64,000 nt of DNA from Sulfitobacter sp. F26169L (lineage in GTDB: Bacteria; Pseudomonadota; Alphaproteobacteria; Rhodobacterales; Rhodobacteraceae). Location of the stretch: NCBI RefSeq assembly GCF_026410285.1, contig NZ_JAPMLP010000004.1, positions 242-64,241 on the forward strand. The letters are read 5' to 3'. Made by a program: the position numbers and the translations under genes. The stretch's first letter is position 1; each line of letters begins with the position of its first letter. Positions 1-64,000 of the stretch are shown in pieces. The notes beneath the pieces were generated by a model. It was not told the DNA's origin and did no database searches. It worked only from the letters and a program-made list of their open reading frames with translations.

Positions 1-151
1 CATCCTGACGGCGCGGGTGCCAATGCGGTCACACTGGCGGACAGCGCGGTGCTGCTGCAGGTGCAGGCGCGCGACGGTGACGGCGATGCGGTAACGCAAA
101 GCGCGCCGATCGGCGCGCGCATCAGCCTGGTGGACGATCTGCCGGTTGCGG
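1..151 (+). repeat. Copy A of a 151-bp perfect direct repeat inside the adhesin gene
   Basis: Bases 1-151 are identical to 1267-1417; the copies diverge at base 152. Because the window starts at base 1, the true match may extend further upstream. The offset of 1266 bp equals 422 codons, so the reading frame is preserved. It encodes the end of a DUF5801-like module (…DGDGDAVTQSAP…). Confidence 0.95.
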
Positions 152-3100
152 TGGATGACGCGACTGCCATTGCGCCGCTCCAAAGCGGCCCGGCGCAGGG
201 CAATGTGATCAGCGGCGTGGGCAATACCGGTGGTGCGGGCGGCGATGACGCGGGCGCGGACGGTGCTGTGGTGACACAGGTTGCCTTCGGATCGGTTACG
301 GTTGCGGTTCCGGCCAGCGGCAATGCGACCATCGCGGGCCAGTACGGCACGCTGAGCCTCTCGGCGGACGGGACCTACAGCTATCAGCGCGATCCGGACA
401 CGGCGGGGGGTGTGGATGATGTGTTCAGCTACACGCTGACGGATGGCGACGGGGATACGGCGACGGCGACGCTGACAGTATCGCTGGGCGATGCGGGTGT
501 GTCGCTGGGCGGGCTTGCTGCGCAGGCGGATGGCGGTGATGCGCTGGTGAACGAGAGCGGGCTGCCCACCGGTACCGGTGTCGGTGCCGGCGACAGCACG
601 GGCAGCGGCAGCTTCACGCTGGATGCGTTTGACGGGATAGCAGCGCTTGTGCTGTCGCAGACGGGCCAGCCGGATGTGACGGTGATCCGCGACGGCGCGC
701 TGACCTCGACGCTGAGCATGACGGGTGGTTTGGGCAACACGCTGAGCATCACGGGCTACAATGCGGCCACGGGCGAGGTGAGCTATACCTACACGCTGGG
801 CAACAACGAGGATCACGCCGGCACGGGGCGGGACACGCTGTTCGAGAGTTTCGGGATCACGCTGACGGACAACGACGGTGACGCGGCCACAGGCACGCTG
901 GAGATCGCGGTTGTGGATGACATCCCGGTTGTGACCGTGGACACGACATCGGCGGCGGCGCTTGTGACGTCTGATGCGGCGCTAGGGATGGTTGTGTCGC
1001 AGGGGTTTGCGGATCTGTTTGATGTGGAGATGGGCGCGGATGGCGCGGCGGCAACGACTCCTTTGTTGTACAGTCTACAGGTTGGCACAGCAGGAGTTAA
1101 CAGCGGGTTGACGGATATGGCGAGCGGCGATCCGGTGCTGCTGTATCTGGAGGGCGGCGTTGTTGTGGGGCGCGCGGGGGGCGATACGGGCCCCGAAGTG
1201 CTGCGGCTCACGGTGGGTGATGCGGCGACGGGCACGATCGAGATGCAGCAGCTGCGCGCGGTTGAGCATCCTGACGGCGCGGGTGCCAATGCGGTCACAC
1301 TGGCGGACAGCGCGGTGCTGCTGCAGGTGCAGGCGCGCGACGGTGACGGCGATGCGGTAACGCAAAGCGCGCCGATCGGCGCGCGCATCAGCCTGGTGGA
1401 CGATCTGCCGGTTGCGGATGTGGCCCCGGATACCGGCTTTACATTACCTTTTTTGACGACGCTGGACGCAGAAACTCTCGCGGGAACATCTACGGCGACA
1501 GCTAACTTTGCCGGAGCTTTGACAGCTAATATCGATTTTGGGAATGATGGACTGGCGGCCACCAACCCTGAGGTTTGGGCCTATGAGTTGAGCCTATTGG
1601 GCAATGGAACATCTGTATCGTCAGGATTAAGCAGTGAAGGTGCTGCGATCACGCTTTATCTGATCGGGGGTCAGGTTGTGGGGGCTACTGCCACTTCGGC
1701 AGCGGACGTCCTGACGACTAACACGATTTTCACCATAGAAGTCGCGGCAAACGGTGATGTGACGCTAAACCAGACGGGCACGATTGATCACAGCAGTACT
1801 TCCAGCAACAGCGAGACCATTGCATTGGCGCGCAATCTGGTTTGGCTGAATGGCACGGTAACCGTGACGGACCGTGATAACGATACGGATACCGCATCGG
1901 GTATCCTGGACATCGGCGACCGCTTTGTCTTTACCGATGACGGCCCCACAGTCAGTGCGACCCCATCTACGACGGTTAATGAAACCGGATTGCGGACATC
2001 GGGTGCAACCTTGACCGCTACGCAGACGATCGGGGTCGAGGTGGGTGCGGATCGTGACGGAACGCCAGTGGAGATTGCCTTTGCCAGCACCCAAACAGCG
2101 TTGGTGGCGTTGGGGCTGAATAGCGGGGGGGATCCGCTCACCTATAGCGTGAGTGATGGATTGATTACAGCCAGCGCGGCCGGCGTGACCGTTTTCACTG
2201 TCGCGCTTGTACAGCCGACATCGGCGAACAGCTATCAGTCCTCATACTCCTATGAACAATTTGCGCCGCTTGATCATCGCTCAGGAACGACGTTGCTGAA
2301 CGACCTTACGTTGCCCTTTGATGTAACGGTCACAGACGGAGACGGTGACAGCGCGGATACAGCGTTTGACGTAGTTGTTCAGGACGATGCGCCGACCGCA
2401 GTTGCGCAGGCGAGCATCAGCGTGATCGAGGGTAGCGGTCCTGTCGGGTCCGGTGCAGGTGGCATTAACCTGCTGGACAATGACACGCTGGGTGCAGATG
2501 GCGCGCGAGTGCATCAGATATCCTACAATGATATCAACGGCGATCCGCAGATCATTACAATCACGCCGCCTGCTACCGGAACAGGGCCGTTCAACACGCA
2601 ATACGGATCGCTGTCTGTTAACGCGGACGGCGGGTGGAGCTTCACGCCGAATACAGGGATCACCCACACGGGGAATGCACCTGTGGACGGATCGTTCAGC
2701 TACTCCCTGATTGATGGTGACGGCGATGTGACTCCATTCGTCGCCCAGCCGATTTCGATTGATGATACAGCGCCGGTTCCGGACGCTGATGTCCCGATGA
2801 GCGTCGTTGAAAATGATCCAACAGGTCTGTCCGGTGATTTAATCGTCGCCACGACGCAAGTGCAGGATGGTCCGGCAACAGTTTTCAGCTTCACCTATAC
2901 CGATACATCAGGTGATCCGGCTACATTTGAATTTACCGATGCAAATGCAGAGACTGTTCAAACATTGACCGGCACGCTGACTGTTAACCCGAACGGGGCA
3001 TGGACGTTTATTCCTGTGGATAGCATCGACCATGACGGCGCAGATGCGGATGACGCCAGCTTTAGCTATGTCTTGGTTGACAATGACGGCACGCAATCGG

Positions 3101-6100
3101 TTCAGGGTACGCAGACGCTTATCGTGACGGATACAGATCCGGCGACAGGCACAGTTGCGCTATCGCTGGATGAGGCAAATCTGGCGAATGCCGGGTCGGC
3201 TGGTCTGACCACTGGTGTTGTTGAAACTGCGGCAACGTCAATGGGGATCATCAAAGGACCGGATGCCATTGATGATGTTGTGTTCACAGAGGCGACAAAG
3301 ACGGGGCTGGGCACACTCACTTCGGGTGGAGCCACGCTTGTTTACGATATCTCGCCAGACGGGCACACCTTGATCGCCACAGCAGGGGCAGGGGGCGATG
3401 AAATCTTCCGGTTGGAGATCGCAAACGCAACTGATCCACAGGGGTTGCAGCAAACGATCAAGGCAACTTTGTCCGGCCCGCTGGATCATCCTGCAATAAC
3501 ACCACCACCGCTGAATGTGGTGTACGAGGTGCGTGATATTGACTCGGCTGTCACAGGGACTGCGACATTTGAAGTCGTGGATGACGAACCTCTGGCGCCT
3601 TCCGTCGATCCTGATGTGGTGGTGACCGAAGGTGACGCCACATTTACCGGCACCAATCTGTTGCTTAACGATACGCTGGGCGCGGATGATGCGTCTGGTG
3701 CGCCTGCGCGGGTGTATGATTTTGAATACACGGACCGCAACGGAATTACGCAAACTGGAACCCCTGGCGCAGCTGCCGTGAATACACAGTATGGCGCGCT
3801 GGTTGTTCAGGCGAATGGCGATTGGTCCTACACGCCGCTGTTGTCTGCAAACCATAACATCGCTGCGGGCAATGATCTGACCCTGACCGACGATTTTACC
3901 TATCGCACGGTTGATTTTGACGATGATGTGTCACCGGCATCCGCGACACAATCGATTGCCGTCAACGATACGGAACCGACCATCGGTGATCCTGATGATA
4001 ACACGGTGAGCGAGGCAAATCTGCCCAATGGTACAGCGATTAATGCCACTGCCTTGACAGTTACCGGTTCTCTGGATGTTGATCCGGGGAATGATCCTTT
4101 CGCGGCTGCTTTGGTTGGCGGTGTCGCCAATCTGCCGGTTCTGACGTCAGGTGGTGAAACGGTTACCTATGCGTTGACCAATTCCGGCCGGAATCTCGTC
4201 GCGTATCGTGGCACCAGCACCGATCCCGCAGACCGTGTGTTCACCCTTGATCTGACAAACCCGACCGCATCAGCTGCTGGCTATACGTTCACCCTGCTCG
4301 GGGCGATTGATCATGGCGCAGCTACCTCGCTTGATCTGACGTTTAATGTCACTGTGACGGATAATGACGGGGATACGGACCCCGATACATTTACAATCAC
4401 GGTAAATGATGACGCGCCAAGCGCGGCCCCCATTAATGTGACGGTTGATGAAGACAGCAGTTTCTCGATGAACACCTCTGCTGACGGAACTGCTAGCAAT
4501 ACCTTTATCTCCCAAGGCAGTGTGCCGCTGACCTTTACTACCGATGCGGATGGCGTGAGAACCTACAGCACCGCAAATGGCACGGTTACGGTCCATCCGG
4601 ATGGTTCTATCACATATACACCAGCGCCAAATTTCAGCGGTGACGAGACATTTGAATTCGTCACAGCGGATGGTGCGACAATTACCATAACACCGGTAAA
4701 TGTCACAGTAACGCCTATCGCGGATGAACCGACAATCAGCGCCGTTGATGCTGCGATTAACACGTTGGAAGATTCGGCTGTTCCGCTGGGACTGGAGCAG
4801 CCAGTGGTTACAGATGACGGGACCGGTACGGGCAACAACCCGCGGCCCGAGCGTATTGGCGCGATCACACTAACGGGACTGCCAGCAGGTGCAAAGCTGC
4901 TGGATGGTAGTGGCGTAGAGATCCCGGTTACGCTTACCGGAGGTGCAGTAACCGTTGTTCTCTCTGACACGGGTGTCACAGTAAACGGTGCTACAGGCGA
5001 TCTTACCTTGACCGCCGCGCAATACGAGGCGCTTCAAGTTCTGCCGCCAGAGCATGCATCCGCCAACTTTACGGTTACGGCCAGTGTTCGCAGCTATGAG
5101 GTCAATGCCGGAGGAGATCAGGTTGGAGCCGCTTCGGCACCTGCAACTGTTGATGTCGAGGTGAATGTTCAGGCGGTCACAGATGATGCCGCGCTGGTAT
5201 TTGATACCACGCAAACAGGTGGCACAAACATCACCGCGCCAATCGATTATAACGGTGGCAACACCGTGGCTGACGTCACGATCCTTGAGGATACGACATT
5301 CAACCTCACCAATCTGCTGGACGCGACGTTTGTCGATCTGGATGGCAGCGAACAGCGCGAGATCGTCATCACCAATGACTCCGGCCACAGCATTATTGTG
5401 AGCGGACAAACGGTAGCGAATGGTGCAAGTATCACGCTGGACGAGCGGTCAGGTGCCGCTGGCCAAACCGGCGAGATCGACAGTTTTGCGCCGATCACGA
5501 TCAGGCCTGCCAGTAACGTCAGTGGCTACCTTGAGAACATCAAGGTTGAAATCAGGACGCAGGACTATGACAGCGATGGCTGGCTGGGCGCGCCGAACAA
5601 CAGCGCTGGCGTAGCCGAGGCAGACACAACCAACAACAGCGTTACTCTGAACCTGCGCGTGATGCCTGTTGCAGGGGAAGTCAGTGCCACAAATTCCAGA
5701 GGCAACGAAGACACCGATATTGCCTTCCTTGCAGGGGTTCGGGTCACTGACAGGGTATCCGGCACAATCGGCGGTAACGAAGTGATCACACAAGTTACCT
5801 TTGAGCGCCCCAACAGCAACTGGAAGGTCAATGCACCTGCTGCCGCTTCGATCTGGTCCCTCACGCAAATGGGCGAAACATTCACGATTAATTTCACCGG
5901 TGGTACGCAGCTTGAGCGTGAACAGGTGCTGGATGGCTTTACCATCACACCGCCTGCGCACAGTAGTTCTGATGCGACAATTGCACTGGATATCGAAACA
6001 TGCGACACCGTTACAATCGACGGAACAGAATTCAGCGACACAAGTTCAGTGACGCGCAATGTGACCATCACCGTCGATCCTGTGGCCGAGCAAGTTGGCG

Positions 6101-9100
6101 TGGATTCTGCCGCCCCTGCCGGTAGCGATGTGACGATGAATGGCAATTACAACTATAAAACCGCAGGACAGTCCGGTACCGAAGATACATGGTTCGAGCT
6201 TAACCAACCGGGATTTGATTTCGCTGCAAACTGGAACAACGAAGACGCTGACGAGCTGACCTATGCGCGCATCACGCCTGTGGTGACGGTAGGTGACCCC
6301 GGTGATGCAATCGGTTCGCAGTTCCGCTGGGAAGTAGGCGGTGTCAAAACCGCGCCTGTAACATTCACTGGAACGTGGGTTGATATTCCTGTATCCGTTC
6401 TCGGCTCGGTCGAGTTTTTGCCATCGCCTGATTTTGCGGGACAAGTTAGGTTTGATGTGCTGGCATATACAGAAGATTTTGATGATGATGCCGAAGGTGT
6501 CGGCACACCCGGATCAACTGCCGTAAGTGGTGTTGCAGTTCTGAGCGAGCTGGTGATCGCACCCGTTGCCGATGATGTCTCACTCACACTGACCGCGCGC
6601 GTTGCGGGACGGGAAGATCAACGAATTCCATTGCAAATCCGGCCCAGCAGTTCGGATGACAGCGAGACATTCAACATTACGATCAAGGATATCCCTGACG
6701 GCGCATTGATATATTACGATGGCAGTCTCACGCCGCTGGTTGTGACGGGTGGCATGGTAACGATTGTCGATTTTGACAAAACCGCCGATCTGGAAATCCT
6801 GCCGCCGCTGAACAGCAACAATAATTTCGATCTGACGATCGAGGCGGTTTCTGTCGATCAGATTGAAATTGATGGCACGACGATCACCAATATATCTACG
6901 CCGCCGGCCACATTGCCGATGCGGGTTGCTGTCAAAGGGGTCGCGGATGACGCTGATGTTGCGCAGATTCTGGTTGCCGGTGACCTGCCGACATTTACCG
7001 AAGCCGCGCTTGACGGTGGCAGCAATGTTGCGCTTGACGGGCTGGTTTCGGTCACGTTGCAAGATCTGGATACCAACAATGCCGGTGGCCAGTCAGAAAC
7101 ACTGACAGTACGGGTCAGCGGATTGCCGGACGGGTTTTCCCTGACAGAAGGGACATTGCTGTCGCCACCAAGTGTGACAGGTGCAGCAAGGGTTTGGGCA
7201 TTGAACACAACCCAGTTTGACAATGCCGAAATTACTGTTCCTGCTAACTTCAGCGGGACTGTCGATTTGAATGTTACGGCAGTGACAACTGAAAATGACG
7301 GTGACTCCAGAACCGGTTCTGCGGTTCCGGTCTCGTTTATCGTTACACCGTCACCCGAGGCGGTTACGACCGCCTCTGCGGTTCTGGTGGAGGATCAGAC
7401 GTCGCAGATCAACTTCAGCGTCGTTCACGTAGACGGGGATACAGACGAGCAGATTTCGGCGGTGCGTATCCGTGTCGATGATGTTTCGACCGTCGTGTCC
7501 GGTGTTTCGGGTGGTTACACGCTTTATGACGGGATCACGGGGTTTGCCCTGTCCGATCCGGCTTTAGGGCTGACCATCTACACCGATCCTGGTGACGGAA
7601 CGCAGTATTACGAACTGTCGGCAGCGCAGGCGGCACAATTGTCCGCCCGTGCGGGGCCACAGGCAGACGGCGATCTGGGCAGTGTCGAGATATTCTATCA
7701 GGTTACCGATCAGGAATTTGGCAGTGACCAGCCCTTCGGCACAGGTGCAACTTCGACGCCGGTAACGTCCGAATTCAAATCTGTTGATTTTGCGCTGACG
7801 GCAACGCCCGTCACGGACGCGCCTGACGTTACGATCACTGCAATCTCCGGCTTGGCCGCTACAACGATAGTCTCCGATGCGGTTCCCGACGATGACGCGT
7901 CGCCTGATACAGCGGCGCTTCAAACTGCGGACACAATCACTGTGCGGTTGAACGTAGCATCGCCGGATGACGACGGCAGCGAGCGGGTTATTCGTGTGCT
8001 GATCACCGATGTGCCTGTTGGCGTCACCGTTGAAGATGCCCAGATTGTCGGTACAACTACCTGGCTGCTGGTGTATGATGGTGCGGATACAAAATCGATT
8101 GATCCGACAACCGAAATCGATGTGAACTTTATCGTCAGTGACCAGATCGGTGCGGGTGAAAACCTGTCACAGATCAGCATGAGTGTTCAGGTACAGGACC
8201 GCGGCGATCAGGCTGATGCAGTCACCGATGTACTGTCCGACACAGTAAGCTGGACGCTGGACCGTGACTTCACCGGCTCCGACACCGGCGAGCCACCGGC
8301 GACGATTGTCGATTGGTCCTATACCGGTGCTGATGCGGCGGAAGACGGGCCATTTGCGCTGTCGACAATGCTGAATGGTACCGTAAGCGCGACAAGCACA
8401 ACGGCGAACACGATGACTGTTCAGCTGACCGACCTTCCCGCGGGGACAATTGTATCCGGCATGACCACCACGGTCATTGACGGCGTTCTTACGTGGACTG
8501 CTTCGACAACGGCCGGCTCGGGTGGTGCGCAGGCGGCGCTTGATGCCCTTCTGGCAGGCATCACGATCACGCTGCCGGAAAACTCCAACGACAATAACAA
8601 TGAATCGACCATCACGGACCCACCAGGCCCGCTGACACCGGGATTCAAAATGAACGCAACGCTGACGACATCTGTGGTCGGGGGTACCAGCGTTGAGGAA
8701 GAAACGATTTCGCCGGTTATTCCGGTCGTCCCCATAACAGATCCAGCGACCATCGAAGTTACTTTCAACGGTTCAGGACCTGATGGCAGTGTTGTCGAGA
8801 GCGATACGGAAATCCCGATCAGCGTTCTTGTCACCAACCCCGCAGACGGTAGCGACGGGGTGATTATCGATGGCAACCTCTATCTGCAAATCGATGTCCA
8901 GAATCCCGGCCCGACAGGCGGAGTGCTGACCAACGCGGACGGATCAACCACCTACGCTGCGCAAACGGTCAGCGGCGTTACCGGCCTTGCGACGGGTGAT
9001 TATTATGTCATTCCGGGTGTCAGCTATGACACGCCGGTCGATCTGGTGTTTACACCGGCAACCACCGGCGTGGGCAGCATCACCGTAGACGCCTTTGTGC

Positions 9101-10740
9101 AGAACAACGAAACAGGCGACGAAACAGGCGGCACGCCGAATGTGATCGTATCGTCCAATTCAGAAACCCAGGCGATTGATGCCAGCAATGATGGTGTCCT
9201 GCTGACAACCGCACCTTCATCCGGCGACGAAGTGAACGACAACGAGAAGACGTCGGTTATCAGGTTGCTTGGCCTGTCTGTTGATCTGGTCGATGGCGCA
9301 GACGGATCCGAAGAGCTTGTCTCGATCCTGCTGGGCAATGTACCCGAAGGATTCCTTGTCGTGTCCGGCACAAGCGCGTCGGATGCTCAACTTGCGGAAG
9401 TTTCCAGTAACGCCGGCGGTTCGGGCGGGTTGAACACATGGGTGCTGACCGGAGAAAACGAGCCTCTGCCGCCGTATATCGCTATCCAGCCGCCACAAAA
9501 CTGGAGCGGCACATTGAACGGACTGGAACTGCTGGTCACCAGCGGTGAAATCCTTCTGGATGAAAAACGTACGGATATCATCGCCCTTGATCCAGTCACG
9601 GTTGCCCCTGTCGCAGACGGTCTTGAACTTCTGCCGACAAACACCTTCGGCAAGAGTAACAAAATTGTGCCATTCAACCTCAACGCGTCGATCAACGATG
9701 CGGTGGATGCTTCCGTCGTGGCGGCTCCGGATGAACACCTTGAAACCGCAACGATTGTGGTGACAGGGCTGGGTGAACATGCCTCTATCTATAACGGCAC
9801 AACCCAGTTGCAGGATAATGTCACGTATGATGCCGGCACCAAATCTTATACGATTACGGGGCTGACCCAGACGATGATTGATAATCTGGGCTTCTTGCAG
9901 GCGGTGAATGCGCTGGAAGATCAGGATGCGGCTACGTCGGGCCTTCAGATCGGGATTTCCGCCGTCACGGTGGATGCCTCCCCGACCGACCCCGCCGGAG
10001 CAACCAGCACCTCCACGCCCGCTGTCACAACCAACATCACGGCCAGCATCACGCCGCAGCTTGCCACATCTGCTGACAACTCCCTGTTGTGGACCGGCCA
10101 GCCGATAAACGGGCTGGCGGGTGATGATACGATCATGATCCGTAACGGCGAGAATTTGACCGGCGTCACGCTGGCCACGAACCTGACAAATGTGGAAACG
10201 CTGGATCTGGGCGTTCTTGGCACCAACGTGATCAACGTGCTGACCCCTGCACAGGTCGCCGCAATGACCGACGGCGACAAGGAGCTGACGATCATCGGTT
10301 CGTCGGACGACATCGTGAACCTGTCGGATGTCTGGCAGCTGTCGCCCGGGCCAAATGTCATATACACAAGCACGATCGGCACCGGTCCCGGTGCAACCAC
10401 GGTCACGTTGAACATCAATGGTGGTGTGCAGGTAAACGAAGTGCCGACATCGCTGCCGCGCATGATTTCAAGCGCCGAGCCGTTCAACCTTGCATCGTTG
10501 GACGAAGCCGACGAACCGGAGGCGGACACGTCACGCGAGGCACCGGACGGGTTGACGCTGGATGACCTGATCACCGGCGCGCCGGAAGACGATCTGGTTG
10601 CGTTGCTCCCACAATCACGCTCTGGACCAGAGTCTGGCACGCAGCAGACAGACCGTGGTAGCGAAACGGGTGATGGTATCTTTATCGCCAGCCGGACATG
10701 GGAAGAAGATCCGCAAGACGGATTGGTTTTTGACAGCTAA
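1..10740 (+). CDS. Giant type I secreted repeat adhesin (BapA/LapA-like), 5' end outside window
   Basis: The reading frame is open from the first base to TAA at 10738-10740 (3579 codons), so the start lies upstream. It is Asp/Gly/Thr/Val-rich and almost Cys-free, built of tandem extracellular modules. Codons about 50-160 are VCBS-like, 160-310 resemble T1SS-143 repeats, and 310-472 are DUF5801-like; a diverged DUF5801-like module follows to about 650. Then come many cadherin/Ig-like modules with recurring DGDGD, DNDGD and VDD.P motifs, which probably bind Ca2+. The C-terminal 250 residues hold one NGLAGDDT motif and an acidic tail ending VFDS, presumably the uncleaved secretion signal; no long array of RTX nonapeptides is seen. 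ABC, HlyD and TolC-like genes follow directly, as in biofilm-adhesin loci. Role inferred: surface attachment or biofilm formation. An exact start and total size cannot be given. Confidence 0.9.
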   Translation, partial: HPDGAGANAVTLADSAVLLQVQARDGDGDAVTQSAPIGARISLVDDLPVAVDDATAIAPLQSGPAQGNVISGVGNTGGAGGDDAGADGAVVTQVAFGSVTVAVPASGNATIAGQYGTLSLSADGTYSYQRDPDTAGGVDDVFSYTLTDGDGDTATATLTVSLGDAGVSLGGLAAQADGGDALVNESGLPTGTGVGAGDSTGSGSFTLDAFDGIAALVLSQTGQPDVTVIRDGALTSTLSMTGGLGNTLSITGYNAATGEVSYTYTLGNNEDHAGTGRDTLFESFGITLTDNDGDAATGTLEIAVVDDIPVVTVDTTSAAALVTSDAALGMVVSQGFADLFDVEMGADGAAATTPLLYSLQVGTAGVNSGLTDMASGDPVLLYLEGGVVVGRAGGDTGPEVLRLTVGDAATGTIEMQQLRAVEHPDGAGANAVTLADSAVLLQVQARDGDGDAVTQSAPIGARISLVDDLPVADVAPDTGFTLPFLTTLDAETLAGTSTATANFAGALTANIDFGNDGLAATNPEVWAYELSLLGNGTSVSSGLSSEGAAITLYLIGGQVVGATATSAADVLTTNTIFTIEVAANGDVTLNQTGTIDHSSTSSNSETIALARNLVWLNGTVTVTDRDNDTDTASGILDIGDRFVFTDDGPTVSATPSTTVNETGLRTSGATLTATQTIGVEVGADRDGTPVEIAFASTQTALVALGLNSGGDPLTYSVSDGLITASAAGVTVFTVALVQPTSANSYQSSYSYEQFAPLDHRSGTTLLNDLTLPFDVTVTDGDGDSADTAFDVVVQDDAPTAVAQASISVIEGSGPVGSGAGGINLLDNDTLGADGARVHQISYNDINGDPQIITITPPATGTGPFNTQYGSLSVNADGGWSFTPNTGITHTGNAPVDGSFSYSLIDGDGDVTPFVAQPISIDDTAPVPDADVPMSVVENDPTGLSGDLIVATTQVQDGPATVFSFTYTDTSGDPATFEFTDANAETVQTLTGTLTVNPNGAWTFIPVDSIDHDGADADDASFSYVLVDNDGTQSVQGTQTLIVTDTDPATGTVALSLDEANLANAGSAGLTTGVVETAATSMGIIKGPDAIDDVVFTEATKTGLGTLTSGGATLVYDISPDGHTLIATAGAGGDEIFRLEIANATDPQGLQQTIKATLSGPLDHPAITPPPLNVVYEVRDIDSAVTGTATFEVVDDEPLAPSVDPDVVVTEGDATFTGTNLLLNDTLGADDASGAPARVYDFEYTDRNGITQTGTPGAAAVNTQYGALVVQANGDWSYTPLLSANHNIAAGNDLTLTDDFTYRTVDFDDDVSPASATQSIAVNDTEPTIGDPDDNTVSEANLPNGTAINATALTVTGSLDVDPGNDPFAAALVGGVANLPVLTSGGETVTYALTNSGRNLVAYRGTSTDPADRVFTLDLTNPTASAAGYTFTLLGAIDHGAATSLDLTFNVTVTDNDGDTDPDTFTITVNDDAPSAAPINVTVDEDSSFSMNTSADGTASNTFISQGSVPLTFTTDADGVRTYSTANGTVTVHPDGSITYTPAPNFSGDETFEFVTADGATITITPVNVTVTPIADEPTISAVDAAINTLEDSAVPLGLEQPVVTDDGTGTGNNPRPERIGAITLTGLPAGAKLLDGSGVEIPVTLTGGAVTVVLSDTGVTVNGATGDLTLTAAQYEALQVLPPEHASANFTVTASVRSYEVNAGGDQVGAASAPATVDVEVNVQAVTDDAALVFDTTQTGGTNITAPIDYNGGNTVADVTILEDTTFNLTNLLDATFVDLDGSEQREIVITNDSGHSIIVSGQTVANGASITLDERSGAAGQTGEIDSFAPITIRPASNVSGYLENIKVEIRTQDYDSDGWLGAPNNSAGVAEADTTNNSVTLNLRVMPVAGEVSATNSRGNEDTDIAFLAGVRVTDRVSGTIGGNEVITQVTFERPNSNWKVNAPAAASIWSLTQMGETFTINFTGGTQLEREQVLDGFTITPPAHSSSDATIALDIETCDTVTIDGTEFSDTSSVTRNVTITVDPVAEQVGVDSAAPAGSDVTMNGNYNYKTAGQSGTEDTWFELNQPGFDFAANWNNEDADELTYARITPVVTVGDPGDAIGSQFRWEVGGVKTAPVTFTGTWVDIPVSVLGSVEFLPSPDFAGQVRFDVLAYTEDFDDDAEGVGTPGSTAVSGVAVLSELVIAPVADDVSLTLTARVAGREDQRIPLQIRPSSSDDSETFNITIKDIPDGALIYYDGSLTPLVVTGGMVTIVDFDKTADLEILPPLNSNNNFDLTIEAVSVDQIEIDGTTITNISTPPATLPMRVAVKGVADDADVAQILVAGDLPTFTEAALDGGSNVALDGLVSVTLQDLDTNNAGGQSETLTVRVSGLPDGFSLTEGTLLSPPSVTGAARVWALNTTQFDNAEITVPANFSGTVDLNVTAVTTENDGDSRTGSAVPVSFIVTPSPEAVTTASAVLVEDQTSQINFSVVHVDGDTDEQISAVRIRVDDVSTVVSGVSGGYTLYDGITGFALSDPALGLTIYTDPGDGTQYYELSAAQAAQLSARAGPQADGDLGSVEIFYQVTDQEFGSDQPFGTGATSTPVTSEFKSVDFALTATPVTDAPDVTITAISGLAATTIVSDAVPDDDASPDTAALQTADTITVRLNVASPDDDGSERVIRVLITDVPVGVTVEDAQIVGTTTWLLVYDGADTKSIDPTTEIDVNFIVSDQIGAGENLSQISMSVQVQDRGDQADAVTDVLSDTVSWTLDRDFTGSDTGEPPATIVDWSYTGADAAEDGPFALSTMLNGTVSATSTTANTMTVQLTDLPAGTIVSGMTTTVIDGVLTWTASTTAGSGGAQAALDALLAGITITLPENSNDNNNESTITDPPGPLTPGFKMNATLTTSVVGGTSVEEETISPVIPVVPITDPATIEVTFNGSGPDGSVVESDTEIPISVLVTNPADGSDGVIIDGNLYLQIDVQNPGPTGGVLTNADGSTTYAAQTVSGVTGLATGDYYVIPGVSYDTPVDLVFTPATTGVGSITVDAFVQNNETGDETGGTPNVIVSSNSETQAIDASNDGVLLTTAPSSGDEVNDNEKTSVIRLLGLSVDLVDGADGSEELVSILLGNVPEGFLVVSGTSASDAQLAEVSSNAGGSGGLNTWVLTGENEPLPPYIAIQPPQNWSGTLNGLELLVTSGEILLDEKRTDIIALDPVTVAPVADGLELLPTNTFGKSNKIVPFNLNASINDAVDASVVAAPDEHLETATIVVTGLGEHASIYNGTTQLQDNVTYDAGTKSYTITGLTQTMIDNLGFLQAVNALEDQDAATSGLQIGISAVTVDASPTDPAGATSTSTPAVTTNITASITPQLATSADNSLLWTGQPINGLAGDDTIMIRNGENLTGVTLATNLTNVETLDLGVLGTNVINVLTPAQVAAMTDGDKELTIIGSSDDIVNLSDVWQLSPGPNVIYTSTIGTGPGATTVTLNINGGVQVNEVPTSLPRMISSAEPFNLASLDEADEPEADTSREAPDGLTLDDLITGAPEDDLVALLPQSRSGPESGTQQTDRGSETGDGIFIASRTWEEDPQDGLVFDS
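1267..1417 (+). repeat. Copy B of the 151-bp perfect direct repeat in the adhesin gene
   Basis: Identical to bases 1-151. Immediately after 1417 the sequence changes to a diverged DUF5801-like module, and base composition drops from very GC-rich to more AT-rich with different codon use. This marks the edge of the homogenised repeat array. Confidence 0.95.
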
Positions 10741-10877
10741 GAGGAATTACGGATGGTGTTGAAATGCGGTAAACGTATCAGCAGCACCGTCCGTAAGCCG
10801 AAAACGGCACCAATACCGGTGTGCGGGCATCGGTACGCCAGCAGGAGCGTAAGGCTCGGGGATGGATCAGGAGAGAC

Positions 10878-13022
10878 ATGGCAAATTCGGACATAACGCC
10901 AGTTGAAGCGCCCGACGTTCAGGCGGCCCCCACCGGCCAGCACTGGATGTCTGCTGTGCAGCGCATCGCGGCGCATTACCGGATTGCCGTTTCGCCCGAA
11001 CAATTACGCCTTGATCTGGCATGGGCAGGCAAGCAGGACCAGTTGCGCCGTCTGGCCCGTTCAGCCGGATTGCTGGTGGAAGAAACGCAAGCTGGCTCCG
11101 GTGCTGTTTCGGCCATGCGTCTGCCGTTACTTGCGGAATTTTGCGATGGTCAGGTTGGCGTGGTCGAAGCTGAAACAGAGGACGGTTTCACCGTCGCATT
11201 CAGCGGAGATCAGGGGCTGCGCACGACCCTTGGCCGTGGTCCGCTGGAAAGTGAACTGAAGCGTCTGTTTGTCCTGCGCCCCGCAGCCGACGTTGCCGAC
11301 AGCCGGATTGATGACTATATCGCGCCCTGGCGCCCTGACTGGCTGCGCAGCATCGTGCTGGCCGATCTAAAGCCATACCGCGCGGTGATGCTTGCTTCTC
11401 TGGTGACCAATGTGCTGGCGCTTGCGGGCATCCTGTTTTCGATGCAGGTCTATGATCGCGTTGTTCCGGGCCAGTCAATGACGACTTTGCACGTCTTGTT
11501 TGGCGGTGTGATGGTCGCTGTCCTGTTCGGGTTTCTGATGAAGCTTTCGAGGGGCCGGATCACCGACGGTGCGGCACGAAACGCAGATTTACGGGTATCC
11601 GACAAGGTGTTCGGTCACGCACTACGGGTGCGCAACACCTCGCGCCCGCGCGCAACGGGTACGTTCATCGCACAAATCCGCGAGCTTGAGCATGTCCGCG
11701 AGATTATGGCTTCTACCACGATCACGGCCATGGCAGACCTGCCGTTCTTTTTCATGTTTTGCGTCCTGTTTTATTACATCGCAGGGCCACTTGTCTGGAT
11801 TCCGCTGGTGGCGATGGTGCTTTTGATCTTGCCAGGTTTGTTTGCACAGAAACGCCTGCGCCAACTGGCCGAGGCCAGCTCGCGCGAAAGTTCGCTGCGC
11901 GGTGCGATGCTGGTCGAAACGGTTCAGGGTCTTGATGATATCAAATCGCTACAAGCCGAGGGGCGTTTCCAGAACTTGTGGAACCATTATACCGAAGTGA
12001 CATCGGGCGCATCCATGCAACTGCGCGATCTGGTGAACCGTCTATCAAGCTGGGCACAGACAGTGCAGGGCGGCGTTTTTGCGCTGGTGGTGTATTTCGG
12101 TGCGCCATTGGTGATGGCAGGCGAGATGAGCACAGGGGTTTTGGTCGCTGCATCCATGCTGTCCTCGCGGATGTTGGCGCCACTGGCGTCGGTGACCCAG
12201 ATCATCAACCGCTGGCAGCAGGCCCGTGTTGCGCGGGAGGCACTTGATAAGTTGCTGGCACTGCCCGTCGATACGCCCGAAGGCGCGCGGCGTATCCACA
12301 AGCCGGTGATTGAGGGAAACTTTACCCTGAAAGGTGCCGTGTTCGGGCATGATCCCGAAACGCCGGTGCTGCGTGTTCCCGCGTTGAAGATCGCGGCGGG
12401 CGAGCGCATCGCGATACTGGGCCGCAATGGTGCTGGCAAATCCACACTGCTGTCGGCCCTTGCGGGGCTGCTTGAACCGCTTGAGGGCGATATCAGGATC
12501 GACGGCGTGTCGATGGGTCTGGTGGACCCTGCCGACCTGCGCCGTGACATCGGATATATGGGGCAGAACGCGCGGCTGTTTCACGGCACATTGCGCGAAA
12601 ACCTCAGCTTGGGCGCGCCTGCCGCAACAGATCAGGAAATGCTGGGCGCTTTGGCCGGTCTGGCACTGGCGGATTTTGTTCAAAAATTGCCGGAAGGGCT
12701 GGACCATATGGTTCAGGAGGGCGGATTGGGGCTGTCGGGTGGACAACGCCAGGGCCTGCTGTTGGCGCGCCTGATGCTGCGCCATCCGCGTGTTCTGCTG
12801 CTGGATGAACCCACAGCGACGCTGGACGAGGTTGCCGAAAATACCGCAATTAACACCCTTGGCGCGCTGGATACGGACACAACCCTGATTGTCGCTACAC
12901 ATCGCCCCGCGCTGTTGCGCATTGTGGACAGGTTGATTGTTGTAAACGACGGTGTGGTTGTGATGGATGGACCCAAAGATCAGGTGATCGCAAACCTGCG
13001 CGCCGGAAAGGCAGCGCAATGA
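10878..13022 (+). CDS. Type I secretion ABC transporter, LapB-like permease/ATPase
   Basis: A 714-aa inner-membrane exporter. The N-terminal 130 residues look like a C39-peptidase-like domain without the usual catalytic Cys box. A transmembrane domain follows (for example around residues 170-210 and 290-330). The C-terminal nucleotide-binding domain has Walker A GRNGAGKST, signature LSGGQRQG, Walker B VLLLDEPTATLDE and the switch His in ATHRPAL. The start is ATG 10878, set by AGGAGAG just upstream. The last bases overlap the next gene as ATGA. It most likely energises export of the adhesin encoded upstream; the 137-bp gap between them contains an imperfect hairpin (10749-10758 with 10785-10794) that could reduce read-through. 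Confidence 0.93.
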   Translation: MANSDITPVEAPDVQAAPTGQHWMSAVQRIAAHYRIAVSPEQLRLDLAWAGKQDQLRRLARSAGLLVEETQAGSGAVSAMRLPLLAEFCDGQVGVVEAETEDGFTVAFSGDQGLRTTLGRGPLESELKRLFVLRPAADVADSRIDDYIAPWRPDWLRSIVLADLKPYRAVMLASLVTNVLALAGILFSMQVYDRVVPGQSMTTLHVLFGGVMVAVLFGFLMKLSRGRITDGAARNADLRVSDKVFGHALRVRNTSRPRATGTFIAQIRELEHVREIMASTTITAMADLPFFFMFCVLFYYIAGPLVWIPLVAMVLLILPGLFAQKRLRQLAEASSRESSLRGAMLVETVQGLDDIKSLQAEGRFQNLWNHYTEVTSGASMQLRDLVNRLSSWAQTVQGGVFALVVYFGAPLVMAGEMSTGVLVAASMLSSRMLAPLASVTQIINRWQQARVAREALDKLLALPVDTPEGARRIHKPVIEGNFTLKGAVFGHDPETPVLRVPALKIAAGERIAILGRNGAGKSTLLSALAGLLEPLEGDIRIDGVSMGLVDPADLRRDIGYMGQNARLFHGTLRENLSLGAPAATDQEMLGALAGLALADFVQKLPEGLDHMVQEGGLGLSGGQRQGLLLARLMLRHPRVLLLDEPTATLDEVAENTAINTLGALDTDTTLIVATHRPALLRIVDRLIVVNDGVVVMDGPKDQVIANLRAGKAAQ

Positions 13023-14206
13023 CATCGGCGCATGCATTCTCTGCCGGATTGTCCGGTGAAAAAACAATGCGGCGCGAACGCAGGCTGGTCTATTTGGTCG
13101 GCCTGATGCTTGGCGTTTTTCTGGCGTGGGCGTGGTATTTTCCGCTGGTCGAGGTGTCGAGCGGGCAGGGCACCGTTGTGCCCAGTTCGCGTGAGCAGGT
13201 GATCCAGTCCCTTGAGGGGGGGATTGTGGCATCACTTGCCGTGACCGAGGGCAGTGTTGTGGATGCGGATGAAATTCTGGCACAGCTTGATCCAACCCGC
13301 TCTGTCTCCAACGTCGAGGAAGCAGCGGCGAAATACTCCGCCGCGATTGCAACCTCCGCGCGTTTGCGCGCCGAGATTGAGGATGCCGACGAAATTACAT
13401 TTCCCGCCGCGCTGGATGGTGAGGCATTCGATGTCCTGCGCGATAACGAAACCGCGCTTTTCCGTGCGCGTCAGGCCAGCCTGAACGAAGCCCTCGCCGG
13501 CCTTACCGAGGGGCTTGTGCTGTTGGAAAAAGAGCTCGAAATCACCGAGCGGTTGCAAGCATCGGGTGCGGCAAGCCGTGTTGAACTGATTCGCCTTCAG
13601 CGCGAAGCAGCAGAAATACGGCTTGAGATCGCGCGGTTGAAGGCGGATTATCGCGTAAAGGCGGGTGAAGAATTGCAGCGCATAAATGCCGATGCCGCCG
13701 TGCAGGCATCCATTGTGCGGGGCCGGACTGACCAGTTGTCGCGGCTGACATTTCGCGCTCCCATGCGAGGTGTTGTGAAAGATGTCGCCGTGACCACAAT
13801 AGGTGGTGTGATCCCGCCCGGCGGGCAGCTGATGACGATCGTTCCCATCGACGACCAGCTCCTGATCGAAGCACGTATTTCACCCCGTGACATCGCCTTT
13901 ATCCATCCGGGGCAGGAAGCGCTGGTCAAGATATCTGCTTACGATTACGCGATTTTCGGCGGCATGCAGGGCGAAGTTGTCACCATTTCGCCCAACACCG
14001 TGCGCGATGAGGTGAAGCCCGAACAGGTCTATTACCGCGTCTATATTCGTACGCGCTCCGACAACCTGACCAATGCAAACGGCAAGGAGTTTCCGATCGT
14101 ACCGGGAATGATCGCAACGGTAGATATCCGAACCGGTGAAAAGACCGTTTGGCAGTATCTCGTAAAGCCGTTCAACCGAGCCCAAGAAGCATTGCGGGAG
14201 CGGTGA
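13019..14206 (+). CDS. HlyD-family membrane fusion protein of the type I secretion system
   Basis: A 395-aa periplasmic adaptor. A single N-terminal membrane anchor lies at about residues 22-44. It is followed by a biotinyl-lipoyl-like strand region (SLEGGIVASLAVTEGSVV), a long Glu/Arg-rich coiled-coil hairpin around residues 100-230, then a second lipoyl half and beta-barrel (FRAPMRGVVKDV, GGVIPPGGQLMTIVP). This is the standard order for HlyD/LapC proteins bridging the inner-membrane ABC exporter and the outer-membrane TolC channel. Its ATG overlaps the ABC gene stop (ATGA), so the two are translationally coupled. Length is normal for the family. Confidence 0.93.
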   Translation: MTSAHAFSAGLSGEKTMRRERRLVYLVGLMLGVFLAWAWYFPLVEVSSGQGTVVPSSREQVIQSLEGGIVASLAVTEGSVVDADEILAQLDPTRSVSNVEEAAAKYSAAIATSARLRAEIEDADEITFPAALDGEAFDVLRDNETALFRARQASLNEALAGLTEGLVLLEKELEITERLQASGAASRVELIRLQREAAEIRLEIARLKADYRVKAGEELQRINADAAVQASIVRGRTDQLSRLTFRAPMRGVVKDVAVTTIGGVIPPGGQLMTIVPIDDQLLIEARISPRDIAFIHPGQEALVKISAYDYAIFGGMQGEVVTISPNTVRDEVKPEQVYYRVYIRTRSDNLTNANGKEFPIVPGMIATVDIRTGEKTVWQYLVKPFNRAQEALRER

Positions 14207-14276
14207 AATAGCGAGGTTGCATGTCTTGAAGTCTCCCCACCCTGCGCGTATCCGTAACAAGTATCGAGGTGATCGA

Positions 14277-14705
14277 ATGAAGATGTTGAAGCAATATTTC
14301 GCGATGCTGATTGGCGCGGCTGTGATCGGGCTTTACCCGCTTGCTCCTGCCATCGCCGATGTGACCGAACTCAACGTCCTCGGGCCGGATAGATCGTTCC
14401 CCCGCGTTTCCCGTGCATATCCTGATATGGACGCAACATTTGTCCGGGAGGGAACGCCGCGTACCGTTGCGCAGGTGCGCCGCGTTGCGATTGGCAGCAC
14501 GAAATTGCAGCTTGTAAAGGCGGTGGGACAGCCTGTTTCTGCGTACCGCGATGGATCGTGGAATTTCAACGTTTCGTTCCGGCTGCCACAGGGCAACAGG
14601 CTCATCTGTCAGTATCGCGTCTATTTCGATGCGGATGACAAGGTTGCCGGCACTGTTTGGCGCCGCCCACAGTGCCAGAACATCGTACTTGGTAAGGTTA
14701 ATTAG
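14277..14705 (+). CDS. Small exported BamE/SmpA-like protein in the secretion operon
   Basis: A 142-aa protein with a Sec signal peptide (hydrophobic stretch LIGAAVIGLYPLAPAIA, likely cleaved near residue 27). There is no lipobox Cys, so it should be soluble in the periplasm. The mature part resembles the SmpA/OmlA (BamE) fold: RRVAIGSTKLQLVKAVGQP is the typical helix-turn followed by beta strands ending in YFDADDKVAGTVW. Two Cys residues in the C-terminal half could form a disulfide. ATG 14277 is chosen because it gives a proper signal peptide and GAGGTG lies upstream. The position between HlyD and TolC-like genes suggests it assists assembly or gating of this exporter; that is inference. 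Confidence 0.7.
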   Translation: MKMLKQYFAMLIGAAVIGLYPLAPAIADVTELNVLGPDRSFPRVSRAYPDMDATFVREGTPRTVAQVRRVAIGSTKLQLVKAVGQPVSAYRDGSWNFNVSFRLPQGNRLICQYRVYFDADDKVAGTVWRRPQCQNIVLGKVN

Positions 14706-14711
14706 AACAAG

Positions 14712-16058
14712 ATGAGCCGGAAATTCGCAGCTTGGCCCTCACGGGGTTACGTGATCGGACTGACGCTGGGTCTGGCGTTTCTCGCCGGGTGTAGCCTGCC
14801 CGAACCTGATGGCTCAGAAGCCGCAATTGCCGCTAAGGCGGAAGGGTTGCCAACGCTGACGCCCGCCGAAGGCCGCAGCCCTGAAACGGTGTCCCGTAAT
14901 GCACTGCTGCTCAGCCCTTCGGTCCGCGAGGCGGCCAGCCGCGTGTCGGCAAGCGCGGATGAAGTGCGTGTGCAGCGCGCGGTGATATTCCCCAGTCTTG
15001 GTCTGTCGATCAACGGCGGGGTAGGGGATGCAGGCGAAGAAGACACCAACATCGATCTGGAAGGCCGCCAGCTTATTCTGGATTTCGGCAAAACCAAACG
15101 CGCGGTGACAGCCGCCGATCTTGATCTGCAAATCAATTACATCACCTTCCAGCAGTCGGTTGATACAGCCATTTTCGAAGTGCTTGAGGCCTATGACGCC
15201 GTGAGCAAGAATGTGCAGATACTGGATGTGCGTCGCAAGCAGCTGGCAGCGATGCGTAATCTGCAAAAGATGGTGTCTGACAGGCACAACATCGGTGCGG
15301 CCCCGTCTTCGGACGTTCTGGAAACGCGCAAGCGCCTTCAGGCGGCAGAGTTTCTGGTTCACGACACAGAACTGTTGCTGGCCGAGGGCCGTGACCGGCT
15401 GGCCCGGTTAAGCGGCCAGTCGCGCGGTGGCCGGTTACCAGCGCTAAAGGTTGGTACCTGCTCCTCCGCTGAAAACTCGGATGAATTGCGCAAGGCGCGT
15501 CTGGAGCTGGCGAAAGCGCAGCTTGATCTTGCCAGTGCCGAACGCGCGCGTCTGCCACGCGCCTACATTGAACCGCTTGCGCGTCACAAGGCGGGCACAG
15601 GCGGCATCTCTGTCGGGATGAACGTGGGCATCGACTCGGATCTGTTGCAGGGTGGTGCGCTTACCGCACGCGCCAATGCCGCACGTAACAAAAGCGCAGG
15701 CGCGCAGGCCGGTGTCAGCGCCGCGCGCCGTGATATCGCGCTCGATGTCGGACAGCTCAAACGCGAGATAGCAGCCGCCGGAAAGAAATCCAGCATGTTG
15801 CAGCGCCAGATATCGCTGCTTGTCCAGACGCGCAGCCTGTATCGCAGCCAGTATTTCGATCTGGGAACGCGCGAGGTGTCGGAACTGCTGGACAACGAGG
15901 AAGAGTACTACAACCGCAAGGCTGAACTGATCGAGTTGAATTCAGAATTGGGATTGAATCGGGTCGAATGTGCAATCCGCCAGCAGACCTTGCGCAATGC
16001 GGTCGGCGTTGCGGGCTCTAAAATCTACGGATACCCGTTGGCTTCCAGTACGTTCTAG
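14712..16058 (+). CDS. TolC-family outer-membrane lipoprotein of the type I secretion system
   Basis: A 448-aa outer-membrane efflux protein (OEP/TolC family). The signal peptide ends in the lipobox FLAGC, so Cys27 is expected to be lipidated. That is common in efflux OMFs of the NodT/CusC kind but less usual for TolC partners of adhesin exporters. The rest has the repeated long alpha-helical hairpins of the family (for example the segments around residues 170-200 and 330-420). It starts 6 bp after the BamE-like gene and closes the operon. No clear terminator is visible in the 169 bp before the convergent leuB end. Confidence 0.88.
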   Translation: MSRKFAAWPSRGYVIGLTLGLAFLAGCSLPEPDGSEAAIAAKAEGLPTLTPAEGRSPETVSRNALLLSPSVREAASRVSASADEVRVQRAVIFPSLGLSINGGVGDAGEEDTNIDLEGRQLILDFGKTKRAVTAADLDLQINYITFQQSVDTAIFEVLEAYDAVSKNVQILDVRRKQLAAMRNLQKMVSDRHNIGAAPSSDVLETRKRLQAAEFLVHDTELLLAEGRDRLARLSGQSRGGRLPALKVGTCSSAENSDELRKARLELAKAQLDLASAERARLPRAYIEPLARHKAGTGGISVGMNVGIDSDLLQGGALTARANAARNKSAGAQAGVSAARRDIALDVGQLKREIAAAGKKSSMLQRQISLLVQTRSLYRSQYFDLGTREVSELLDNEEEYYNRKAELIELNSELGLNRVECAIRQQTLRNAVGVAGSKIYGYPLASSTF

Positions 16059-16227
16059 ATGTTTATTCTCTGATCTGCTGGCCAGAAAATCAAACGCCGC
16101 TCCGGTGATCTGCCCCAATTCGGTTGTCGAACTCTGGGAAGTTTCCGCTGCTGTTTATCGGGACGTTTTCTGCTCTAATCTTCAGGCGGGCGTTGATGCG
16201 CGCGGGTGTGACGCGCGCACCGTTCTT

Positions 16228-17334
16228 TTACAGGCTAGCGTCAAGCGCCGCGAGGATCACGTCACCCATCTCGGTGGTTGAGATCGGTGTGCCGCCTTCT
16301 TCGCCCATCAGATCGGCTGTGCGCGCGCCATCTGCCAGCACCTTTTCCACAGCTTTTTCAAGGCGTGTCGCCTCTTCGCCCTGATCGAACGAGTACCGCA
16401 GCGCCATGGCAAAGCTGAGGATGCAGGCGATCGGGTTTGCCTTGCCCTGACCCGTGATGTCGGGAGCAGAGCCGTGTACGGGTTCGTACAGCGCCTTGGG
16501 GCGGCCATCGGCATTCGGCGCGCCGAGGGATGCGGAAGGCAGCATGCCCAGCGACCCCGTCAGCATTGCCGCGCAGTCGGACAGGATGTCACCAAACAGG
16601 TTGTCGGTCAGGATCACGTCAAATTGTTTGGGCGCGCGCACCAGCTGCATTGCGCCATTGTCAGCGTACATGTGCGACAGCTCGACATCGGGATAGTCGG
16701 CATCATGCACACGCTGCACAACCTCGCGCCACAGGATGCCGCTCTCCATCACGTTGGCCTTTTCCATCGAGCAAACCTTGTTGCCACGGCGGCGTGCCAG
16801 TTCGAATGCCGAGCGCGCGACGCGGTCAATCTCTGATTCCGTGTAGCGCTGCGTGTTGATGCCGACACGTTCGTTGCCTTCCTCGAAAATGCCGCGCGGC
16901 TCTCCGAAATAGACGCCGGATGTCAGCTCCCGCACGATCATAATGTCCAGACCGGCGATCAGCTCTTTTTTGAGAGAGGAGAAATCCGCCAGCGCGTCAA
17001 AGCACTGCGCGGGGCGCAGATTTGAAAACAGGTCCATTTCCTTGCGCAGGCGCAGCAGGCCGCGCTCGGGCTTTACGCTGAAATCAAGTGCGTCGTACTT
17101 GGGGCCGCCGACCGCGCCCAGCAGTACCGCGTCCGCCTCCAGCGCCTTTGCCATGGTATCGTCGTGCAACGGTGTGCCGTGCTTGTCATAGGCCGCACCA
17201 CCGACAAGATCATGCTCCACGTCGAATGCCAGATCGCGCTTTTCACCGAACCAGTCGATGATACGGGTGACCTGGCCCATGACCTCGGGGCCGATGCCGT
17301 CACCGGCGAGGATCAAAAGAGTGGGGTTTGACAT
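16228..17334 (-). CDS. leuB: 3-isopropylmalate dehydrogenase LeuB
   Basis: A 368-aa cytosolic enzyme that oxidises and decarboxylates (2R,3S)-3-isopropylmalate to 2-oxoisocaproate with NAD+ in leucine synthesis. The N-terminus [14 protein letters not shown] and the Asp-rich metal site ([22 protein letters not shown]) are diagnostic, as is the [17 protein letters not shown] motif. The start is ATG at 17334 with AGGAGC upstream. A longer in-frame extension exists, but it reads antisense to non-coding sequence and lacks homology. It is separated from leuD/leuC by two unrelated genes on the same strand. Confidence 0.97.
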
Positions 17335-17389
17335 GGGAAATGCTCCTGAGAATTGGTTGCAGGTGGCGTAGCGCGCGCAGGGTTGGGCG

Positions 17390-18397
17390 TCAAGGATTGC
17401 GGGGCGCGATGTCCACCCACAGCAGGCTGTGGCGGCTTGCGGCGGGGGCCGTGACCATGCCGTGATCAACCACGCGCCAACCGGTCGAGGGCAGCAGGTA
17501 ATCGACCCGCAAATCGCCTGGAACAGGCTCTTTGAAATCGGCGGTCGGGGTGTCGTCAAAAGGGTTTTGCAGCTTGGGGTGATCAAGCAGCGCAATCATT
17601 GCCGCCGGTCTGCCATTGCCGCGCGCGGGGTCTGTGTTGCTTGTGCCTGACAGGACGAATGGCAGGCCGCTTTTGTCATCCACCATGTAATGTAGCCAGA
17701 ATGCCGCCTCGTCATGGTTGCGCCTGCCGTTGCGATCCTCGGGGCCGTCATAAACAGGGGGCGTTGCGTGAAACGTCATCAGGCGAAGGGTGCCGAAGTC
17801 GGGTGTGACAACAGGCACTATCCAATGCCCCCGCGTGGAAAGGCGATGCACCTGATAGATGTCATCGCCGCCAAAGGGCGCGCCGTCTTTCATAGGGTAG
17901 ATATTATCTGGAAGGTCGCGCCACAGCATAGCGGTATAATCTTCAACCGCGTCTTGCTGGATGGGAAAACGGGACAGCACCGCCATACCGCCCGCGCCGT
18001 TGAACCGCCCGTAACCGTGGGCATCATCTGCATCGCCCAGCCTGCCATTTCCGTTCAGGTCCATGCCGCTGGTCTGCCCTGCATTGGGTGCGGCGGTAAA
18101 CCGGTGAGGATAGGAAATGCCCGACTTTGCCAGATCATCGGCCAGCGCGTTCAGGGCAGTGGCGCGCAGATCGTAGTCGATACCCTGCAGGGCGATGATG
18201 TCAGGCCGCACATCCAGCAAAACAGTCTTGAAGGCGGCAATCTGCGGGTCTTTGCCTTTCAGGATATCGCGCAACAACAGGCCGGGGCCTTTGCGCTTCA
18301 GCTCTGCGTTGAACGTTGCAATGCGAACGGTGGTGTCCTGTGCGTCAGCGGCGGTAGCGGCAAAAGCCATCACCGCCGCAAACAGAGCGCGGATCAG
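17390..18397 (-). CDS. Exported endonuclease/exonuclease/phosphatase-family protein, probable CTG start
   Basis: About 335 aa. A signal peptide ([16 protein letters not shown]) precedes an EEP fold: IATFNAEL at the start, [15 protein letters not shown], and a C-terminal [10 protein letters not shown] matching the DH/DY.LPS region. The classical GDFN is replaced by SGTSNTDP, so catalysis is uncertain. Residues [17 protein letters not shown] look like a Ca2+ loop typical of this exported subgroup. The best start is CTG at 18397, overlapping the TGA of the upstream membrane gene as CTGA. The only alternatives, GTG or ATG several codons later, would cut into the signal peptide. It is coupled to the preceding gene. 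Substrate unknown. Confidence 0.78.
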
Positions 18398-19230
18398 GCC
18401 GTTTGCAGCCCGCTCTCTGCTTCGGCATAGGTGCGTTTGCGTTTTTCTTCGATCATGTCGGCGATTTTGCCCATGGCAATACCGCGCATGATGATGCTTG
18501 CCGGAAGGAAGGCCCATGCTGCGATTGTCCAGATCAGTGTTTGCGGGTTTTGCAATGTAACAGGGTCTAGCAGACCGGCACCCAGCTTGACCACAGCAGG
18601 CACGAGGAAAGGCAAAAGGAACCCAAGCGCGATATTCACACGTGCATCACGCTGCAACCGCTCCAGCACGTCACCGCCTGCGGTCGGGTCAAACAAGGGC
18701 AGGTTGACCCAGACATTGAACGCGCCGGACCGTGCGGGCCAGTTCAGGACGCGGACAAGGATCAGAAATGCGGTCATCGCGATGAGCGAGATCATATAGG
18801 ACAGACCCGCCGCAGTGCGCACGAAACTGATGGTTTCATAGGACGCATCCGGCGGCAGCATCAGCACCACAAGACGGACAGGAGAGTATGGAAAATCTAT
18901 CGCATTGCCTACAATCGTTCCGATCGAGGTCAGCGCGTTTGTCAACGCTGTCGGGTCGCTCATTCCTTTCAGGATCGCGCTGAGCAGGAAAACAGTTGCA
19001 AAAAGAGATGCAAAACGCAGGCGGTTGAACGGGGCTGCATCCCTGAATTCTACGATACTTGGGAACACCGAATTGTATTCGACAAACGTCAATACCGCAG
19101 CGAGCAGCGCCACCAGTAAAACAACTTGCGTTGAATCATTAGCAAGACCCGGCAACACAAGAGCCGGTGTCATGATCAAAATCGCCACTAAAAGTCCACG
19201 CGCCACGGCGCTGGTCATTCGTACAATCAA
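18394..19230 (-). CDS. Conserved multi-pass membrane protein of unknown function
   Basis: A 278-aa protein with about six to seven hydrophobic helices: near residues 8-30, 36-50, 74-90, 138-160 and 200-220, with a last pair near 235-255. The C-terminus is charged and cytosolic (EEKRKRTYAEAE). No recognised family motif was found. Two starts are possible: TTG 19230 after AAGGGATAG, or ATG 19218 four codons later. It is translationally coupled to the downstream exported EEP protein, suggesting a joint envelope function. Homologues in related roseobacters are expected but could not be checked here. Confidence 0.75.
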   Translation of the reverse strand: MIVRMTSAVARGLLVAILIMTPALVLPGLANDSTQVVLLVALLAAVLTFVEYNSVFPSIVEFRDAAPFNRLRFASLFATVFLLSAILKGMSDPTALTNALTSIGTIVGNAIDFPYSPVRLVVLMLPPDASYETISFVRTAAGLSYMISLIAMTAFLILVRVLNWPARSGAFNVWVNLPLFDPTAGGDVLERLQRDARVNIALGFLLPFLVPAVVKLGAGLLDPVTLQNPQTLIWTIAAWAFLPASIIMRGIAMGKIADMIEEKRKRTYAEAESGLQTA

Positions 19231-19454
19231 CGTTCTATCCCTTTCAAACTGGCCAGCCGCGTTTGCCGCGTGCTTGTCCCAACTTGATGCCTTCGGGTCG
19301 AGAAGGCCTGCCTCATTGTTGTCACAATCGTGCCTTCTTTCGCCTTAGTTCTCAAGACTATTACGTCACATGACCGTATGGGCGGGGCGTTTTGAGGGAG
19401 AGGGTGGTGCGATCTTGCATCATTTCAGCGGCGTAATTATGGCAATCGCAATAT

Positions 19455-19483
19455 CTAGTGGGCACAGTGTTTGTGCCCACTAG
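19455..19483. other. Perfect 12-bp inverted repeat hairpin downstream of leuD
   Basis: The arms CTAGTGGGCACA (19455-19466) and TGTGCCCACTAG (19472-19483) are perfectly complementary around a 5-nt loop. It lies 50-78 bp beyond the leuD stop on the minus strand and has no T-tract on either side. It could be a transcript-stabilising stem, a second terminator or a protein-binding palindrome. The remainder of the 302-bp gap 19231-19532 shows only one other hairpin (19518-19540) and no ORF. Confidence 0.7.
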
Positions 19484-19517
19484 GACATCTTCGATATTTT
19501 GGAAGAAGTTTAATTTA

Positions 19518-19540
19518 GGGTTAGCTTTCAGCCTAAACCC
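19518..19540 (-). terminator. Probable leuD terminator hairpin
   Basis: On the minus strand GGGTTTAG pairs with CTAACCC (one bulged T) around the loop GCTGAAAG, starting inside the last codons and stop of leuD. It is followed by an AT-rich tail, not a pure T run, so termination strength is uncertain. Confidence 0.45.
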
Positions 19541-20138
19541 AAGGACGGCTTTGTGTGGCTGCCGCTTCGAATGCGTTGATGGATGCCTCTTTTTCCATGG
19601 TCAGGCCGATATCGTCCAGGCCGTTCATCAGACAATGTTTTTTGAACGGATCAACATCAAAGGTGAACACATCACCATCCGAGGAGGTTATGGTCTGGCT
19701 TTCCAGATCAACTTCGATCCGCGCATTGGCACCTTTTTCCGCATCTTTCATCAACACATCAACCTGCTCCTGGGGCAGCACGATGGGCAGGATGCCGTTT
19801 TTGAAGCAGTTGTTATAAAAGATATCCGCATAGCTGGGTGCGATGATGCAGGTAATGCCGAAATCGGCGATCGCCCATGGCGCGTGCTCGCGCGAGGAGC
19901 CACAGCCGAAGTTGTCGCCCGCCACAAGGATTTGCGCATCGCGATACTGGGGTTTGTTCAGCACGAAATCGGGAATTTCGTTTCGGTCGTCATCATAGCG
20001 CATTTCGTCAAACAGGTTCACGCCAAGGCCGGAACGCTTGATCGTTTTCAAGAACTGTTTGGGGATGATCATATCGGTGTCGATATTGATCAGCGGCATG
20101 GGGGCTGCGATGCCGCTAAGGGTGGTGAATTTGTTCAT
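19533..20138 (-). CDS. leuD: 3-isopropylmalate dehydratase small subunit LeuD
   Basis: A 201-aa small (swivelling) subunit of isopropylmalate isomerase, which converts 2- to 3-isopropylmalate together with LeuC. It shows [15 protein letters not shown] near the N-terminus and the active-site loop [16 protein letters not shown], both diagnostic. The start is ATG 20138 with AAAGGA upstream and overlaps the stop of the small membrane ORF as ATGA. Length matches the family; the longer upstream reading frame is not used. Confidence 0.97.
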
Positions 20139-20452
20139 GTCTGGTTTCCTTTTTCGATGCCGCTGCGTGCTTTGGCACGGGGCGTAGCATCTTGTTCGAA
20201 ATGGCGTTTGCCATAAGTAAGGGCGAAGAACATCCAGCCGATTGCGGACGCAATCCCGATGGCAAATCCCGCAGCAAACCATATTTCATGTCGCTGCAGG
20301 ATCGCCATCGCGGAAAAGCATCCCACGGCCAAAAGCATAAAGAAGACAAATCCGGGAATCGCCAAGCGCAGGGTGCGCGGGTTGCTTGACCGGATGCGGT
20401 ACTCCGCCGCGGTCCCTGCATCATAGCGTTTCTCGAACAGTGCCTTGTTCAT
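20135..20452 (-). CDS. Small two-helix membrane protein between leuC and leuD
   Basis: A 105-aa protein with two hydrophobic helices (about residues 31-51, [18 protein letters not shown], and 58-79, [20 protein letters not shown]) and basic ends. It begins one base after the leuC stop and ends in an ATGA overlap with leuD, so it is co-translated with both isomerase subunits. Not recognised; no catalytic motif. Such a gene is not needed by the leucine pathway in well-studied bacteria, so its role is unknown. Confidence 0.82.
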
Positions 20453-20453
20453 T

Positions 20454-21884
20454 TCAGGCGCTTTCGCCCATCAAATCGCGCACATCGGTCAGCTTTCCGG
20501 TGATTGCCGCGGCCGCTGCCATCGCGGGCGACATCAGGTGTGTGCGTCCGCCACGGCCCTGACGGCCCTCGAAGTTGCGGTTGGAGGTGGCGGCACACCG
20601 CTCGCCCGGCGCCAGTTGGTCGGGGTTCATGGCCAGACACATGGAACAACCTGCCAGACGCCACTCGAATCCGGCGTCGATGAAGATATCGGCCAGCCCT
20701 TCTTCCTCGGCTTGCGCACGCACCAGCCCCGAACCGGGTACGATCATGGCGCGCATACCTTCCTTGATCTTCTTGCCCTTCAGGATTGCCGCCGCTGCGC
20801 GCAGATCCTCAATGCGACCATTGGTGCAAGACCCGATGAACACGGTATCGATTTCCACGTCTGTCAAAGGCATACCAGCCGTCAGGCCCATATATTCAAG
20901 CGACCGCTGGGCCGCGCCCACCTTGCCACCCTCAAAATCGGATGCGGCGGGGACGTTGGCAGTGATCGGCAGCACGTCCTCGGGGGAAGTACCCCACGTG
21001 ACCACAGGTGCGATGTCTTCGCCTTTCAGTGTGATGATCTTGTCCCAGTGGGCGTCGTCGTCGGAGTACAGCGTTTTCCACCATGCAAGGGCGGCTTCCC
21101 ATTGCGCGCCTTTCGGTGCGTGGGGGCGGCCCATGCAGTATTCGAATGTTTTTTCGTCCGGCGCAATCAGGCCAGCGCGTGCGCCGCCCTCGATTGCCAT
21201 GTTGCAGACCGTCATGCGGCCCTCCATCGACAGATCGCGAATCGCCTCGCCGCAATATTCGATGACATAGCCGGTGCCGCCAGCGGTGCCGGTTTCGCCG
21301 ATCACCGACAGGGTGATGTCTTTTGCTGTCACACCGGGACGCAGTTTGCCGGTGATCTCGACCTTCATGTTTTTGGATTTCTTCTGGATCAGCGTTTGTG
21401 TCGCCAGAACATGCTCAACCTCGGAGGTGCCGATGCCATGCGCCAACGCGCCGAACGCGCCGTGTGTGGCGGTGTGGCTATCACCGCATACCACGGTCAT
21501 GCCGGGCAGGGTCCAGCCCTGCTCGGGGCCGACGATATGCACAATCCCCTGACGCACATCTGAAACGGGGTAGTAGTGGATGCCGAAATCCTTGGCGTTC
21601 TTGTCCAGCGCTTCAACCTGAATACGGCTGTCTTCGGTCATTGTGGCCGCATTGGCACGGTCCAGCGTGGTAGGGACGTTGTGATCGGGCACCGCAATCG
21701 TTTTGTCCGGCGCGCGCACCGGACGGTTGGTCATGCGCAAACCTTCAAACGCCTGCGGGCTGGTGACCTCATGCACCAGATGGCGGTCGATATACAAAAG
21801 GCAGGTTCCGTCGTCGGCCTCATGGGCGACATGCGCGTTCCAGATTTTATCATAAAGCGTTTTGGGGGAATTCGTGGGGGACAT
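20454..21884 (-). CDS. leuC: 3-isopropylmalate dehydratase large subunit LeuC
   Basis: A 476-aa aconitase-family [4Fe-4S] enzyme subunit. Motifs include [19 protein letters not shown] at the start, [21 protein letters not shown], the cluster ligand region [17 protein letters not shown], and [31 protein letters not shown] at the end. It partners LeuD in the second step of leucine synthesis. The start ATG 21884 has AGGGAGAGGA upstream. It heads the leuC / small membrane ORF / leuD operon, divergent from the mechanosensitive channel gene across a 252-bp intergenic region in which no clear attenuator was found. Confidence 0.97.
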
Positions 21885-22136
21885 ATCGGTCCTCTCCCTT
21901 GGATGATGTGAGTGTAATGAACAGCAGGTTGGTGCAGCCGCGCAATTGCGCAGGACGGTTTATAGCCGTGCCAGCACTGTGCGCGTCGCTCCGAAAAAGC
22001 GTTCGCGCAGGCGGGCGCGGTCAGTCTGGTTGAAGACGTGTTTCATAAGCACAGCAGATACAGCGCATTGCGCAACGCTGCAAGGGTTGCAGGCATTCGC
22101 CCTTCATGCGACGATTTTTTTCATTAAGGAGCACAC

Positions 22137-23447
22137 ATGCAAGACCCGACCGATCCGTTTGCCGAATTTACCGCGTCCCTACAGGTATTCTGGGCCAACG
22201 CGATGGGCTTTCTTACGGATGTGATAGAACCGGGATGGCGGCGCAATCAGGTGATCATCATTGTGGTTGTGGCGTTGGTTTCATGGGCGCTGCACACCAG
22301 AAGCGGCGCGGCCCTGCAGGAATGGGTGCGCTCGCGCGAGGGGTGGCAAAAGTGGCAGCTGCGCATGATCGTCCAGATCAAGCGACGGTTGGGCCTGATC
22401 TGGTTCTGCCTGATAATCGGAATTATCTATTTCGTAATGCAGAATATCATGTGGCCGTCCCGTTCCTATCTGATCGGGGTTGTCGGGCAGCTTGCGTTTG
22501 TGTGGCTGTGCATTGCTTTTGCCGCGCGTCTGGTGCGCAACCGTCCGCTGCGGCGGACCGTGACGTGGTCACTGTGGATTTACGGCACACTCTATCTGCT
22601 GAATGTCTCTGATGATGTTGCGGCGTTTCTCGACCGGATCGCCGTGCAACTGGGTGATTTCCGCCTGTCAGTTCTGACGCTGATCACCGCTGTCGTTGTG
22701 ATCGGTGCGCTGGTGATGCTGGCGCGGATTGCCTCACAGGCGACAGCCAGCACCATCCGGCGCAACGAAGATATCAGCCCCTCCATGCAGGTGCTTGCCG
22801 TCAAGGGTGTGCAACTGGCGATGTACGGCATTGCCTTTTATCTGGGCGTAAAGGCCGTTGGCATTGATCTGACGGGTCTTGCGGTTCTATCCGGTGCCAT
22901 CGGTGTCGGCCTCGGTTTCGGTTTGCAAAAAGTGGTGTCGAATCTTGTGTCGGGGGTGATCATCCTTCTGGATAAGTCCATCAAGCCGGGGGATGTGATC
23001 AGTCTGGGCGAAACATTCGGCTGGATCCAGACACTGGGCGCGCGATACGCCTCTGTCGTCACGCGCGACGGTAAAGAATACCTGATCCCGAACGAAGACC
23101 TGATCACGGGGCAGGTGGTCAACTGGTCGCACTCAAATGATTTTGTGCGGCTGGATATCTATTTCGGTACTGCCTACGGCGACGATCCGCATGTGGTGCG
23201 CAAACTGGCGATTGAGGCAGCCTCCTCTGTCCCGCGTGTTCTGGCCAGCAAGGCACCGGTCTGCCATATCGTCGGCTTTGGCGACAGCAGTGTGGATTAT
23301 ATCCTGCGCTTCTGGATCAGGGACCCCACCGGCGGCCTGACCAACATCAGGGGCAATGTCTATCTCGCCCTGTGGGACGCGTTTAAAGAGAACGATATCT
23401 CCATCCCGTTCCCCCAGCGCGAAGTGCGTATGCTGGAGAAAGATTGA
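22137..23447 (+). CDS. MscS-family mechanosensitive channel protein
   Basis: A 436-aa inner-membrane protein. Several N-terminal helices (about residues 33-50, 86-105, 115-135 and 176-195) are followed by the pore-lining TM3-like helix, GLAVLSGAIGVGLGFGLQKV, and the MscS beta domain, SGVIILLDKSIKPGDVI. The cytosolic domain contains VTRDGKEYLIPNEDLITGQVVNWS, which is strongly family-typical. The likely role is release of solutes on osmotic down-shock. ATG 22137 follows AAGGAG. Confidence 0.93.
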   Translation: MQDPTDPFAEFTASLQVFWANAMGFLTDVIEPGWRRNQVIIIVVVALVSWALHTRSGAALQEWVRSREGWQKWQLRMIVQIKRRLGLIWFCLIIGIIYFVMQNIMWPSRSYLIGVVGQLAFVWLCIAFAARLVRNRPLRRTVTWSLWIYGTLYLLNVSDDVAAFLDRIAVQLGDFRLSVLTLITAVVVIGALVMLARIASQATASTIRRNEDISPSMQVLAVKGVQLAMYGIAFYLGVKAVGIDLTGLAVLSGAIGVGLGFGLQKVVSNLVSGVIILLDKSIKPGDVISLGETFGWIQTLGARYASVVTRDGKEYLIPNEDLITGQVVNWSHSNDFVRLDIYFGTAYGDDPHVVRKLAIEAASSVPRVLASKAPVCHIVGFGDSSVDYILRFWIRDPTGGLTNIRGNVYLALWDAFKENDISIPFPQREVRMLEKD

Positions 23448-23582
23448 CGTGGACAAAATCGCCACAGAACATGACAGTAGGGCAGGTATAATCGCCCGTG
23501 TCATTGAAATGCGGCACTTGCGTTGCTAACTACCGATCAATCCCCAGCGCCGGGGGTCTGGCGGCGCGACAAAAGGAGGACA

Positions 23583-23639
23583 ATGTCCTGTCTACTCAAA
23601 CTCAAGCAGGTGCGCCTGCGCTCAACGGTGCAGTCGTAA
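23583..23639 (+). CDS. Possible 18-codon leader peptide coupled to rsfS
   Basis: An AAAGGAGG Shine-Dalgarno at 23572-23579 precedes ATG 23583. That frame runs 18 codons (MSCLLKLKQVRLRSTVQS) to TAA 23637-23639, which overlaps the rsfS ATG as TAATG. The SD-to-ATG spacing is short. An alternative reading is that this SD serves a longer RsfS beginning at CTG 23588. Confidence 0.3.
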   Translation: MSCLLKLKQVRLRSTVQS

Positions 23640-23995
23640 TGGCTGGCCACAAGAAAGCCACCAGCGATCTGTTGTTGGAAACGGTCCTTTCGTCGCTTCA
23701 TGACGACAAGGCAGAAGACATCGTGCAGATTGATCTGCGCGAAAAAACCGAAATCGGTGATCATATGGTCATCTGCTCGGGTCGGTCGACCCGTCAGGTG
23801 ACATCCATTTCCGAAAAACTAGCGCAGCGGGTCAAGGACGAATTTGGCCATTCCGTGCGGGTTGAAGGCAAGGATTCGGGCGACTGGGTACTTATCGACA
23901 CGGGTGATGTTATCGTCCATGTGTTCCGCCCCGAAGTGCGTGAATTCTACCAGCTTGAAAAAATGTGGCTGCCGCAGCCCGATGCCGCTTCCTGA
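23639..23995 (+). CDS. rsfS: Ribosomal silencing factor RsfS
   Basis: A 118-aa protein that binds uL14 on the 50S subunit and blocks subunit joining under nutrient limitation. The family core is intact: LLLETVLSSLHDDKAEDIVQ, GDHMVICSGRSTRQVTSI, GDWVLIDTGDVIVHVFRPE and FYQLEKMW. ATG 23639 gives the common family length; an N-terminally extended form from CTG 23588 or GTG 23498 is possible, and the strong SD at 23572-23579 fits the CTG. It is followed 6 bp later by rlmH, a conserved pairing. Confidence 0.93.
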   Translation: MAGHKKATSDLLLETVLSSLHDDKAEDIVQIDLREKTEIGDHMVICSGRSTRQVTSISEKLAQRVKDEFGHSVRVEGKDSGDWVLIDTGDVIVHVFRPEVREFYQLEKMWLPQPDAAS

Positions 23996-24001
23996 TCGCG
24001 G

Positions 24002-24472
24002 ATGAAGGTGCAGATTTGTGCCGTCGGGCGGCTGCGTGCCGGCCCTGAGAAAACGCTGATCGACGACTACCTCAAACGATTCGACAGAACCGGCCGCGGG
24101 CTATCCCTCGGGCCGGTTTCTGTTTTGGAGGTGGACGACAGAAAAGGCGGCGGCATGTCGGCAGAAGCGGCGCTGTTGCGCCGTGCCGTGCCGCAAGGCG
24201 CTGTTATCTGTGCGCTGGACGAACGAGGCGTGGTTGAAACATCGCCCAAATTTGCCCGTCGTATTGCCGGATGGCGCGATACCGGGCGTAGCGATCTGGC
24301 GTTTGTGATCGGTGGCGCTGATGGCATCGATCCCGAACTGCGCGCGCAGGCCGACCACCTTTTGTCATTCGGGTCAATGGTCTGGCCGCATATGATGGTG
24401 CGCGTCATGCTGGCCGAGCAGCTGTACCGCGCGGCCTCAATCCTGTCGGGCGGGCCCTATCACCGGGTTTAG
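24002..24472 (+). CDS. rlmH: 23S rRNA (pseudouridine1915-N3)-methyltransferase RlmH
   Basis: A 156-aa SPOUT-class methyltransferase that modifies pseudouridine 1915 in helix 69 of 23S rRNA. The SAM-binding knot is visible as [34 protein letters not shown] and the invariant C-terminus YHRV. Length is standard. It is co-transcribed with rsfS. Its stop overlaps by 4 bp the end of a convergent small gene. Confidence 0.96.
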
Positions 24473-24828
24473 GGCAGTTTTATCGTTTTTGTGTTCGGTG
24501 ACCAGCCGGTGGCGGTGTCGCGAACTTCGATCACAACTGTATCGACACCCGCCGGAATTTTCACTCCGGACAGCGAGCGCGTGAACGGTTGTTCGTCAAC
24601 GTGGGGATGTGCAAGATCGCGCTCACCCAGAATGTTGCCGTCCATATCCTTGATACGCCATGCATCCGCATAATCATCCCACCCTTTGTCGGAGTGAAGC
24701 ACTGTTACGCTAAACGTATAGGCAGGGCCGGATTTACTGACATTTACATGCTGGACAGTGGCCGGATCAGCCAATGCGGGTGACGCTGTCAGCGCAAATG
24801 TGAGAAGGGCTTTTTTAATCATGATCAT
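24469..24828 (-). CDS. Small exported protein, unknown function
   Basis: A 119-aa protein with a signal peptide ([16 protein letters not shown]) and a mature beta-rich domain containing [20 protein letters not shown] and [19 protein letters not shown]. These resemble a conserved proteobacterial periplasmic protein with no assigned role; I know of no characterised member. ATG 24828 or the second ATG two codons later are equally possible. It is convergent with rlmH (4-bp overlap). Confidence 0.75.
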
Positions 24829-25058
24829 TTTCCAAATACAGGAAGTTGATATATGCAGCCTGTGTTAGTCTTCCAAGAGGCACTTTGGATAGGGCAGCGA
24901 ATTTCTGCCGTTATTTTAACAGGCGCTGATGCGGAAACTGTAACCGCGTGAGGATATCCCAGCTGTGTAATCGCAATCGGTCAGTTTCAAAATTTCGGGG
25001 GAATGTTTATCTTCTGTAAAACAGTTTTGCCTAGCCCTTTAGCTATGAACGGAGCAAG

Positions 25059-25100
25059 ATGGCTACAGGTAGTAAACTTGCTCTGACCCCTTATTGGTAA
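25059..25100 (+). CDS. Possible 13-codon upstream ORF before glcD
   Basis: ATG 25059 has GGAG five bases upstream and reads MATGSKLALTPYW to TAA inside the glc operator. A 7-bp inverted repeat (GAGCAAG 25052-25058, CTTGCTC 25077-25083) brackets it and could mask its start. Very short, so weakly supported. Confidence 0.2.
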   Translation: MATGSKLALTPYW

Positions 25101-25113
25101 TAGTATTTTACCA
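25095..25113. promoter_or_regulatory. Palindromic operator upstream of glcD (GntR/FadR-like)
   Basis: TGGTAA-N7-TTACCA lies 33 bp before the glcD ATG. The TGGT…ACCA arrangement is characteristic of FadR/GlcC-subfamily GntR repressors, which commonly control glycolate and other 2-hydroxyacid oxidases. No such regulator is encoded in this window. The rest of the 318-bp gap (24829-25146) contains only the short uORF and hairpin described separately. Confidence 0.6.
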
Positions 25114-25146
25114 GACTTACCGTGCCGGACCGCATTGGAGTATTCT

Positions 25147-26595
25147 ATGGAAATGCCGACCCCGAATTCCGCTGTGCTGGCCCGCAAAGCGCGTGTGGTT
25201 GAACGGTTGAAGGCTGTGCTGGCCGCCGATGCAGTGATCCACGATCTTGCGCAGACCCGCGCCTATGAATGTGATGCGCTTACAGCGTATCGCTGCGCGC
25301 CAATGGTTGTCGTGCTGCCCGCCAGCACCGAGGAAGTGTCGGCCGTTTTGCGTATCTGCCATGAAGAAAGTGTTCCCGTTGTCCCGCGCGGGTCGGGCAC
25401 ATCGTTGGCTGGTGGTGCGCTGCCGACAGCGGATTGTGTGGTTCTTGGCGTGGCGCGCATGAACGATGTGATCGAGACGGATTATGACAACCGGTTCATC
25501 CGGGTCCAGACCGGACGCACCAACCTCAGCGTGACAGGCGCGGTGGAAGAAGACGGATTTTTCTACGCACCCGATCCCTCAAGCCAGCTTGCCTGCGCCA
25601 TTGCAGGCAACATCGCGATGAATTCGGGTGGGGCGCATTGCCTGAAATACGGCGTGACAACCAATAACCTGATGGGCGTCAAGATGGTGATGATGGATGG
25701 CGAGATTGTTCAAATCGGCGGCAGCTATCTGGATGCAGGCGGGCTGGACCTGCTAGGCGTCATCTGCGGCTCTGAGGGGCAATTGGGTGTTGTGACCGAA
25801 GCAACACTGCGCATTCTGCACAAACCCGAAGGCGCGCGACCTGTGCTGATGGGGTTTGACGACAGCGAAGTCGCCGGTGCTTGTGTCACCGATATCATCA
25901 AGGCAGGTGTCCTGCCTGTTGCGATCGAATTCATGGATCGTCCCTGTATCGAAGCGACCGAAGCCTTCGCCAAGGCAGGCTATCCTATGTGTGAGGCGTT
26001 GTTGATCGTCGAGGTTGAAGGCTCGGATGCGGAGATTGACCACCAGCTTGAGCTGATCATGGACATCGCGCGCCGTCATCATCCCGTTGAACTGCGCCAG
26101 AGCCGGTCTGCCGAAGAAAGTGCAGCGATCTGGCTGGGACGCAAAAGCGCGTTTGGCGCGATGGGGCAGATCAACGATTATATGTGTCTGGATGGAACCA
26201 TACCCGTGTCGAGCTTGCCGCATGTGCTGCGCCGGATCGGCGAGATGTCGGAAGAATTCGGACTGAAAGTGGGGAATGTATTCCATGCCGGTGACGGCAA
26301 CATGCATCCGCTGATCCTGTTTGATGCAAACAAACCCGGTGATCTGGAACTGTGCGAGGCATTCGGTGCCGAGATCCTTAAGTTGTGTGTTGAAGTGGGG
26401 GGATGCCTGACGGGAGAACACGGTGTCGGGATCGAAAAGCGTGATCTGATGCATGTGCAGTATAGTGTAACTGATTTGGAAGCGCAGATGGCAGTGAAGG
26501 ACGTGTTTGACCCGCAATGGTTGTTGAACCCTGCCAAGGTTTTTCCGCTTGATGTGTCTGACGCGCGCCGGCATGTGCCGGACGCTGCGGCGTAA
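25147..26595 (+). CDS. glcD: Glycolate oxidase FAD-binding subunit GlcD
   Basis: A 482-aa FAD-linked oxidase subunit that oxidises glycolate (or D-lactate) to the 2-oxoacid. The PCMH-type FAD domain has VPRGSGTSLAGGALP, PDPSSQLACAIAGNIAMNSG and CGSEGQLGVVTEATLRIL; the C-terminal FAD-oxidase domain ends in the metal/substrate region NVFHAGDGNMHPLI and GGCLTGEHGVGIEKRD. ATG 25147 is preceded by GGAG; a TTG four codons earlier is less likely. It heads glcD-glcE-(membrane ORF)-glcF. A short repeat element separates it from glcE. Confidence 0.95.
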   Translation: MEMPTPNSAVLARKARVVERLKAVLAADAVIHDLAQTRAYECDALTAYRCAPMVVVLPASTEEVSAVLRICHEESVPVVPRGSGTSLAGGALPTADCVVLGVARMNDVIETDYDNRFIRVQTGRTNLSVTGAVEEDGFFYAPDPSSQLACAIAGNIAMNSGGAHCLKYGVTTNNLMGVKMVMMDGEIVQIGGSYLDAGGLDLLGVICGSEGQLGVVTEATLRILHKPEGARPVLMGFDDSEVAGACVTDIIKAGVLPVAIEFMDRPCIEATEAFAKAGYPMCEALLIVEVEGSDAEIDHQLELIMDIARRHHPVELRQSRSAEESAAIWLGRKSAFGAMGQINDYMCLDGTIPVSSLPHVLRRIGEMSEEFGLKVGNVFHAGDGNMHPLILFDANKPGDLELCEAFGAEILKLCVEVGGCLTGEHGVGIEKRDLMHVQYSVTDLEAQMAVKDVFDPQWLLNPAKVFPLDVSDARRHVPDAAA

Positions 26596-26603
26596 CTGTT
26601 GAA

Positions 26604-26653
26604 TTGGGAGGCCAGCCTCCCAAACCCTCCGGGATATTTAGGGCCAAAAGAAA
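26604..26653 (+). repeat. Dispersed intergenic element, copy 1
   Basis: A 9-bp perfect stem with CA loop (TTGGGAGGC CA GCCTCCCAA, 26604-26623) is followed by the conserved core GGGATATTTAGGGCC then AAAAGAAAT. It starts 8 bp after the glcD stop, and the glcE ATG follows it by one base. The element therefore replaces a normal Shine-Dalgarno and could uncouple glcE from glcD. Confidence 0.8.
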
Positions 26654-26654
26654 T

Positions 26655-27737
26655 ATGCATCATCCCCAGACTGAAGACGAATTGGCGGAGATCATCCGCA
26701 GTTCTGACGGACCGTTGGCTATTCGGGGTGGTGGTACGCGCGGGATGGGATGTTCCGGTGTCGGGCTGAGCATGGCGGCGGTATCGGGTATTACCCTTTA
26801 TGAACCGGGTGCGATGACTGTTGTTGCGCGCGCTGGTACGCCGGTTGCGGAAATTGAGGAGGTTCTGGGGCAGGAAAACCAGAGGCTGGCATTCGAACCG
26901 ATGGATCATCGGGTGTTGTTGGGCACGCAGGGCACGCCGACGATTGGTGGCGTATTTGCAGCGAATATAAGTGGACCGCGTCGGATATCTGTTGGGGCGG
27001 CGCGTGATTTTTTGCTGGGTGTGCGATATGTAGATGGCGCGGGGCAGATTGTGAAAAACGGTGGTCGGGTGATGAAAAACGTCACCGGCTATGATCTGGT
27101 AAAGTTGATGTCGGGGGCGTTCGGAACCTTAGGCGTATTGAGCGAGGTTTCGTTCAAGGTTTTGCCACGGCCGGAGACCGATGCGACATTGATCCTTCAC
27201 GGTTTGGAAGATGAGGCGGCTGTCGCTGCGCTTGCCAGGGCGCTGGGCAGTCCGTTCGAGGTGTCTGCGGCTGCGCATGATCCAGCAACGCGCGAAACCA
27301 TGTTGCGGATTGAAGGGTTTACGGATTCGGTCAGGTATCGCACCGGGGCATTGCAGGCTCTGCTGGGGGGGGAGACTTCTATCGAGAGCGAAGGTGCGGC
27401 GCGTTGGCGCAGGTGGCGTGATCTTGAAGGGTTTGCGATGGTGGACGAAGATGTCTGGCGTGTTTCGTGCAAGCCGTCGGCAGCACCTGAACTGGCGGCC
27501 AGATCAGGTGCTAGGGCTGTGCGGTATGACTGGGCGGGCGGTTTGATCTGGCTGCGGACACCGGCGGGACATGATTTACGCGCGGCACTGGGGGAGTATG
27601 ACGGTCACGCAACTGTGGTGCGCGGTAATGTGCGGCCTGTTTTCGAGCCTGAAGCTGTGGGCGTTGCGCGGATCACTGCGGGACTGCGTGCGCGCTTCGA
27701 TCCGCGTGGTTTGTTAAATGCGGGGCTGATGAGTTGA
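26655..27737 (+). CDS. glcE: Glycolate oxidase FAD-binding subunit GlcE
   Basis: A 360-aa second FAD-domain subunit of the glycolate oxidase complex. It shows the PCMH core RGGGTRGMG, FEPMDHRVLLGTQGTPTIGG, the GVRYVDGAGQIVKNGGRVMKNV region and TGYDLVKLMSGAFGTLGVL. These match GlcE, which is shorter than GlcD. ATG 26655 directly abuts the repeat element and has only AAAAGAAAT upstream, a poor SD. A longer frame reads into the repeat and is rejected. The stop overlaps a TTG start of the next gene (TTGA). Confidence 0.93.
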   Translation: MHHPQTEDELAEIIRSSDGPLAIRGGGTRGMGCSGVGLSMAAVSGITLYEPGAMTVVARAGTPVAEIEEVLGQENQRLAFEPMDHRVLLGTQGTPTIGGVFAANISGPRRISVGAARDFLLGVRYVDGAGQIVKNGGRVMKNVTGYDLVKLMSGAFGTLGVLSEVSFKVLPRPETDATLILHGLEDEAAVAALARALGSPFEVSAAAHDPATRETMLRIEGFTDSVRYRTGALQALLGGETSIESEGAARWRRWRDLEGFAMVDEDVWRVSCKPSAAPELAARSGARAVRYDWAGGLIWLRTPAGHDLRAALGEYDGHATVVRGNVRPVFEPEAVGVARITAGLRARFDPRGLLNAGLMS

Positions 27738-28099
27738 TCTATTCTATATTGTTTTTGATGGTGTTTGTCGGGGGTCCATTGGCCTTTCGCGCGTTAACAC
27801 GTGGTGGCCCGTCGCCTGCTGCATTCCGGCGTTTGGCATTGTTTACGGCCTTGTGTGCTGCAACGGGGCTGACATTGCGCTACGGCTTCGCAGATATGTG
27901 GGGGCGGGATGTTCTGGTCACCGGTGCCGGCATTGCATTCATCTGGGGAGGGTGGATCGGTGTGCTGGCCTACGGTGCGCAGGCGTTCCGGCGGATAGAC
28001 AATGGCCTGCATATGCGGCGCTGGACGTCGGTGATTGGCGCGCTGGGAACAACGATGCCATGGTTCGGGCTGGCCAGTGCCAGTATGCTGGCTGTTTAG
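27734..28099 (+). CDS. Four-helix membrane protein inside the glycolate oxidase operon
   Basis: A 121-aa protein with four predicted helices (about residues 2-20, 31-48, 58-80 and 98-118) and Arg-rich short loops. It starts at TTG overlapping the glcE stop and ends 9 bp before glcF, so it is embedded in the operon. No known family recognised. By position it could anchor GlcDEF to the membrane and quinone pool, but nothing in the sequence (no haem-ligand His pairs) proves this. Confidence 0.78.
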   Translation: MIYSILFLMVFVGGPLAFRALTRGGPSPAAFRRLALFTALCAATGLTLRYGFADMWGRDVLVTGAGIAFIWGGWIGVLAYGAQAFRRIDNGLHMRRWTSVIGALGTTMPWFGLASASMLAV

Positions 28100-28108
28100 G
28101 GGCACAGT

Positions 28109-29464
28109 ATGCAAACAAACTTTACACAAGAACAACTGGAAGACCCTGCGACCAGCCGCGCCAATGATATTTTGCGGGCCTGTGTGCATTGCGGGTTTTG
28201 CACCGCGACCTGCCCGACCTATCAGGTTTTGGGGGATGAGCTGGACAGCCCGCGTGGCCGGATTTATCTGATCAAGGATATGCTAGAGAACGAGCGTGTG
28301 CCGGATGCAAAAACAGTCAAACACATCGACCGGTGCCTGAGTTGTCTGGCCTGTATGACAACCTGCCCGTCAGGTGTGCATTACATGCATCTGGTGGACC
28401 ACGCCCGTGACTATATCGAACAGCGTTACAAACGTCCGCTGTCGGATCGCGCCTTGCGCTGGATGCTGGCGCGGATATTGCCGTATCCGATGCGGTTCCG
28501 GCTGGCGCTGGTGGGGGCGAAAATCGGGCGACCTTTTGCGCGGATTATGCCTGATGCACGCTTGCGTGCGATGCTTGAAATGGCGCCCGACGCGATCCCC
28601 CCGGTGAGCCGAAATGACGACCCGCAGACGTTTGCGGCGACCGCGCCCAGGCGGATGCGCGTGGCGCTGATGACAGGCTGTGCGCAAAAAGCCCTGAACA
28701 CAGATATTAACGATGCAACCATTCGGCTGCTGACGCGCTTGGGTGCCGAGGTTGTCGTTGCAGAAGGGGCCGGATGCTGCGGTGCCCTGACGCATCACAT
28801 GGGAAAGACAGACGAAAGCCATGCAAGTGCGGCTAAAAATATCCGTGCTTGGGTGCGTGAGATGGATCAGGGTGGGCTTGATGCGATTGTGATCAATACC
28901 TCTGGGTGTGGAACGACAGTAAAGGACTACGGCCACATGTTCCGCAACACGCCATTGGCTGTTGATGCGGCGCGGGTTGCAGCGGTTGCACAGGATGTCA
29001 GTGAGGTCCTAATGACCCTTACAGTCGCAGATGGTGAAGCGAAAACCACTGAGAAAAAACCGCTCGGCGCGCCGGAGGAACTGGTTGTGGCCTATCACGC
29101 CGCGTGTTCCCTACAGCATGGGCAGCAGATCAAAACGCATCCGAAGACGCTGTTGAAAAACGCGGGCTTCACGGTGGTCGAGCCAGCGGATTCCCATCTG
29201 TGTTGCGGCTCCGCCGGAACTTACAATTTGATGCAGCCCGAAATCTCGGGGCAGCTAAAACAACGTAAAGTTAGGACGTTGGAGGCAAAAAAACCTGATG
29301 TAATCGCAGCGGGTAACATTGGATGTATGATGCAGATCGGCTCTGCCGCGTCGGTGCCGGTGGTCCACACGGTCGAACTGCTGGATTGGGCGTGGGGCGG
29401 GCCAAAACCGCCGGCGCTGGATGGCGAAATTCTGCAAAAAGATAAAATACCACGCTTGCGTTAA
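28109..29464 (+). CDS. glcF: Glycolate oxidase iron-sulfur subunit GlcF
   Basis: A 451-aa electron-transfer subunit. Two [4Fe-4S] ferredoxin motifs lie near the N-terminus (CVHCGFCTATCP and CLSCLACMTTCP). Two CCG-type domains follow (EGAGCCGALTHHMG, and HLCCGSAGTYNLMQ with AGNIGCMMQI), which in this family bind a non-cubane cluster or link to the quinone pool. It completes GlcD and GlcE. No strong terminator is visible after the stop. Confidence 0.95.
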   Translation: MQTNFTQEQLEDPATSRANDILRACVHCGFCTATCPTYQVLGDELDSPRGRIYLIKDMLENERVPDAKTVKHIDRCLSCLACMTTCPSGVHYMHLVDHARDYIEQRYKRPLSDRALRWMLARILPYPMRFRLALVGAKIGRPFARIMPDARLRAMLEMAPDAIPPVSRNDDPQTFAATAPRRMRVALMTGCAQKALNTDINDATIRLLTRLGAEVVVAEGAGCCGALTHHMGKTDESHASAAKNIRAWVREMDQGGLDAIVINTSGCGTTVKDYGHMFRNTPLAVDAARVAAVAQDVSEVLMTLTVADGEAKTTEKKPLGAPEELVVAYHAACSLQHGQQIKTHPKTLLKNAGFTVVEPADSHLCCGSAGTYNLMQPEISGQLKQRKVRTLEAKKPDVIAAGNIGCMMQIGSAASVPVVHTVELLDWAWGGPKPPALDGEILQKDKIPRLR

Positions 29465-29538
29465 CTGCTTTGCCCTAATTTTGCCTCAACCTGAAGATAT
29501 GCGCGGGTATCAACTTAATTTCTTGGGAGGACTCCGGT

Positions 29539-30351
29539 TTGCGGCAATGGTTGGCCTTGGCAGCGATTGGTCTATTGCTCACCTCTGGTGCGCATGCTGG
29601 TAACGCAGGGCTAAAGCGGCTTGATAACGGTGATGACGCAAAAGCGTGGGAAGCTGTCGGCCGACTGGATATCAACGGCAAGGGGTTTTGCACCGGCGCA
29701 TTGATTGCACCGAAGCTGGTCCTGACTGCCGCGCATTGCATGTTTGACAGTGATACGGGCCAGCGGATTGACGAGGGCCACATCGAATTTCTGGCCGGCT
29801 GGCGGAACGGGCGTGCGGGGGCGTATCGTGATGTTGCACGGGTGGTCGTTCACCCGGATTATATGTACGATGAAACCCTGTCGTCAGACCGCGTGCGCAA
29901 TGATCTGGCCTTGCTGGAGCTTGTGCAGCCCATACGGAACACGTCAATCCAGCCGTTCAAAACCGCCGCGCGCCCCCGTGCCGGTGACCGTGTCGGCGTG
30001 GTGAGCTATGCACTTGACCGCGCCGAAGCGCCATCATTGCAAGAGGTCTGCGCGGTATTGGCGCGGCAGGGCGGGGTATTGATCACGTCTTGTTCCGTTG
30101 ATTTCGGCTCTAGCGGGGCGCCGATTTTCATCTTCGAGGATGGCGAGGCGCAGATCGTCTCCGTCGTTTCGGCCAAGGCCGAGGTGGAGGGGAAAGAAGT
30201 GTCGCTTGGCACTGCGCTGGGCCAGCCATTGGCCGAATTGCAGGCAGAACTGGTTGCAGGACGCGCGATTTATCTGGGCGCGAAACGCGGGGAACGCCGT
30301 GTCGGTGTGGGCGAGCGGCACGGAACAGGGGCAAAATTTGTTTCTCCGTAG
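29539..30351 (+). CDS. Exported trypsin-like serine protease (first of tandem pair)
   Basis: A 270-aa S1-family protein with a signal peptide (LALAAIGLLLTSGAHA). The catalytic triad is visible: H66 in LTAAHC, D122 in RNDLALLEL and S192 in GSSGAP (a GDSGGP variant). The start is TTG 29539 with GGGAGG upstream; no ATG would keep the signal peptide. The C-terminus ends GAKFVSP, a motif shared with the next gene. The last 14 bases overlap the second protease gene, indicating tandem duplication and co-expression. Substrate unknown. Confidence 0.88.
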   Translation: MRQWLALAAIGLLLTSGAHAGNAGLKRLDNGDDAKAWEAVGRLDINGKGFCTGALIAPKLVLTAAHCMFDSDTGQRIDEGHIEFLAGWRNGRAGAYRDVARVVVHPDYMYDETLSSDRVRNDLALLELVQPIRNTSIQPFKTAARPRAGDRVGVVSYALDRAEAPSLQEVCAVLARQGGVLITSCSVDFGSSGAPIFIFEDGEAQIVSVVSAKAEVEGKEVSLGTALGQPLAELQAELVAGRAIYLGAKRGERRVGVGERHGTGAKFVSP

Positions 30352-31141
30352 CGCTCTTGTTCTCGCCCTTTTGTGGGCGCTGCCGGTTCTGGCAGACAGC
30401 CCCTTGATCGGGCTGAAACGGATCGAACAGGCATCGCCGTGGAAGGCTGTAGGCCGCCTTGAAACCGGTGATGGCGGCTATTGTACGGCCACGTTGATTG
30501 CGCCCGATCTGGTGCTGAGTGCGGCACATTGTATTTTTGAAAAGAGCGGAAAACGCCGCGCCGCGTCCGAGTTGATGTTTCGCGCTGGCTTTCGCAACGG
30601 TCGCGTTGAGGCAGAGCGCAAGGTTTTGCAAACCGTTCTGCCCGAGGCCTATCAGTATCGCGGCGGGGATTGGCTGACGCGGGTTGCCAACGATGTTGTT
30701 CTGTTGCGGCTCAGTACGCCGATCGCCACTCACATCATTGACCCGTTTATTGTTGAACCGCGCCCGATGCGGCGCGGCGAGGTTAGCGTGGTTTCTTATG
30801 GTCGAGGGCGCGACAGCCTGCCGTCACTGCAACACACCTGCCAAGTTCTTGACAGTTACCGCGGCGCTATGGTGATGGATTGTAATACAACTTTCGGGTC
30901 GTCGGGCGCACCGGTCTTCCGGCGGGACGGGACCAAAACCCGGATCGCTTCTATTGTATCGGGTTCTGTCGAGATTGATGGCACACGGCGTACAACGGGA
31001 ATGGCGTTGCCTGCACTTGTGACACGTCTCAAGGCGAAGATGATCGCCGAAGGCGCGCCGCCAAAGGCGCAATTGCGCCGGATCGGGGTCGGCACACGCG
31101 CCAGTGGCGGTGCAAAATTCATCCGCTCCGGCGGGTCTTGA
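30338..31141 (+). CDS. Exported trypsin-like serine protease (second of tandem pair)
   Basis: A 267-aa paralogue of the upstream protease. It has a signal peptide (SALVLALLWALPVLA) and the triad H64 (SAAHC), D119 (ANDVVLL) and S189 (GSSGAP). Like its neighbour it starts at TTG and shares the terminal IGVGTRASGGAKF segment. The start overlaps the preceding gene end by 14 bp; a longer frame upstream only reads through that gene. The stop overlaps the -35 region of the hsp20 promoter. Confidence 0.86.
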   Translation: MFLRSALVLALLWALPVLADSPLIGLKRIEQASPWKAVGRLETGDGGYCTATLIAPDLVLSAAHCIFEKSGKRRAASELMFRAGFRNGRVEAERKVLQTVLPEAYQYRGGDWLTRVANDVVLLRLSTPIATHIIDPFIVEPRPMRRGEVSVVSYGRGRDSLPSLQHTCQVLDSYRGAMVMDCNTTFGSSGAPVFRRDGTKTRIASIVSGSVEIDGTRRTTGMALPALVTRLKAKMIAEGAPPKAQLRRIGVGTRASGGAKFIRSGGS

Positions 31142-31166
31142 AACCGCAATACCAGTCCCCACATTA
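31137..31166 (+). promoter_or_regulatory. Sigma-32 (RpoH)-type heat-shock promoter of hsp20
   Basis: CTTGAA (31137-31142), a 14-bp spacer and CCCCACATTA (31157-31166) match the RpoH consensus (CTTGAA-N13-17-CCCCAT). The start site would be near 31173, leaving an approximately 95-nt 5' UTR, long enough for an RNA thermometer, though no clear ROSE element was recognised. Confidence 0.7.
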
Positions 31167-31268
31167 GTGCAGTCAGAACGCCTTTTCAGGGTTTTGGCAT
31201 TTCGAAAACGGGCCTGTCCAATTGTGGAAGGCTCTAACCGATAATCGCTCTAAGATGAGGATGAACAC

Positions 31269-31739
31269 ATGCGCAATTTTGATTTTGCACCCCTATACCG
31301 CTCCACAGTCGGCTTTGACCAGATTGCCAATCTGATGGATCGTGTGCTGACTGCCGAAACCAGCCAGCCAACCTATCCGCCTTACAACATTGAAAAGCTC
31401 GAAGATGATGCCTACCGGATTTCGATTGCCGTTGCAGGCTTTTCTGAGGCTGATCTAAGCGTTGAAGTGCGGGAGAAATCGCTGATCGTGTCTGCGCGCA
31501 AAGCGGATGAAGATGCGGATAAAACCTATCTGCACCGTGGCATCGCGACCCGCGCGTTCGAGCGCCGCTTCCATCTGGCCGACCACGTTGTGGTAACCGG
31601 TGCCACCCACTCTGATGGCATGCTGCATATCGAGATGGAGCGTCAGGTTCCCGAAGCCCTGAAGCCGCGCCAGATCCAGATCGCGACCGACACGCCAAGC
31701 ATTACCAAAGACGTGGTAGACGCGAAGTCTGTGAACTAA
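31269..31739 (+). CDS. Hsp20/IbpA-family small heat-shock protein
   Basis: A 156-aa ATP-independent chaperone. The N-terminus FDFAPLYRSTVGFDQIANLM is typical of IbpA-type alphaproteobacterial sHSPs. The alpha-crystallin domain covers about residues 38-130 (NIEKLEDDAYRISIAVAGF…RGIATRAFERRF…GMLHIEMERQVPE), followed by a short IQIATD tail. It has its own RpoH promoter, and a strong hairpin terminator follows the stop. Confidence 0.95.
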   Translation: MRNFDFAPLYRSTVGFDQIANLMDRVLTAETSQPTYPPYNIEKLEDDAYRISIAVAGFSEADLSVEVREKSLIVSARKADEDADKTYLHRGIATRAFERRFHLADHVVVTGATHSDGMLHIEMERQVPEALKPRQIQIATDTPSITKDVVDAKSVN

Positions 31740-31816
31740 GGCTGCTGGCCTCTTGCCGGAGGCATGGCATCAACGATCAGGTAAAGGGCGCTAAAACAGC
31801 CCCCTGAAATGACAAA

Positions 31817-31844
31817 GGCCCAACGCAGGACGCTGCGTTGGGCC
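31817..31844. terminator. Bidirectional hairpin terminator between hsp20 and gabD
   Basis: A perfect 12-bp stem (GGCCCAACGCAG with CTGCGTTGGGCC) with a 4-nt loop lies between convergent genes. It is followed by a T-rich stretch on the plus strand (ATCTTGTTTTG) and a shorter one on the minus strand. Confidence 0.85.
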
Positions 31845-31870
31845 ATCTTGTTTTGCAAACGCGGTGTCGA

Positions 31871-33343
31871 TCAGACGCTCATGCAGATGTATTTCATTTC
31901 CAGATAGTCCTCGATCCCGTGGTGGCTGCCTTCGCGGCCAAGACCGGATTGCTTTACGCCGCCAAACGGCGCGACCTCGGTTGAAATGATGCCGGTGTTC
32001 ACGCCAACGATGCCGTATTCCAGCGCTTCGGCCACCTTGTACACACGGCTCAGGTCTTTTGCGTAGAAATAGCTTGCCAGGCCAAAGATCGTGTCGTTCG
32101 CCATAGCGATCACATCGTCAACGGTATCGAATTTGAACAGCGGCGCAAGCGGGCCGAATGTTTCTTCTGTGGCAACCATCATGTCCTGTGTCACGCCGGT
32201 GATGATCGTGGGCGCGAGGAAGTTACCGTCCATCGTGCCATCGTTGCCCAGAACAACAGTACCGCCTTTGGATTTCGCATCCTCGATATGCTCTTTGACC
32301 TTCTCGCCCGCATCGGGATTGATCAGCGGCCCCAGGTCCACACCGGATTCAAAACCGTCACCGACTTTCATCTTTTTCACAGCGGCAGTCAGCTTTTCAG
32401 TGAAGGCATCATAGACACCGGCCTGCACGTAAATCCGGTTCGCACACACGCAGGTCTGGCCGTTATTGCGGAATTTACACAGGATCGCGCCTTCGACAGC
32501 GGCGTCCAGATCGGCATCATCAAACACGATGAACGGCGCGTTGCCGCCGAGCTCCATCGAACATTTCATCACCTGATCAGCGGCTTGTTTCAGCAGGATG
32601 CGTCCCACTTCGGTAGAGCCTGTGAATGTCAGTTTCCGCACAGCCGGGTTTTCGCAGAATTCCTTGCCCACCGCGGAGGATGATTTTGACGGCACCACGT
32701 TGAACACTCCCGCGGGGATGCCTGCACGTTCGGCCAACACACCCATCACAATCGCCGAAAGCGGCGTTTCGGCAGCAGGGCGCGCGACGAACGAACAACC
32801 GGCAGCCAATGCAGGGGCGGCCTTGCGCGTGATCATCGCGTTGGGAAAGTTCCACGGCGTGATTGACGCGGCAACGCCGATCGGCTGTTTGATCACGGTG
32901 ATCCGCTTGTCACGCTGGTGGCCGGGAATTGTCTCGCCGTAAACACGCTTTGCCTGCTCTCCGAAAAACTCGATGAACGACGCGCCATAGGCAATCTCGC
33001 CTTTGGCCTCGGGCAGCGGTTTGCCTTGCTCGGCGGTCAGGATGGCACCCAGATCGTCCTGATTTTCCATCATCAGGTCGAACCACTTGCGCATCACATT
33101 TGCGCGCTCCTTGCCTGTCCAGCTTGCCCATTCTTTTTGCGCCGCTTCCGCTTGCGCAATGGCACCGGCAACCTGCGCACGGCTCAGATTCGCGACTTGT
33201 GCGATCACATCACCGCGCGAAGGGTTGGTCACGTCGAAAGTCCCATCTTCGCCGTCCACCCATTCGCCGCCAATATAAGCGCGGGTTTCCAACAGGCTGG
33301 GGTCTTTAAGTATGGATTTCAGGTCAGTTGCGGCAGCAGTCAT
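31871..33343 (-). CDS. gabD: Succinate-semialdehyde dehydrogenase, NAD(P)+-dependent
   Basis: A 490-aa aldehyde dehydrogenase closest to GabD, oxidising succinate semialdehyde to succinate at the end of the GABA shunt. Motifs are [20 protein letters not shown], the catalytic Glu region [18 protein letters not shown], the catalytic Cys in [16 protein letters not shown], and [11 protein letters not shown] with [20 protein letters not shown] at the C-terminus. The start is ATG 33343 with AAGGAGA at good distance; the ATG two codons earlier is too close to the SD. A glutarate-semialdehyde substrate is also possible. Confidence 0.93.
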
Positions 33344-33424
33344 ATGCATTCTCCTTGAATTCGTCTGGGAACCCAAAGCAACAATGGCTATGATTGTCCA
33401 GTTCACATTGAGAGGATCCGCGCG

Positions 33425-34216
33425 ATGAAGCTGGATGATGCCTATGCCAACGCCGCCCATATAGAGGGCGCAGATGCTTTTCCACCGCGTTGGGAGAAGG
33501 CCGCGAAAGAGTTCCGCGAGGCGCTGGGCGCGCGTGCGCAACTGGGCGTATCATACGGCCCGTCAGAGCGGCAGACGTTTGATATGTTCCAGCCCGAAGG
33601 CGTATCCCGCGGCACGGTGATCTTTGTCCATGGCGGCTACTGGAAGGCGTTTGATGCTTCGTACTGGTCGCACCTTGCGGCCGGAGCGTTGGCGCGTGGC
33701 TGGGCCGTTGCGATGCCCAGTTATGATCTGTGCCCTGACGTGCGCATCAGCGAGATTACCCGCCAGATATCCGCCGCCGTCACCCGCATTGCGGATCGCA
33801 CATTCGGGCCGCTCGCCCTTGCCGGTCATTCGGCGGGGGGGCATCTGGTGTGCCGCATGACCGATCCGCTGATCCTTCCGTCTGAAATTCGTGAGCGTAT
33901 CAAGCAGATTGTCCCGATTTCGCCCGTGGCTGACCTGACGCCACTGATGGACACAAGCATGAATACCGTACTGGCCATCGACGCGGCAGAGGCACGTGCT
34001 GAAAGCCCTGTAAATATGCAGCCCCCGCACGGGCTGGACGTGACAATCTGGGTCGGTAGTGATGAGCGTCCTGCATTTCTGGAACAGGCCGAAAAGCTTT
34101 CACGCGCATGGGGTGCGCGCAGAACGGTTGAGGAAGGCAAGCACCACTTTGATGTGATTGATGCATTGGCGGACGCTGACAGCCAGATGATCAAAGCACT
34201 GCTGGGGCTGAAATGA
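33425..34216 (+). CDS. Alpha/beta hydrolase, kynurenine-formamidase-like
   Basis: A 263-aa hydrolase with oxyanion motif HGGYW (FVHGGYWKAFDASYWSHL), nucleophile elbow GHSAGG and the terminal catalytic His in GKHHFDVID. The pattern matches alpha/beta-fold arylformamidases and related carboxylesterases. No kynurenine genes are nearby, so the substrate is only inferred. It is divergent from gabD across 81 bp. Confidence 0.82.
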   Translation: MKLDDAYANAAHIEGADAFPPRWEKAAKEFREALGARAQLGVSYGPSERQTFDMFQPEGVSRGTVIFVHGGYWKAFDASYWSHLAAGALARGWAVAMPSYDLCPDVRISEITRQISAAVTRIADRTFGPLALAGHSAGGHLVCRMTDPLILPSEIRERIKQIVPISPVADLTPLMDTSMNTVLAIDAAEARAESPVNMQPPHGLDVTIWVGSDERPAFLEQAEKLSRAWGARRTVEEGKHHFDVIDALADADSQMIKALLGLK

Positions 34217-34331
34217 TCTGTTGGACCACATACCAATCTATTTGTCATTTTCAGTCACGCGCCGTGATCGGGCTTTCTTTTGAGTCGGAGTTTTGCAAAA
34301 CTTGGGAATTAGCGCGGATACCGTGATGTAA

Positions 34332-34361
34332 ATCGAATAAACATCGACTATATATAATCGA
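34332..34361 (+). promoter_or_regulatory. Putative promoter of the AAA+ cluster
   Basis: A TATAAT -10 (34353-34358) lies in an AT-rich stretch about 30 bp before the first gene of the cluster. ATCGA occurs three times (34332, 34343, 34357), which could be regulator sites. No good -35 hexamer is seen. Confidence 0.4.
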
Positions 34362-34387
34362 AATGACACATTAAAACGGAGTTCTTA

Positions 34388-35464
34388 ATGGCAAATCTTG
34401 ATGCTCAGGTTCGCGAATCCCAAGCGCAGGTCGCGCAAGCACAGGGCAAAATTGCCGAGCTGACCAGCCGGATTGAAACAGCGCGTGCAAAAATCAATGC
34501 AGGGGACGCGGCGGACATCGACATCGAAAATGCCTCTTTGGAAGATGTGCATGCCCATACCGAAGTGATGAACGCAAACATCGCCGAGCTGATCATGGGG
34601 CTTGACGATGTAACCGCAGGCTTTTCCCGCGATTTTGATGAAATGCGCTCCAAGACAGGTTGGGAAAGCGTTGTTGGCATCTTTTCTTCTGCCAAATCCG
34701 ACAGCATGCGCCAGGAGCGTGTGCGCTCTGCGTCCATCGACGACAAGCTTCAGGATCTGATCGCCAAATCCGACACCATTGTGCAATTGCTAGAAGGGCA
34801 GCTGGCCGTTCTGGAAGAACAAAAAGTAAAGGTAGAGTCCAACCTGACAGATACACTTAACGATCGCGAAATAACCGTGGCCGAGCTTGAATCCCTGCGG
34901 ACCGATATCGCCGCGATGGACCCCGAAATTATCAAGCTTGAGAATGCGATTGCCGGCGAAATGGACGCCGCCAAACGCACAGCGCTGGAGACAAAGTTGG
35001 CCGAGGCCAATGGCCGTTACAACAGCATGGTTCAGGACGAGCAGGTCAAACTTGCCAAGTCCCAAACGCTGGAACGCTATATCGACAAGGGCAAGACATG
35101 GGTGGACAGCCTGCAAAATCAGGCCGCCACGCAAATGGTGCTGATCAACAAGCTGCAAACAGACACCAAACAACGCGTTGTGCTGTATGATGCGCTGACC
35201 AAATCGCTGAAAACCGCACAGCAGCAGGACGTGGCCCACCGCATCAACGAAATCGGTGTGAAAACCGATCAGGAGGCGCAATCCGCAATGGCGGGAATCG
35301 GCTCTGCCACCAACGCGCGCATGGCCGAGATGATGGAAAAGCACGAAGATCACATGGTTTTTGCCCGTGAGGTGCTGGAGCAGAAGGCAAAGGCCGATGA
35401 ACGCTTTGCCCGCCGGTTTGCCAAGATCATCGAAAAGCACGACAGCAATGCGTATGGGGAATAA
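34388..35464 (+). CDS. Coiled-coil protein, first gene of AAA+ cluster
   Basis: A 358-aa soluble protein rich in Ala, Glu, Lys, Gln and Met, with long heptad-like helices at about residues 5-35, 115-240 and 280-350. There is no signal peptide or membrane segment. The region QAATQMVLINKLQTDTKQ followed by long helices is reminiscent of TelA (toxic anion resistance) proteins, but conserved positions are too few to assign it. As the first gene of an eight-gene cluster with an AAA+ ATPase and small membrane proteins, it may be a structural or adaptor partner. Function unknown. Confidence 0.85.
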   Translation: MANLDAQVRESQAQVAQAQGKIAELTSRIETARAKINAGDAADIDIENASLEDVHAHTEVMNANIAELIMGLDDVTAGFSRDFDEMRSKTGWESVVGIFSSAKSDSMRQERVRSASIDDKLQDLIAKSDTIVQLLEGQLAVLEEQKVKVESNLTDTLNDREITVAELESLRTDIAAMDPEIIKLENAIAGEMDAAKRTALETKLAEANGRYNSMVQDEQVKLAKSQTLERYIDKGKTWVDSLQNQAATQMVLINKLQTDTKQRVVLYDALTKSLKTAQQQDVAHRINEIGVKTDQEAQSAMAGIGSATNARMAEMMEKHEDHMVFAREVLEQKAKADERFARRFAKIIEKHDSNAYGE

Positions 35465-35684
35465 CGCACTGTTGCTGTCTGCGTTTTTCATTTTTCTCGT
35501 CTCTTTGGTATCGCTACTACGTTGCTATTACAAAGTATCGCGTTTGCATGGTGTGAAGTGGAATCTTGTGAATTTGCTTAATGAGCCTGAAATGCGCGTG
35601 CATCTTCGTCCTTTGATGTTGCCGAGCATCGCAATGCTCCTTTCTGGAAGCCTTTGGCTGTTCATATTGGAAAGTGGCGTATGA
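35454..35684 (+). CDS. Small two-helix membrane protein of AAA+ cluster
   Basis: About 76 aa with a helix near residues 5-20 (LLLSAFFIFLVSLVSLL) and another near 53-72 (LPSIAMLLSGSLWLFILE). It starts at ATG 35454 (or ATG 35448) inside the end of the coiled-coil gene and ends in ATGA overlap with the following gene. Composition is more AT-rich than its neighbours. Not recognised. Confidence 0.7.
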   Translation: MGNNALLLSAFFIFLVSLVSLLRCYYKVSRLHGVKWNLVNLLNEPEMRVHLRPLMLPSIAMLLSGSLWLFILESGV

Positions 35685-36799
35685 CCGATCCCGCCGCCGA
35701 TAACTACGATCTGGACGATACGTTCGCCAGCCGCCGCTATTTCGCCAAGTTCCAAGGCATCATGCAGCATATGTTGCGCGTGGCAGGTGTGATGCAGGCC
35801 GAAGGCCAGTTAACCCGCGAAGAGGTGACCATCCTTGCGCGCTATGCTGCCAGTTTAACGCATACGTTCCGTGCGCTTAGCTGGAAATATCTGTTGGTCG
35901 GCCGCAATACGGGCCGCTTTTTCGGCGCACTCACCATAGACGGGCGCGATAGCGGATTCCCCATCGCCGAAGAGTTGATGACTATGGCCAATGACGCGCA
36001 ACAGGCGCAGGTGCATCTGGGTGCATTGCCATCGGTTGAGGATCACAAAGATCGCATGGTTCAAGCAATCCTGAGTGATATGACCATACCGACAAAACTC
36101 CAGTTTAGTCTCTCGCAAAGGCTCTATTACGAGGAGTTGTTGAAGGGTGATCTGTTCTGGGTGCGCAACGATGCGCAGGCAGAATGGATGGGTGAGGCAA
36201 GCGGGCGTCGGAAATTCCGTTTGCATTGGGCCACCTATGACAGTCAGGTCAACCTGCCCGTTATTTACATGATGGAAGTCGAGGATTCAGGCGATGAGGC
36301 GTTGCCCCGCGATACTCGCCGCTGGCCGGAAGTACAGGCGCATCTGAGCGCGCAGGCGCTGGGCGCGCTGAAGTTGGTGACAATCGCACGGGGATTTGAC
36401 GAGGATTTTGACGAGTTGCATCCCAAACGCCTGCGCCGCTTTCACCTCGGGCCGATGTACAGCAATGCCTACACCCGTCAGAACGGCCCGTTGCGTGATG
36501 TGCTGGCCGAGGCGAAAGCGCCCGAAGGGCAGGACTGGGCCATGGTCTGGACCGAAGAAGAGCTGATCTCGGACCGCACGATTTCGGAAAAGTCGGGTTG
36601 GTTTTCGAAGGTAGAGCGGCAGATATTTGCGCTGGACCCGATGGGAGGGCAATTGCCCGACATGGGAGCCACCCGTACAGCGCGCAGCATTATTCTGCCC
36701 CAGCGCCCCTATCAGGTTCTGGAAGAGCATAACCCCCCCGGTTTCGCCGGTGTGCGCAAGTTTGTGGTGAGCGGGTCGGGCCGTGTGCTTCGTTATTGA
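35681..36799 (+). CDS. 372-aa uncharacterised soluble protein of AAA+ cluster
   Basis: No signal peptide or membrane helix. The N-terminal half is alpha-helical (FAKFQGIMQHMLRVAGVMQ, ARYAASLTHTFRALSWKYLL); the C-terminal half is mixed with many aromatic and Arg residues (RRKFRLHWATYDSQ, LRRFHLGPMYSNAYTRQNG, FAGVRKFVVSGSGR). No known domain recognised. ATG 35681 overlaps the preceding stop. A short repeat element follows the stop, then the ATPase gene. Presumably a partner or client of the ATPase; this rests only on position. Confidence 0.85.
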   Translation: MTDPAADNYDLDDTFASRRYFAKFQGIMQHMLRVAGVMQAEGQLTREEVTILARYAASLTHTFRALSWKYLLVGRNTGRFFGALTIDGRDSGFPIAEELMTMANDAQQAQVHLGALPSVEDHKDRMVQAILSDMTIPTKLQFSLSQRLYYEELLKGDLFWVRNDAQAEWMGEASGRRKFRLHWATYDSQVNLPVIYMMEVEDSGDEALPRDTRRWPEVQAHLSAQALGALKLVTIARGFDEDFDELHPKRLRRFHLGPMYSNAYTRQNGPLRDVLAEAKAPEGQDWAMVWTEEELISDRTISEKSGWFSKVERQIFALDPMGGQLPDMGATRTARSIILPQRPYQVLEEHNPPGFAGVRKFVVSGSGRVLRY

Positions 36800-36827
36800 T
36801 GTCGTCTGCTGCCCCGATGTCGGAATT

Positions 36828-36850
36828 GGATATTTATGGCCAAAAGAAAT
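36828..36850 (+). repeat. Dispersed intergenic element, copy 2 (core only)
   Basis: GGATATTTATGGCC followed by AAAAGAAAT, without the upstream GC hairpin. It lies 29 bp after the stop of the 372-aa gene and 32 bp before the ATPase ATG, in the same orientation as copy 1. Confidence 0.7.
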
Positions 36851-36882
36851 AGGCCCACCGTGAAAATTGAGGAGACGGGACC

Positions 36883-38817
36883 ATGAGCCAGACGTTGGAC
36901 AAGATGGAATTGCGCGAGGAAGATATTGCCAAGCATCTGGGCGTGGCGCAGGCGCTGATTGAAGGGTTTGACCATGCACCGCGGATTGGTAAGACGGTTG
37001 AGCCGGTTGCGGCAGAGCGATCTGCCGGTCTGGGAACGCGGCGGCGGTTCCGTTCCACTACGCCGGGGCTGGTGACGCAGCGGCGGGTGGCATCAGGGGC
37101 CGTGCAACTGCTGGCGCGGGTTGAAAGTGTGGACGGTGATGACGCGCTGATGTCGCCGTTGCAGGCAACAGTGCTGCATGCGGTGCGGCGTGCGATCGCG
37201 ATTTCCCTCGCCGTGGCGGAGAATTTTGCCGGGCAATCAGCTTTGGGTGATTTGAAACGCGCCAATCTGGAAGGTGCCTTACCCGCCGCGCGCAAGACGG
37301 AATTTGGCGAGTTGTTGGCGGCTGAAGCGTTGGTCACGTTGTATGTGCTGGGTAATGCGATTGCTTATCTATTATCCCCGCATCTGGGCGAGATGAGCGT
37401 AGAGGTCGGCGATGTCGAGGAAGTGTTGACCGACAACGGGCAGACAGCTTTGCATGGGGCCTTGTGGGAGCTGGACAATGATATTGCCACGCACGCCACG
37501 GATGATCTGCGGCTGGTCGCTACGGTCAGTGCCTTTGCCGAAGCGTTGATGGAAAAGGTCGCGTTGCGCGCGGCCAGCGCCCCGCGGCTGGAGGCTTTCA
37601 GGACTGCCGCGTGGCATGTTGCGGCGGATGATTTTACCGTTCAGGGATTTACCCCCGCAGCAAAGGCCAAATCGACCACCCTGACCATGACGTTCAAGAA
37701 GCCCAACGAAGTGGTTGGCAACCATATCGCAAAATACCAATCGATGAAGCTGGCCAAAATGCTGATGGCCTATGACTTTGACCGCCGCCTGAACCCTTTT
37801 GCGGAACTGGGCGGGTTTATCTTTACCTTCATGGGCGATGGCGCGCCGGGCACGGGGAAAACCACGCTGATCCAGATGATGGCGGGGTTGATATCGGAGT
37901 ATTGTAACAACGCCGATTACCCGTTCCGCTATCAGAACCTGAGCACGGATAACATCGACAGCTATCAGGGCAAATCCGGCCAGAACGCCAAGGCGTTTAT
38001 CAACAACATCATTGATCCCTCGGTGATCGGCTTTGGCACCATCGACGATATTGACCAACTGGCGGGTAAACGGGGGGATCGTCAATCATCGGCAGGGCAG
38101 TTGGAGATTACCGCCGTGCTGATGGAGAGTTTTGCGGGCGCAAATACCGTGGTGCGCGGGAACTGCACGTTTGGCATGTTCTCGAACTATCCCGAAAACG
38201 TGGATGATGCCCTGCGCCAGCGCGCCGGTGCGCGGTTTCTGGTGGACGGGCCGCAGACGCGCGATGACTACGTTGATATCCTCTATCTGCTGATGGGCAA
38301 AAACCACGATATCCCGCTGGGCGATCACACGGTATTCGAGGCGCAGGCGATCAAAAAAGCGGTTGCGGCATCGTTTGCGGGACACTTAAAACCGCATGAA
38401 GCGGGGCTGTTGAGCGTGTATGAGGATGTGCAGGCTAAAATCGGGGCGCTAGATACGATCAACAAACTTGGGACGTACCTTAAGGCGATTCAGGAGGCCG
38501 ATCCGCGCTTCACCGGCCGTGCGATCAAGAACATCACCGATGCGGTGAAAGTGCGCGCGATGGATTTCGAGCTGCCCGATGAATGGATGGAGCAGCCGGA
38601 CCTGTTCTTGTTCAAAGACTATGACACCAAGAAAGCGATGATTGAGGACATGCGCCAGCCGATCACAGTGGATATGGTGGTGCAGGAGATCAACCGCTAC
38701 GCGGATTCAGAGTTCCGCTATGCCGATAAGTCGGATGAGGTCGCGATTGAGGGGATGGTTCGGGATATGGGGCGGAGTGTTGAGGCTAAGAAGCGGTATT
38801 TAGGGGGTGAGGTATGA
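36883..38817 (+). CDS. AAA+ ATPase of uncharacterised cluster
   Basis: A 644-aa protein. The N-terminal approximately 300 residues are helical and unrecognised. The AAA module has Walker A GAPGTGKTT (about 321-329), Walker B GFGTIDDIDQ (about 384-393), a sensor-1-like Asn in FSNYPENVDDALRQ and an Arg finger in RQRAGARF (about 444-451). A C-terminal helical lid and extension follow. This is a classical AAA arrangement, so hexameric and ATP-driven remodelling is expected. No protease, helicase or transmembrane segment is present. It is the only obvious enzyme in the cluster and probably its motor. GAGGAG precedes ATG 36883; the stop overlaps the next gene as ATGA. Confidence 0.92.
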   Translation: MSQTLDKMELREEDIAKHLGVAQALIEGFDHAPRIGKTVEPVAAERSAGLGTRRRFRSTTPGLVTQRRVASGAVQLLARVESVDGDDALMSPLQATVLHAVRRAIAISLAVAENFAGQSALGDLKRANLEGALPAARKTEFGELLAAEALVTLYVLGNAIAYLLSPHLGEMSVEVGDVEEVLTDNGQTALHGALWELDNDIATHATDDLRLVATVSAFAEALMEKVALRAASAPRLEAFRTAAWHVAADDFTVQGFTPAAKAKSTTLTMTFKKPNEVVGNHIAKYQSMKLAKMLMAYDFDRRLNPFAELGGFIFTFMGDGAPGTGKTTLIQMMAGLISEYCNNADYPFRYQNLSTDNIDSYQGKSGQNAKAFINNIIDPSVIGFGTIDDIDQLAGKRGDRQSSAGQLEITAVLMESFAGANTVVRGNCTFGMFSNYPENVDDALRQRAGARFLVDGPQTRDDYVDILYLLMGKNHDIPLGDHTVFEAQAIKKAVAASFAGHLKPHEAGLLSVYEDVQAKIGALDTINKLGTYLKAIQEADPRFTGRAIKNITDAVKVRAMDFELPDEWMEQPDLFLFKDYDTKKAMIEDMRQPITVDMVVQEINRYADSEFRYADKSDEVAIEGMVRDMGRSVEAKKRYLGGEV

Positions 38818-39641
38818 AGAAGTCCTCAAATAGCGAGGTGAGCCATACGCTATTCTTCTGCTTTGTTCTTCTTGTAGTTTTAGGGCTTCCTTCCTTCTAC
38901 ATGCTTTATGTCTCAGGGTTTTGGGTTGAATTCCTGAATCTTGATCTAAACGAGAAGGGCGATACACTCGCTGGGATATTTGGTTCGCTTGCTTTTGTAT
39001 CTGCCACCATAGCGATTATTCTGCAGTCGTTCGAGTTGCGAGCGCAACGAGAAGAGTTGCGATTGACCCGAAATGTTATGGATGAGCAAAAGAAAGCTAC
39101 TCAAGAGATGGCTAATTCAATGGCTGTACAAGCCGATATTTTTGCAGACGAGCAGATGCAACGTGCGGAGAACCGAAATGATATAATCTTAGAGCAAAAG
39201 GTGCGGCTGTTTATTGATATGGCAACTTACTATCGAGACCAATTGGAATTCCAATTTAGTGTATCTGGTCTCACCGTAAAAAGTAGAGATGAGGTAGTTG
39301 TTGTTACACAGACGAGTCCTACCGTTGGAAAGATATTTCTTCTACGAGAGACTCTAGATAAAATGAGCTTGGAAACAGTAGTTCAAAAAATTTCAGAAGA
39401 TATTTTCTATGTTCAATGGCTACTAGAAAGAATTGAAAAAGCTGATTTTATAATAGTTAGGAAGCCAAGAAATCCGAAACGACTTCAAGAACTAATTTCT
39501 GCAATCAGGGACATTATGGCGTTAGAACCAACTCTAGGCGATGCAGGAAAAACAAGGCTGTTTAGATTGAGGATAGCGAGGATAGACGATTACCTTAACA
39601 AAATTAACGACAGCCAAGTGTGGGGTGAAGTTGATGGATAA
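38814..39641 (+). CDS. AT-rich, probably acquired membrane/coiled-coil protein inserted in AAA+ cluster
   Basis: A 275-aa protein with two N-terminal helices (about residues 10-35 and 50-70) and then a charged coiled coil reading LQSFELRAQREELRLTR. That signature recurs in putative phage abortive-infection and other defence-associated membrane proteins. The cytosolic C-terminal half is helical and unrecognised. Base composition (roughly 40% GC by eye, with AGA, ATA and TTA codons) differs sharply from both flanks and returns to normal at 39701. The ATG overlaps the ATPase stop (ATGA). Transfer into the operon is the simplest explanation; a defence role is inference. Confidence 0.8.
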   Translation: MKKSSNSEVSHTLFFCFVLLVVLGLPSFYMLYVSGFWVEFLNLDLNEKGDTLAGIFGSLAFVSATIAIILQSFELRAQREELRLTRNVMDEQKKATQEMANSMAVQADIFADEQMQRAENRNDIILEQKVRLFIDMATYYRDQLEFQFSVSGLTVKSRDEVVVVTQTSPTVGKIFLLRETLDKMSLETVVQKISEDIFYVQWLLERIEKADFIIVRKPRNPKRLQELISAIRDIMALEPTLGDAGKTRLFRLRIARIDDYLNKINDSQVWGEVDG

Positions 39642-39700
39642 AAACTTGTTTGTATCAGAATTTGGATGTGTTTGGTACTACTTGATCGTATCCTATTAAG

Positions 39701-41068
39701 ATGAACCGCCTCATCCGCGCCGGCCTGATGTTCGGCAACCTTTTCCATGTCCACTCGCCCACTTTGGTGGAGCGGTATAATCGCGCGCTGCACCACCTCA
39801 CGGGCAAACGCACCGCGCTCACCGATTTTTACATCGACATTTCCGGCTACTCCCCCGAGATCGGCGACGAGTTGAATGATCCGCTTTACCTGAACCACAA
39901 GGGCGTGAACCGGCAGTTTATTCTGCTGGGGATGGAGCAGCGCACGGCACCTTTGCTGAACGCGAAATTCTCGACCTCGAAAACGGTGTTGCAGGATTTC
40001 ATCGCGGAGAACGAGGCGGCGTTGTTTGCCCTGACCGCCAAGGATGCCGTTGCGGGAGAGTTGGTGAACTCGGTCTATGACGTGTCCTCGCCCAAGCGGT
40101 TGTTTGATATCCGCCGGATCACGATTGATGCCGATACCACGGGCGGCACGGTGAAAGACGCGGCCAAGCTGGCGGATATGGTGGATAAATTCCGCGATAC
40201 CGACGGCGGCTGGTACGATGATGTGCTGATTGCGCAGATGATCGACCTTGCGGGAAAAACCGGCGATGTGGTGCGCAACCCTGTCAGCCTGAAGGCGATG
40301 CGGTTTAACCAGCGTAATTTCTGGACCGCACATTTTGGCGGCTTGTATGTGTTTCAGGATGTGCCGCACCCCGCCGTGATTGCTCCGGCGGGCAAGGATG
40401 GGCTGGAGGATATCCCGCTTGAGTATGTATTCGACGCCACCCAGCGCAACAGGATTGCGCAGTTTTTCCAGCTTAACGGTCTGACCGAAACAATACTGGA
40501 GGCGCGGGGCATCAAATCGGCGGCGATCCTGCGGCAGAAAATGGATTTCATCCTGATTGATGCGGTGGCGGATCAGGGTGTTGACCTGACGGGCCTTGCG
40601 CGCAGTGATCTGCGGCGTCTGGCGCGCCAGCACAGTGATAAGCTGCCGCCGGAATTCCACACGCTGGGGCAGTTGGTTAACTGGGCCGAGGATGGCGGCG
40701 CATTTCCGATGATTGACAGCGCCGATCCGGTCTATTTCTACACCCTGCGCGCGGCGGATACGCCCGATGCAGAGCTGGTGAATATGCTGCTGGCGCAACT
40801 GGCGCCCAAGGATATCCGCCAGCTGTTCATCTGCCACAAAGACCTGTTCTACAGCACCTATGCCGCGTGGCCGGATGCAAAGCGCGCCTATGTTGCCGAT
40901 TTTCTGGAGCGCGAGTACAAGGTGGACAAGGCAGGTGTGCGTGACGCACTGTTCGGGCATGAGCCCGCGCTGGAGGTGCCACCGCTGCCGCGCAAACGCA
41001 AAAAACCGCCGCCCGTGCCAGACCGCATTGCCGCTGTCGGCCCGTGGGGTGCGGTAAGGAGGAGATAG
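39701..41068 (+). CDS. 455-aa uncharacterised protein of AAA+ cluster (DUF6638-like)
   Basis: A soluble protein with an N-terminal segment FGNLFHVHSPTLVERYNRAL and LTDFYIDISGYSPEIGDEL, which I associate with the family named DUF6638 (from memory, not verified). A central DVPHPAVIAP region and a Lys/Arg/Pro-rich tail (PRKRKKPPPVP) follow. No catalytic motif was found. There is almost no Shine-Dalgarno before ATG 39701 (CTATTAAG), consistent with its native upstream region having been displaced by the AT-rich insertion. Likely a core partner of the ATPase. Confidence 0.85.
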   Translation: MNRLIRAGLMFGNLFHVHSPTLVERYNRALHHLTGKRTALTDFYIDISGYSPEIGDELNDPLYLNHKGVNRQFILLGMEQRTAPLLNAKFSTSKTVLQDFIAENEAALFALTAKDAVAGELVNSVYDVSSPKRLFDIRRITIDADTTGGTVKDAAKLADMVDKFRDTDGGWYDDVLIAQMIDLAGKTGDVVRNPVSLKAMRFNQRNFWTAHFGGLYVFQDVPHPAVIAPAGKDGLEDIPLEYVFDATQRNRIAQFFQLNGLTETILEARGIKSAAILRQKMDFILIDAVADQGVDLTGLARSDLRRLARQHSDKLPPEFHTLGQLVNWAEDGGAFPMIDSADPVYFYTLRAADTPDAELVNMLLAQLAPKDIRQLFICHKDLFYSTYAAWPDAKRAYVADFLEREYKVDKAGVRDALFGHEPALEVPPLPRKRKKPPPVPDRIAAVGPWGAVRRR

Positions 41069-41071
41069 GTT

Positions 41072-41338
41072 ATGGCAGCACTTGTCCGCCTGATGGTGAT
41101 CGGGTTTATCGTGCTCAGCGTGATTTACGTCTGCCTGTCGTTGTATTCCCGCGCGGTGCGCAAGGGCAAGCTGCGCGCAGAGTGGTATGATGGGCCACAG
41201 GATCAGCCGCTTGAGACGTTTCTGGACGAGGGGCTTGAAGAATATGACAAGTCCCTGCGTCGCAAATTGATCCTGTCGGTCTATGTCATTCCGGTGATCC
41301 TTGTGTCAGTGGTCATCTACCTCACGAATTTTAGTTAA
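41072..41338 (+). CDS. Second small two-helix membrane protein of AAA+ cluster
   Basis: An 88-aa protein. Helices lie at about residues 5-25 (LMVIGFIVLSVIYVCLSL) and 65-85 (LILSVYVIPVILVSVVIYL), with a charged, acidic loop of 40 residues between (FLDEGLEEYDKSLRRK). AGGAGGAGA precedes ATG. It starts 3 bp after the previous stop. Possible membrane anchor for the cluster; not recognised. Confidence 0.8.
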   Translation: MAALVRLMVIGFIVLSVIYVCLSLYSRAVRKGKLRAEWYDGPQDQPLETFLDEGLEEYDKSLRRKLILSVYVIPVILVSVVIYLTNFS

Positions 41339-41349
41339 AAGGGGGCCAC

Positions 41350-41982
41350 ATGCTGGGTCTTATCCGTTGGACATTCTGGATCACCGTTTGGGTGATCATC
41401 GCCGCGTTCTTTCATTACACGTTGCCGCAGGTGGATATTGTTCGCATAACCGACACCTACGAAAAGCGTGTCGATCCGGGTGAAAACAGCCTGTTCTGGG
41501 CGCAGGCCGATATCGGCACCGATGGCACCCTATCCACCCGCGATGTGTTCTTCATCCAGACCCGTCTGGCAAAGGGCAAGGTGATGGTCTACCGCAACGA
41601 AGATACGGGATGGGGCTGGCCGCCGTATTTCAAATTCGACACGTCGAACCTGCAGGCCGAAGCAAGCGATTTCCGCTCGACCGAGGCTGATCCGCGCTAT
41701 GTGGCCATCAAGCACTATGGCTGGCGCAATGAATTCCTGACGATCTTTCCCAACGCTATTTCGGTGCGTCAGGTTTCCGGGCCCGACGCGTCCAAGGGCA
41801 TCCCGTGGCTCAACATCTTTATCATCACGATCTTCCTGACCGTCGTGTACGGGGTCTGGGTGCGCTGGCGCCGGTTCCGCATCGCGCGGATTGATCCGAA
41901 AATGGAAGCGATCGAGGATGACCTTTCGGAAAAAAGCAGCGCTATGAAAGGCTGGTTGGCGACGTGGCGTAAAAAGCCCTAG
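41350..41982 (+). CDS. DUF1523-type membrane protein of AAA+ cluster
   Basis: A 210-aa protein: an N-terminal helix (residues 5-25, then HYTLPQVDIVRITDTYEKR), a periplasmic domain of about 125 residues with many aromatics (GWGWPPYFKFDTSNLQ, HYGWRNEFLTIFPNAI), a second helix at about 158-175, and a cytosolic tail. The HYTLPQ.DIVRIT motif is that of the DUF1523 family, whose function is unknown. Last gene of the cluster; no hairpin terminator before the convergent HIT gene. Confidence 0.85.
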   Translation: MLGLIRWTFWITVWVIIAAFFHYTLPQVDIVRITDTYEKRVDPGENSLFWAQADIGTDGTLSTRDVFFIQTRLAKGKVMVYRNEDTGWGWPPYFKFDTSNLQAEASDFRSTEADPRYVAIKHYGWRNEFLTIFPNAISVRQVSGPDASKGIPWLNIFIITIFLTVVYGVWVRWRRFRIARIDPKMEAIEDDLSEKSSAMKGWLATWRKKP

Positions 41983-42014
41983 CGCCACGCCGACCGCCTA
42001 TCGGCAGCGGATGA

Positions 42015-42395
42015 TCAGTCCTGTTTCTGGACCATCCGCCCGATCCGGCGACCCCCGAGTATATGCACATGCAAATGGGGCACTTCCTGCACGCCATGAT
42101 CGCCGGCATTGCTGATCATGCGGAACCCTTCGGCGGCATCAATGCTTACCCCTTCCATCCGGCAGACCTCGCCGATGGCACGGGTATAATCCACAATCTC
42201 GGCGTCCGTCGCGGCAGCTGCAAAATGATCATAGCTCACGTAAGGACCTTTGGGAATGACAAGCACATGCACAGGCGCTTGCGGATATAGATCGCGAAAG
42301 GCCAGCGTGTGTTCTGTCTCCAGAACCGTGGTGTTGGGGATTTCCCCCCGCAGGATTTTTGCAAAAATGTTCTGGTCGTCATAAGTATAGGCCAC
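42015..42395 (-). CDS. HIT-family nucleotide hydrolase (Hint-like)
   Basis: A 126-aa protein with the histidine triad VPHLHVHILGG near the C-terminus, preceded by FRMISNAGDHGVQEV. Members hydrolyse purine nucleoside phosphoramidates and aminoacyl-AMPs. It starts at GTG 42395 with GAGGAGC upstream, 11 bp after the glycosyltransferase stop, so the two are co-transcribed. Confidence 0.93.
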   Translation of the reverse strand: MAYTYDDQNIFAKILRGEIPNTTVLETEHTLAFRDLYPQAPVHVLVIPKGPYVSYDHFAAAATDAEIVDYTRAIGEVCRMEGVSIDAAEGFRMISNAGDHGVQEVPHLHVHILGGRRIGRMVQKQD

Positions 42396-42406
42396 AAAAA
42401 CGCTCC

Positions 42407-43984
42407 TCAGTCGGCAAACAGATAATCGGTGCTGGCGATGTCATGCGCCTTGTCTCCGGCGATGCCCAGAAATTTCGCCAGTTCGTCCGCATTTTCGGCC
42501 GCCGAGGCGGTTTCACGCATCCGGCTGTGGTTTTCAAACTGGGCATCGCGGATGGCGTCACTTTCGTAAACCATATCATTGCGAATGGTGGGCAGCAAAC
42601 GGTCCAGCGTTTCTTGCGATGTCTGCTCGCCTGCAAGACCAACGCGCATGGCATGCCCTACCAGATAATCGTCCGAAAACGTACACTCGATCTCCAGAAT
42701 ACGCGTCACCGACCGGTCCGAGGCAAAATCCTCCAGCAGATCGAGGTTGGCCGGATCCATGCAGACAATCAGACGGTCCGTTTCGAAGTAGTCAAACAAC
42801 ATCCGCATCAGTGCGCGGCGGTGGCGGGTGCGCTTGCCCAATGTCTTTTCGATTCCGCCAAGCGCGGGCAGGGGCGTGTCTTCTTCGTTGAAGACATATT
42901 CGATGGCGGGCACATTGGTGGTCTGGCGGATGCGCTCCAGCACCCGTTTTGCCACATGCCACTTCTTGCACACAACAATCAGCAACTCACGCTCGCGGCC
43001 CAGCGTGCTTTCCGTCTCCCAGAAACGGGTCGAAAACCGCCGCCCGATCCGGCCCCGCCCGGTCAGAAAGTTAAACAGGCTGCGCCCTTCGTTGCTGATC
43101 TGAAACTGCACACCCTGCGCGGCATAAAGAAGCCCCAGACGGCGTTTCAGATCCGATGCGTCCGCGCTGATCTTGCGTGCAAAAAGATAATCCTGGCTGA
43201 GCAACAGATCATAGTGGTCGTTGTAAAACGTCACCGGCATCCCGTAATCGGTGAACATCAAAAACGTCAGCGTCCGGCAGCGGATTTCCTTTTCGGGCAC
43301 CAGATGGCGTACAAGGGTCTGAAAAAATGTCTCGTCCGGTATCCATGTCGTGCGGAAAAACCGGATGACATCACGGCGTTTTTTACAAAAATCCAGCAGG
43401 TATTCTATGGTCTGGCGGCGCAGACACCACCACTGGCTGCCGATCTGAACCTGAATATCCTCGGGAATCTTGCGGGTGATACCCAGCTTTTTTTGCAGGG
43501 CAAACATCCCGTAAAACAGCTTCTTCTGCGTCCGCTCGTTAAACCAGTGGCGATAGATTAGCCGCTCTTCTGTCCATCCGGTCTTAATCCAGTCGCTTTC
43601 GAAATAGTCGAAACTTTCAATGAAATCCGCATCGTTATTGTCCAGAAACTTGTGGGTGTATTCGGCCGATTTGATCGCCATACAGTCACCGGACAGCATG
43701 TAGAAATGGGTGGCGCGGCTGAATGCGTCTACAGCCGCCTCAACAGCGTACAGCGTGGCCTGCACCAGTGACCATTCCCCCCACCCGCAGCGGATGCGCT
43801 TTCTGGCAAAGGTGACGTTCGGATTGTTGTCCAGCGCGGCGCGTATGGCTTTGTACTGTGCCGGATCTGCGCTGGCGTCAAAATGGATCGACATATAGTC
43901 GCCCACAGCCGTCAACCGCTCCGCCTGCCGGATGATGGCATCGGGGTCTTTGTGACACAGAAGAATGTAGGCAATTTTTGCCAT
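42407..43984 (-). CDS. Family-14-like glycosyltransferase (beta-1,6-GlcNAc-transferase type) with long C-terminal domain
   Basis: A 525-aa protein. The N-terminal 270 residues match the core-2/I-branching fold: IAYILLCHKDPDAIIRQ, IHFDASAD, WGEWSLVQATLYAVEAAV, THFYMLSGDCMAIKS, SQWWCLRR and WIPDETFFQTLV. The C-terminal approximately 250 residues (for example ERELLIVVCKKWHVAKRVLER) form a second domain typical of rhodobacterial members (I recall DUF5928, unverified). No signal peptide, so likely cytosolic and membrane-associated, acting on a cell-surface glycan. It is divergent from the sulfotransferase gene and operonic with the HIT gene. Acceptor and donor are unknown. Confidence 0.85.
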   Translation of the reverse strand: MAKIAYILLCHKDPDAIIRQAERLTAVGDYMSIHFDASADPAQYKAIRAALDNNPNVTFARKRIRCGWGEWSLVQATLYAVEAAVDAFSRATHFYMLSGDCMAIKSAEYTHKFLDNNDADFIESFDYFESDWIKTGWTEERLIYRHWFNERTQKKLFYGMFALQKKLGITRKIPEDIQVQIGSQWWCLRRQTIEYLLDFCKKRRDVIRFFRTTWIPDETFFQTLVRHLVPEKEIRCRTLTFLMFTDYGMPVTFYNDHYDLLLSQDYLFARKISADASDLKRRLGLLYAAQGVQFQISNEGRSLFNFLTGRGRIGRRFSTRFWETESTLGRERELLIVVCKKWHVAKRVLERIRQTTNVPAIEYVFNEEDTPLPALGGIEKTLGKRTRHRRALMRMLFDYFETDRLIVCMDPANLDLLEDFASDRSVTRILEIECTFSDDYLVGHAMRVGLAGEQTSQETLDRLLPTIRNDMVYESDAIRDAQFENHSRMRETASAAENADELAKFLGIAGDKAHDIASTDYLFAD

Positions 43985-44128
43985 CTAGGAAATATTCACC
44001 GTAAATACGCTCGATTGTTTACATAGATAATGATGAACACACATTGAATAAACAGTAATTATTTGCTTTTGTAGGTGAAAAGCTGCCCCAAGAGGCGGCA
44101 CCAAGGGTATGAGCAGGAGCAGCAAGGT

Positions 44129-44947
44129 ATGGGTTTCCCCGGAACGTGGATGACCGAGAGTGAAAGTGTGGTGTACCGTGTCGTACCCAAGTGTGCCTGC
44201 TCGACCATCGGGCAGATCATGTATTACTCTGATCATGGTCAATTTTTTGACGGCGATATCCATGATGCAAAGGCAGGCATGCACAAATGGGCGCTGGAAG
44301 AAAGCCAGGAGCCGATCGCGCGAAATGTGCAAAATCATAGCTCGTATGCATTCACCTGTGTGCGCAATCCCTATACCCGTATCCTAAGTTCTTTCTTTGA
44401 CAAAATTTGCGGCATCCAGCGGAACGGGAAACGATACCGTGGCAATTTGGTCCCACTTCTGATCCAGAAGTACGGAATCGAAGTTGGCGGTGACGATGGC
44501 AAACAGGAATTTGACCAGATCGCAAGCTTCCGCCGCTTCCTGTTATTTGCACGCGATACAATCCGCTGGCGCCGCCCGATGGACCCGGACATTCACTGGT
44601 CGGCTGTTTCGGGCCACGTCAGCACGTTCATCGTAAATGGCGGCACCTACGATAAAATCGTCTGGACCGAGAATTTCAACGAAGGCATGCAAGACGTTCT
44701 GGATGCAATCGAAACGCCCCATGCCGTCGATCTGGCCAAAATCCCCCGCTTCAACGAAAGTGAAGGCCACGGCCCCAAACGCGCCCACCCGGTAGAGGAT
44801 TACTTCGACGATCTTTCGATGCATCTGGTGTATGAAATCTTCAAGCGTGATTTCAATCTGTTCAAGTATGACTTCGAAAACCCCGCAAACAAAATGCCGA
44901 TAGGCGAGATCGATCTGGACGAGGTTCACGCCAAATTGGGGGACTAA
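44129..44947 (+). CDS. Sulfotransferase family 2 protein
   Basis: A 272-aa protein with the PAPS 5'-phosphosulfate loop VPKCACSTIGQ and the 3'-phosphate motif CVRNPYTRILSSFFDK, as in carbohydrate sulfotransferases (HNK-1/chondroitin type). No transmembrane anchor. ATG 44129 is chosen for its AGGAGC; an in-frame GTG at 44075 lacks an SD. Next to a glycosyltransferase, it may sulfate the same surface polysaccharide; this is inference. Confidence 0.85.
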   Translation: MGFPGTWMTESESVVYRVVPKCACSTIGQIMYYSDHGQFFDGDIHDAKAGMHKWALEESQEPIARNVQNHSSYAFTCVRNPYTRILSSFFDKICGIQRNGKRYRGNLVPLLIQKYGIEVGGDDGKQEFDQIASFRRFLLFARDTIRWRRPMDPDIHWSAVSGHVSTFIVNGGTYDKIVWTENFNEGMQDVLDAIETPHAVDLAKIPRFNESEGHGPKRAHPVEDYFDDLSMHLVYEIFKRDFNLFKYDFENPANKMPIGEIDLDEVHAKLGD

Positions 44948-45006
44948 GTGTTGCCAAATGGTTGACGAAATAGCTAAAAAATTTCGAAATGTTTCGAGTG
45001 CGAAAG

Positions 45007-45028
45007 GATCGGTCGGTAGAGACTGATC
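45007..45028. other. Hairpin upstream of the FAH-family gene
   Basis: GATCGGTC pairs with GACTGATC (one G-T) around a 6-nt loop, 37 bp before GTG 45065. It could be a regulator site or a leader stem. Confidence 0.3.
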
Positions 45029-45064
45029 GGATCTGCTGTTCACCACACCGAAAGGGATCATGCC

Positions 45065-45760
45065 GTGGCCTATGTTTTTGACGCTCCCCCGCATCCAAGC
45101 CTCGCCGTGCAAGGCACAGATAAACGCTTTCCGGTGCGTCGTATCTTCTGTGTGGGGCGCAATTACGAGGCCCATGCCCGCGAAATGGGCAACGACCCCG
45201 ACCGTGAACCGCCCTTTTTTTTCACCAAACCTGCCGATGCAGCATGTGACACGCCCTGCGTTCTTCCTTACCCGCCCCTCACAAACGATCTGCACCACGA
45301 AATAGAGCTGGTCATCGCTATCGGAAAGGGTGGCGCAAACATCGCCGCAAGTGACGTGACCGATCACATCTGGGGCGCTTCCGTCGGCATTGATCTTACC
45401 CGCCGCGATCTACAATCCGAAGCCAAGAAAAACCGCCGCCCATGGGATTGGGGCAAGGCATTTGATCTCTCCGCACCGATCGCACCGATTAAACCGGTTG
45501 CTGAAATAACAACCCTAACACAGGGCCGCATATGGCTCGCGGTCAACGGCGAAGTCCGTCAGGACGGCGACATATCAGACCTGATCTGGCCGGTTGCAGA
45601 TCACATCGCATTCCTGAGCCAAAGCATTACCCTCGCCGCCGGAGATATCGTAATGACCGGCACACCGGCCGGAGTTGGGGCCGTCGGAGAGGGCGATGTC
45701 ATAACCGGCGGTGTCGACGGGATCGCAACGATCCAAGTCACTATCGGCCCCCGTGCATGA
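45065..45760 (+). CDS. Fumarylacetoacetate hydrolase family protein (fumarylpyruvate-hydrolase-like)
   Basis: A 231-aa enzyme. RRIFCVGRNYEAHAREMG at the N-terminus, the metal ligands in LHHEIELVIAI and GIDLTRRDLQ, and TGTPAGVGAVGEGD at the C-terminus are typical of FAH proteins that cleave fumarylpyruvate-type or decarboxylate oxaloacetate-type substrates. It starts at GTG 45065 with AAAGGGA upstream. No aromatic-degradation genes are adjacent. Confidence 0.9.
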   Translation: MAYVFDAPPHPSLAVQGTDKRFPVRRIFCVGRNYEAHAREMGNDPDREPPFFFTKPADAACDTPCVLPYPPLTNDLHHEIELVIAIGKGGANIAASDVTDHIWGASVGIDLTRRDLQSEAKKNRRPWDWGKAFDLSAPIAPIKPVAEITTLTQGRIWLAVNGEVRQDGDISDLIWPVADHIAFLSQSITLAAGDIVMTGTPAGVGAVGEGDVITGGVDGIATIQVTIGPRA

Positions 45761-45767
45761 CCCCTAC

Positions 45768-45812
45768 TTCTTTTGGCTAAAAATATCCCGGGGGTTCGGG
45801 GGCTGGCCCCCG
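45768..45812 (-). repeat. Dispersed intergenic element, copy 3
   Basis: On the minus strand: a 7-bp stem with 2-base loop (CGGGGGC CA GCCCCCG, 45812-45797), a short spacer, then GGGATATTTTTAGCC and AAAAGAAG. It lies 17 bp after the stop of the GYF_2/DUF805 gene on that gene's own strand. Confidence 0.8.
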
Positions 45813-45829
45813 ACGCTCCGTTCAGCCCG

Positions 45830-46423
45830 TCACCGCCGCGGCGGCATTCCCCACTGGTTTGCCTCTTCCTGCGTTCTGGTGCAGTAAAACACAATCAATA
45901 CGATCCACCCTATCAGCGGAATAAACATCAGCAATTGCCACCATCCCGTGCGGCCGATGTCGTGCAGCCGTCTGCATGCAACAGCAATCGAGGGGATGAA
46001 CATCGCCAGCGATGTCAGCAGGCCGACCGGACCTGAATCTCCGGCCCCGATGGAGAAATCCACAGCCGTCGACACCATACTGATGATGATCGACCACAGG
46101 GTCCACCACCAGAACTGGGACCGGGTCGAGCGTGTTTTGAAATCGACGTAACGTGCAAACCCGTCTTTCAGCGCGCCGACAAAGGTATTGGCATCTTCGC
46201 GCGCGGGGTCATGTGCCTCGCTGACCGGCATGCGCGGTTGCATGGGCGCAGCGCCTTCTGACGCGGCGCCGGCACGGTTGTAGGGCAGCCAGTCTTCCAT
46301 GCCTTCCTGCCAGACAAGCGTGTCGCTGCGGATTGTGCCAGCACTGACAAGCCGTTCAAATTCCGCTTGATTGACCGGTCCGTGAGAGGTGCCTTCAACG
46401 GCATAATACCATTCGGTGCGCAT
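45830..46423 (-). CDS. GYF_2 plus DUF805 membrane protein
   Basis: A 197-aa fusion. The N-terminal GYF_2-like domain (WYYAVEGTSHGPVNQAEFER…WQEGMEDWLPY) should be cytosolic and bind a partner peptide. A C-terminal DUF805 module has four hydrophobic helices with TRSTRSQFWWWTLW and CRRLHDIGRTGWWQLL motifs. Function unknown; this domain combination is common in proteobacteria. It stands alone, with a repeat element after its stop. Confidence 0.9.
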   Translation of the reverse strand: MRTEWYYAVEGTSHGPVNQAEFERLVSAGTIRSDTLVWQEGMEDWLPYNRAGAASEGAAPMQPRMPVSEAHDPAREDANTFVGALKDGFARYVDFKTRSTRSQFWWWTLWSIIISMVSTAVDFSIGAGDSGPVGLLTSLAMFIPSIAVACRRLHDIGRTGWWQLLMFIPLIGWIVLIVFYCTRTQEEANQWGMPPRR

Positions 46424-46458
46424 GATCTGTGGAATCCCTTTGATGTAATATCTTCAGC

Positions 46459-47865
46459 CTAACCGCCTGTTGATGGTGCTGCAACTGCTGCGGACGAGTT
46501 GGCCGCCAGAGTCTGCGCGGCCCGTGCGCGGGCCTCTTGGGCCAGTAGGGGCAGGCCGGATTTGGCATAGACCTTACCAAGCAACAGGTTCAACGGCACC
46601 CCGACAGGGTCATAGGTGCGGCGCATTTCCAGCACTTGTTGAGCGGCTGAGGCCCGTCCGTCCTGCACCAGTGCATCCAGATGGATTTGCTCGAACAGAT
46701 CGCGCTGGGCGTGACTGCCGCCGCATTCCGACATGCGTGGCAAGGCGCGGGCGAGTTGGCTGATCGCTGTGTCCCAAACACCATCTGCGTAAGCGGCTAT
46801 TCCCGTTGCGGCGGGAAGGGCAACATCGCGCCATGCGATGTGGTCGTGCTGGCTGGTGTCGCTTGCGCGGTCACGGATCGCTTGCATCAATTCGGCCGCT
46901 TCGGGGCGGTGTGTGCGGGTCAGTGCGTAGAGGTATTGCAGGGTCAAGAATGGGTTAACGGTATCCGCGCCGCGTGCTGCAATGTGATCAGCCACATCGC
47001 GCCAGCGGTCGCCGACATCGACGCCGGCAAACTCCATTCGCGCCAACAGGGACACAGCGCCGACCTGATCCTGACTATACCCCTTCTCCAACCCCCAAAC
47101 GTGGGTGTCATAGGCGCGACGCACGTCGTCGTGCCGCCCGAGGCTGAGATAGAACAGTGCAAGATGCCACCAGTTGTGTGTATGCATGAAGCTGTTCAGA
47201 TCGCGCCACGTATCCGCCACGCTTTCCAGAAATGCCGCGCCTTCGGCAATGCGGCCCTGGGTTAACATAACGTGGGCAAGGGCGTGGTGCGCCCATGCTT
47301 CGTCGTGTTGCAATGCCATTGCCTGGCGCGCGGCAGATTCTGCACGGTCCAGCAGGTGGCACAGCTCGTACCCGAAGGCGATCATCCCGTGGGCATAGGC
47401 AATGTTGGCGGCCTGTGGCAGCGCCTTGAGGGCCATGCGCAGCATTCCCGTGGCATTGCCCAGATTGAACATATGATACTGCGCAAGCTTCAGAATTGTC
47501 ATGTCACGGGGATGGTCGGTGGTGATGCGGTCACAAATTGCCAGCACTTGTGGTACGTCTCCTGCGACCCACGCTGCAACCGCATCGATTGTCAGTGCTT
47601 CGCGCGCAGTTACATCGCGACGCTTAGCCTGCGCACGGGCCAGATAAGGCGTGGCTTTTTGCGGGGCATCGGGGCTTTCTAGAAACATCCACAGCATCGC
47701 CGCATAGGCATTTTCCAGCGCGCAGTCGGGATCATCATCCGCAGCAGCGATGATGTTGGCCGCCTTGGGGTGATAGCTGAGAAAACCGTGGATGAAATCG
47801 TTCAGGCCGCTCAGGGTGTCGGGGTTTTCACAAGTGACGGGCAGGCCATAGAGATCTTGGGCCAT
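46459..47865 (-). CDS. TPR protein of the TTC38 type
   Basis: A 468-aa soluble helical-repeat protein without a signal peptide. Motifs such as AYAHGMIAFGYELCHLLDRAE, WAHHALAHVMLTQGR and MHTHNWWHLALFYL correspond to TTC38-like tetratricopeptide proteins. Biochemical role unknown. Its GAGGAGA ribosome site lies inside the end of the upstream hydrolase gene, so it is the last gene of the peptide-uptake operon. Confidence 0.88.
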   Translation of the reverse strand: MAQDLYGLPVTCENPDTLSGLNDFIHGFLSYHPKAANIIAAADDDPDCALENAYAAMLWMFLESPDAPQKATPYLARAQAKRRDVTAREALTIDAVAAWVAGDVPQVLAICDRITTDHPRDMTILKLAQYHMFNLGNATGMLRMALKALPQAANIAYAHGMIAFGYELCHLLDRAESAARQAMALQHDEAWAHHALAHVMLTQGRIAEGAAFLESVADTWRDLNSFMHTHNWWHLALFYLSLGRHDDVRRAYDTHVWGLEKGYSQDQVGAVSLLARMEFAGVDVGDRWRDVADHIAARGADTVNPFLTLQYLYALTRTHRPEAAELMQAIRDRASDTSQHDHIAWRDVALPAATGIAAYADGVWDTAISQLARALPRMSECGGSHAQRDLFEQIHLDALVQDGRASAAQQVLEMRRTYDPVGVPLNLLLGKVYAKSGLPLLAQEARARAAQTLAANSSAAVAAPSTGG

Positions 47866-47867
47866 GG

Positions 47868-48662
47868 TTATCTCTCCTCATGCAGCGCGGTAAAACTGTG
47901 CAGATGCGCCGCAACAGTATCCGGTGCGTCCCAGTGAATTGAGTGTCCGGCATTTTCGATCATGTGGATCGGAATATCGCCCAACACAGGCAGGGTAATG
48001 TCTGCGGGCAGTATCATGTCGGTTTGCGCCAGTATGGCTTGCGTCGGGCAGGCGGGGCGTTGGGTGCTATCAGGTGCATAGCTTTCAAGCGCTGCGATCT
48101 GGTGTGTCATTGCCTGCGCTGTCTGCGCGTATGGATAGGCAAGTGACGCAGTGGTTGCCTGTGCCACCGCGCCGGTGGTTTCAAAGAACGCAGGCGCGAA
48201 CAGCCACGGGAACAGCGCCTGTAACCAGACCCCGGGCGCGGCATTGCTGCGCCGGATTGCCAGCAGGGTTTTGAACAGGGTTACATTCCGCTCAAGTCTG
48301 AGCGGGGCAGAGGCGGCGAGTGTGAGTGTCTTGACGTTTTCAGGGTGCCGATTGGCCAGCTCCCAACCGATCATTCCGCCCAGCGAATGGCCCATCACAT
48401 GAGCGGGGCCCAAATGCAGATGCGCCAGAAGGGCCGCGCAATCGGCGGCGAAAATCTCTACGGATGCGGGGGCATCCCACGGGGTTGTGCGCCCCGTGGT
48501 GCGGTTATCGGGCCGGATGATGGTGAAATGCGGCTCTAATAAAGGGAGGAGTGATATCCAGCTTGCGCTGTCACTCATCATCCCGGCGATCAGCAGCAGC
48601 GGCGGGCCATTGCCAGAGCGCTCGTAATGCTGTGCGATGCCATCGTGTTCAAAGACCGGCAT
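47868..48662 (-). CDS. Alpha/beta hydrolase
   Basis: A 264-aa hydrolase with nucleophile elbow GHSLGG, ADTMILPADI-like acid region and catalytic His in ENAGHSIHWD; the RPDNRTTGRT segment is typical of the esterase/3-oxoadipate-enol-lactonase-like group. ATG 48662 lies within the end of the P1 peptidase gene (14-bp overlap). Part of the peptide-uptake operon; substrate unknown. Confidence 0.88.
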   Translation of the reverse strand: MPVFEHDGIAQHYERSGNGPPLLLIAGMMSDSASWISLLPLLEPHFTIIRPDNRTTGRTTPWDAPASVEIFAADCAALLAHLHLGPAHVMGHSLGGMIGWELANRHPENVKTLTLAASAPLRLERNVTLFKTLLAIRRSNAAPGVWLQALFPWLFAPAFFETTGAVAQATTASLAYPYAQTAQAMTHQIAALESYAPDSTQRPACPTQAILAQTDMILPADITLPVLGDIPIHMIENAGHSIHWDAPDTVAAHLHSFTALHEER

Positions 48663-49644
48663 TGGCGGTGCTCCAGCAGGGCATGATATCCCCATCGGCG
48701 GGGGTTGCGGCATAGACCGCGCGGGCGATGGCGCGTGACAGGCACAGGGCGGCGGCGTGTCCGGTCAGCATCACATCGGCGGCGGGTTTGGCACCTGTCG
48801 TCAAGGCAAACACCAGATCACCATCGTTTGGCGTATGCGCAGGAACGCAGGCGCGCGCGATACCGTCATGGGCGGCAGTGGCTACGCGGTGGCATTGTGC
48901 CTTGGTCAGGGTCGCATCTGTCGCGACTATGGCGATTGTGGTGTTGGCGCGCTGTGACAGTGCATTCATCTTTCTGCTCTCAAGGCTGAGGCCAAGACCG
49001 CTGGCCGGATCAGGGCCCAAGCCGCCGAATTCATCCGCCATCTCGAAAGGGGCGGCGTAAAAATGCCTGTCACCGGGGGTGGTGACAGCGCCCACCGGAT
49101 TGGCGGCGACCAGTGCGGCGACGGTGCTGCCATCGGGCAGAACCAGCGATGCAGTGCCTAACCCGCCTTTGAGCATGGCCGTCAGCGCGCCCGTGCCTGC
49201 GCCGGTGGTGCCGATTTCAAATTCGGTACGCGCCGCGCGGTAGGCGGCAAGGCCAAGCGCGCGGTAGGGGTTTTCGGCCCAATCTTTTTCACCGCCGTTC
49301 AGCAGATCAAACAGGATCGCACCGGGCACCAGCGGAATTTGCGCGGGGCCAATGCGAAACCCGCGCCCGTCCGCGCGCAACCCGTCCACCACGCCCGAGC
49401 AGGCATCAAGCCCGAATGCAGAGCCACCCGACAGCACCAGCGCATCCACCGCCGCGACGGATTTATCCGGTGCAAGCAGATCTGTTTCGCGCGTTCCCGG
49501 TGCGCCGCCCATCACGGCGACCGATGCGACAAACGGCGCGTCGCCCAGCACAACTGTGGTGCCCGATTTCAGCGTTGCATCCTGTGCGTTGCCGACACGC
49601 AGGTCGGAGATATCGCACAGGCTGTTGGTAGGGCCGGGTATCAT
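48649..49644 (-). CDS. P1-family (DmpA/BapA-type) aminopeptidase
   Basis: A 331-aa Ntn-fold self-cleaving peptidase. It shows ISDLRVGNAQDATLKSGTTV at the N-terminus, ALVLSGGSAFGLDA, the autoprocessing region MLKGGLGTASL and AALVAANPVG. Relatives release N-terminal residues from beta-peptides, D-Ala amides or ordinary dipeptides. No signal peptide, so cytosolic, well placed to degrade peptides imported by the neighbouring ABC transporter. ATG 49644 follows AAGGAT, 4 bp after the cupin stop. Confidence 0.92.
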   Translation of the reverse strand: MIPGPTNSLCDISDLRVGNAQDATLKSGTTVVLGDAPFVASVAVMGGAPGTRETDLLAPDKSVAAVDALVLSGGSAFGLDACSGVVDGLRADGRGFRIGPAQIPLVPGAILFDLLNGGEKDWAENPYRALGLAAYRAARTEFEIGTTGAGTGALTAMLKGGLGTASLVLPDGSTVAALVAANPVGAVTTPGDRHFYAAPFEMADEFGGLGPDPASGLGLSLESRKMNALSQRANTTIAIVATDATLTKAQCHRVATAAHDGIARACVPAHTPNDGDLVFALTTGAKPAADVMLTGHAAALCLSRAIARAVYAATPADGDIMPCWSTANAGL

Positions 49645-49648
49645 GGTG

Positions 49649-49999
49649 TCAGATCCTTGGCTTGTCACTGGCTGTTTCCGGATCGCCCGTGTTCGGCGTG
49701 CCTTTGGGTTCGATCAGCAGAACGTGACATTCCTCCACCGCGCGGGGGCGGTGGCTGACGCCGCGCGGCACGACAAAGACTTCGCCCTCTTTCACCACAT
49801 GGCTTTCGCCCTTTAGGTCCATGGTGAATTCGCCTTGCAGGACCAGAAAGAAATCATCGGTGTCCTCGTGCAGATGAAACGGAAACTCGCCCGAGAACTT
49901 GGCGACCATGATCTCGTTTTCGTTGTAATCGGCGATGATGTGCGGGTCCCAGTGGGTGGAGAATTTGTTCAGCTTGTCGAGCAGATTGATCGGTTTCAT
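49649..49999 (-). CDS. Small cupin-domain protein
   Basis: A 116-aa single-cupin protein. Motif 1 is FPFHLHEDTDDFFLVLQGE (metal ligands His, His and Glu) and motif 2 lies around PRGVSHRP. Likely a metal-binding sensor or small dioxygenase-like enzyme. Overlaps the upstream ATPase gene as ATGA and precedes the P1 peptidase. Confidence 0.9.
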   Translation of the reverse strand: MKPINLLDKLNKFSTHWDPHIIADYNENEIMVAKFSGEFPFHLHEDTDDFFLVLQGEFTMDLKGESHVVKEGEVFVVPRGVSHRPRAVEECHVLLIEPKGTPNTGDPETASDKPRI

Positions 50000-51594
50000 G
50001 CGGTTTGGCCTTTCAGGTCGGGCAGCACGGGGGCGGCCTCTATGAGGGATTTTGTGTAGGGGTGTTGCGGTGTGGTAAAGACGGTTTCGGTCTGGCCCTG
50101 CTCGACGATTTCGCCTGCTTTCATCACCAGAACGCGGTCTGTGATCGTGCGCACAACGCTGAGGTCATGGGAGATGAACAGATAGCTGAGATCATAGGTG
50201 GTACAGAGTTCTGCCAGCAGATCGAGGATTTGCGCGCGCACCGAGACATCCAGCGCGCTGACCGCTTCGTCAAAGACGATCAGATCGGGGCGGATGATCA
50301 GGGCGCGGGCTATGGCAATTCGCTGGCGCTGGCCGCCGGAAAATTCGTGAATGTATTTATCTGCGTCTGCCGGTGTCAGCCCCACGGCGACAAGGGCTTC
50401 GTCAATGGCGCGCTTGCGTGCGGCGCCTTGGGGCGGATCAGGTAGCAGATGAAAGGGTTCTGTAATCAGGCGGGCGACATGGTGGCGCGGATTGAAGCTG
50501 CCGTATGGGTCCTGAAACACCACCTGCATGCAGCGGCGCACCGACAGGTTGGGAGAGTTGCCAGTGAAAACCGGCTCGCCGTTCAACGTGATGGTGCCGT
50601 GCTGGACAGGCTCCAGCCCGAGCAGGGCGCGGGTGAGGGTGGATTTGCCACAGCCGCTTTCGCCGACCAGCCCCAAACGTTCGCCGCGGTTGAGGGAAAA
50701 ACTGACGTTGTTCACGGCGCGAAACTGCCCCGGTCTGCCGAACAGGGTTTTGCGTGGCGTGCGGTAGTCACGGCTGACGCCTGTGACCTGTAGCAGGGGC
50801 GTTTCGGCGGCGGTATCGGGCAGTGTGACTGTGTGGGAGGATGCGTTGAACAACATGCGCGTGTAGGGGTGTTGCATGTTGTGCAGCAGTGATTTTGTTT
50901 CGCCCTGTTCCACCACTTCGCCGTTGCGCATGACGATGATGCGGTCGGCCATATCCGCCACCACTGCCAGATCGTGAGTGATCATCATCAGGCCCATGCC
51001 ATCCTCGCGGGCGAGTTTTGTCAGCAGGGTGAGGATTTGCGCCTGTGTGGTGACATCAAGCGCGGTTGTGGGTTCATCCGCGATCAGCAGGCGGGGGCGC
51101 AGGGCAATGGCCATGGCAATCACCACGCGCTGACGCTGGCCGCCGGACAATTCATGCGGAAAGCGCGACAGCGGGAATTTCGATTGCGGCAACCCCACAC
51201 GTTCCAACGTATCGGCAGCGCGGTTCATGGCGTCTGTCTTTGTCGTCCGTTCGTGAATAAGAATCGTTTCGGCCACCTGATCGCCGATGGTTTTTACGGG
51301 ATTAAGCGCTGTCATCGGTTCCTGAAACACCATCCCGATGTCATTGCCGCGCATGGCGCAAAGCTCGGCTTCGGTGAAAGTAGTGATGTCATCATCGCCC
51401 AGCATGATGCGGCCCGAAGTGCGGGTGCCTTGGGGCAGCAGTTGCATCGCGGCAAGGGCGGTCATTGATTTGCCGGACCCGCTTTCGCCTGTGATCGCCA
51501 CAATCTCGCCCGCGTCGATGTTGAATGAAACATCGCGCAGAATGTCGAACGTATAGATCGACAGGGTGAGGTTCTGGACGGAAAGCAGGTTCAT
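49996..51594 (-). CDS. Fused double ATPase of a peptide ABC importer (DppD-DppF fusion)
   Basis: A 532-aa protein with two complete ABC domains. First: Walker A GESGSGKS (about 36), LSGGQRQRV and [13 protein letters not shown]. Second: GESGCGKST (about 315), FSGGQRQRI and [13 protein letters not shown], with Ala replacing the usual Pro after DE. Both carry the oligopeptide-type C-terminal [10 protein letters not shown] / [13 protein letters not shown] signature. It serves the two permeases encoded directly upstream; YejF- and GsiA-like fusions are known. Confidence 0.95.
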
Positions 51595-52406
51595 GTGCGG
51601 GCCACCCGAAGACGCGGATCAAGATAGTCGCGCAGACCATCGCCCATCAGGTTCAGCCCCAGCACCGTGAGGATGATCGCAAAACCGGGCATCAGGGCCA
51701 TGTGGGGTGCAATGCTGACCATGGTTTGTGCATCGGCCAGCATCCGGCCCCATGACGGCAGTGGCGGCTGCGCGCCAAGCCCGACATAGCTGAGTCCTGC
51801 TTCGGCGAGGATACCGAGACTGAACTGAATGGTGCCCTGTACAATCAGCAGGTTTGTGACGTTGGGCAGGATGTGTTCGACCGAAATCCGAGCAGCGGAT
51901 TTCCCGGCCACCCGCGCGGCAAGGATAAACTCCCGCTCCCACAGGGACAGGGCCGCGCCGCGGGTGATGCGCGCAAAGACGGGGATGTTGAAAATACCGA
52001 TGGCGATGATGGCGTTGATTGCCCCCGCGCCAAAGACAGCCGTGATAAGAATGGCAATCACAAGGCTGGGAAAGGCGAACACCAGATCGTTGCCGCGCAT
52101 GATGATTTCATCAATCAGACTGCCGCGCCGCGCTGCCGCCCACAGGCCCAGCGGGATGCCCAAACCCATGCCAATGCCCACAGCCACCAGCGCAACCGCG
52201 ATAGATGTGCGCGCGCCGACCATAATCAGGCTGAGAATATCACGCCCGAAATGATCGGTGCCCAGCAGGTGCGTCAGGTTGGGTGTTTGCAGGCGTGCCG
52301 GAATGTTCAGGGCCGTGAAATCATACGGGGTCCAGACAAACGAGACGAGCGCGGCCAGTAAAAACACCGCCGAAAGCAATGCGCCGAAGATCAGATTGCG
52401 GCTCAT
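51591..52406 (-). CDS. Peptide ABC transporter permease, DppC-like
   Basis: A 271-aa inner-membrane permease with about six helices. It has the extracytoplasmic segment HLLGTDHFGRDILSLIMVGAR typical of DppC and the EAA loop REFILAARVAGKSAARISVEHILPN. ATGA overlap with both neighbours. Uptake of di- or oligopeptides is expected. Confidence 0.95.
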   Translation of the reverse strand: MSRNLIFGALLSAVFLLAALVSFVWTPYDFTALNIPARLQTPNLTHLLGTDHFGRDILSLIMVGARTSIAVALVAVGIGMGLGIPLGLWAAARRGSLIDEIIMRGNDLVFAFPSLVIAILITAVFGAGAINAIIAIGIFNIPVFARITRGAALSLWEREFILAARVAGKSAARISVEHILPNVTNLLIVQGTIQFSLGILAEAGLSYVGLGAQPPLPSWGRMLADAQTMVSIAPHMALMPGFAIILTVLGLNLMGDGLRDYLDPRLRVART

Positions 52407-53350
52407 GTGCGCGCCCTTAGTCGTGGGTCAACCGCCGCGTAGGCCAGATCGACGGCGAAGTTTACGAAGATCACCGCAAAAACCAGCAGCATGGTGACGC
52501 TTTCGACTACAATCAGATCGCGCGCCGAAATGGATTGAAAAATCAGCCGCCCGAGGCCGGGCAGATAAAACACCTGTTCGATGATAATCCCGCCTGCCAG
52601 CAGGAAAGAGAACTGTAGCCCGATGATGGTAAGCACGGGGATCATCGCATTGCGCAGCCCGTGGCGCCAAAGCGCCTGTCGCGCGGTGAGGCCCTTGGCG
52701 CGGGCGGTACGCATGAAATCTTCGCCCAGCACATCCAGCAGCGACGAGCGCATGACACGCGCGAGGATCGCGGCCTGTGGCAAGGCAAGTGCAATCGCGG
52801 GGAGGGTAAGCGAGCGTATTCCAGCAAAGAACCCTTTGTCCCACCCTGCGAATCCGCCGGCAGAAAACCAGCGCAGCTTGATCGCGAACAGCAAAACCAG
52901 CATCATCGCAAACCAGAAATTGGGGATCGCCACCCCCAGTTGTGTGGCCCCCATGACGCTGATGTCTCCTGCTTTGCCGCGCCGTGCGGCGGCATAGATG
53001 CCAGCGGGAAACGCGATCAGCGTTGAAAGCGCAAGCGCATAAAGCGCTAGCGGCAGCGATACCCACAGACGTTGTGCAACCATATCAGCGACAGGTGTGC
53101 GGTAGGTATAAGAGGTGCCGAAATCACCGCCCAGCATACCTGTGATCCAGTTGAAATACCGCTCGGGCCTGGATTGATCGAGGCCGAGTTCGCTGCGCAA
53201 GGATGCCAGCGTTTCGGGCTGGGCATTCATGCCCAGCATGTACGATGCCGGATCACCCGGCGCAATTTCGATTACGGCAAAAATCACCAGCGATGCGACG
53301 GCAAGGCTGATCACAAGTGAAAGAAAACGTTTGAGGGCATAGCGTAACAT
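52403..53350 (-). CDS. Peptide ABC transporter permease, DppB-like
   Basis: A 315-aa six-helix permease. The N-terminus MLRYALKRFLSLVISLAVASL and the EAA loop EDFMRTARAKGLTARQALWRHGLRNAMIP are typical of DppB. First gene of the overlapping operon dppB-dppC-ATPase-cupin-peptidase-hydrolase-TPR. An EcfG-type promoter lies 67 bp upstream. Confidence 0.95.
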   Translation of the reverse strand: MLRYALKRFLSLVISLAVASLVIFAVIEIAPGDPASYMLGMNAQPETLASLRSELGLDQSRPERYFNWITGMLGGDFGTSYTYRTPVADMVAQRLWVSLPLALYALALSTLIAFPAGIYAAARRGKAGDISVMGATQLGVAIPNFWFAMMLVLLFAIKLRWFSAGGFAGWDKGFFAGIRSLTLPAIALALPQAAILARVMRSSLLDVLGEDFMRTARAKGLTARQALWRHGLRNAMIPVLTIIGLQFSFLLAGGIIIEQVFYLPGLGRLIFQSISARDLIVVESVTMLLVFAVIFVNFAVDLAYAAVDPRLRART

Positions 53351-53416
53351 CAGGTGAAGCGTAGGCGGAACGTGAGCGGTGGTCCAGCGCGATTTATAGT
53401 CCGGAAAAGCGCTTCT

Positions 53417-53442
53417 AACGCATAATATGGCTATATGGTTCC
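53417..53442 (-). promoter_or_regulatory. EcfG-type (general stress sigma) promoter upstream of the peptide-uptake operon
   Basis: On the minus strand GGAAC (53442-53438), a 17-bp spacer and CGTT (53420-53417) match the alphaproteobacterial EcfG consensus exactly. The start site would be near 53410, giving an approximately 60-nt leader to dppB. The presence of phyR 10 kb away shows the pathway exists in this organism. Confidence 0.65.
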
Positions 53443-53546
53443 CAATATTTTGTCGTGCAAAAAGGGGAACTACGCAGTGGGTTCGCGCATTGTATCATCA
53501 ATGGAAAAGACACCACGAACGGTGTTTGGAACTACGGAGATTATTT

Positions 53547-53984
53547 ATGACACGCCTTTTCAAAACGACAGCTATTGCCGCTCTTGCAATCACGACTGCA
53601 TTGCCAGCCTATTCCGCAGCGCACCTCGACGTAAACTCGATGACCTGTGAAATGTATAACGAGTTGTCCGGTGCAGACCGTGACAAAGTAGCGATGATGG
53701 TCGTCGCTGATATTTCTGGTAGCACAGATGGCACTGTCGCAGCGAACGACGGTACGGCCACTGCGACAAACGCGACCGAAGGCACAACAGCCGAAGAAAG
53801 CCCCACAGGCAGCACCAATACTGTAGCAGATAGTGACGGCACGGCGACAGCTACTTCGACAGTACCTGCGGGTGATGACATGTCGCAGTACGCGGAAAAG
53901 ATCAAACTGCTGAACCGCACATGCTCGCGCAACTGGGACGCGATGGTGACAGAAGCCGCGTCCGGCCAAGGTGGCTCACGCTAA
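53547..53984 (+). CDS. Exported HdeA-like protein with Thr/Gly/Asn-rich insert
   Basis: A 145-aa protein with a signal peptide (KTTAIAALAITTALPAYSA). The mature part has the HdeA-type pattern VNSMTCEMYNELSGADRDKV and a C-terminal LNRTCSRNWDAMVTEAA, with the two Cys likely disulfide-bonded. Between them lies an unusual low-complexity stretch of about 55 residues rich in Thr, Ala, Gly, Asn and Ser (repeating DGTATAT-like units), absent from classical HdeA. ATG 53547 follows GGAGATT. A true intrinsic terminator follows. Possible acid- or stress-chaperone role, inferred. Confidence 0.75.
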   Translation: MTRLFKTTAIAALAITTALPAYSAAHLDVNSMTCEMYNELSGADRDKVAMMVVADISGSTDGTVAANDGTATATNATEGTTAEESPTGSTNTVADSDGTATATSTVPAGDDMSQYAEKIKLLNRTCSRNWDAMVTEAASGQGGSR

Positions 53985-54008
53985 ACGCCATTTGACAAGC
54001 TGAATTGA

Positions 54009-54038
54009 GGGGTCGCAGAGTGCGGCCCCTTTCTTTTT
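54009..54038 (+). terminator. Intrinsic terminator after the HdeA-like gene
   Basis: A 9-bp stem GGGGTCGCA / TGCGGCCCC (one G-T pair) with a 3-nt loop, followed by TTTCTTTTT. A textbook Rho-independent terminator 25 bp after the stop. Confidence 0.92.
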
Positions 54039-54064
54039 GCCAGTGCCGTTCTACTCTGCGTGGG

Positions 54065-55189
54065 GTGCAGCAGCCGCTTTTCATAGGACACGAGATTTTT
54101 CGCGGCTCCAGCTATGGGCCGCAACATCCGTTGCGGGTGCCGCGTGTATCGACCGTGATGGATATTGGTCGTGCGATGGGGTGGCTGCCAGCCGCGCAAT
54201 ATATCACCTCACCACGGGCCAAGCCGAAAGCGTTGCAGGTGTGGCATGATCCGGCGTATATTGCCGCGCTTCAGCGGATCGAGGAAGCGCAGAGGGCTAC
54301 GCACGACGATTTCGCGCGGTTTGGTATTGGCAGCGTCACCAATCCCGTGTTCCCCGAGATTTTCCGCCGTCCGGCGACTGCTGCGGGTGGATCGATCCTT
54401 GCCGGTGAACTGTTGGCGCAGGGTGGGATCGTGTACAATCCTGCGGGTGGCACCCATCACGGGATGCCGGCGCGCGCCAACGGGTTCTGCTATCTGAACG
54501 ATCCGGTGCTGGCGATGTTATCCCTGCGCCATCACGGGGTGCGGCGGATCGCTTATGTAGATATTGACGCGCATCATTGTGACGGGGTTGCAGCCGGGTT
54601 CACCGGCGATCCAGAATGCCTGATGATATCGATCCACGAAGAGGGCCTGTGGCCGCGCACGGGGCTGCTGGATGATACTGCGGAAGGCAGCGCCCTAAAT
54701 CTGCCAGTGCCACGCGGGTTTAACGACAGCGATATGGCCTTTGTGCGTGACGCGCTTGTTTTGCCGAAGGTCGCCGACTTTGCGCCCGACGCTATCGTGT
54801 TTCTGTGCGGTGCGGACGGGGTCGAGGATGACCCGCTGGCGCACCTCTCTCTCAGCAATAACGCCCATTGGGGTGTTTTACGCGGCTTGATGGCGCTGGG
54901 TGTGCCGCGCCTGCTGGTGCTGGGCGGTGGAGGATATAACCCGTGGACGGTGGGGCGGTTATGGGCCGGTGTCTGGGCAATCCTGAACGGGTTTGATCCC
55001 GCAGAAGACATCACGCAGCAGGCCCGCGAGGTGTTGCGCGCTTTGACGTTTGAGAGAAACCGCCGCGGCCGCAACCCGCCGGATCACTGGTTTACAACCC
55101 TACAGGACGCCCCGCAGGCGGACGTAGCGATATCGCAAGCTGTCCGGGAGCGTGTTGCAACACTTGCGCGGCGGCCTTTGCTGTCGTGA
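54065..55189 (+). CDS. Histone-deacetylase-family amidohydrolase
   Basis: About 374 aa. Zn2+-dependent deacetylase motifs are all present: GGTHHGMP (charge-relay His pair), the metal site YVDIDAHHCDGV, FLCGADGVEDDPLAHL and GGGGYNP. Bacterial members deacetylate acetoin-related targets, polyamines or lysine side chains. GTG 54065 is chosen because in-frame codons upstream fall in the preceding terminator; no Shine-Dalgarno is visible, so it may be leaderless. Its 3' end overlaps the convergent DUF1294 gene by about 98 bp. Confidence 0.9.
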   Translation: MQQPLFIGHEIFRGSSYGPQHPLRVPRVSTVMDIGRAMGWLPAAQYITSPRAKPKALQVWHDPAYIAALQRIEEAQRATHDDFARFGIGSVTNPVFPEIFRRPATAAGGSILAGELLAQGGIVYNPAGGTHHGMPARANGFCYLNDPVLAMLSLRHHGVRRIAYVDIDAHHCDGVAAGFTGDPECLMISIHEEGLWPRTGLLDDTAEGSALNLPVPRGFNDSDMAFVRDALVLPKVADFAPDAIVFLCGADGVEDDPLAHLSLSNNAHWGVLRGLMALGVPRLLVLGGGGYNPWTVGRLWAGVWAILNGFDPAEDITQQAREVLRALTFERNRRGRNPPDHWFTTLQDAPQADVAISQAVRERVATLARRPLLS

Positions 55190-55547
55190 TTGGGTAGGTA
55201 AAGTTATTATCTGTGGGGATCAGTGCAAGCACTGCCAGAACCATGGCAAATGAAGCACCGGTCATACCGTAGACCGCACCGATTGCGTTAAGCTGCATGC
55301 CAAACGGTTGTTTACAGGTTTTATGGCGCAGCCTGTGTTGTGCAATTTTGGCACCGATCCATCCTCCGATAAGAGCGTAAAATAACAGGTCGGCTTCGGG
55401 CGTTCTTTGTACGCGTTGTGCTGCATGTGCCCTGTCACGCGGGATGCCGCGATTGGCCTCGGCGCATTTCTTGTCATGGGCAAAGGCGCGGTAGGCAATG
55501 ACGCTGGTTGCAGCCAGATAAGCGAGTATCACTGAGAAGAATATCAT
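55092..55547 (-). CDS. DUF1294 small membrane protein
   Basis: About 151 aa. The N-terminal helix is followed by YRAFAHDKKCAEANRG and RTPEADLLFYALIGGWIGAKIAQHRLRHKTCKQPF, which match DUF1294, and by a second helix pair. ATG 55547 gives the usual N-terminus. Its last 32 codons are antisense to the deacetylase gene and have no family counterpart, a longer tail than usual. Confidence 0.78.
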   Translation of the reverse strand: MIFFSVILAYLAATSVIAYRAFAHDKKCAEANRGIPRDRAHAAQRVQRTPEADLLFYALIGGWIGAKIAQHRLRHKTCKQPFGMQLNAIGAVYGMTGASFAMVLAVLALIPTDNNFTYPITTAKAAAQVLQHAPGQLAISLRPPAGRPVGL

Positions 55548-55587
55548 AGGCGGCCTGATCGGTATTGCGAACCCGTATCTTGTACGC

Positions 55588-55615
55588 AAAAAGGCCCCGA
55601 AAATTCAGGGCCTTT
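55588..55615 (-). terminator. Intrinsic terminator of the substrate-binding-protein gene
   Basis: On the minus strand AAAGGCCC / GGGCCTTT around a 10-nt loop, then TT, giving GGGCCTTTTT. Located 30 bp after the binding-protein stop. Confidence 0.85.
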
Positions 55616-55644
55616 GTAGGGTTTTTTTGGGGCAATACAGACGT

Positions 55645-57123
55645 TTAGTCTGTCCAGCTTACTGCCGTCAGGTCGTTTGACTGGGTTGGCTGGTTTTCCC
55701 ACAGGCCCGACACACCCGCTTTTGCAACTGTCGGAAACGCCAGTTGGAACAGGTAACCGTTTACATAATCCTCTGCGATGATGCGCTGTGCCTCGCCCAG
55801 CATTTCGGTGCGCTTGTCAGGATCGGCTTCGGTGTTGAATTTGGCGATCAGTTCCTGAAACGCAGGATTGTCGTATTGGAAATAGTAATCGGGATTGGCG
55901 TAAATTCCGATGTCCATCGGCTCGGTATGGCTCACGATTGTGAGGCCGAAGTTTTTACCTTTGAACACGGATTCCAGCCACTGCGCCCATTCGACGTTTG
56001 TGATTTCGGCTTTGATGCCAACCTGCGCAAGTTGCGAGGCGATGATTTCGCCACCACGGCGCGCGTAAGACGGGGGCGGCAGGTACAGGGTTGTTTCAAA
56101 CCCGTCTGCAAAACCGGCCTCGGCCAGCAGTGCTTTGGCCTTTTCCGGGTCATAGTTGCTGGTTGTCGTAAAATCGACGTAGGCGGGATTGTGCGGTGCA
56201 AAATGGGTGCCGATGGGCGTGCCATAGCCGAACATCGCACCATCAATGATGGCCTGACGGTCGATGGCGTGGGCCAGCGCCTGACGGACCTTTATATTGT
56301 CGAACGGCGGCATCTTGTTGTTGGTCGACAGAATCGTTTCCCCCTCTGTCGAGCCGACAAGAACCTGAAAACGCGGATCTGCCTCGAACTGGGGCAGGTT
56401 TTCGGGCGCAGGGAAGCCCGAGAACACATCAATGTCTTCGGCCATCATTGCCGAAAAAGCCGCCGTTGGGTCGGAGATGAATTTGAATGTCGCGCTGGTA
56501 AGGTTCGCTGGTGTGCCCCAGTAATCCTCATTCCGGGTCAGTTCGATCTTGTCGCCCTGTGTCCAGCTTTCGAATTTGAAGGCGCCAGTGCCGACAGGGT
56601 TTTGTTTGATGCCTTCGATACTTTCGGGCGCAACAATCACCGCGTCACCCCATGCGAGGTTGAACAGCATGTTGCCGTTCGGCTCTGACAGTTTGATTTC
56701 AACGGTGGTGGGGTCGACGACGTTCACTTCGGAAATCGCGGCATAAAGCGCTTTTTGCGCATTTGCGCTGTCTTCCGCGCCGATCCGGTCAAGCGAGAAT
56801 TTTACATCTTCGGCGTCCATTGTGGTGCCGTCATGGAAGGTGACGCCTTCGTTGAGGGTGAAGGTATAGGTCAGCCCGTCGTCCGAGATTTCCCAGCTTT
56901 TTGCGAGACCAGGGATGACGGCACCGGAGCTGTCAAAACGCGTGAGGCCTTCGAGAACATTGGAATAAAGGACTGAATCAATAGCACCGGCGGCAGCGCT
57001 TGTCGGGTCCAGATGCGGCGGTTCGAGCTGGATTGCGATTGTCAGATCGTCTTTGGCGCTGGCGGTGCCCGCCATTAAAGCAGCGGTGCTTACGCCTAGA
57101 AGAAGGGTGCGAAGATTGAACAT
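55645..57123 (-). CDS. Peptide ABC transporter substrate-binding protein (SBP family 5)
   Basis: A 492-aa periplasmic protein with a signal peptide (LLLGVSTAALMAGTASA). SBP_bac_5 motifs include HLDPTSAAAGAIDSVLYSNV, NVLEGLTRFDSSGAVIPGLA, TFTLNEGVTFHDGT and VRQALAHAIDRQAII. It is the likely ligand receptor for the permease-ATPase operon at 49996-53350, but it is transcribed separately with its own terminator, three genes away. Confidence 0.95.
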   Translation of the reverse strand: MFNLRTLLLGVSTAALMAGTASAKDDLTIAIQLEPPHLDPTSAAAGAIDSVLYSNVLEGLTRFDSSGAVIPGLAKSWEISDDGLTYTFTLNEGVTFHDGTTMDAEDVKFSLDRIGAEDSANAQKALYAAISEVNVVDPTTVEIKLSEPNGNMLFNLAWGDAVIVAPESIEGIKQNPVGTGAFKFESWTQGDKIELTRNEDYWGTPANLTSATFKFISDPTAAFSAMMAEDIDVFSGFPAPENLPQFEADPRFQVLVGSTEGETILSTNNKMPPFDNIKVRQALAHAIDRQAIIDGAMFGYGTPIGTHFAPHNPAYVDFTTTSNYDPEKAKALLAEAGFADGFETTLYLPPPSYARRGGEIIASQLAQVGIKAEITNVEWAQWLESVFKGKNFGLTIVSHTEPMDIGIYANPDYYFQYDNPAFQELIAKFNTEADPDKRTEMLGEAQRIIAEDYVNGYLFQLAFPTVAKAGVSGLWENQPTQSNDLTAVSWTD

Positions 57124-57250
57124 GTGAGACTCCGTTTGGACAGGTTATGCGCAAACGTTAGGCGACGATCTTTGCAATGGCTAGGAGAAACCTTGCAGCA
57201 GGATCGGCGCTGGGGTAGGCGGTCAGCCTTTGGCGGGGAAGGAGCAGGGC

Positions 57251-58489
57251 ATGGCAGTTTTGGGTGTGGATTTCGGAACATCGAATTCGGCGGCAGGTGT
57301 GGCGCGGGATGGTGCACCGCATCTGATTGCGCTGGAAAAGGACGAGAAGACTTTGCCCACTGCTGTATTTTTCGACTTTGAAAAAAAGCGAATGTTGATT
57401 GGCACCGCTGCCGGCAAGGCGCTGCTGGCCGGTGAGGAGGGGCGATACATGCGCGCTCTCAAAAGCTTGCTGGGCGCGCCTTTGATGCGAGAAAAGCGTA
57501 ATCTATTGGGTGAAAAGCTGGATTTCATCGATATCGTGGCGCGGTTTCTGGCGCAGGTGAAACGCGGCGCCGAAGCGCAGACGGGCGAGCGGTTCGACCG
57601 TGCGCTGTCGGGACGGCCTGTGCGGTTTCACGGTGACGAGACGCGCAATGCGCAGGCCGAAGTCGATTTGCGCGAGGCGTATCTGCGTGCCGGCTTCGAT
57701 GAGGTTGCGTTTATGTACGAGCCGGAGGCGGCCGCATTGGCAAACCGTGCGCTGCTGGATGAGGGCGATCTGGGTTTGATCGTGGATATTGGCGGCGGTA
57801 CATCGGATTTCACCCTGTTTCGCAATGGCGTGGACGGGATAGAGATTTCGGCGAGCCATGGCATCAGATCAGGCGGCACCGATTTTGACCGGACCCTGAG
57901 TTTGGAAACCGTGATGCCGCTCTTGGGGCGTGGCAGTGAAATACGCCATGCGTTCGGGAATGAAACACACACGGCCCCTGCAACAATTTTCAACGATCTG
58001 GCCACTTGGCAGAAAATCCAGTTTCTTTATGCGCCCGATAGTCGTCGTCTGGCCAGCGATCTGGCGCAATATGCGGTGGAGCCGGACAAGCTGGCACGGC
58101 TGGTATCAGTGCTGGCGGATGAATTGGGCCACGATATCGCGTTTGCTGTCGAAGCAGGGAAAATCGCGGCAAATATCAGCGGTGCCGGTGTTGTTGATTT
58201 GCAGGTGGTTGAGCGCGGGCTGTCGGTATCATTGGAGAGCGATACAGTTGGCGCATTGCTGCGGCCCATGGCCGAAGATATGGCGGCGGCGGCGCTTGCC
58301 ACTGTTGCGCGGGCTGATGTGGCGCCGGAAGATGTAACCCATCTGGTGTTTGTCGGCGGTTCCAGCTTGATGCGGGTGACGCGCGATGCGCTGGGGCAAG
58401 TGTTTCCACAGGCGGCGGTGCATCACGGCTCTGCGTTGACGGCAATTGTGGATGGGCTGGGGATTGCTGCGGAGGGGGCATTTGACTGA
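57251..58489 (+). CDS. Hsp70-family protein (YegD-like)
   Basis: A 412-aa protein containing only the actin-like ATPase part of Hsp70: phosphate-1 LGVDFGTSNSAAG, EPEAAAL, phosphate-2 VDIGGGTSDFTLF and adenosine motif FVGGSSLMRVTRDAL. There is no substrate-binding beta-sandwich or lid, as in YegD and its relatives. No DnaJ/GrpE genes nearby. ATG 57251 follows AAGGAG; divergent from the binding-protein gene. Confidence 0.93.
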   Translation: MAVLGVDFGTSNSAAGVARDGAPHLIALEKDEKTLPTAVFFDFEKKRMLIGTAAGKALLAGEEGRYMRALKSLLGAPLMREKRNLLGEKLDFIDIVARFLAQVKRGAEAQTGERFDRALSGRPVRFHGDETRNAQAEVDLREAYLRAGFDEVAFMYEPEAAALANRALLDEGDLGLIVDIGGGTSDFTLFRNGVDGIEISASHGIRSGGTDFDRTLSLETVMPLLGRGSEIRHAFGNETHTAPATIFNDLATWQKIQFLYAPDSRRLASDLAQYAVEPDKLARLVSVLADELGHDIAFAVEAGKIAANISGAGVVDLQVVERGLSVSLESDTVGALLRPMAEDMAAAALATVARADVAPEDVTHLVFVGGSSLMRVTRDALGQVFPQAAVHHGSALTAIVDGLGIAAEGAFD

Positions 58490-58498
58490 TGTGGAGGA

Positions 58499-58560
58499 GG
58501 GGGCCAGCCCCCGCCTGCGCTGCGCGCAGCCCCCCCGGGATATTTTTGGCCAAAAGAAAT
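58499..58560 (+). repeat. Dispersed intergenic element, copy 4
   Basis: Stem GGGGGCCAGCCCCC (58499-58512), a second small hairpin CTGCGC/GCGCAG (58515-58529), then GGGATATTTTTGGCC and AAAAGAAAT. Starts 9 bp after the Hsp70-like stop, same orientation as that gene, and fills the gap to the convergent M20 gene. Confidence 0.85.
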
Positions 58561-58564
58561 AAGG

Positions 58565-59845
58565 TCAAGGGCGGGGGAGCAAGAGCGTTTCCAGCGCGGC
58601 GCCCATAACGCAGGCACTGTCGATCATATCATCGACGCCGATCCATTCGTCGGGTTTATGGGCGAGTTCGAGCACACCGGGGCCGTAGGCGATGCAGTTT
58701 TTCAGCTTGCCGATGCGGTCGATGTGTTTCTGATCATAGGTGCCCGGAGAAGCGACATATTGGGGGGATTTGCCGATGACGTCTTCGATCGCTTTTGCCA
58801 CCGTCTGGACGACGGGGGCTTCGCGATCTGTCATTGAGGGCAGAACCGAGTTGAGTTCGGTTAGTTCGTAATCGAAATCGGGGCGGGTGGAGCGAAGCCC
58901 TTCGAGAAGTGCGGTGACTTCGCCGCGGACCTGATCGAGGGGTTCTTCGACGAGAAAGCGGCGGTCAATGGTTATACGACAGCTGTCGGGGACGCAGTGG
59001 GAGGGCAGGCCGTCAAAGTCGGCATCCTGTTCTTTTGCGCCGCCGTGGATTGAATTGATGTTCATTGTGGAACTGCGCGCGCCTTCCGGCACCACGGGCA
59101 TATCGGTGAGGCGGGCAGCCATGGCGGGGAAAAGCTTGTTTTCGAATTCATTCAGCACAGCGCCCATGTGACGCACGGCGCAATCACCGAGGAAAGGCAT
59201 GGAGCCGTGGGCGATTTCACCCTTTGTTTCGATTTCTGCCCACCAGCCGCCACGGTGGCCGAGGCAGATGCGGTCCTTGTTCAGGGGTTCGGGAATGATG
59301 ACATGCTGAACACGGTCAGGATTGAAGTAGCCTTGTTCTGCCAGATAGGCGACACCGCCGTATCCGCCGGATTCTTCATCGGCGGTGCCAGAGATTTCGA
59401 TTGATCCGGTAAAATCATTGTACATCTCGATAAATGTCTCTGCCGCGATGATGGATGTTGCCAGCCCGCCTTTCATGTCACATGCACCACGGCCGTAAAT
59501 TCTGCCGTCTTTCAGTTCGCCCCCGAAAGGATCAGTTGTCCAGCCGCGACCCACTTCGACGACATCTGTGTGGCTGTTGAAATGGACACATTCACCGGAA
59601 CGGGTGCCTTCGCGGCGTGCAATTATATTCCAGCGGGGATACTTTGCGCTGTCGCCGGGTGTGCCGTGGGCGCGGATCAGTTTTGTTTCGAAACCGTGTG
59701 CCTTCAGGCGTTTGTCCAGGTATTCGCAGATTGCCAGATAATCCTGACCGGGCGGGTTGAGTGTGGGGATACGGATGAGATCCTGAGTAAGGGCGATTAG
59801 CGCATCACGTTTGGCAGCAATGGCATTTGAGAGTGGTGTTTTCAT
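58565..59845 (-). CDS. M20-family amidohydrolase (ArgE/DapE type)
   Basis: A 426-aa binuclear zinc peptidase/deacylase. Metal ligands sit in FNSHTDVVEVG, GACDMKGG, ADEESGGYGG and IIPEPL, and a late His in YVASPGTYDQKH. The dimerisation domain lies between (HGSMPFLGDCAVRHMG). The ArgE/DapE-related family includes acetylornithine deacetylase and many N-acyl amino-acid hydrolases. No arginine or lysine genes are adjacent, so the substrate cannot be named. Confidence 0.92.
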   Translation of the reverse strand: MKTPLSNAIAAKRDALIALTQDLIRIPTLNPPGQDYLAICEYLDKRLKAHGFETKLIRAHGTPGDSAKYPRWNIIARREGTRSGECVHFNSHTDVVEVGRGWTTDPFGGELKDGRIYGRGACDMKGGLATSIIAAETFIEMYNDFTGSIEISGTADEESGGYGGVAYLAEQGYFNPDRVQHVIIPEPLNKDRICLGHRGGWWAEIETKGEIAHGSMPFLGDCAVRHMGAVLNEFENKLFPAMAARLTDMPVVPEGARSSTMNINSIHGGAKEQDADFDGLPSHCVPDSCRITIDRRFLVEEPLDQVRGEVTALLEGLRSTRPDFDYELTELNSVLPSMTDREAPVVQTVAKAIEDVIGKSPQYVASPGTYDQKHIDRIGKLKNCIAYGPGVLELAHKPDEWIGVDDMIDSACVMGAALETLLLPRP

Positions 59846-59990
59846 CCCGTGTCCTTTTTTATTGAACGAAACGGCTAGGCTGTGCGTTATGCCGTGTCTG
59901 GCCTCTGGTGGTGCCCCGTATCATTGCGGAACATTGTCGTTGTGCAAGGCATGAATTAGCCTGCCGGCGATACAGGAGACGGATACGCAG

Positions 59991-60848
59991 ATGACACGGC
60001 GAAATACCCGCAACCAGCAGACCGAAGATGAAGCCAAAGAACAGTCGCTGGAGGAGGCCGCTTCGCTGTCGCCGCTGATGATATATGAAGTGATCCGGCG
60101 GGACGGGGAGGAAGAGCTGGCGCGGACAAAACGGTCGCTGTTCTGGTCCGGTATCGCGGCGGGTGTTCTGATTAGCCTCTCGGTTTTGGGTGAGGCGGTA
60201 CTGCGGACTTATCTGCCAGATACGCCATCGCGGTTTTTGATCGAAAATGTCGGGTATTCGCTGGGGTTTCTGGCGGTGATCATGGGGCGGATGCAGCTGT
60301 TTACCGAAAACACGATCACCACAGTCCTGCCGATCATGCGGGAGCGGACGGTTGCGGCGATAGGATGTATGCTGCGGCTGTGGGCGATTGTACTGGGGGC
60401 AAATGTGATCGGTGCGTTTGCTGCGGCAGCTTTGTTTGTGTTCACGCCTGCCATTTCGCCTGATGTAATGGCTGCGATAACGGCCCTGTCTGAACACGCG
60501 ACAGGGATGCCTGCTGCACAGGGATTCTGGCGTGGTGTTCCCGCAGGGATCATCATAGCGTTGATTGTCTGGATGTTACCGCAGGCTGACGGAGCCGAGT
60601 TCTTTGTGATCCTGAGCTTTACGTGGCTGATTGCGGCAGGTGATTTTACGCATATCGTTGCAGGCTCTGTCGAGATGGCGGTTCTGATGTTGCAGGGCAG
60701 TCTGGGTCTATTCGATGCTTTGACGGGCTTCTTTTTACCAGTGCTGGCCGGAAATATCATTGGCGGCACTGTAATCTTTACGCTGGTAGCTTGGGGGCAG
60801 GTGCGCGATGACGTAACCGCAAACGAAAGTCCTGAAGTGGGTAAATAA
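59991..60848 (+). CDS. Formate/nitrite transporter family protein (YfdC-like)
   Basis: A 285-aa inner-membrane protein. A charged N-terminal cytosolic segment precedes six helices with FNT-like features (FWSGIAAGVLISLSVLGEAV, LFTENTITTVLPIM, FLPVLAGNIIGGTVIFTLVAW). The long polar N-terminus and sequence place it in the YfdC subgroup, whose substrate is unresolved. The stop overlaps the next start as TAATG. Confidence 0.9.
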   Translation: MTRRNTRNQQTEDEAKEQSLEEAASLSPLMIYEVIRRDGEEELARTKRSLFWSGIAAGVLISLSVLGEAVLRTYLPDTPSRFLIENVGYSLGFLAVIMGRMQLFTENTITTVLPIMRERTVAAIGCMLRLWAIVLGANVIGAFAAAALFVFTPAISPDVMAAITALSEHATGMPAAQGFWRGVPAGIIIALIVWMLPQADGAEFFVILSFTWLIAAGDFTHIVAGSVEMAVLMLQGSLGLFDALTGFFLPVLAGNIIGGTVIFTLVAWGQVRDDVTANESPEVGK

Positions 60849-61801
60849 TGAGCGATACGACTGTGACACAGGTGCCTCAGGGAGCAATTGCGCGAGTTTG
60901 GGCAGCTCTTCGGGACGGGTTTGTGCAGATCGGCGACACAAACCTTTCGCTGGTGTCGGCTGGGGTCGGGTTTTTCGGGATGTTATCGCTATTTCCAGCA
61001 ATCGCTGCACTGATCGCATTGCTTAGCCTTATCTCTAATCCTGACGTTGTGATTGCCCAGTTGGAAGATATGCGTGGTCTGCTGCCGCAGGATGTATATA
61101 TTATTTTCCACAATCAGATTGTGGCACTGGTGACGGCCAGCCCTGACACCCTGGGGTGGGCAGGCGTCATTTCTATTTCAGCCGCCTTGTGGTCAGCGCG
61201 CGCAGGTGTCGCGGCGATGATGACAGGGTTGAACGCGGTACACGGTGAAAAGAACCGTGCGACAATATCGCATTACGTCCGTGCGCTATTGCTGACGCTT
61301 GCGCTTGTCGGAGTTGGCATTGTTGCGCTAATTACGCTGGTGGTGGCTCCGGTCATCCTGGCATTTTTTCCGTTGGGTGGGGTGGCTGGCATCATTGCGG
61401 AAACGGTACGCTGGGTTATCGCGATAAGCATTCTGCTGGCGGGGGTCAGTGTTTTGTATCGCTATGGTCCAAACCGGGGGAAATCGCATCGAAGATCTAT
61501 AAAATCGGGAGCGATTGTTGCAGTGGTCAGTTGGGCGGCACTATCGCTTGTGTTTTCGTACTATGTAGCGAACTTCGGAAATTATAATCAGGTCTACGGC
61601 TCTATCGGGGCTGTGATCGCGATGCTGATCTGGTTGTGGCTAAGCAGCTTTGTTATCTTGCTGGGTGCGGTTGTAAATGCGCAGGTTGAAAAACACGTTT
61701 ACGGATTGGAGACCCCCGACGGGGCTTCGCCGTTCGAGGAAATCAAAGCAGCCCCACCTGAAGAAATTGTCGATACAACGCCCGCCAGCCCCCTGCCTTG
61801 A
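60848..61801 (+). CDS. YihY/BrkB-family membrane protein
   Basis: A 317-aa protein with about six helices. Motifs are LSLVSAGVGFFGMLSLFPAIAAL, a WSARAGVAAMMTGLN-like segment and IGAVIAMLIWLWLSSFVILLGA. Once called RNase BN, the family is now regarded as membrane proteins of unknown transport or structural role. Translationally coupled to the FNT gene; convergent with the Crp/Fnr gene with only 3 bp between stops. Confidence 0.93.
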   Translation: MSDTTVTQVPQGAIARVWAALRDGFVQIGDTNLSLVSAGVGFFGMLSLFPAIAALIALLSLISNPDVVIAQLEDMRGLLPQDVYIIFHNQIVALVTASPDTLGWAGVISISAALWSARAGVAAMMTGLNAVHGEKNRATISHYVRALLLTLALVGVGIVALITLVVAPVILAFFPLGGVAGIIAETVRWVIAISILLAGVSVLYRYGPNRGKSHRRSIKSGAIVAVVSWAALSLVFSYYVANFGNYNQVYGSIGAVIAMLIWLWLSSFVILLGAVVNAQVEKHVYGLETPDGASPFEEIKAAPPEEIVDTTPASPLP

Positions 61802-61804
61802 CTC

Positions 61805-62533
61805 CTAGATAAACGGGCGTTTTGGCAACGGGTCCAGATCGGTCATGGCGATTTCGGCAAGGGCTTCTATATCGTTGATCTGCAATGTTTTATCCGACCA
61901 AGTCGCAAGCTGTCGATCCTTGAGCTTGCCTAACGTTTTATTCGTATGCACCAACGAAAGGCCCATGGCGTCTGCAACATCACGCTGTGTAAAGGGCAGT
62001 TCCATCACGTTGTTCTGCACCATGCCAAGCGATTTGCCGCGCTGAAAAATCTTTATCATGGCCCATGCTACGGATTGCAGCGCGGTACGCTGTCCGACAG
62101 TTGACAGGCTTTCACCGAGGAAGTTTTCTTCCATTGCGGCCAGCCATGTAAGGTCAAATCCGCGTTCCGGATGTGATCTGAAAAAGCTCCACAGTTCAGA
62201 GCGGTTGAAAACACACAGGCGCATCTGCGAACGTGCTTCTACCGAATGACCCATTTCGCCGAGCAATCCGGCCTGAAGGCCGATGAAGTCGCCTGGAAAA
62301 ACGAAGTTTATCACCTGCCGCTGACCGTTTTGGAGATGTCGTTCGCGGATACCCATACCGGAAAGTGCAGTAAACAACTGAGGTGCATTGGAACCTTGCA
62401 TCAGTATCGGAGTATTCGGCTCTACAGATAACTCCCCCACCTTGAATTTCTGCATAAATTCAATGTCTTCCGGAGAAAGATGTTTGAATGCGTCTTTGCG
62501 ATTCAGTGGGCAATATCTGCAATGGGTGGTCAT
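61805..62533 (-). CDS. Crp/Fnr-family transcriptional regulator
   Basis: A 242-aa protein. The cyclic-nucleotide-like beta-roll spans about residues 25-140 (VINFVFPGDFIGLQAGLLGE) and the winged HTH is at the C-terminus (PFTQRDVADAMGLSLVHTNKTLGKLKD). An N-terminal HCRYCP holds two Cys but not the full Fnr four-Cys set, so oxygen sensing through a [4Fe-4S] cluster is doubtful. Closer to the FixK-like/nonspecific Crp group. Confidence 0.93.
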   Translation of the reverse strand: MTTHCRYCPLNRKDAFKHLSPEDIEFMQKFKVGELSVEPNTPILMQGSNAPQLFTALSGMGIRERHLQNGQRQVINFVFPGDFIGLQAGLLGEMGHSVEARSQMRLCVFNRSELWSFFRSHPERGFDLTWLAAMEENFLGESLSTVGQRTALQSVAWAMIKIFQRGKSLGMVQNNVMELPFTQRDVADAMGLSLVHTNKTLGKLKDRQLATWSDKTLQINDIEALAEIAMTDLDPLPKRPFI

Positions 62534-62600
62534 AAAAAAGGAGCACTCCGGTATGTCTTAGTTTATAGAACAGATGCCTGTCGCAGATTAAACATGGTGC

Positions 62601-62984
62601 ATGAACAAAAGATTGTCTGCACCCGAATTTGTCATCGTAGTGGATGATACGCTCGTCCTGATGGATATTCAGGAAATGCTTGCGCGTCAGTTCAAAACCG
62701 ATCCGGTCGGTTTTGACGCTCTTGATGCGTTAGCGCAAGCATTAGATGATCTGTCACGGCCGGTCATTGTAATTTCCTCGTTTAGTGCGTCCCGAACATC
62801 TGCCGCTTTGAAGAGGCACCATCTGGAGGATGACAAAGTCTTTTTTGTCCTTATCAGTGATGAGAATGAAGACGACATGGGCCTTTTGGGCGGGGCCACT
62901 ATTGTGTCATCGCCATTCTCGACTGAAAAACTGATGTCCGGCATCACGACCGCGTACGCGCACCTGCTGTCAGTCCCGACATAA
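62601..62984 (+). CDS. Degenerate stand-alone receiver-like domain
   Basis: A 127-aa protein with CheY-like order of strands: EFVIVVDDTLVLMDI keeps the acidic pair (D15, D16). The phosphoacceptor position in PVIVISSFS is Ser, not Asp, and the invariant Lys before PF is also Ser (SSPF, 103-106). It therefore cannot be a normal phosphorylated response regulator. No output domain. Located between a Crp/Fnr gene and the phyR region. It overlaps the convergent gene end by 41 bp. Confidence 0.72.
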   Translation: MNKRLSAPEFVIVVDDTLVLMDIQEMLARQFKTDPVGFDALDALAQALDDLSRPVIVISSFSASRTSAALKRHHLEDDKVFFVLISDENEDDMGLLGGATIVSSPFSTEKLMSGITTAYAHLLSVPT

Positions 62985-63288
62985 ACGCAGCAACCAGATT
63001 ATCCATCGTGGGAGGCTCCGGCTGTCTGACCGGTTCAGGTGCTGGCGGTGTTTTGCGGCTACGCATGGATGCAATTGCAAGTCCAATCAACCCAGCGCCG
63101 GTGTAAATCGCCGCGATGATTATCGTGGCGTTCAAAATTGAGGTGACTGTGATCAAAAACATCCAGCACGCAGCAGTCCAAAAGGCCAGCCCTATGCACA
63201 GGGCAATGCCCGCACACAGGCCTATTGCCGCTGTTCCGGCGGTATGCTGTGCCTGTGCGCGGGCGTTTGCGATCAGATTGCCAATCAT
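62944..63288 (-). CDS. Phage-holin-family/YqjE-like membrane protein
   Basis: A 114-aa protein with two helices (about residues 20-45 and 50-75: GLCAGIALCIGLAFWTAACW, ATIIIAAIYTGAGLIGLAIA) and a Pro-rich cytosolic tail. Follows the DUF883-type gene by 1 bp, the arrangement of yqjD-yqjE. Although named holin-like, nothing phage-related is nearby. Confidence 0.8.
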   Translation of the reverse strand: MIGNLIANARAQAQHTAGTAAIGLCAGIALCIGLAFWTAACWMFLITVTSILNATIIIAAIYTGAGLIGLAIASMRSRKTPPAPEPVRQPEPPTMDNLVAAFMSGLTAGARTRS

Positions 63289-63289
63289 C

Positions 63290-63586
63290 TTAACGACGCG
63301 ATGTCGTGATTAGGCCGACAAGGAAGCCAAGGCCGGCAGCCAGACCAAGCGCTGTTGCGGGCTGTGTGCGAACAAAATCTTCTGCCTGCATCTGCGCCAG
63401 CGCGGCTTTTTCACGACCGGCTGCTGACAAGTCAGCGGCGGTTTCTTTGGCAGACTGTTTTGCAGCGGCCGTTTTGGCAAAACCATATTCGGTTAGAGTC
63501 TGGGTCAGTGACGATAGATCTCTCTTCAGTACATCCATTTGGGCGGATAGATCTTCGACTGTGACCTCTTGTGATGCTTTCGCCAT
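63290..63586 (-). CDS. DUF883/YqjD-like membrane-anchored protein
   Basis: A 98-aa protein. A helical N-terminal part (VEDLSAQMDVLKRDLSSL) and amphipathic middle lead to the C-terminal anchor PATALGLAAGLGFLVGLITT and the terminal RR typical of ElaB/YqjD/YgaM proteins, which tether stalled ribosomes to the membrane in E. coli. AAGGAG precedes ATG. An EcfG promoter lies 40 bp upstream. Confidence 0.88.
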   Translation of the reverse strand: MAKASQEVTVEDLSAQMDVLKRDLSSLTQTLTEYGFAKTAAAKQSAKETAADLSAAGREKAALAQMQAEDFVRTQPATALGLAAGLGFLVGLITTSRR

Positions 63587-63625
63587 GTCGGCTACTCCTT
63601 AAAGTTATTGTTGTTTCAACATTCA

Positions 63626-63650
63626 AACGCGCATGGCGCTACATTGTTCC
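63626..63650 (-). promoter_or_regulatory. EcfG-type promoter of the DUF883 gene
   Basis: On the minus strand GGAAC (63650-63646), a 16-bp spacer and CGTT (63629-63626): a perfect general-stress sigma promoter, located between phyR and the DUF883 gene. Confidence 0.8.
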
Positions 63651-63654
63651 AAAA

Positions 63655-63681
63655 ATAAACCCCGCCGGTGAAGGCAGGGTT
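63655..63681 (-). terminator. Terminator of phyR
   Basis: On the minus strand a stem AACCCTGCC / GGCGGGGTT (one mismatch) with loop TTCACC, followed by TATTTTT. Located 26 bp after the phyR stop and just before the EcfG promoter. Confidence 0.75.
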
Positions 63682-63706
63682 CGGGTAACATCGCAAAATT
63701 GCGAGA

Positions 63707-64000
63707 TCAGGCGTGTAATGTTTCGGTTGATGAAAAGAACATTGCCTGACTGACAGCCGAGATCACCTGGTCTTCGGTGTAGGGCTTTGAGATCAGAAAT
63801 GCAGGTTCGGGCTTGTCACCTGTGAGAAGGCGTTCGGGGAAGGCGGTGATGAAGATCACGGGACGCTGCCCCAGTTCTGTGAGTAGGTCGTTAACCGCAT
63901 CAATTCCTGATGAGTTATCGGCCAACTGGATATCTGCTAGAATTAGATCAGGCACATCGGCGCGGCCAAGGGACACGGCCTCATCGCGCGTGCGCGCGAT
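63707..64000 (-). CDS. phyR: PhyR general-stress response regulator, C-terminal part (N-terminus outside window)
   Basis: The frame is open to the window edge, so only the last 97 residues are seen. They are the receiver half: PDLILADIQLADNSSGIDAV (phosphoacceptor Asp in ADIQLAD), PVIFITAFPERLLTG and FLISKPY, highly characteristic of PhyR. In PhyR an N-terminal sigma-like domain precedes the receiver and, once phosphorylated, captures the anti-sigma factor NepR to free EcfG. nepR and ecfG are probably beyond the edge. Confidence 0.88.
   Translation of the reverse strand: MARTRDEAVSLGRADVPDLILADIQLADNSSGIDAVNDLLTELGQRPVIFITAFPERLLTGDKPEPAFLISKPYTEDQVISAVSQAMFFSSTETLHA

Follow-up and report, generated by a model that had tools for sequence, protein, structure and literature searches.

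Near-constant motor genes, a swapped slot gene and a membrane part exchanged between genera suggest an undescribed modular defence machine

We examined a 64,000-nucleotide stretch (the window) of Sulfitobacter sp. F26169L contig NZ_JAPMLP010000004.1, in which eight ORFs, all of them confirmed and all on the plus strand, lie at 34388-41982. The array starts with gene A (34388..35464), which encodes a 358-aa coiled-coil protein, followed by gene B (35448..35684) encoding a 78-aa two-helix protein, gene C (35681..36799) encoding a 372-aa protein and gene D (36883..38817) encoding a 644-aa AAA+ ATPase, the putative core motor. Gene X (38814..39641), encoding a 275-aa two-helix protein, separates D from gene E (39701..41068), which encodes a 455-aa DUF6638 protein (PF20343, 1e-220), and the array ends with gene F (41072..41338), for an 88-aa two-helix membrane protein, and gene G (41350..41982), for a 210-aa DUF1523 membrane protein (PF07509, 2e-67) whose polymorphic domain is periplasmic by inferred topology. 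The genes are as closely packed as the sequence-only reading had described: B starts within A and its TGA overlaps the ATG of C, the ATG of X overlaps the TGA of D by 4 bp, and the E-F and F-G spacings are 3 bp and 11 bp. The start codon of C is ATG 35681, giving 372 aa, and its query in the profile searches was the 371 aa from 35684 onward.

Among the eight window proteins, only D fell in a family of known activity in the Pfam and NCBIfam searches (AAA, 2.9e-11), as had been proposed; E and G matched DUF families, and A, B, C, F and X were below every Pfam and NCBIfam cut-off. The AlphaFold2 model of C (pLDDT 88) has a helical N half and a beta-rich C half, and fold comparison gave no clear match for it. 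In an alignment of 13 D sequences, including Vibrio, what we take to be the Walker A motif, the Walker B motif (DD rather than DE) and the motif arginines of the second region were invariant.

Seven of the genes, B among them, had been counted as core and one as inserted. By tblastn at 91 loci, many of them too short for all genes, A was present at 83, B at 1, C at 90, D at 91, E at 87, F at 74 and G at 74; the single B locus is the window's own, and elsewhere other small ORFs lie between A and C. The core, as read from gene content and alignments, is A-C-D-E, with F-G in Rhodobacteraceae, and B and X are occupants of two variable slots, slot 1 (A-C) and slot 2 (D-E). B thus drops out of the core; the sequence-only reading missed that both B and the inserted gene, X, are exchanged between genomes.

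The A, C, D and E core is present in Rhodobacteraceae, Rhizobiaceae and Vibrio. Of 394 genomes of the family, 174 were positive: 164 carried D and E together, 1 D alone and 9 E alone (E in 173), while 220 had neither; where a D locus lacked E, E was located elsewhere in the genome in 3/3 genomes searched. The operon lies on the chromosome, often in a syntenic position, its core is as strongly conserved as the flanking genes, and an aldehyde dehydrogenase (at least 65% identity) lies upstream in 37/66 operons with more than 5 kb of upstream sequence. No prophage, satellite or mobile-island carrier of the operon was found and D was absent from the phage records searched; the 10 plasmid-collection matches were on replicons of at least 0.88 Mb, all typed non-mobilizable. 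We counted a locus as a separate operon when its D end and E start were distinct; the resulting sample is non-random, 80 loci being the nearest relatives among the matches listed. Counts over 111 operons omit one of the duplicate pair L094/L150, which was kept (112 operons) for the E-F and F-G gap medians, cargo-less pairs, strand bias, slot GC and the F/G exchange test.

With the duplicate removed, the D-E gap has a median of 648 bp and exceeds 300 bp in 90/111 operons; the E-F and F-G gaps, with medians of 0 and 8 bp, reach at most 40 and 28 bp in 86 operons. A same-strand ORF occupies the D-E slot in 96/111 operons, and the 125 slot ORFs (hereafter cargo) form 48 clusters, 30 of them singletons; in most cases one to three small genes fill the slot, and some cargo families recur in distant hosts. 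These ORFs were called mechanically (at least 70 aa, plus strand only), so that some are probably spurious; some of those listed in GC-rich slots look spurious. The longer ORF is on the plus strand in 82/91 slots (p 8e-15), and the GC of the slot is below that of D in 69/83. Translational coupling is apparent at both ends: the first cargo ORF overlaps the D stop by 4 bp in 48/96 operons and the last overlaps the E start by 4 bp in 59/96, and these seams are common to unrelated cargo families. In the cargo-less L107 and L108, D and E themselves overlap by 4 bp. Since 15/111 operons have no slot ORF of at least 70 aa, and the D-E spacing in Vibrio is 48 bp, the core has some function without cargo.

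Turnover of the cargo is near-complete in the Ruegeria group and slower elsewhere. This group comprises 17 loci picked by D identity, of which 14 are named Ruegeria and three (L039, L041 and L047) are not. Its operons have A, C and D at 95-97% median identity; D is 94-97% identical, yet the cargo is different in nearly every operon, differing in 95/102 pairs with D at least 95% identical and belonging to the same family in 7. Outside the group, on the other hand, 7/9 filled pairs at the same D threshold have the same cargo family. Slot 1 yielded 73 ORFs, but 18 of them, all in one cluster, read the end of A in another frame; with this artefact included, slots 1 and 2 shared one weak family match.

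Gene X has a GC of 0.40 vs 0.57 and showed no family match of its own in Pfam or PADLOC, and its GDTLAG membrane/coil module is also found in other cargo. This 40-aa module (56% identity) occurs in 15/18 cluster-0 cargo, whose C parts are mostly unrelated: 3/91 comparable pairs score at least 80, after 14/105 pairs with the 108-aa L022 ORF, which has no C part, were left out. We scanned 71/127 cargo ORFs against 71 controls drawn from 85 flanking ORFs. About 14/71 cargo ORFs had Pfam matches at 1e-3, and PADLOC matches showed a modest excess, roughly 8-12/71 in cargo vs at most 4/71 in the control; per-member cargo tallies were hand-made from per-family counts. Matches included Mrr_cat (1.7e-32), DUF559 (7.6e-33), putAbiC (5e-20), AbiJ_NTD4 and DUF2971/PDC-S31, while the HNH and HEPN Pfam matches were below cut-off. 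The Mrr, DUF559, AbiJ and putAbiC cargo are a minority and lie in operons other than the window's; by these matches and motifs, the recognisable cargo, a minority, is of nuclease, HEPN-like or abortive-infection type. Many cargo are small membrane proteins without an assigned role. In one cargo family R-x4-H is invariant, in two copies. An R-x5-H (HEPN-like) family was found in 6/179 genomes, one of which (G066) is by coordinates the genome of seed L062; in the five non-seed genomes, 2 copies sit precisely in the D-E slot and 1 is next to E-F-G. One cargo family is also present outside the operon in 2 genomes.

The membrane pair behaves differently from the motor genes. In the Ruegeria group, an outside match beats some group member for 17/17 F and 16/16 G sequences vs 0/17 for A, C, D and E; by this comparison, F and G are polymorphic across genera through allele exchange. 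Domain exchange was seen in the sequence comparison of G, which is single-copy in 6/6 genomes. The 10 operons of the largest F/G group carry 10 different cargo. Cluster-2 cargo occurs in 4/7 operons of the two smaller F groups and in 0/10 of the largest, so F/G type and cargo are partly linked.

The sequence-only reading could not place the operon in a characterised system, and would have fallen if the neighbours were not conserved together elsewhere or if profile searches identified such a system. Genomes of several families, from two classes, keep these neighbours together, and no described system matched in Pfam, NCBIfam, PADLOC or the literature examined; therefore the reading stands on both points. 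In CBASS, the operon of a TRIP13-like AAA ATPase also encodes exchangeable effectors, among them nucleases and membrane proteins. The present operon is alike in joining an AAA ATPase to interchangeable slot genes that include membrane proteins and nucleases, but D matches PADLOC TRIP13 (4.4e-6) in the AAA domain only (residues 319-459), and searches of Pfam, NCBIfam and PADLOC at E<=1 turned up no CD-NTase cyclase or HORMA protein among the eight encoded in the window. Apart from this weak match of D, no core gene matched a dedicated defence family in PADLOC. A comparison with Ter/Tel and Psp systems had also been drawn. The coiled-coil protein and the membrane-linked, stress-type layout do recall Ter/Tel (TelA, PF05816); as homology this is not supported, as A had no PF05816 match at E<=1 and an hhalign probability of 0.3-0.4% against TelA, whose gene is elsewhere in the same genome. 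PMC11237479 describes bacterial AAA+/PspA operons with a cytoplasmic coiled coil, an AAA+ ATPase and small membrane proteins, a combination also present here; in Pfam at E<=1, none of the eight window proteins matched PspA/Snf7, PspB, PspC or Toastrack.

Papers on P2/P4 phage hotspots (PMC9122126) and on the core defence hotspots of P. aeruginosa (PMC10250203) describe conserved sites at which the defence genes vary. Here too variable defence-like genes share a conserved position, but unlike the hotspots as described there, the slot mostly holds 1-3 small genes, joined by 4-bp translational seams to the co-oriented chromosomal operon around them. Diversifying NTP-dependent conflict systems, with a conserved NTPase core and diversifying effectors (PMC7159879), are similar in concept, by description rather than by sequence comparison.

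We infer from these patterns that the operon may be a modular, vertically inherited immune machine, probably anti-phage, with a polymorphic periplasmic sensor, an AAA+ transducer and an exchangeable effector, to which we give a probability of about 0.47. G together with F would form an inner-membrane sensor, whose periplasmic domain would be kept polymorphic because it meets a varying, invader-linked signal. The A-C-D-E assembly, powered by D, would transduce this signal by remodelling a partner and would release or activate the D-E slot gene as effector, be it a HEPN-like RNase, an Mrr/DUF559/HNH nuclease, an AbiJ or putAbiC type or a membrane protein, and the outcome would be abortive infection or nucleic-acid cleavage. 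More tentatively, this could be an undescribed class in which the A-C-D-E transducer is common to Rhodobacteraceae, Rhizobiaceae and Vibrio and works with exchangeable membrane sensors (F-DUF1523, DUF2333) on the outer side and with equally exchangeable effectors from a small slot bounded by 4-bp seams, the periplasmic sensor domains and cargo being renewed by recombination between genera while the motor is vertical. Such a chromosomal, often syntenic and strongly conserved operon is unlike most defence systems, which counts against the immune reading. Also against it stand the operons without cargo, the low share of identifiable cargo with its modest PADLOC excess, the HNH and HEPN matches below cut-off, the many small membrane proteins among the cargo, the slower turnover outside the Ruegeria group, the partial link of F/G type with cargo, the lack of a dedicated PADLOC defence match for the core genes and the absence of D from phage records.

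An envelope-remodelling or stress machine had originally been suggested, and the comparisons support the conserved, membrane-linked AAA+ operon itself. In its present form, this main rival, possible but ranked below the immune machine, holds that A-C-D-E and a clade-specific membrane partner form an envelope-maintenance or stress operon with a job of its own, and that defence-like and orphan genes land at its tolerant D-E and A-C junctions, where they are captured and co-expressed, the 4-bp seams being selected only to keep E translated. It accounts well for a core that does without a slot ORF in 15/111 operons and in Vibrio, is as conserved as its flanks and keeps its upstream aldehyde dehydrogenase in 37/66 operons, for a cargo family that also lives outside the operon, and for a C-D junction of up to 834 bp in some operons. 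It fits less well with E-F and F-G junctions that stay closed in 86 operons, with two slots that share one weak family match, with a rare HEPN-like family exactly in the D-E slot in 2/5 non-seed genomes and with different cargo bearing a common membrane module, and it leaves the F/G allele exchange unexplained. Because the slot genes are swapped, the recognisable ones are defence-like and F-G is polymorphic, all of which the sequence-only reading missed, immunity is likelier than envelope stress.

Competition or kin recognition, where cargo would be self-directed or delivered toxins and F/G would carry recognition or immunity, with alleles therefore kept diverse between neighbours, we consider improbable. 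The trans-genus polymorphism of F and G, the nuclease and HEPN-like cargo and the partial link of F group with cluster-2 cargo agree with it, but one F/G group with 10 different cargo means that F/G is not matched immunity for each cargo. Still more improbable is a mostly non-functional slot, whose permissive junction would capture ORFs at random, some of the called ORFs being spurious. It would explain the singletons (30/48 clusters) and the spurious-looking ORFs of GC-rich slots, but not the strand bias, the repeated 4-bp seams, the conserved catalytic-type motifs or the recurrence of families across distant hosts.

If the immune machine is real, the D-E slot would be an effector catalogue, with 48 clusters from 111 operons, most of them unannotated, and new defence genes would be easy to hunt there. 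How one motor can drive unrelated effectors could then be tested in a natural setting, as could trans-genus polymorphism of an inner-membrane protein in bacteria. If the landing-slot explanation is correct, the locus would still show clearly how a conserved operon can act as a small landing slot for defence genes.

Across the eight ORFs at 34388–41982, all on the plus strand of the window, profile searches (Pfam and NCBIfam) reached a family cut-off for D, the AAA+ ATPase (AAA, 2.9e-11), E (DUF6638, 1e-220) and the membrane protein G (DUF1523, 2e-67), and for none of the coiled-coil protein A, the two-helix proteins B (78 aa) and F (88 aa), the 372-aa C and the 275-aa X, which lies between D and E. 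PADLOC assigned no defence family to the core genes, and D gave a weak match to TRIP13 (4.4e-6, AAA domain). The Walker B of D was DD in 13/13 aligned sequences, and among the matches listed the closest named relatives of D were Sulfitobacter loci. Models of C (pLDDT 88) and E (pLDDT 82) yielded no usable fold match. As homology, the proposed likeness to Ter/Tel or Psp was not supported: profiles found neither TelA nor the PSP defining proteins among the eight, nor a CBASS cyclase. There is a real chance that the operon is a new class of system. A separate TelA gene (PF05816, 5e-106) is present in the window's genome at G000:C11:68253-69245.

The sequence-only reading had counted seven core genes, B among them; by tblastn, B was matched in the window's own locus alone of 91. 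D was matched in all 91, C in 90, E in 87, A in 83 and F and G in 74 each, many absences being due to short loci. X was matched in 16 of the 91, including the window's, and mostly partially. The expectation that the neighbours are conserved together was borne out: among 394 genomes of the family, E (PF20343) was present in 173 and D (E <= 1e-30) in 165, with both in 164, E only in 9, D only in 1 and neither in 220 (phi 0.95); six of the nine E-only genomes were below 80% complete. In three genomes with a D locus lacking E, E was found elsewhere, while the fourth in that search had an ordinary operon, and in G309 A-C-D lie at one place and E-F-G at another; thus, the tie persists when linkage is lost. 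In G309 (loci L185 and L186), a 1.6-kb gap also splits C from D, and E-F-G is on a different contig.

Further afield, E was detected in 26/398 genomes of a phylum-wide draw and D in 7/385 of a class-wide draw. A DUF2333 gene stood directly behind E in place of F-G in all 11 loci tested, which were S. meliloti pSymB and ten loci taken as Rhizobiaceae because their closest named matches were Sinorhizobium, Rhizobium and Shinella. A-C-D-E was also found on Vibrio megaplasmids, with D 39% identical to that of the window; these stretches (L168, L169) adjoin mfd, carry no cargo, and gave no tblastn match to F, DUF1523 or DUF2333. D was not found in phage records. Of the 66 operons preceded by more than 5 kb of sequence, 37 had an aldehyde dehydrogenase gene (at least 65% identity) upstream; the operon thus often occupies one inherited position.

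The D-E junction (slot 2) had a median gap of 648 bp, exceeding 300 bp in 90 of 111 operons (the set after one duplicate was taken out), in contrast to the C-D (median 64, maximum 834 bp), E-F (median 0, maximum 40) and F-G (median 8, maximum 28) gaps. The longest plus-strand ORF exceeded the longest minus-strand ORF in 82/91 slots of at least 300 bp (medians 194 vs 75 aa; p 8e-15), and slot GC was lower than that of D in 69/83 such slots (0.517 vs 0.588). The 125 slot-2 ORFs of at least 70 aa (the cargo) fell into 48 clusters, 30 of them singletons and 45 with an ORF of at least 95 aa; 15/111 operons had no such ORF, and in L107 and L108 D overlaps E directly by 4 bp. Of the 96 operons that do carry cargo, 48 have a 4-bp overlap between the D stop and the first ORF and 59 have one between the last ORF and the E start; both seams are tight (-4, -8 or -1) in 35. 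As these overlaps recur with varied ORFs, one ATGA seam hosts differing genes.

Where D was at least 95% identical and both operons had cargo, 97 of 111 pairs carried different families and 14 shared one. Within the Ruegeria group (17 loci picked by D identity, 14 carrying the name Ruegeria, with 14 cargo families), 95 of 102 such pairs differed and 7 shared, vs 7/9 sharing outside it; fast turnover is chiefly a feature of this group. At D identities of 90–95% and 85–90%, 42/61 and 58/93 filled pairs differed, respectively.

Pfam matches (1e-3) among 71 scanned cargo were DUF559, putAbiC and AbiJ_NTD4 (3 each), Mrr (2), and DUF3825, DUF2971 and DUF4145 (1 each), about 14 ORFs matching and about 57 not, with second models counted as the same members. 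PADLOC matched Mrr/type IV restriction, AbiP, PDC-S31, PDC-S37, Hhe, HNH and HEPN types, with 1–2 members each; the HNH (L068) and HEPN (L026) Pfam matches fell under the cut-off. In a control set of 71 flanking ORFs, PADLOC matched 4 families, with one member each, and Pfam matched 54, of which the 25 listed were mostly metabolic, flagellar or regulatory; the PADLOC difference by itself is modest, and the difference in kind of the Pfam families is clear. Cluster 6 has an R-x4-H motif twice, both invariant, and cluster 4 one invariant R-x5-H, motifs typical of HEPN RNases. The cluster-4 family was found in 6/179 genomes, one of which (G066) is that of a seed sequence; by coordinates, two of the five others (G040, G111) have it exactly between D and E, G097 has it upstream of a fragmentary E and F-G, and G169 and G068 have it elsewhere. 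A HEPN-like cargo relative outside the operon (L182:8794-9585) lies directly behind what is presumably a nicotinate phosphoribosyltransferase gene. X, which matched no Pfam or PADLOC family and is present once in its genome, belongs to cluster 0. In this cluster, 15/18 members have in common a membrane/coil module of 40 aa (mean identity 56%), while the C parts are mostly unrelated (3/91 comparable pairs scoring at least 80).

Median identities in the Ruegeria group were 96.9 for A, 96.0 for C, 95.5 for D and 90.1 for E, but 60.3 for F and 67.7 for G. F and G each form three groups with nearly identical memberships. An outside match beat some group member in 0/17 cases for each of A, C, D and E, in 17/17 for F and 16/16 for G. 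A hidden congener among the genomes was ruled out since E, which defined the set, has no outside match above 80%, and paralogy by the single copy of G in 6/6 genomes checked, which argues for allelic exchange. The G inter-helix region, probably periplasmic because positive residues follow helix 2, showed 50.8–98.3% identity inside the group and up to 79% to Sulfitobacter; the second helix and tail had medians of 81.5% inside and 59.6% between group and Sulfitobacter. The largest F/G group comprised 10 operons with 10 different cargo; cluster-2 cargo, however, was present in 4/7 operons belonging to the two smaller F groups but in 0/10 of the largest, so a partial link of F/G type with cargo is possible. 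Two genes at L027:13790-16284, which we take to be flagellar hook-associated, are diverged (medians 73–75%) amid neighbours at 93%, as in 15/16 other loci of the group.

The sequences show a motor core that is inherited vertically while the ends of the operon are exchanged; in it, G/F would be the sensor, A-C-D-E the transducer and the cargo the acting part. Immune systems shaped by arms races bear the combination of a variable sensor, a constant NTPase and a variable effector. Alternatively, a conserved envelope operon may be used as a landing slot for defence genes. This is a serious rival given the weak points of the immune reading: the operons without cargo, the many small membrane cargo without family match and a fast turnover that is concentrated in the Ruegeria group. 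By the abstracts of two papers (PMC9122126, PMC10250203), known defence hotspots have in common with the operon a fixed place with varying systems, but are not described as a small slot within a chromosomal operon.

The A-C junction (slot 1) had a median gap of 219 bp, above 200 bp in 55/95, and its 73 ORFs, 18 of them an out-of-frame artefact cluster, were mostly small and membrane-type; a single weak match (9.8e-5) linked the two slots. In L020, slot 1 holds 88-aa and 93-aa ORFs which by eye look like a putative ParD/ParE-type toxin-antitoxin pair. In slot 2, recurring repeat-like ORF translations were seen beside or replacing DUF559 in four Rhizobiaceae loci (L110, L111, L114 and L137), and in S. 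meliloti Ak57 pSymB (L170:10079-13306) a DUF559 endonuclease and an opposite-strand ISRm16 transposase lie before E.
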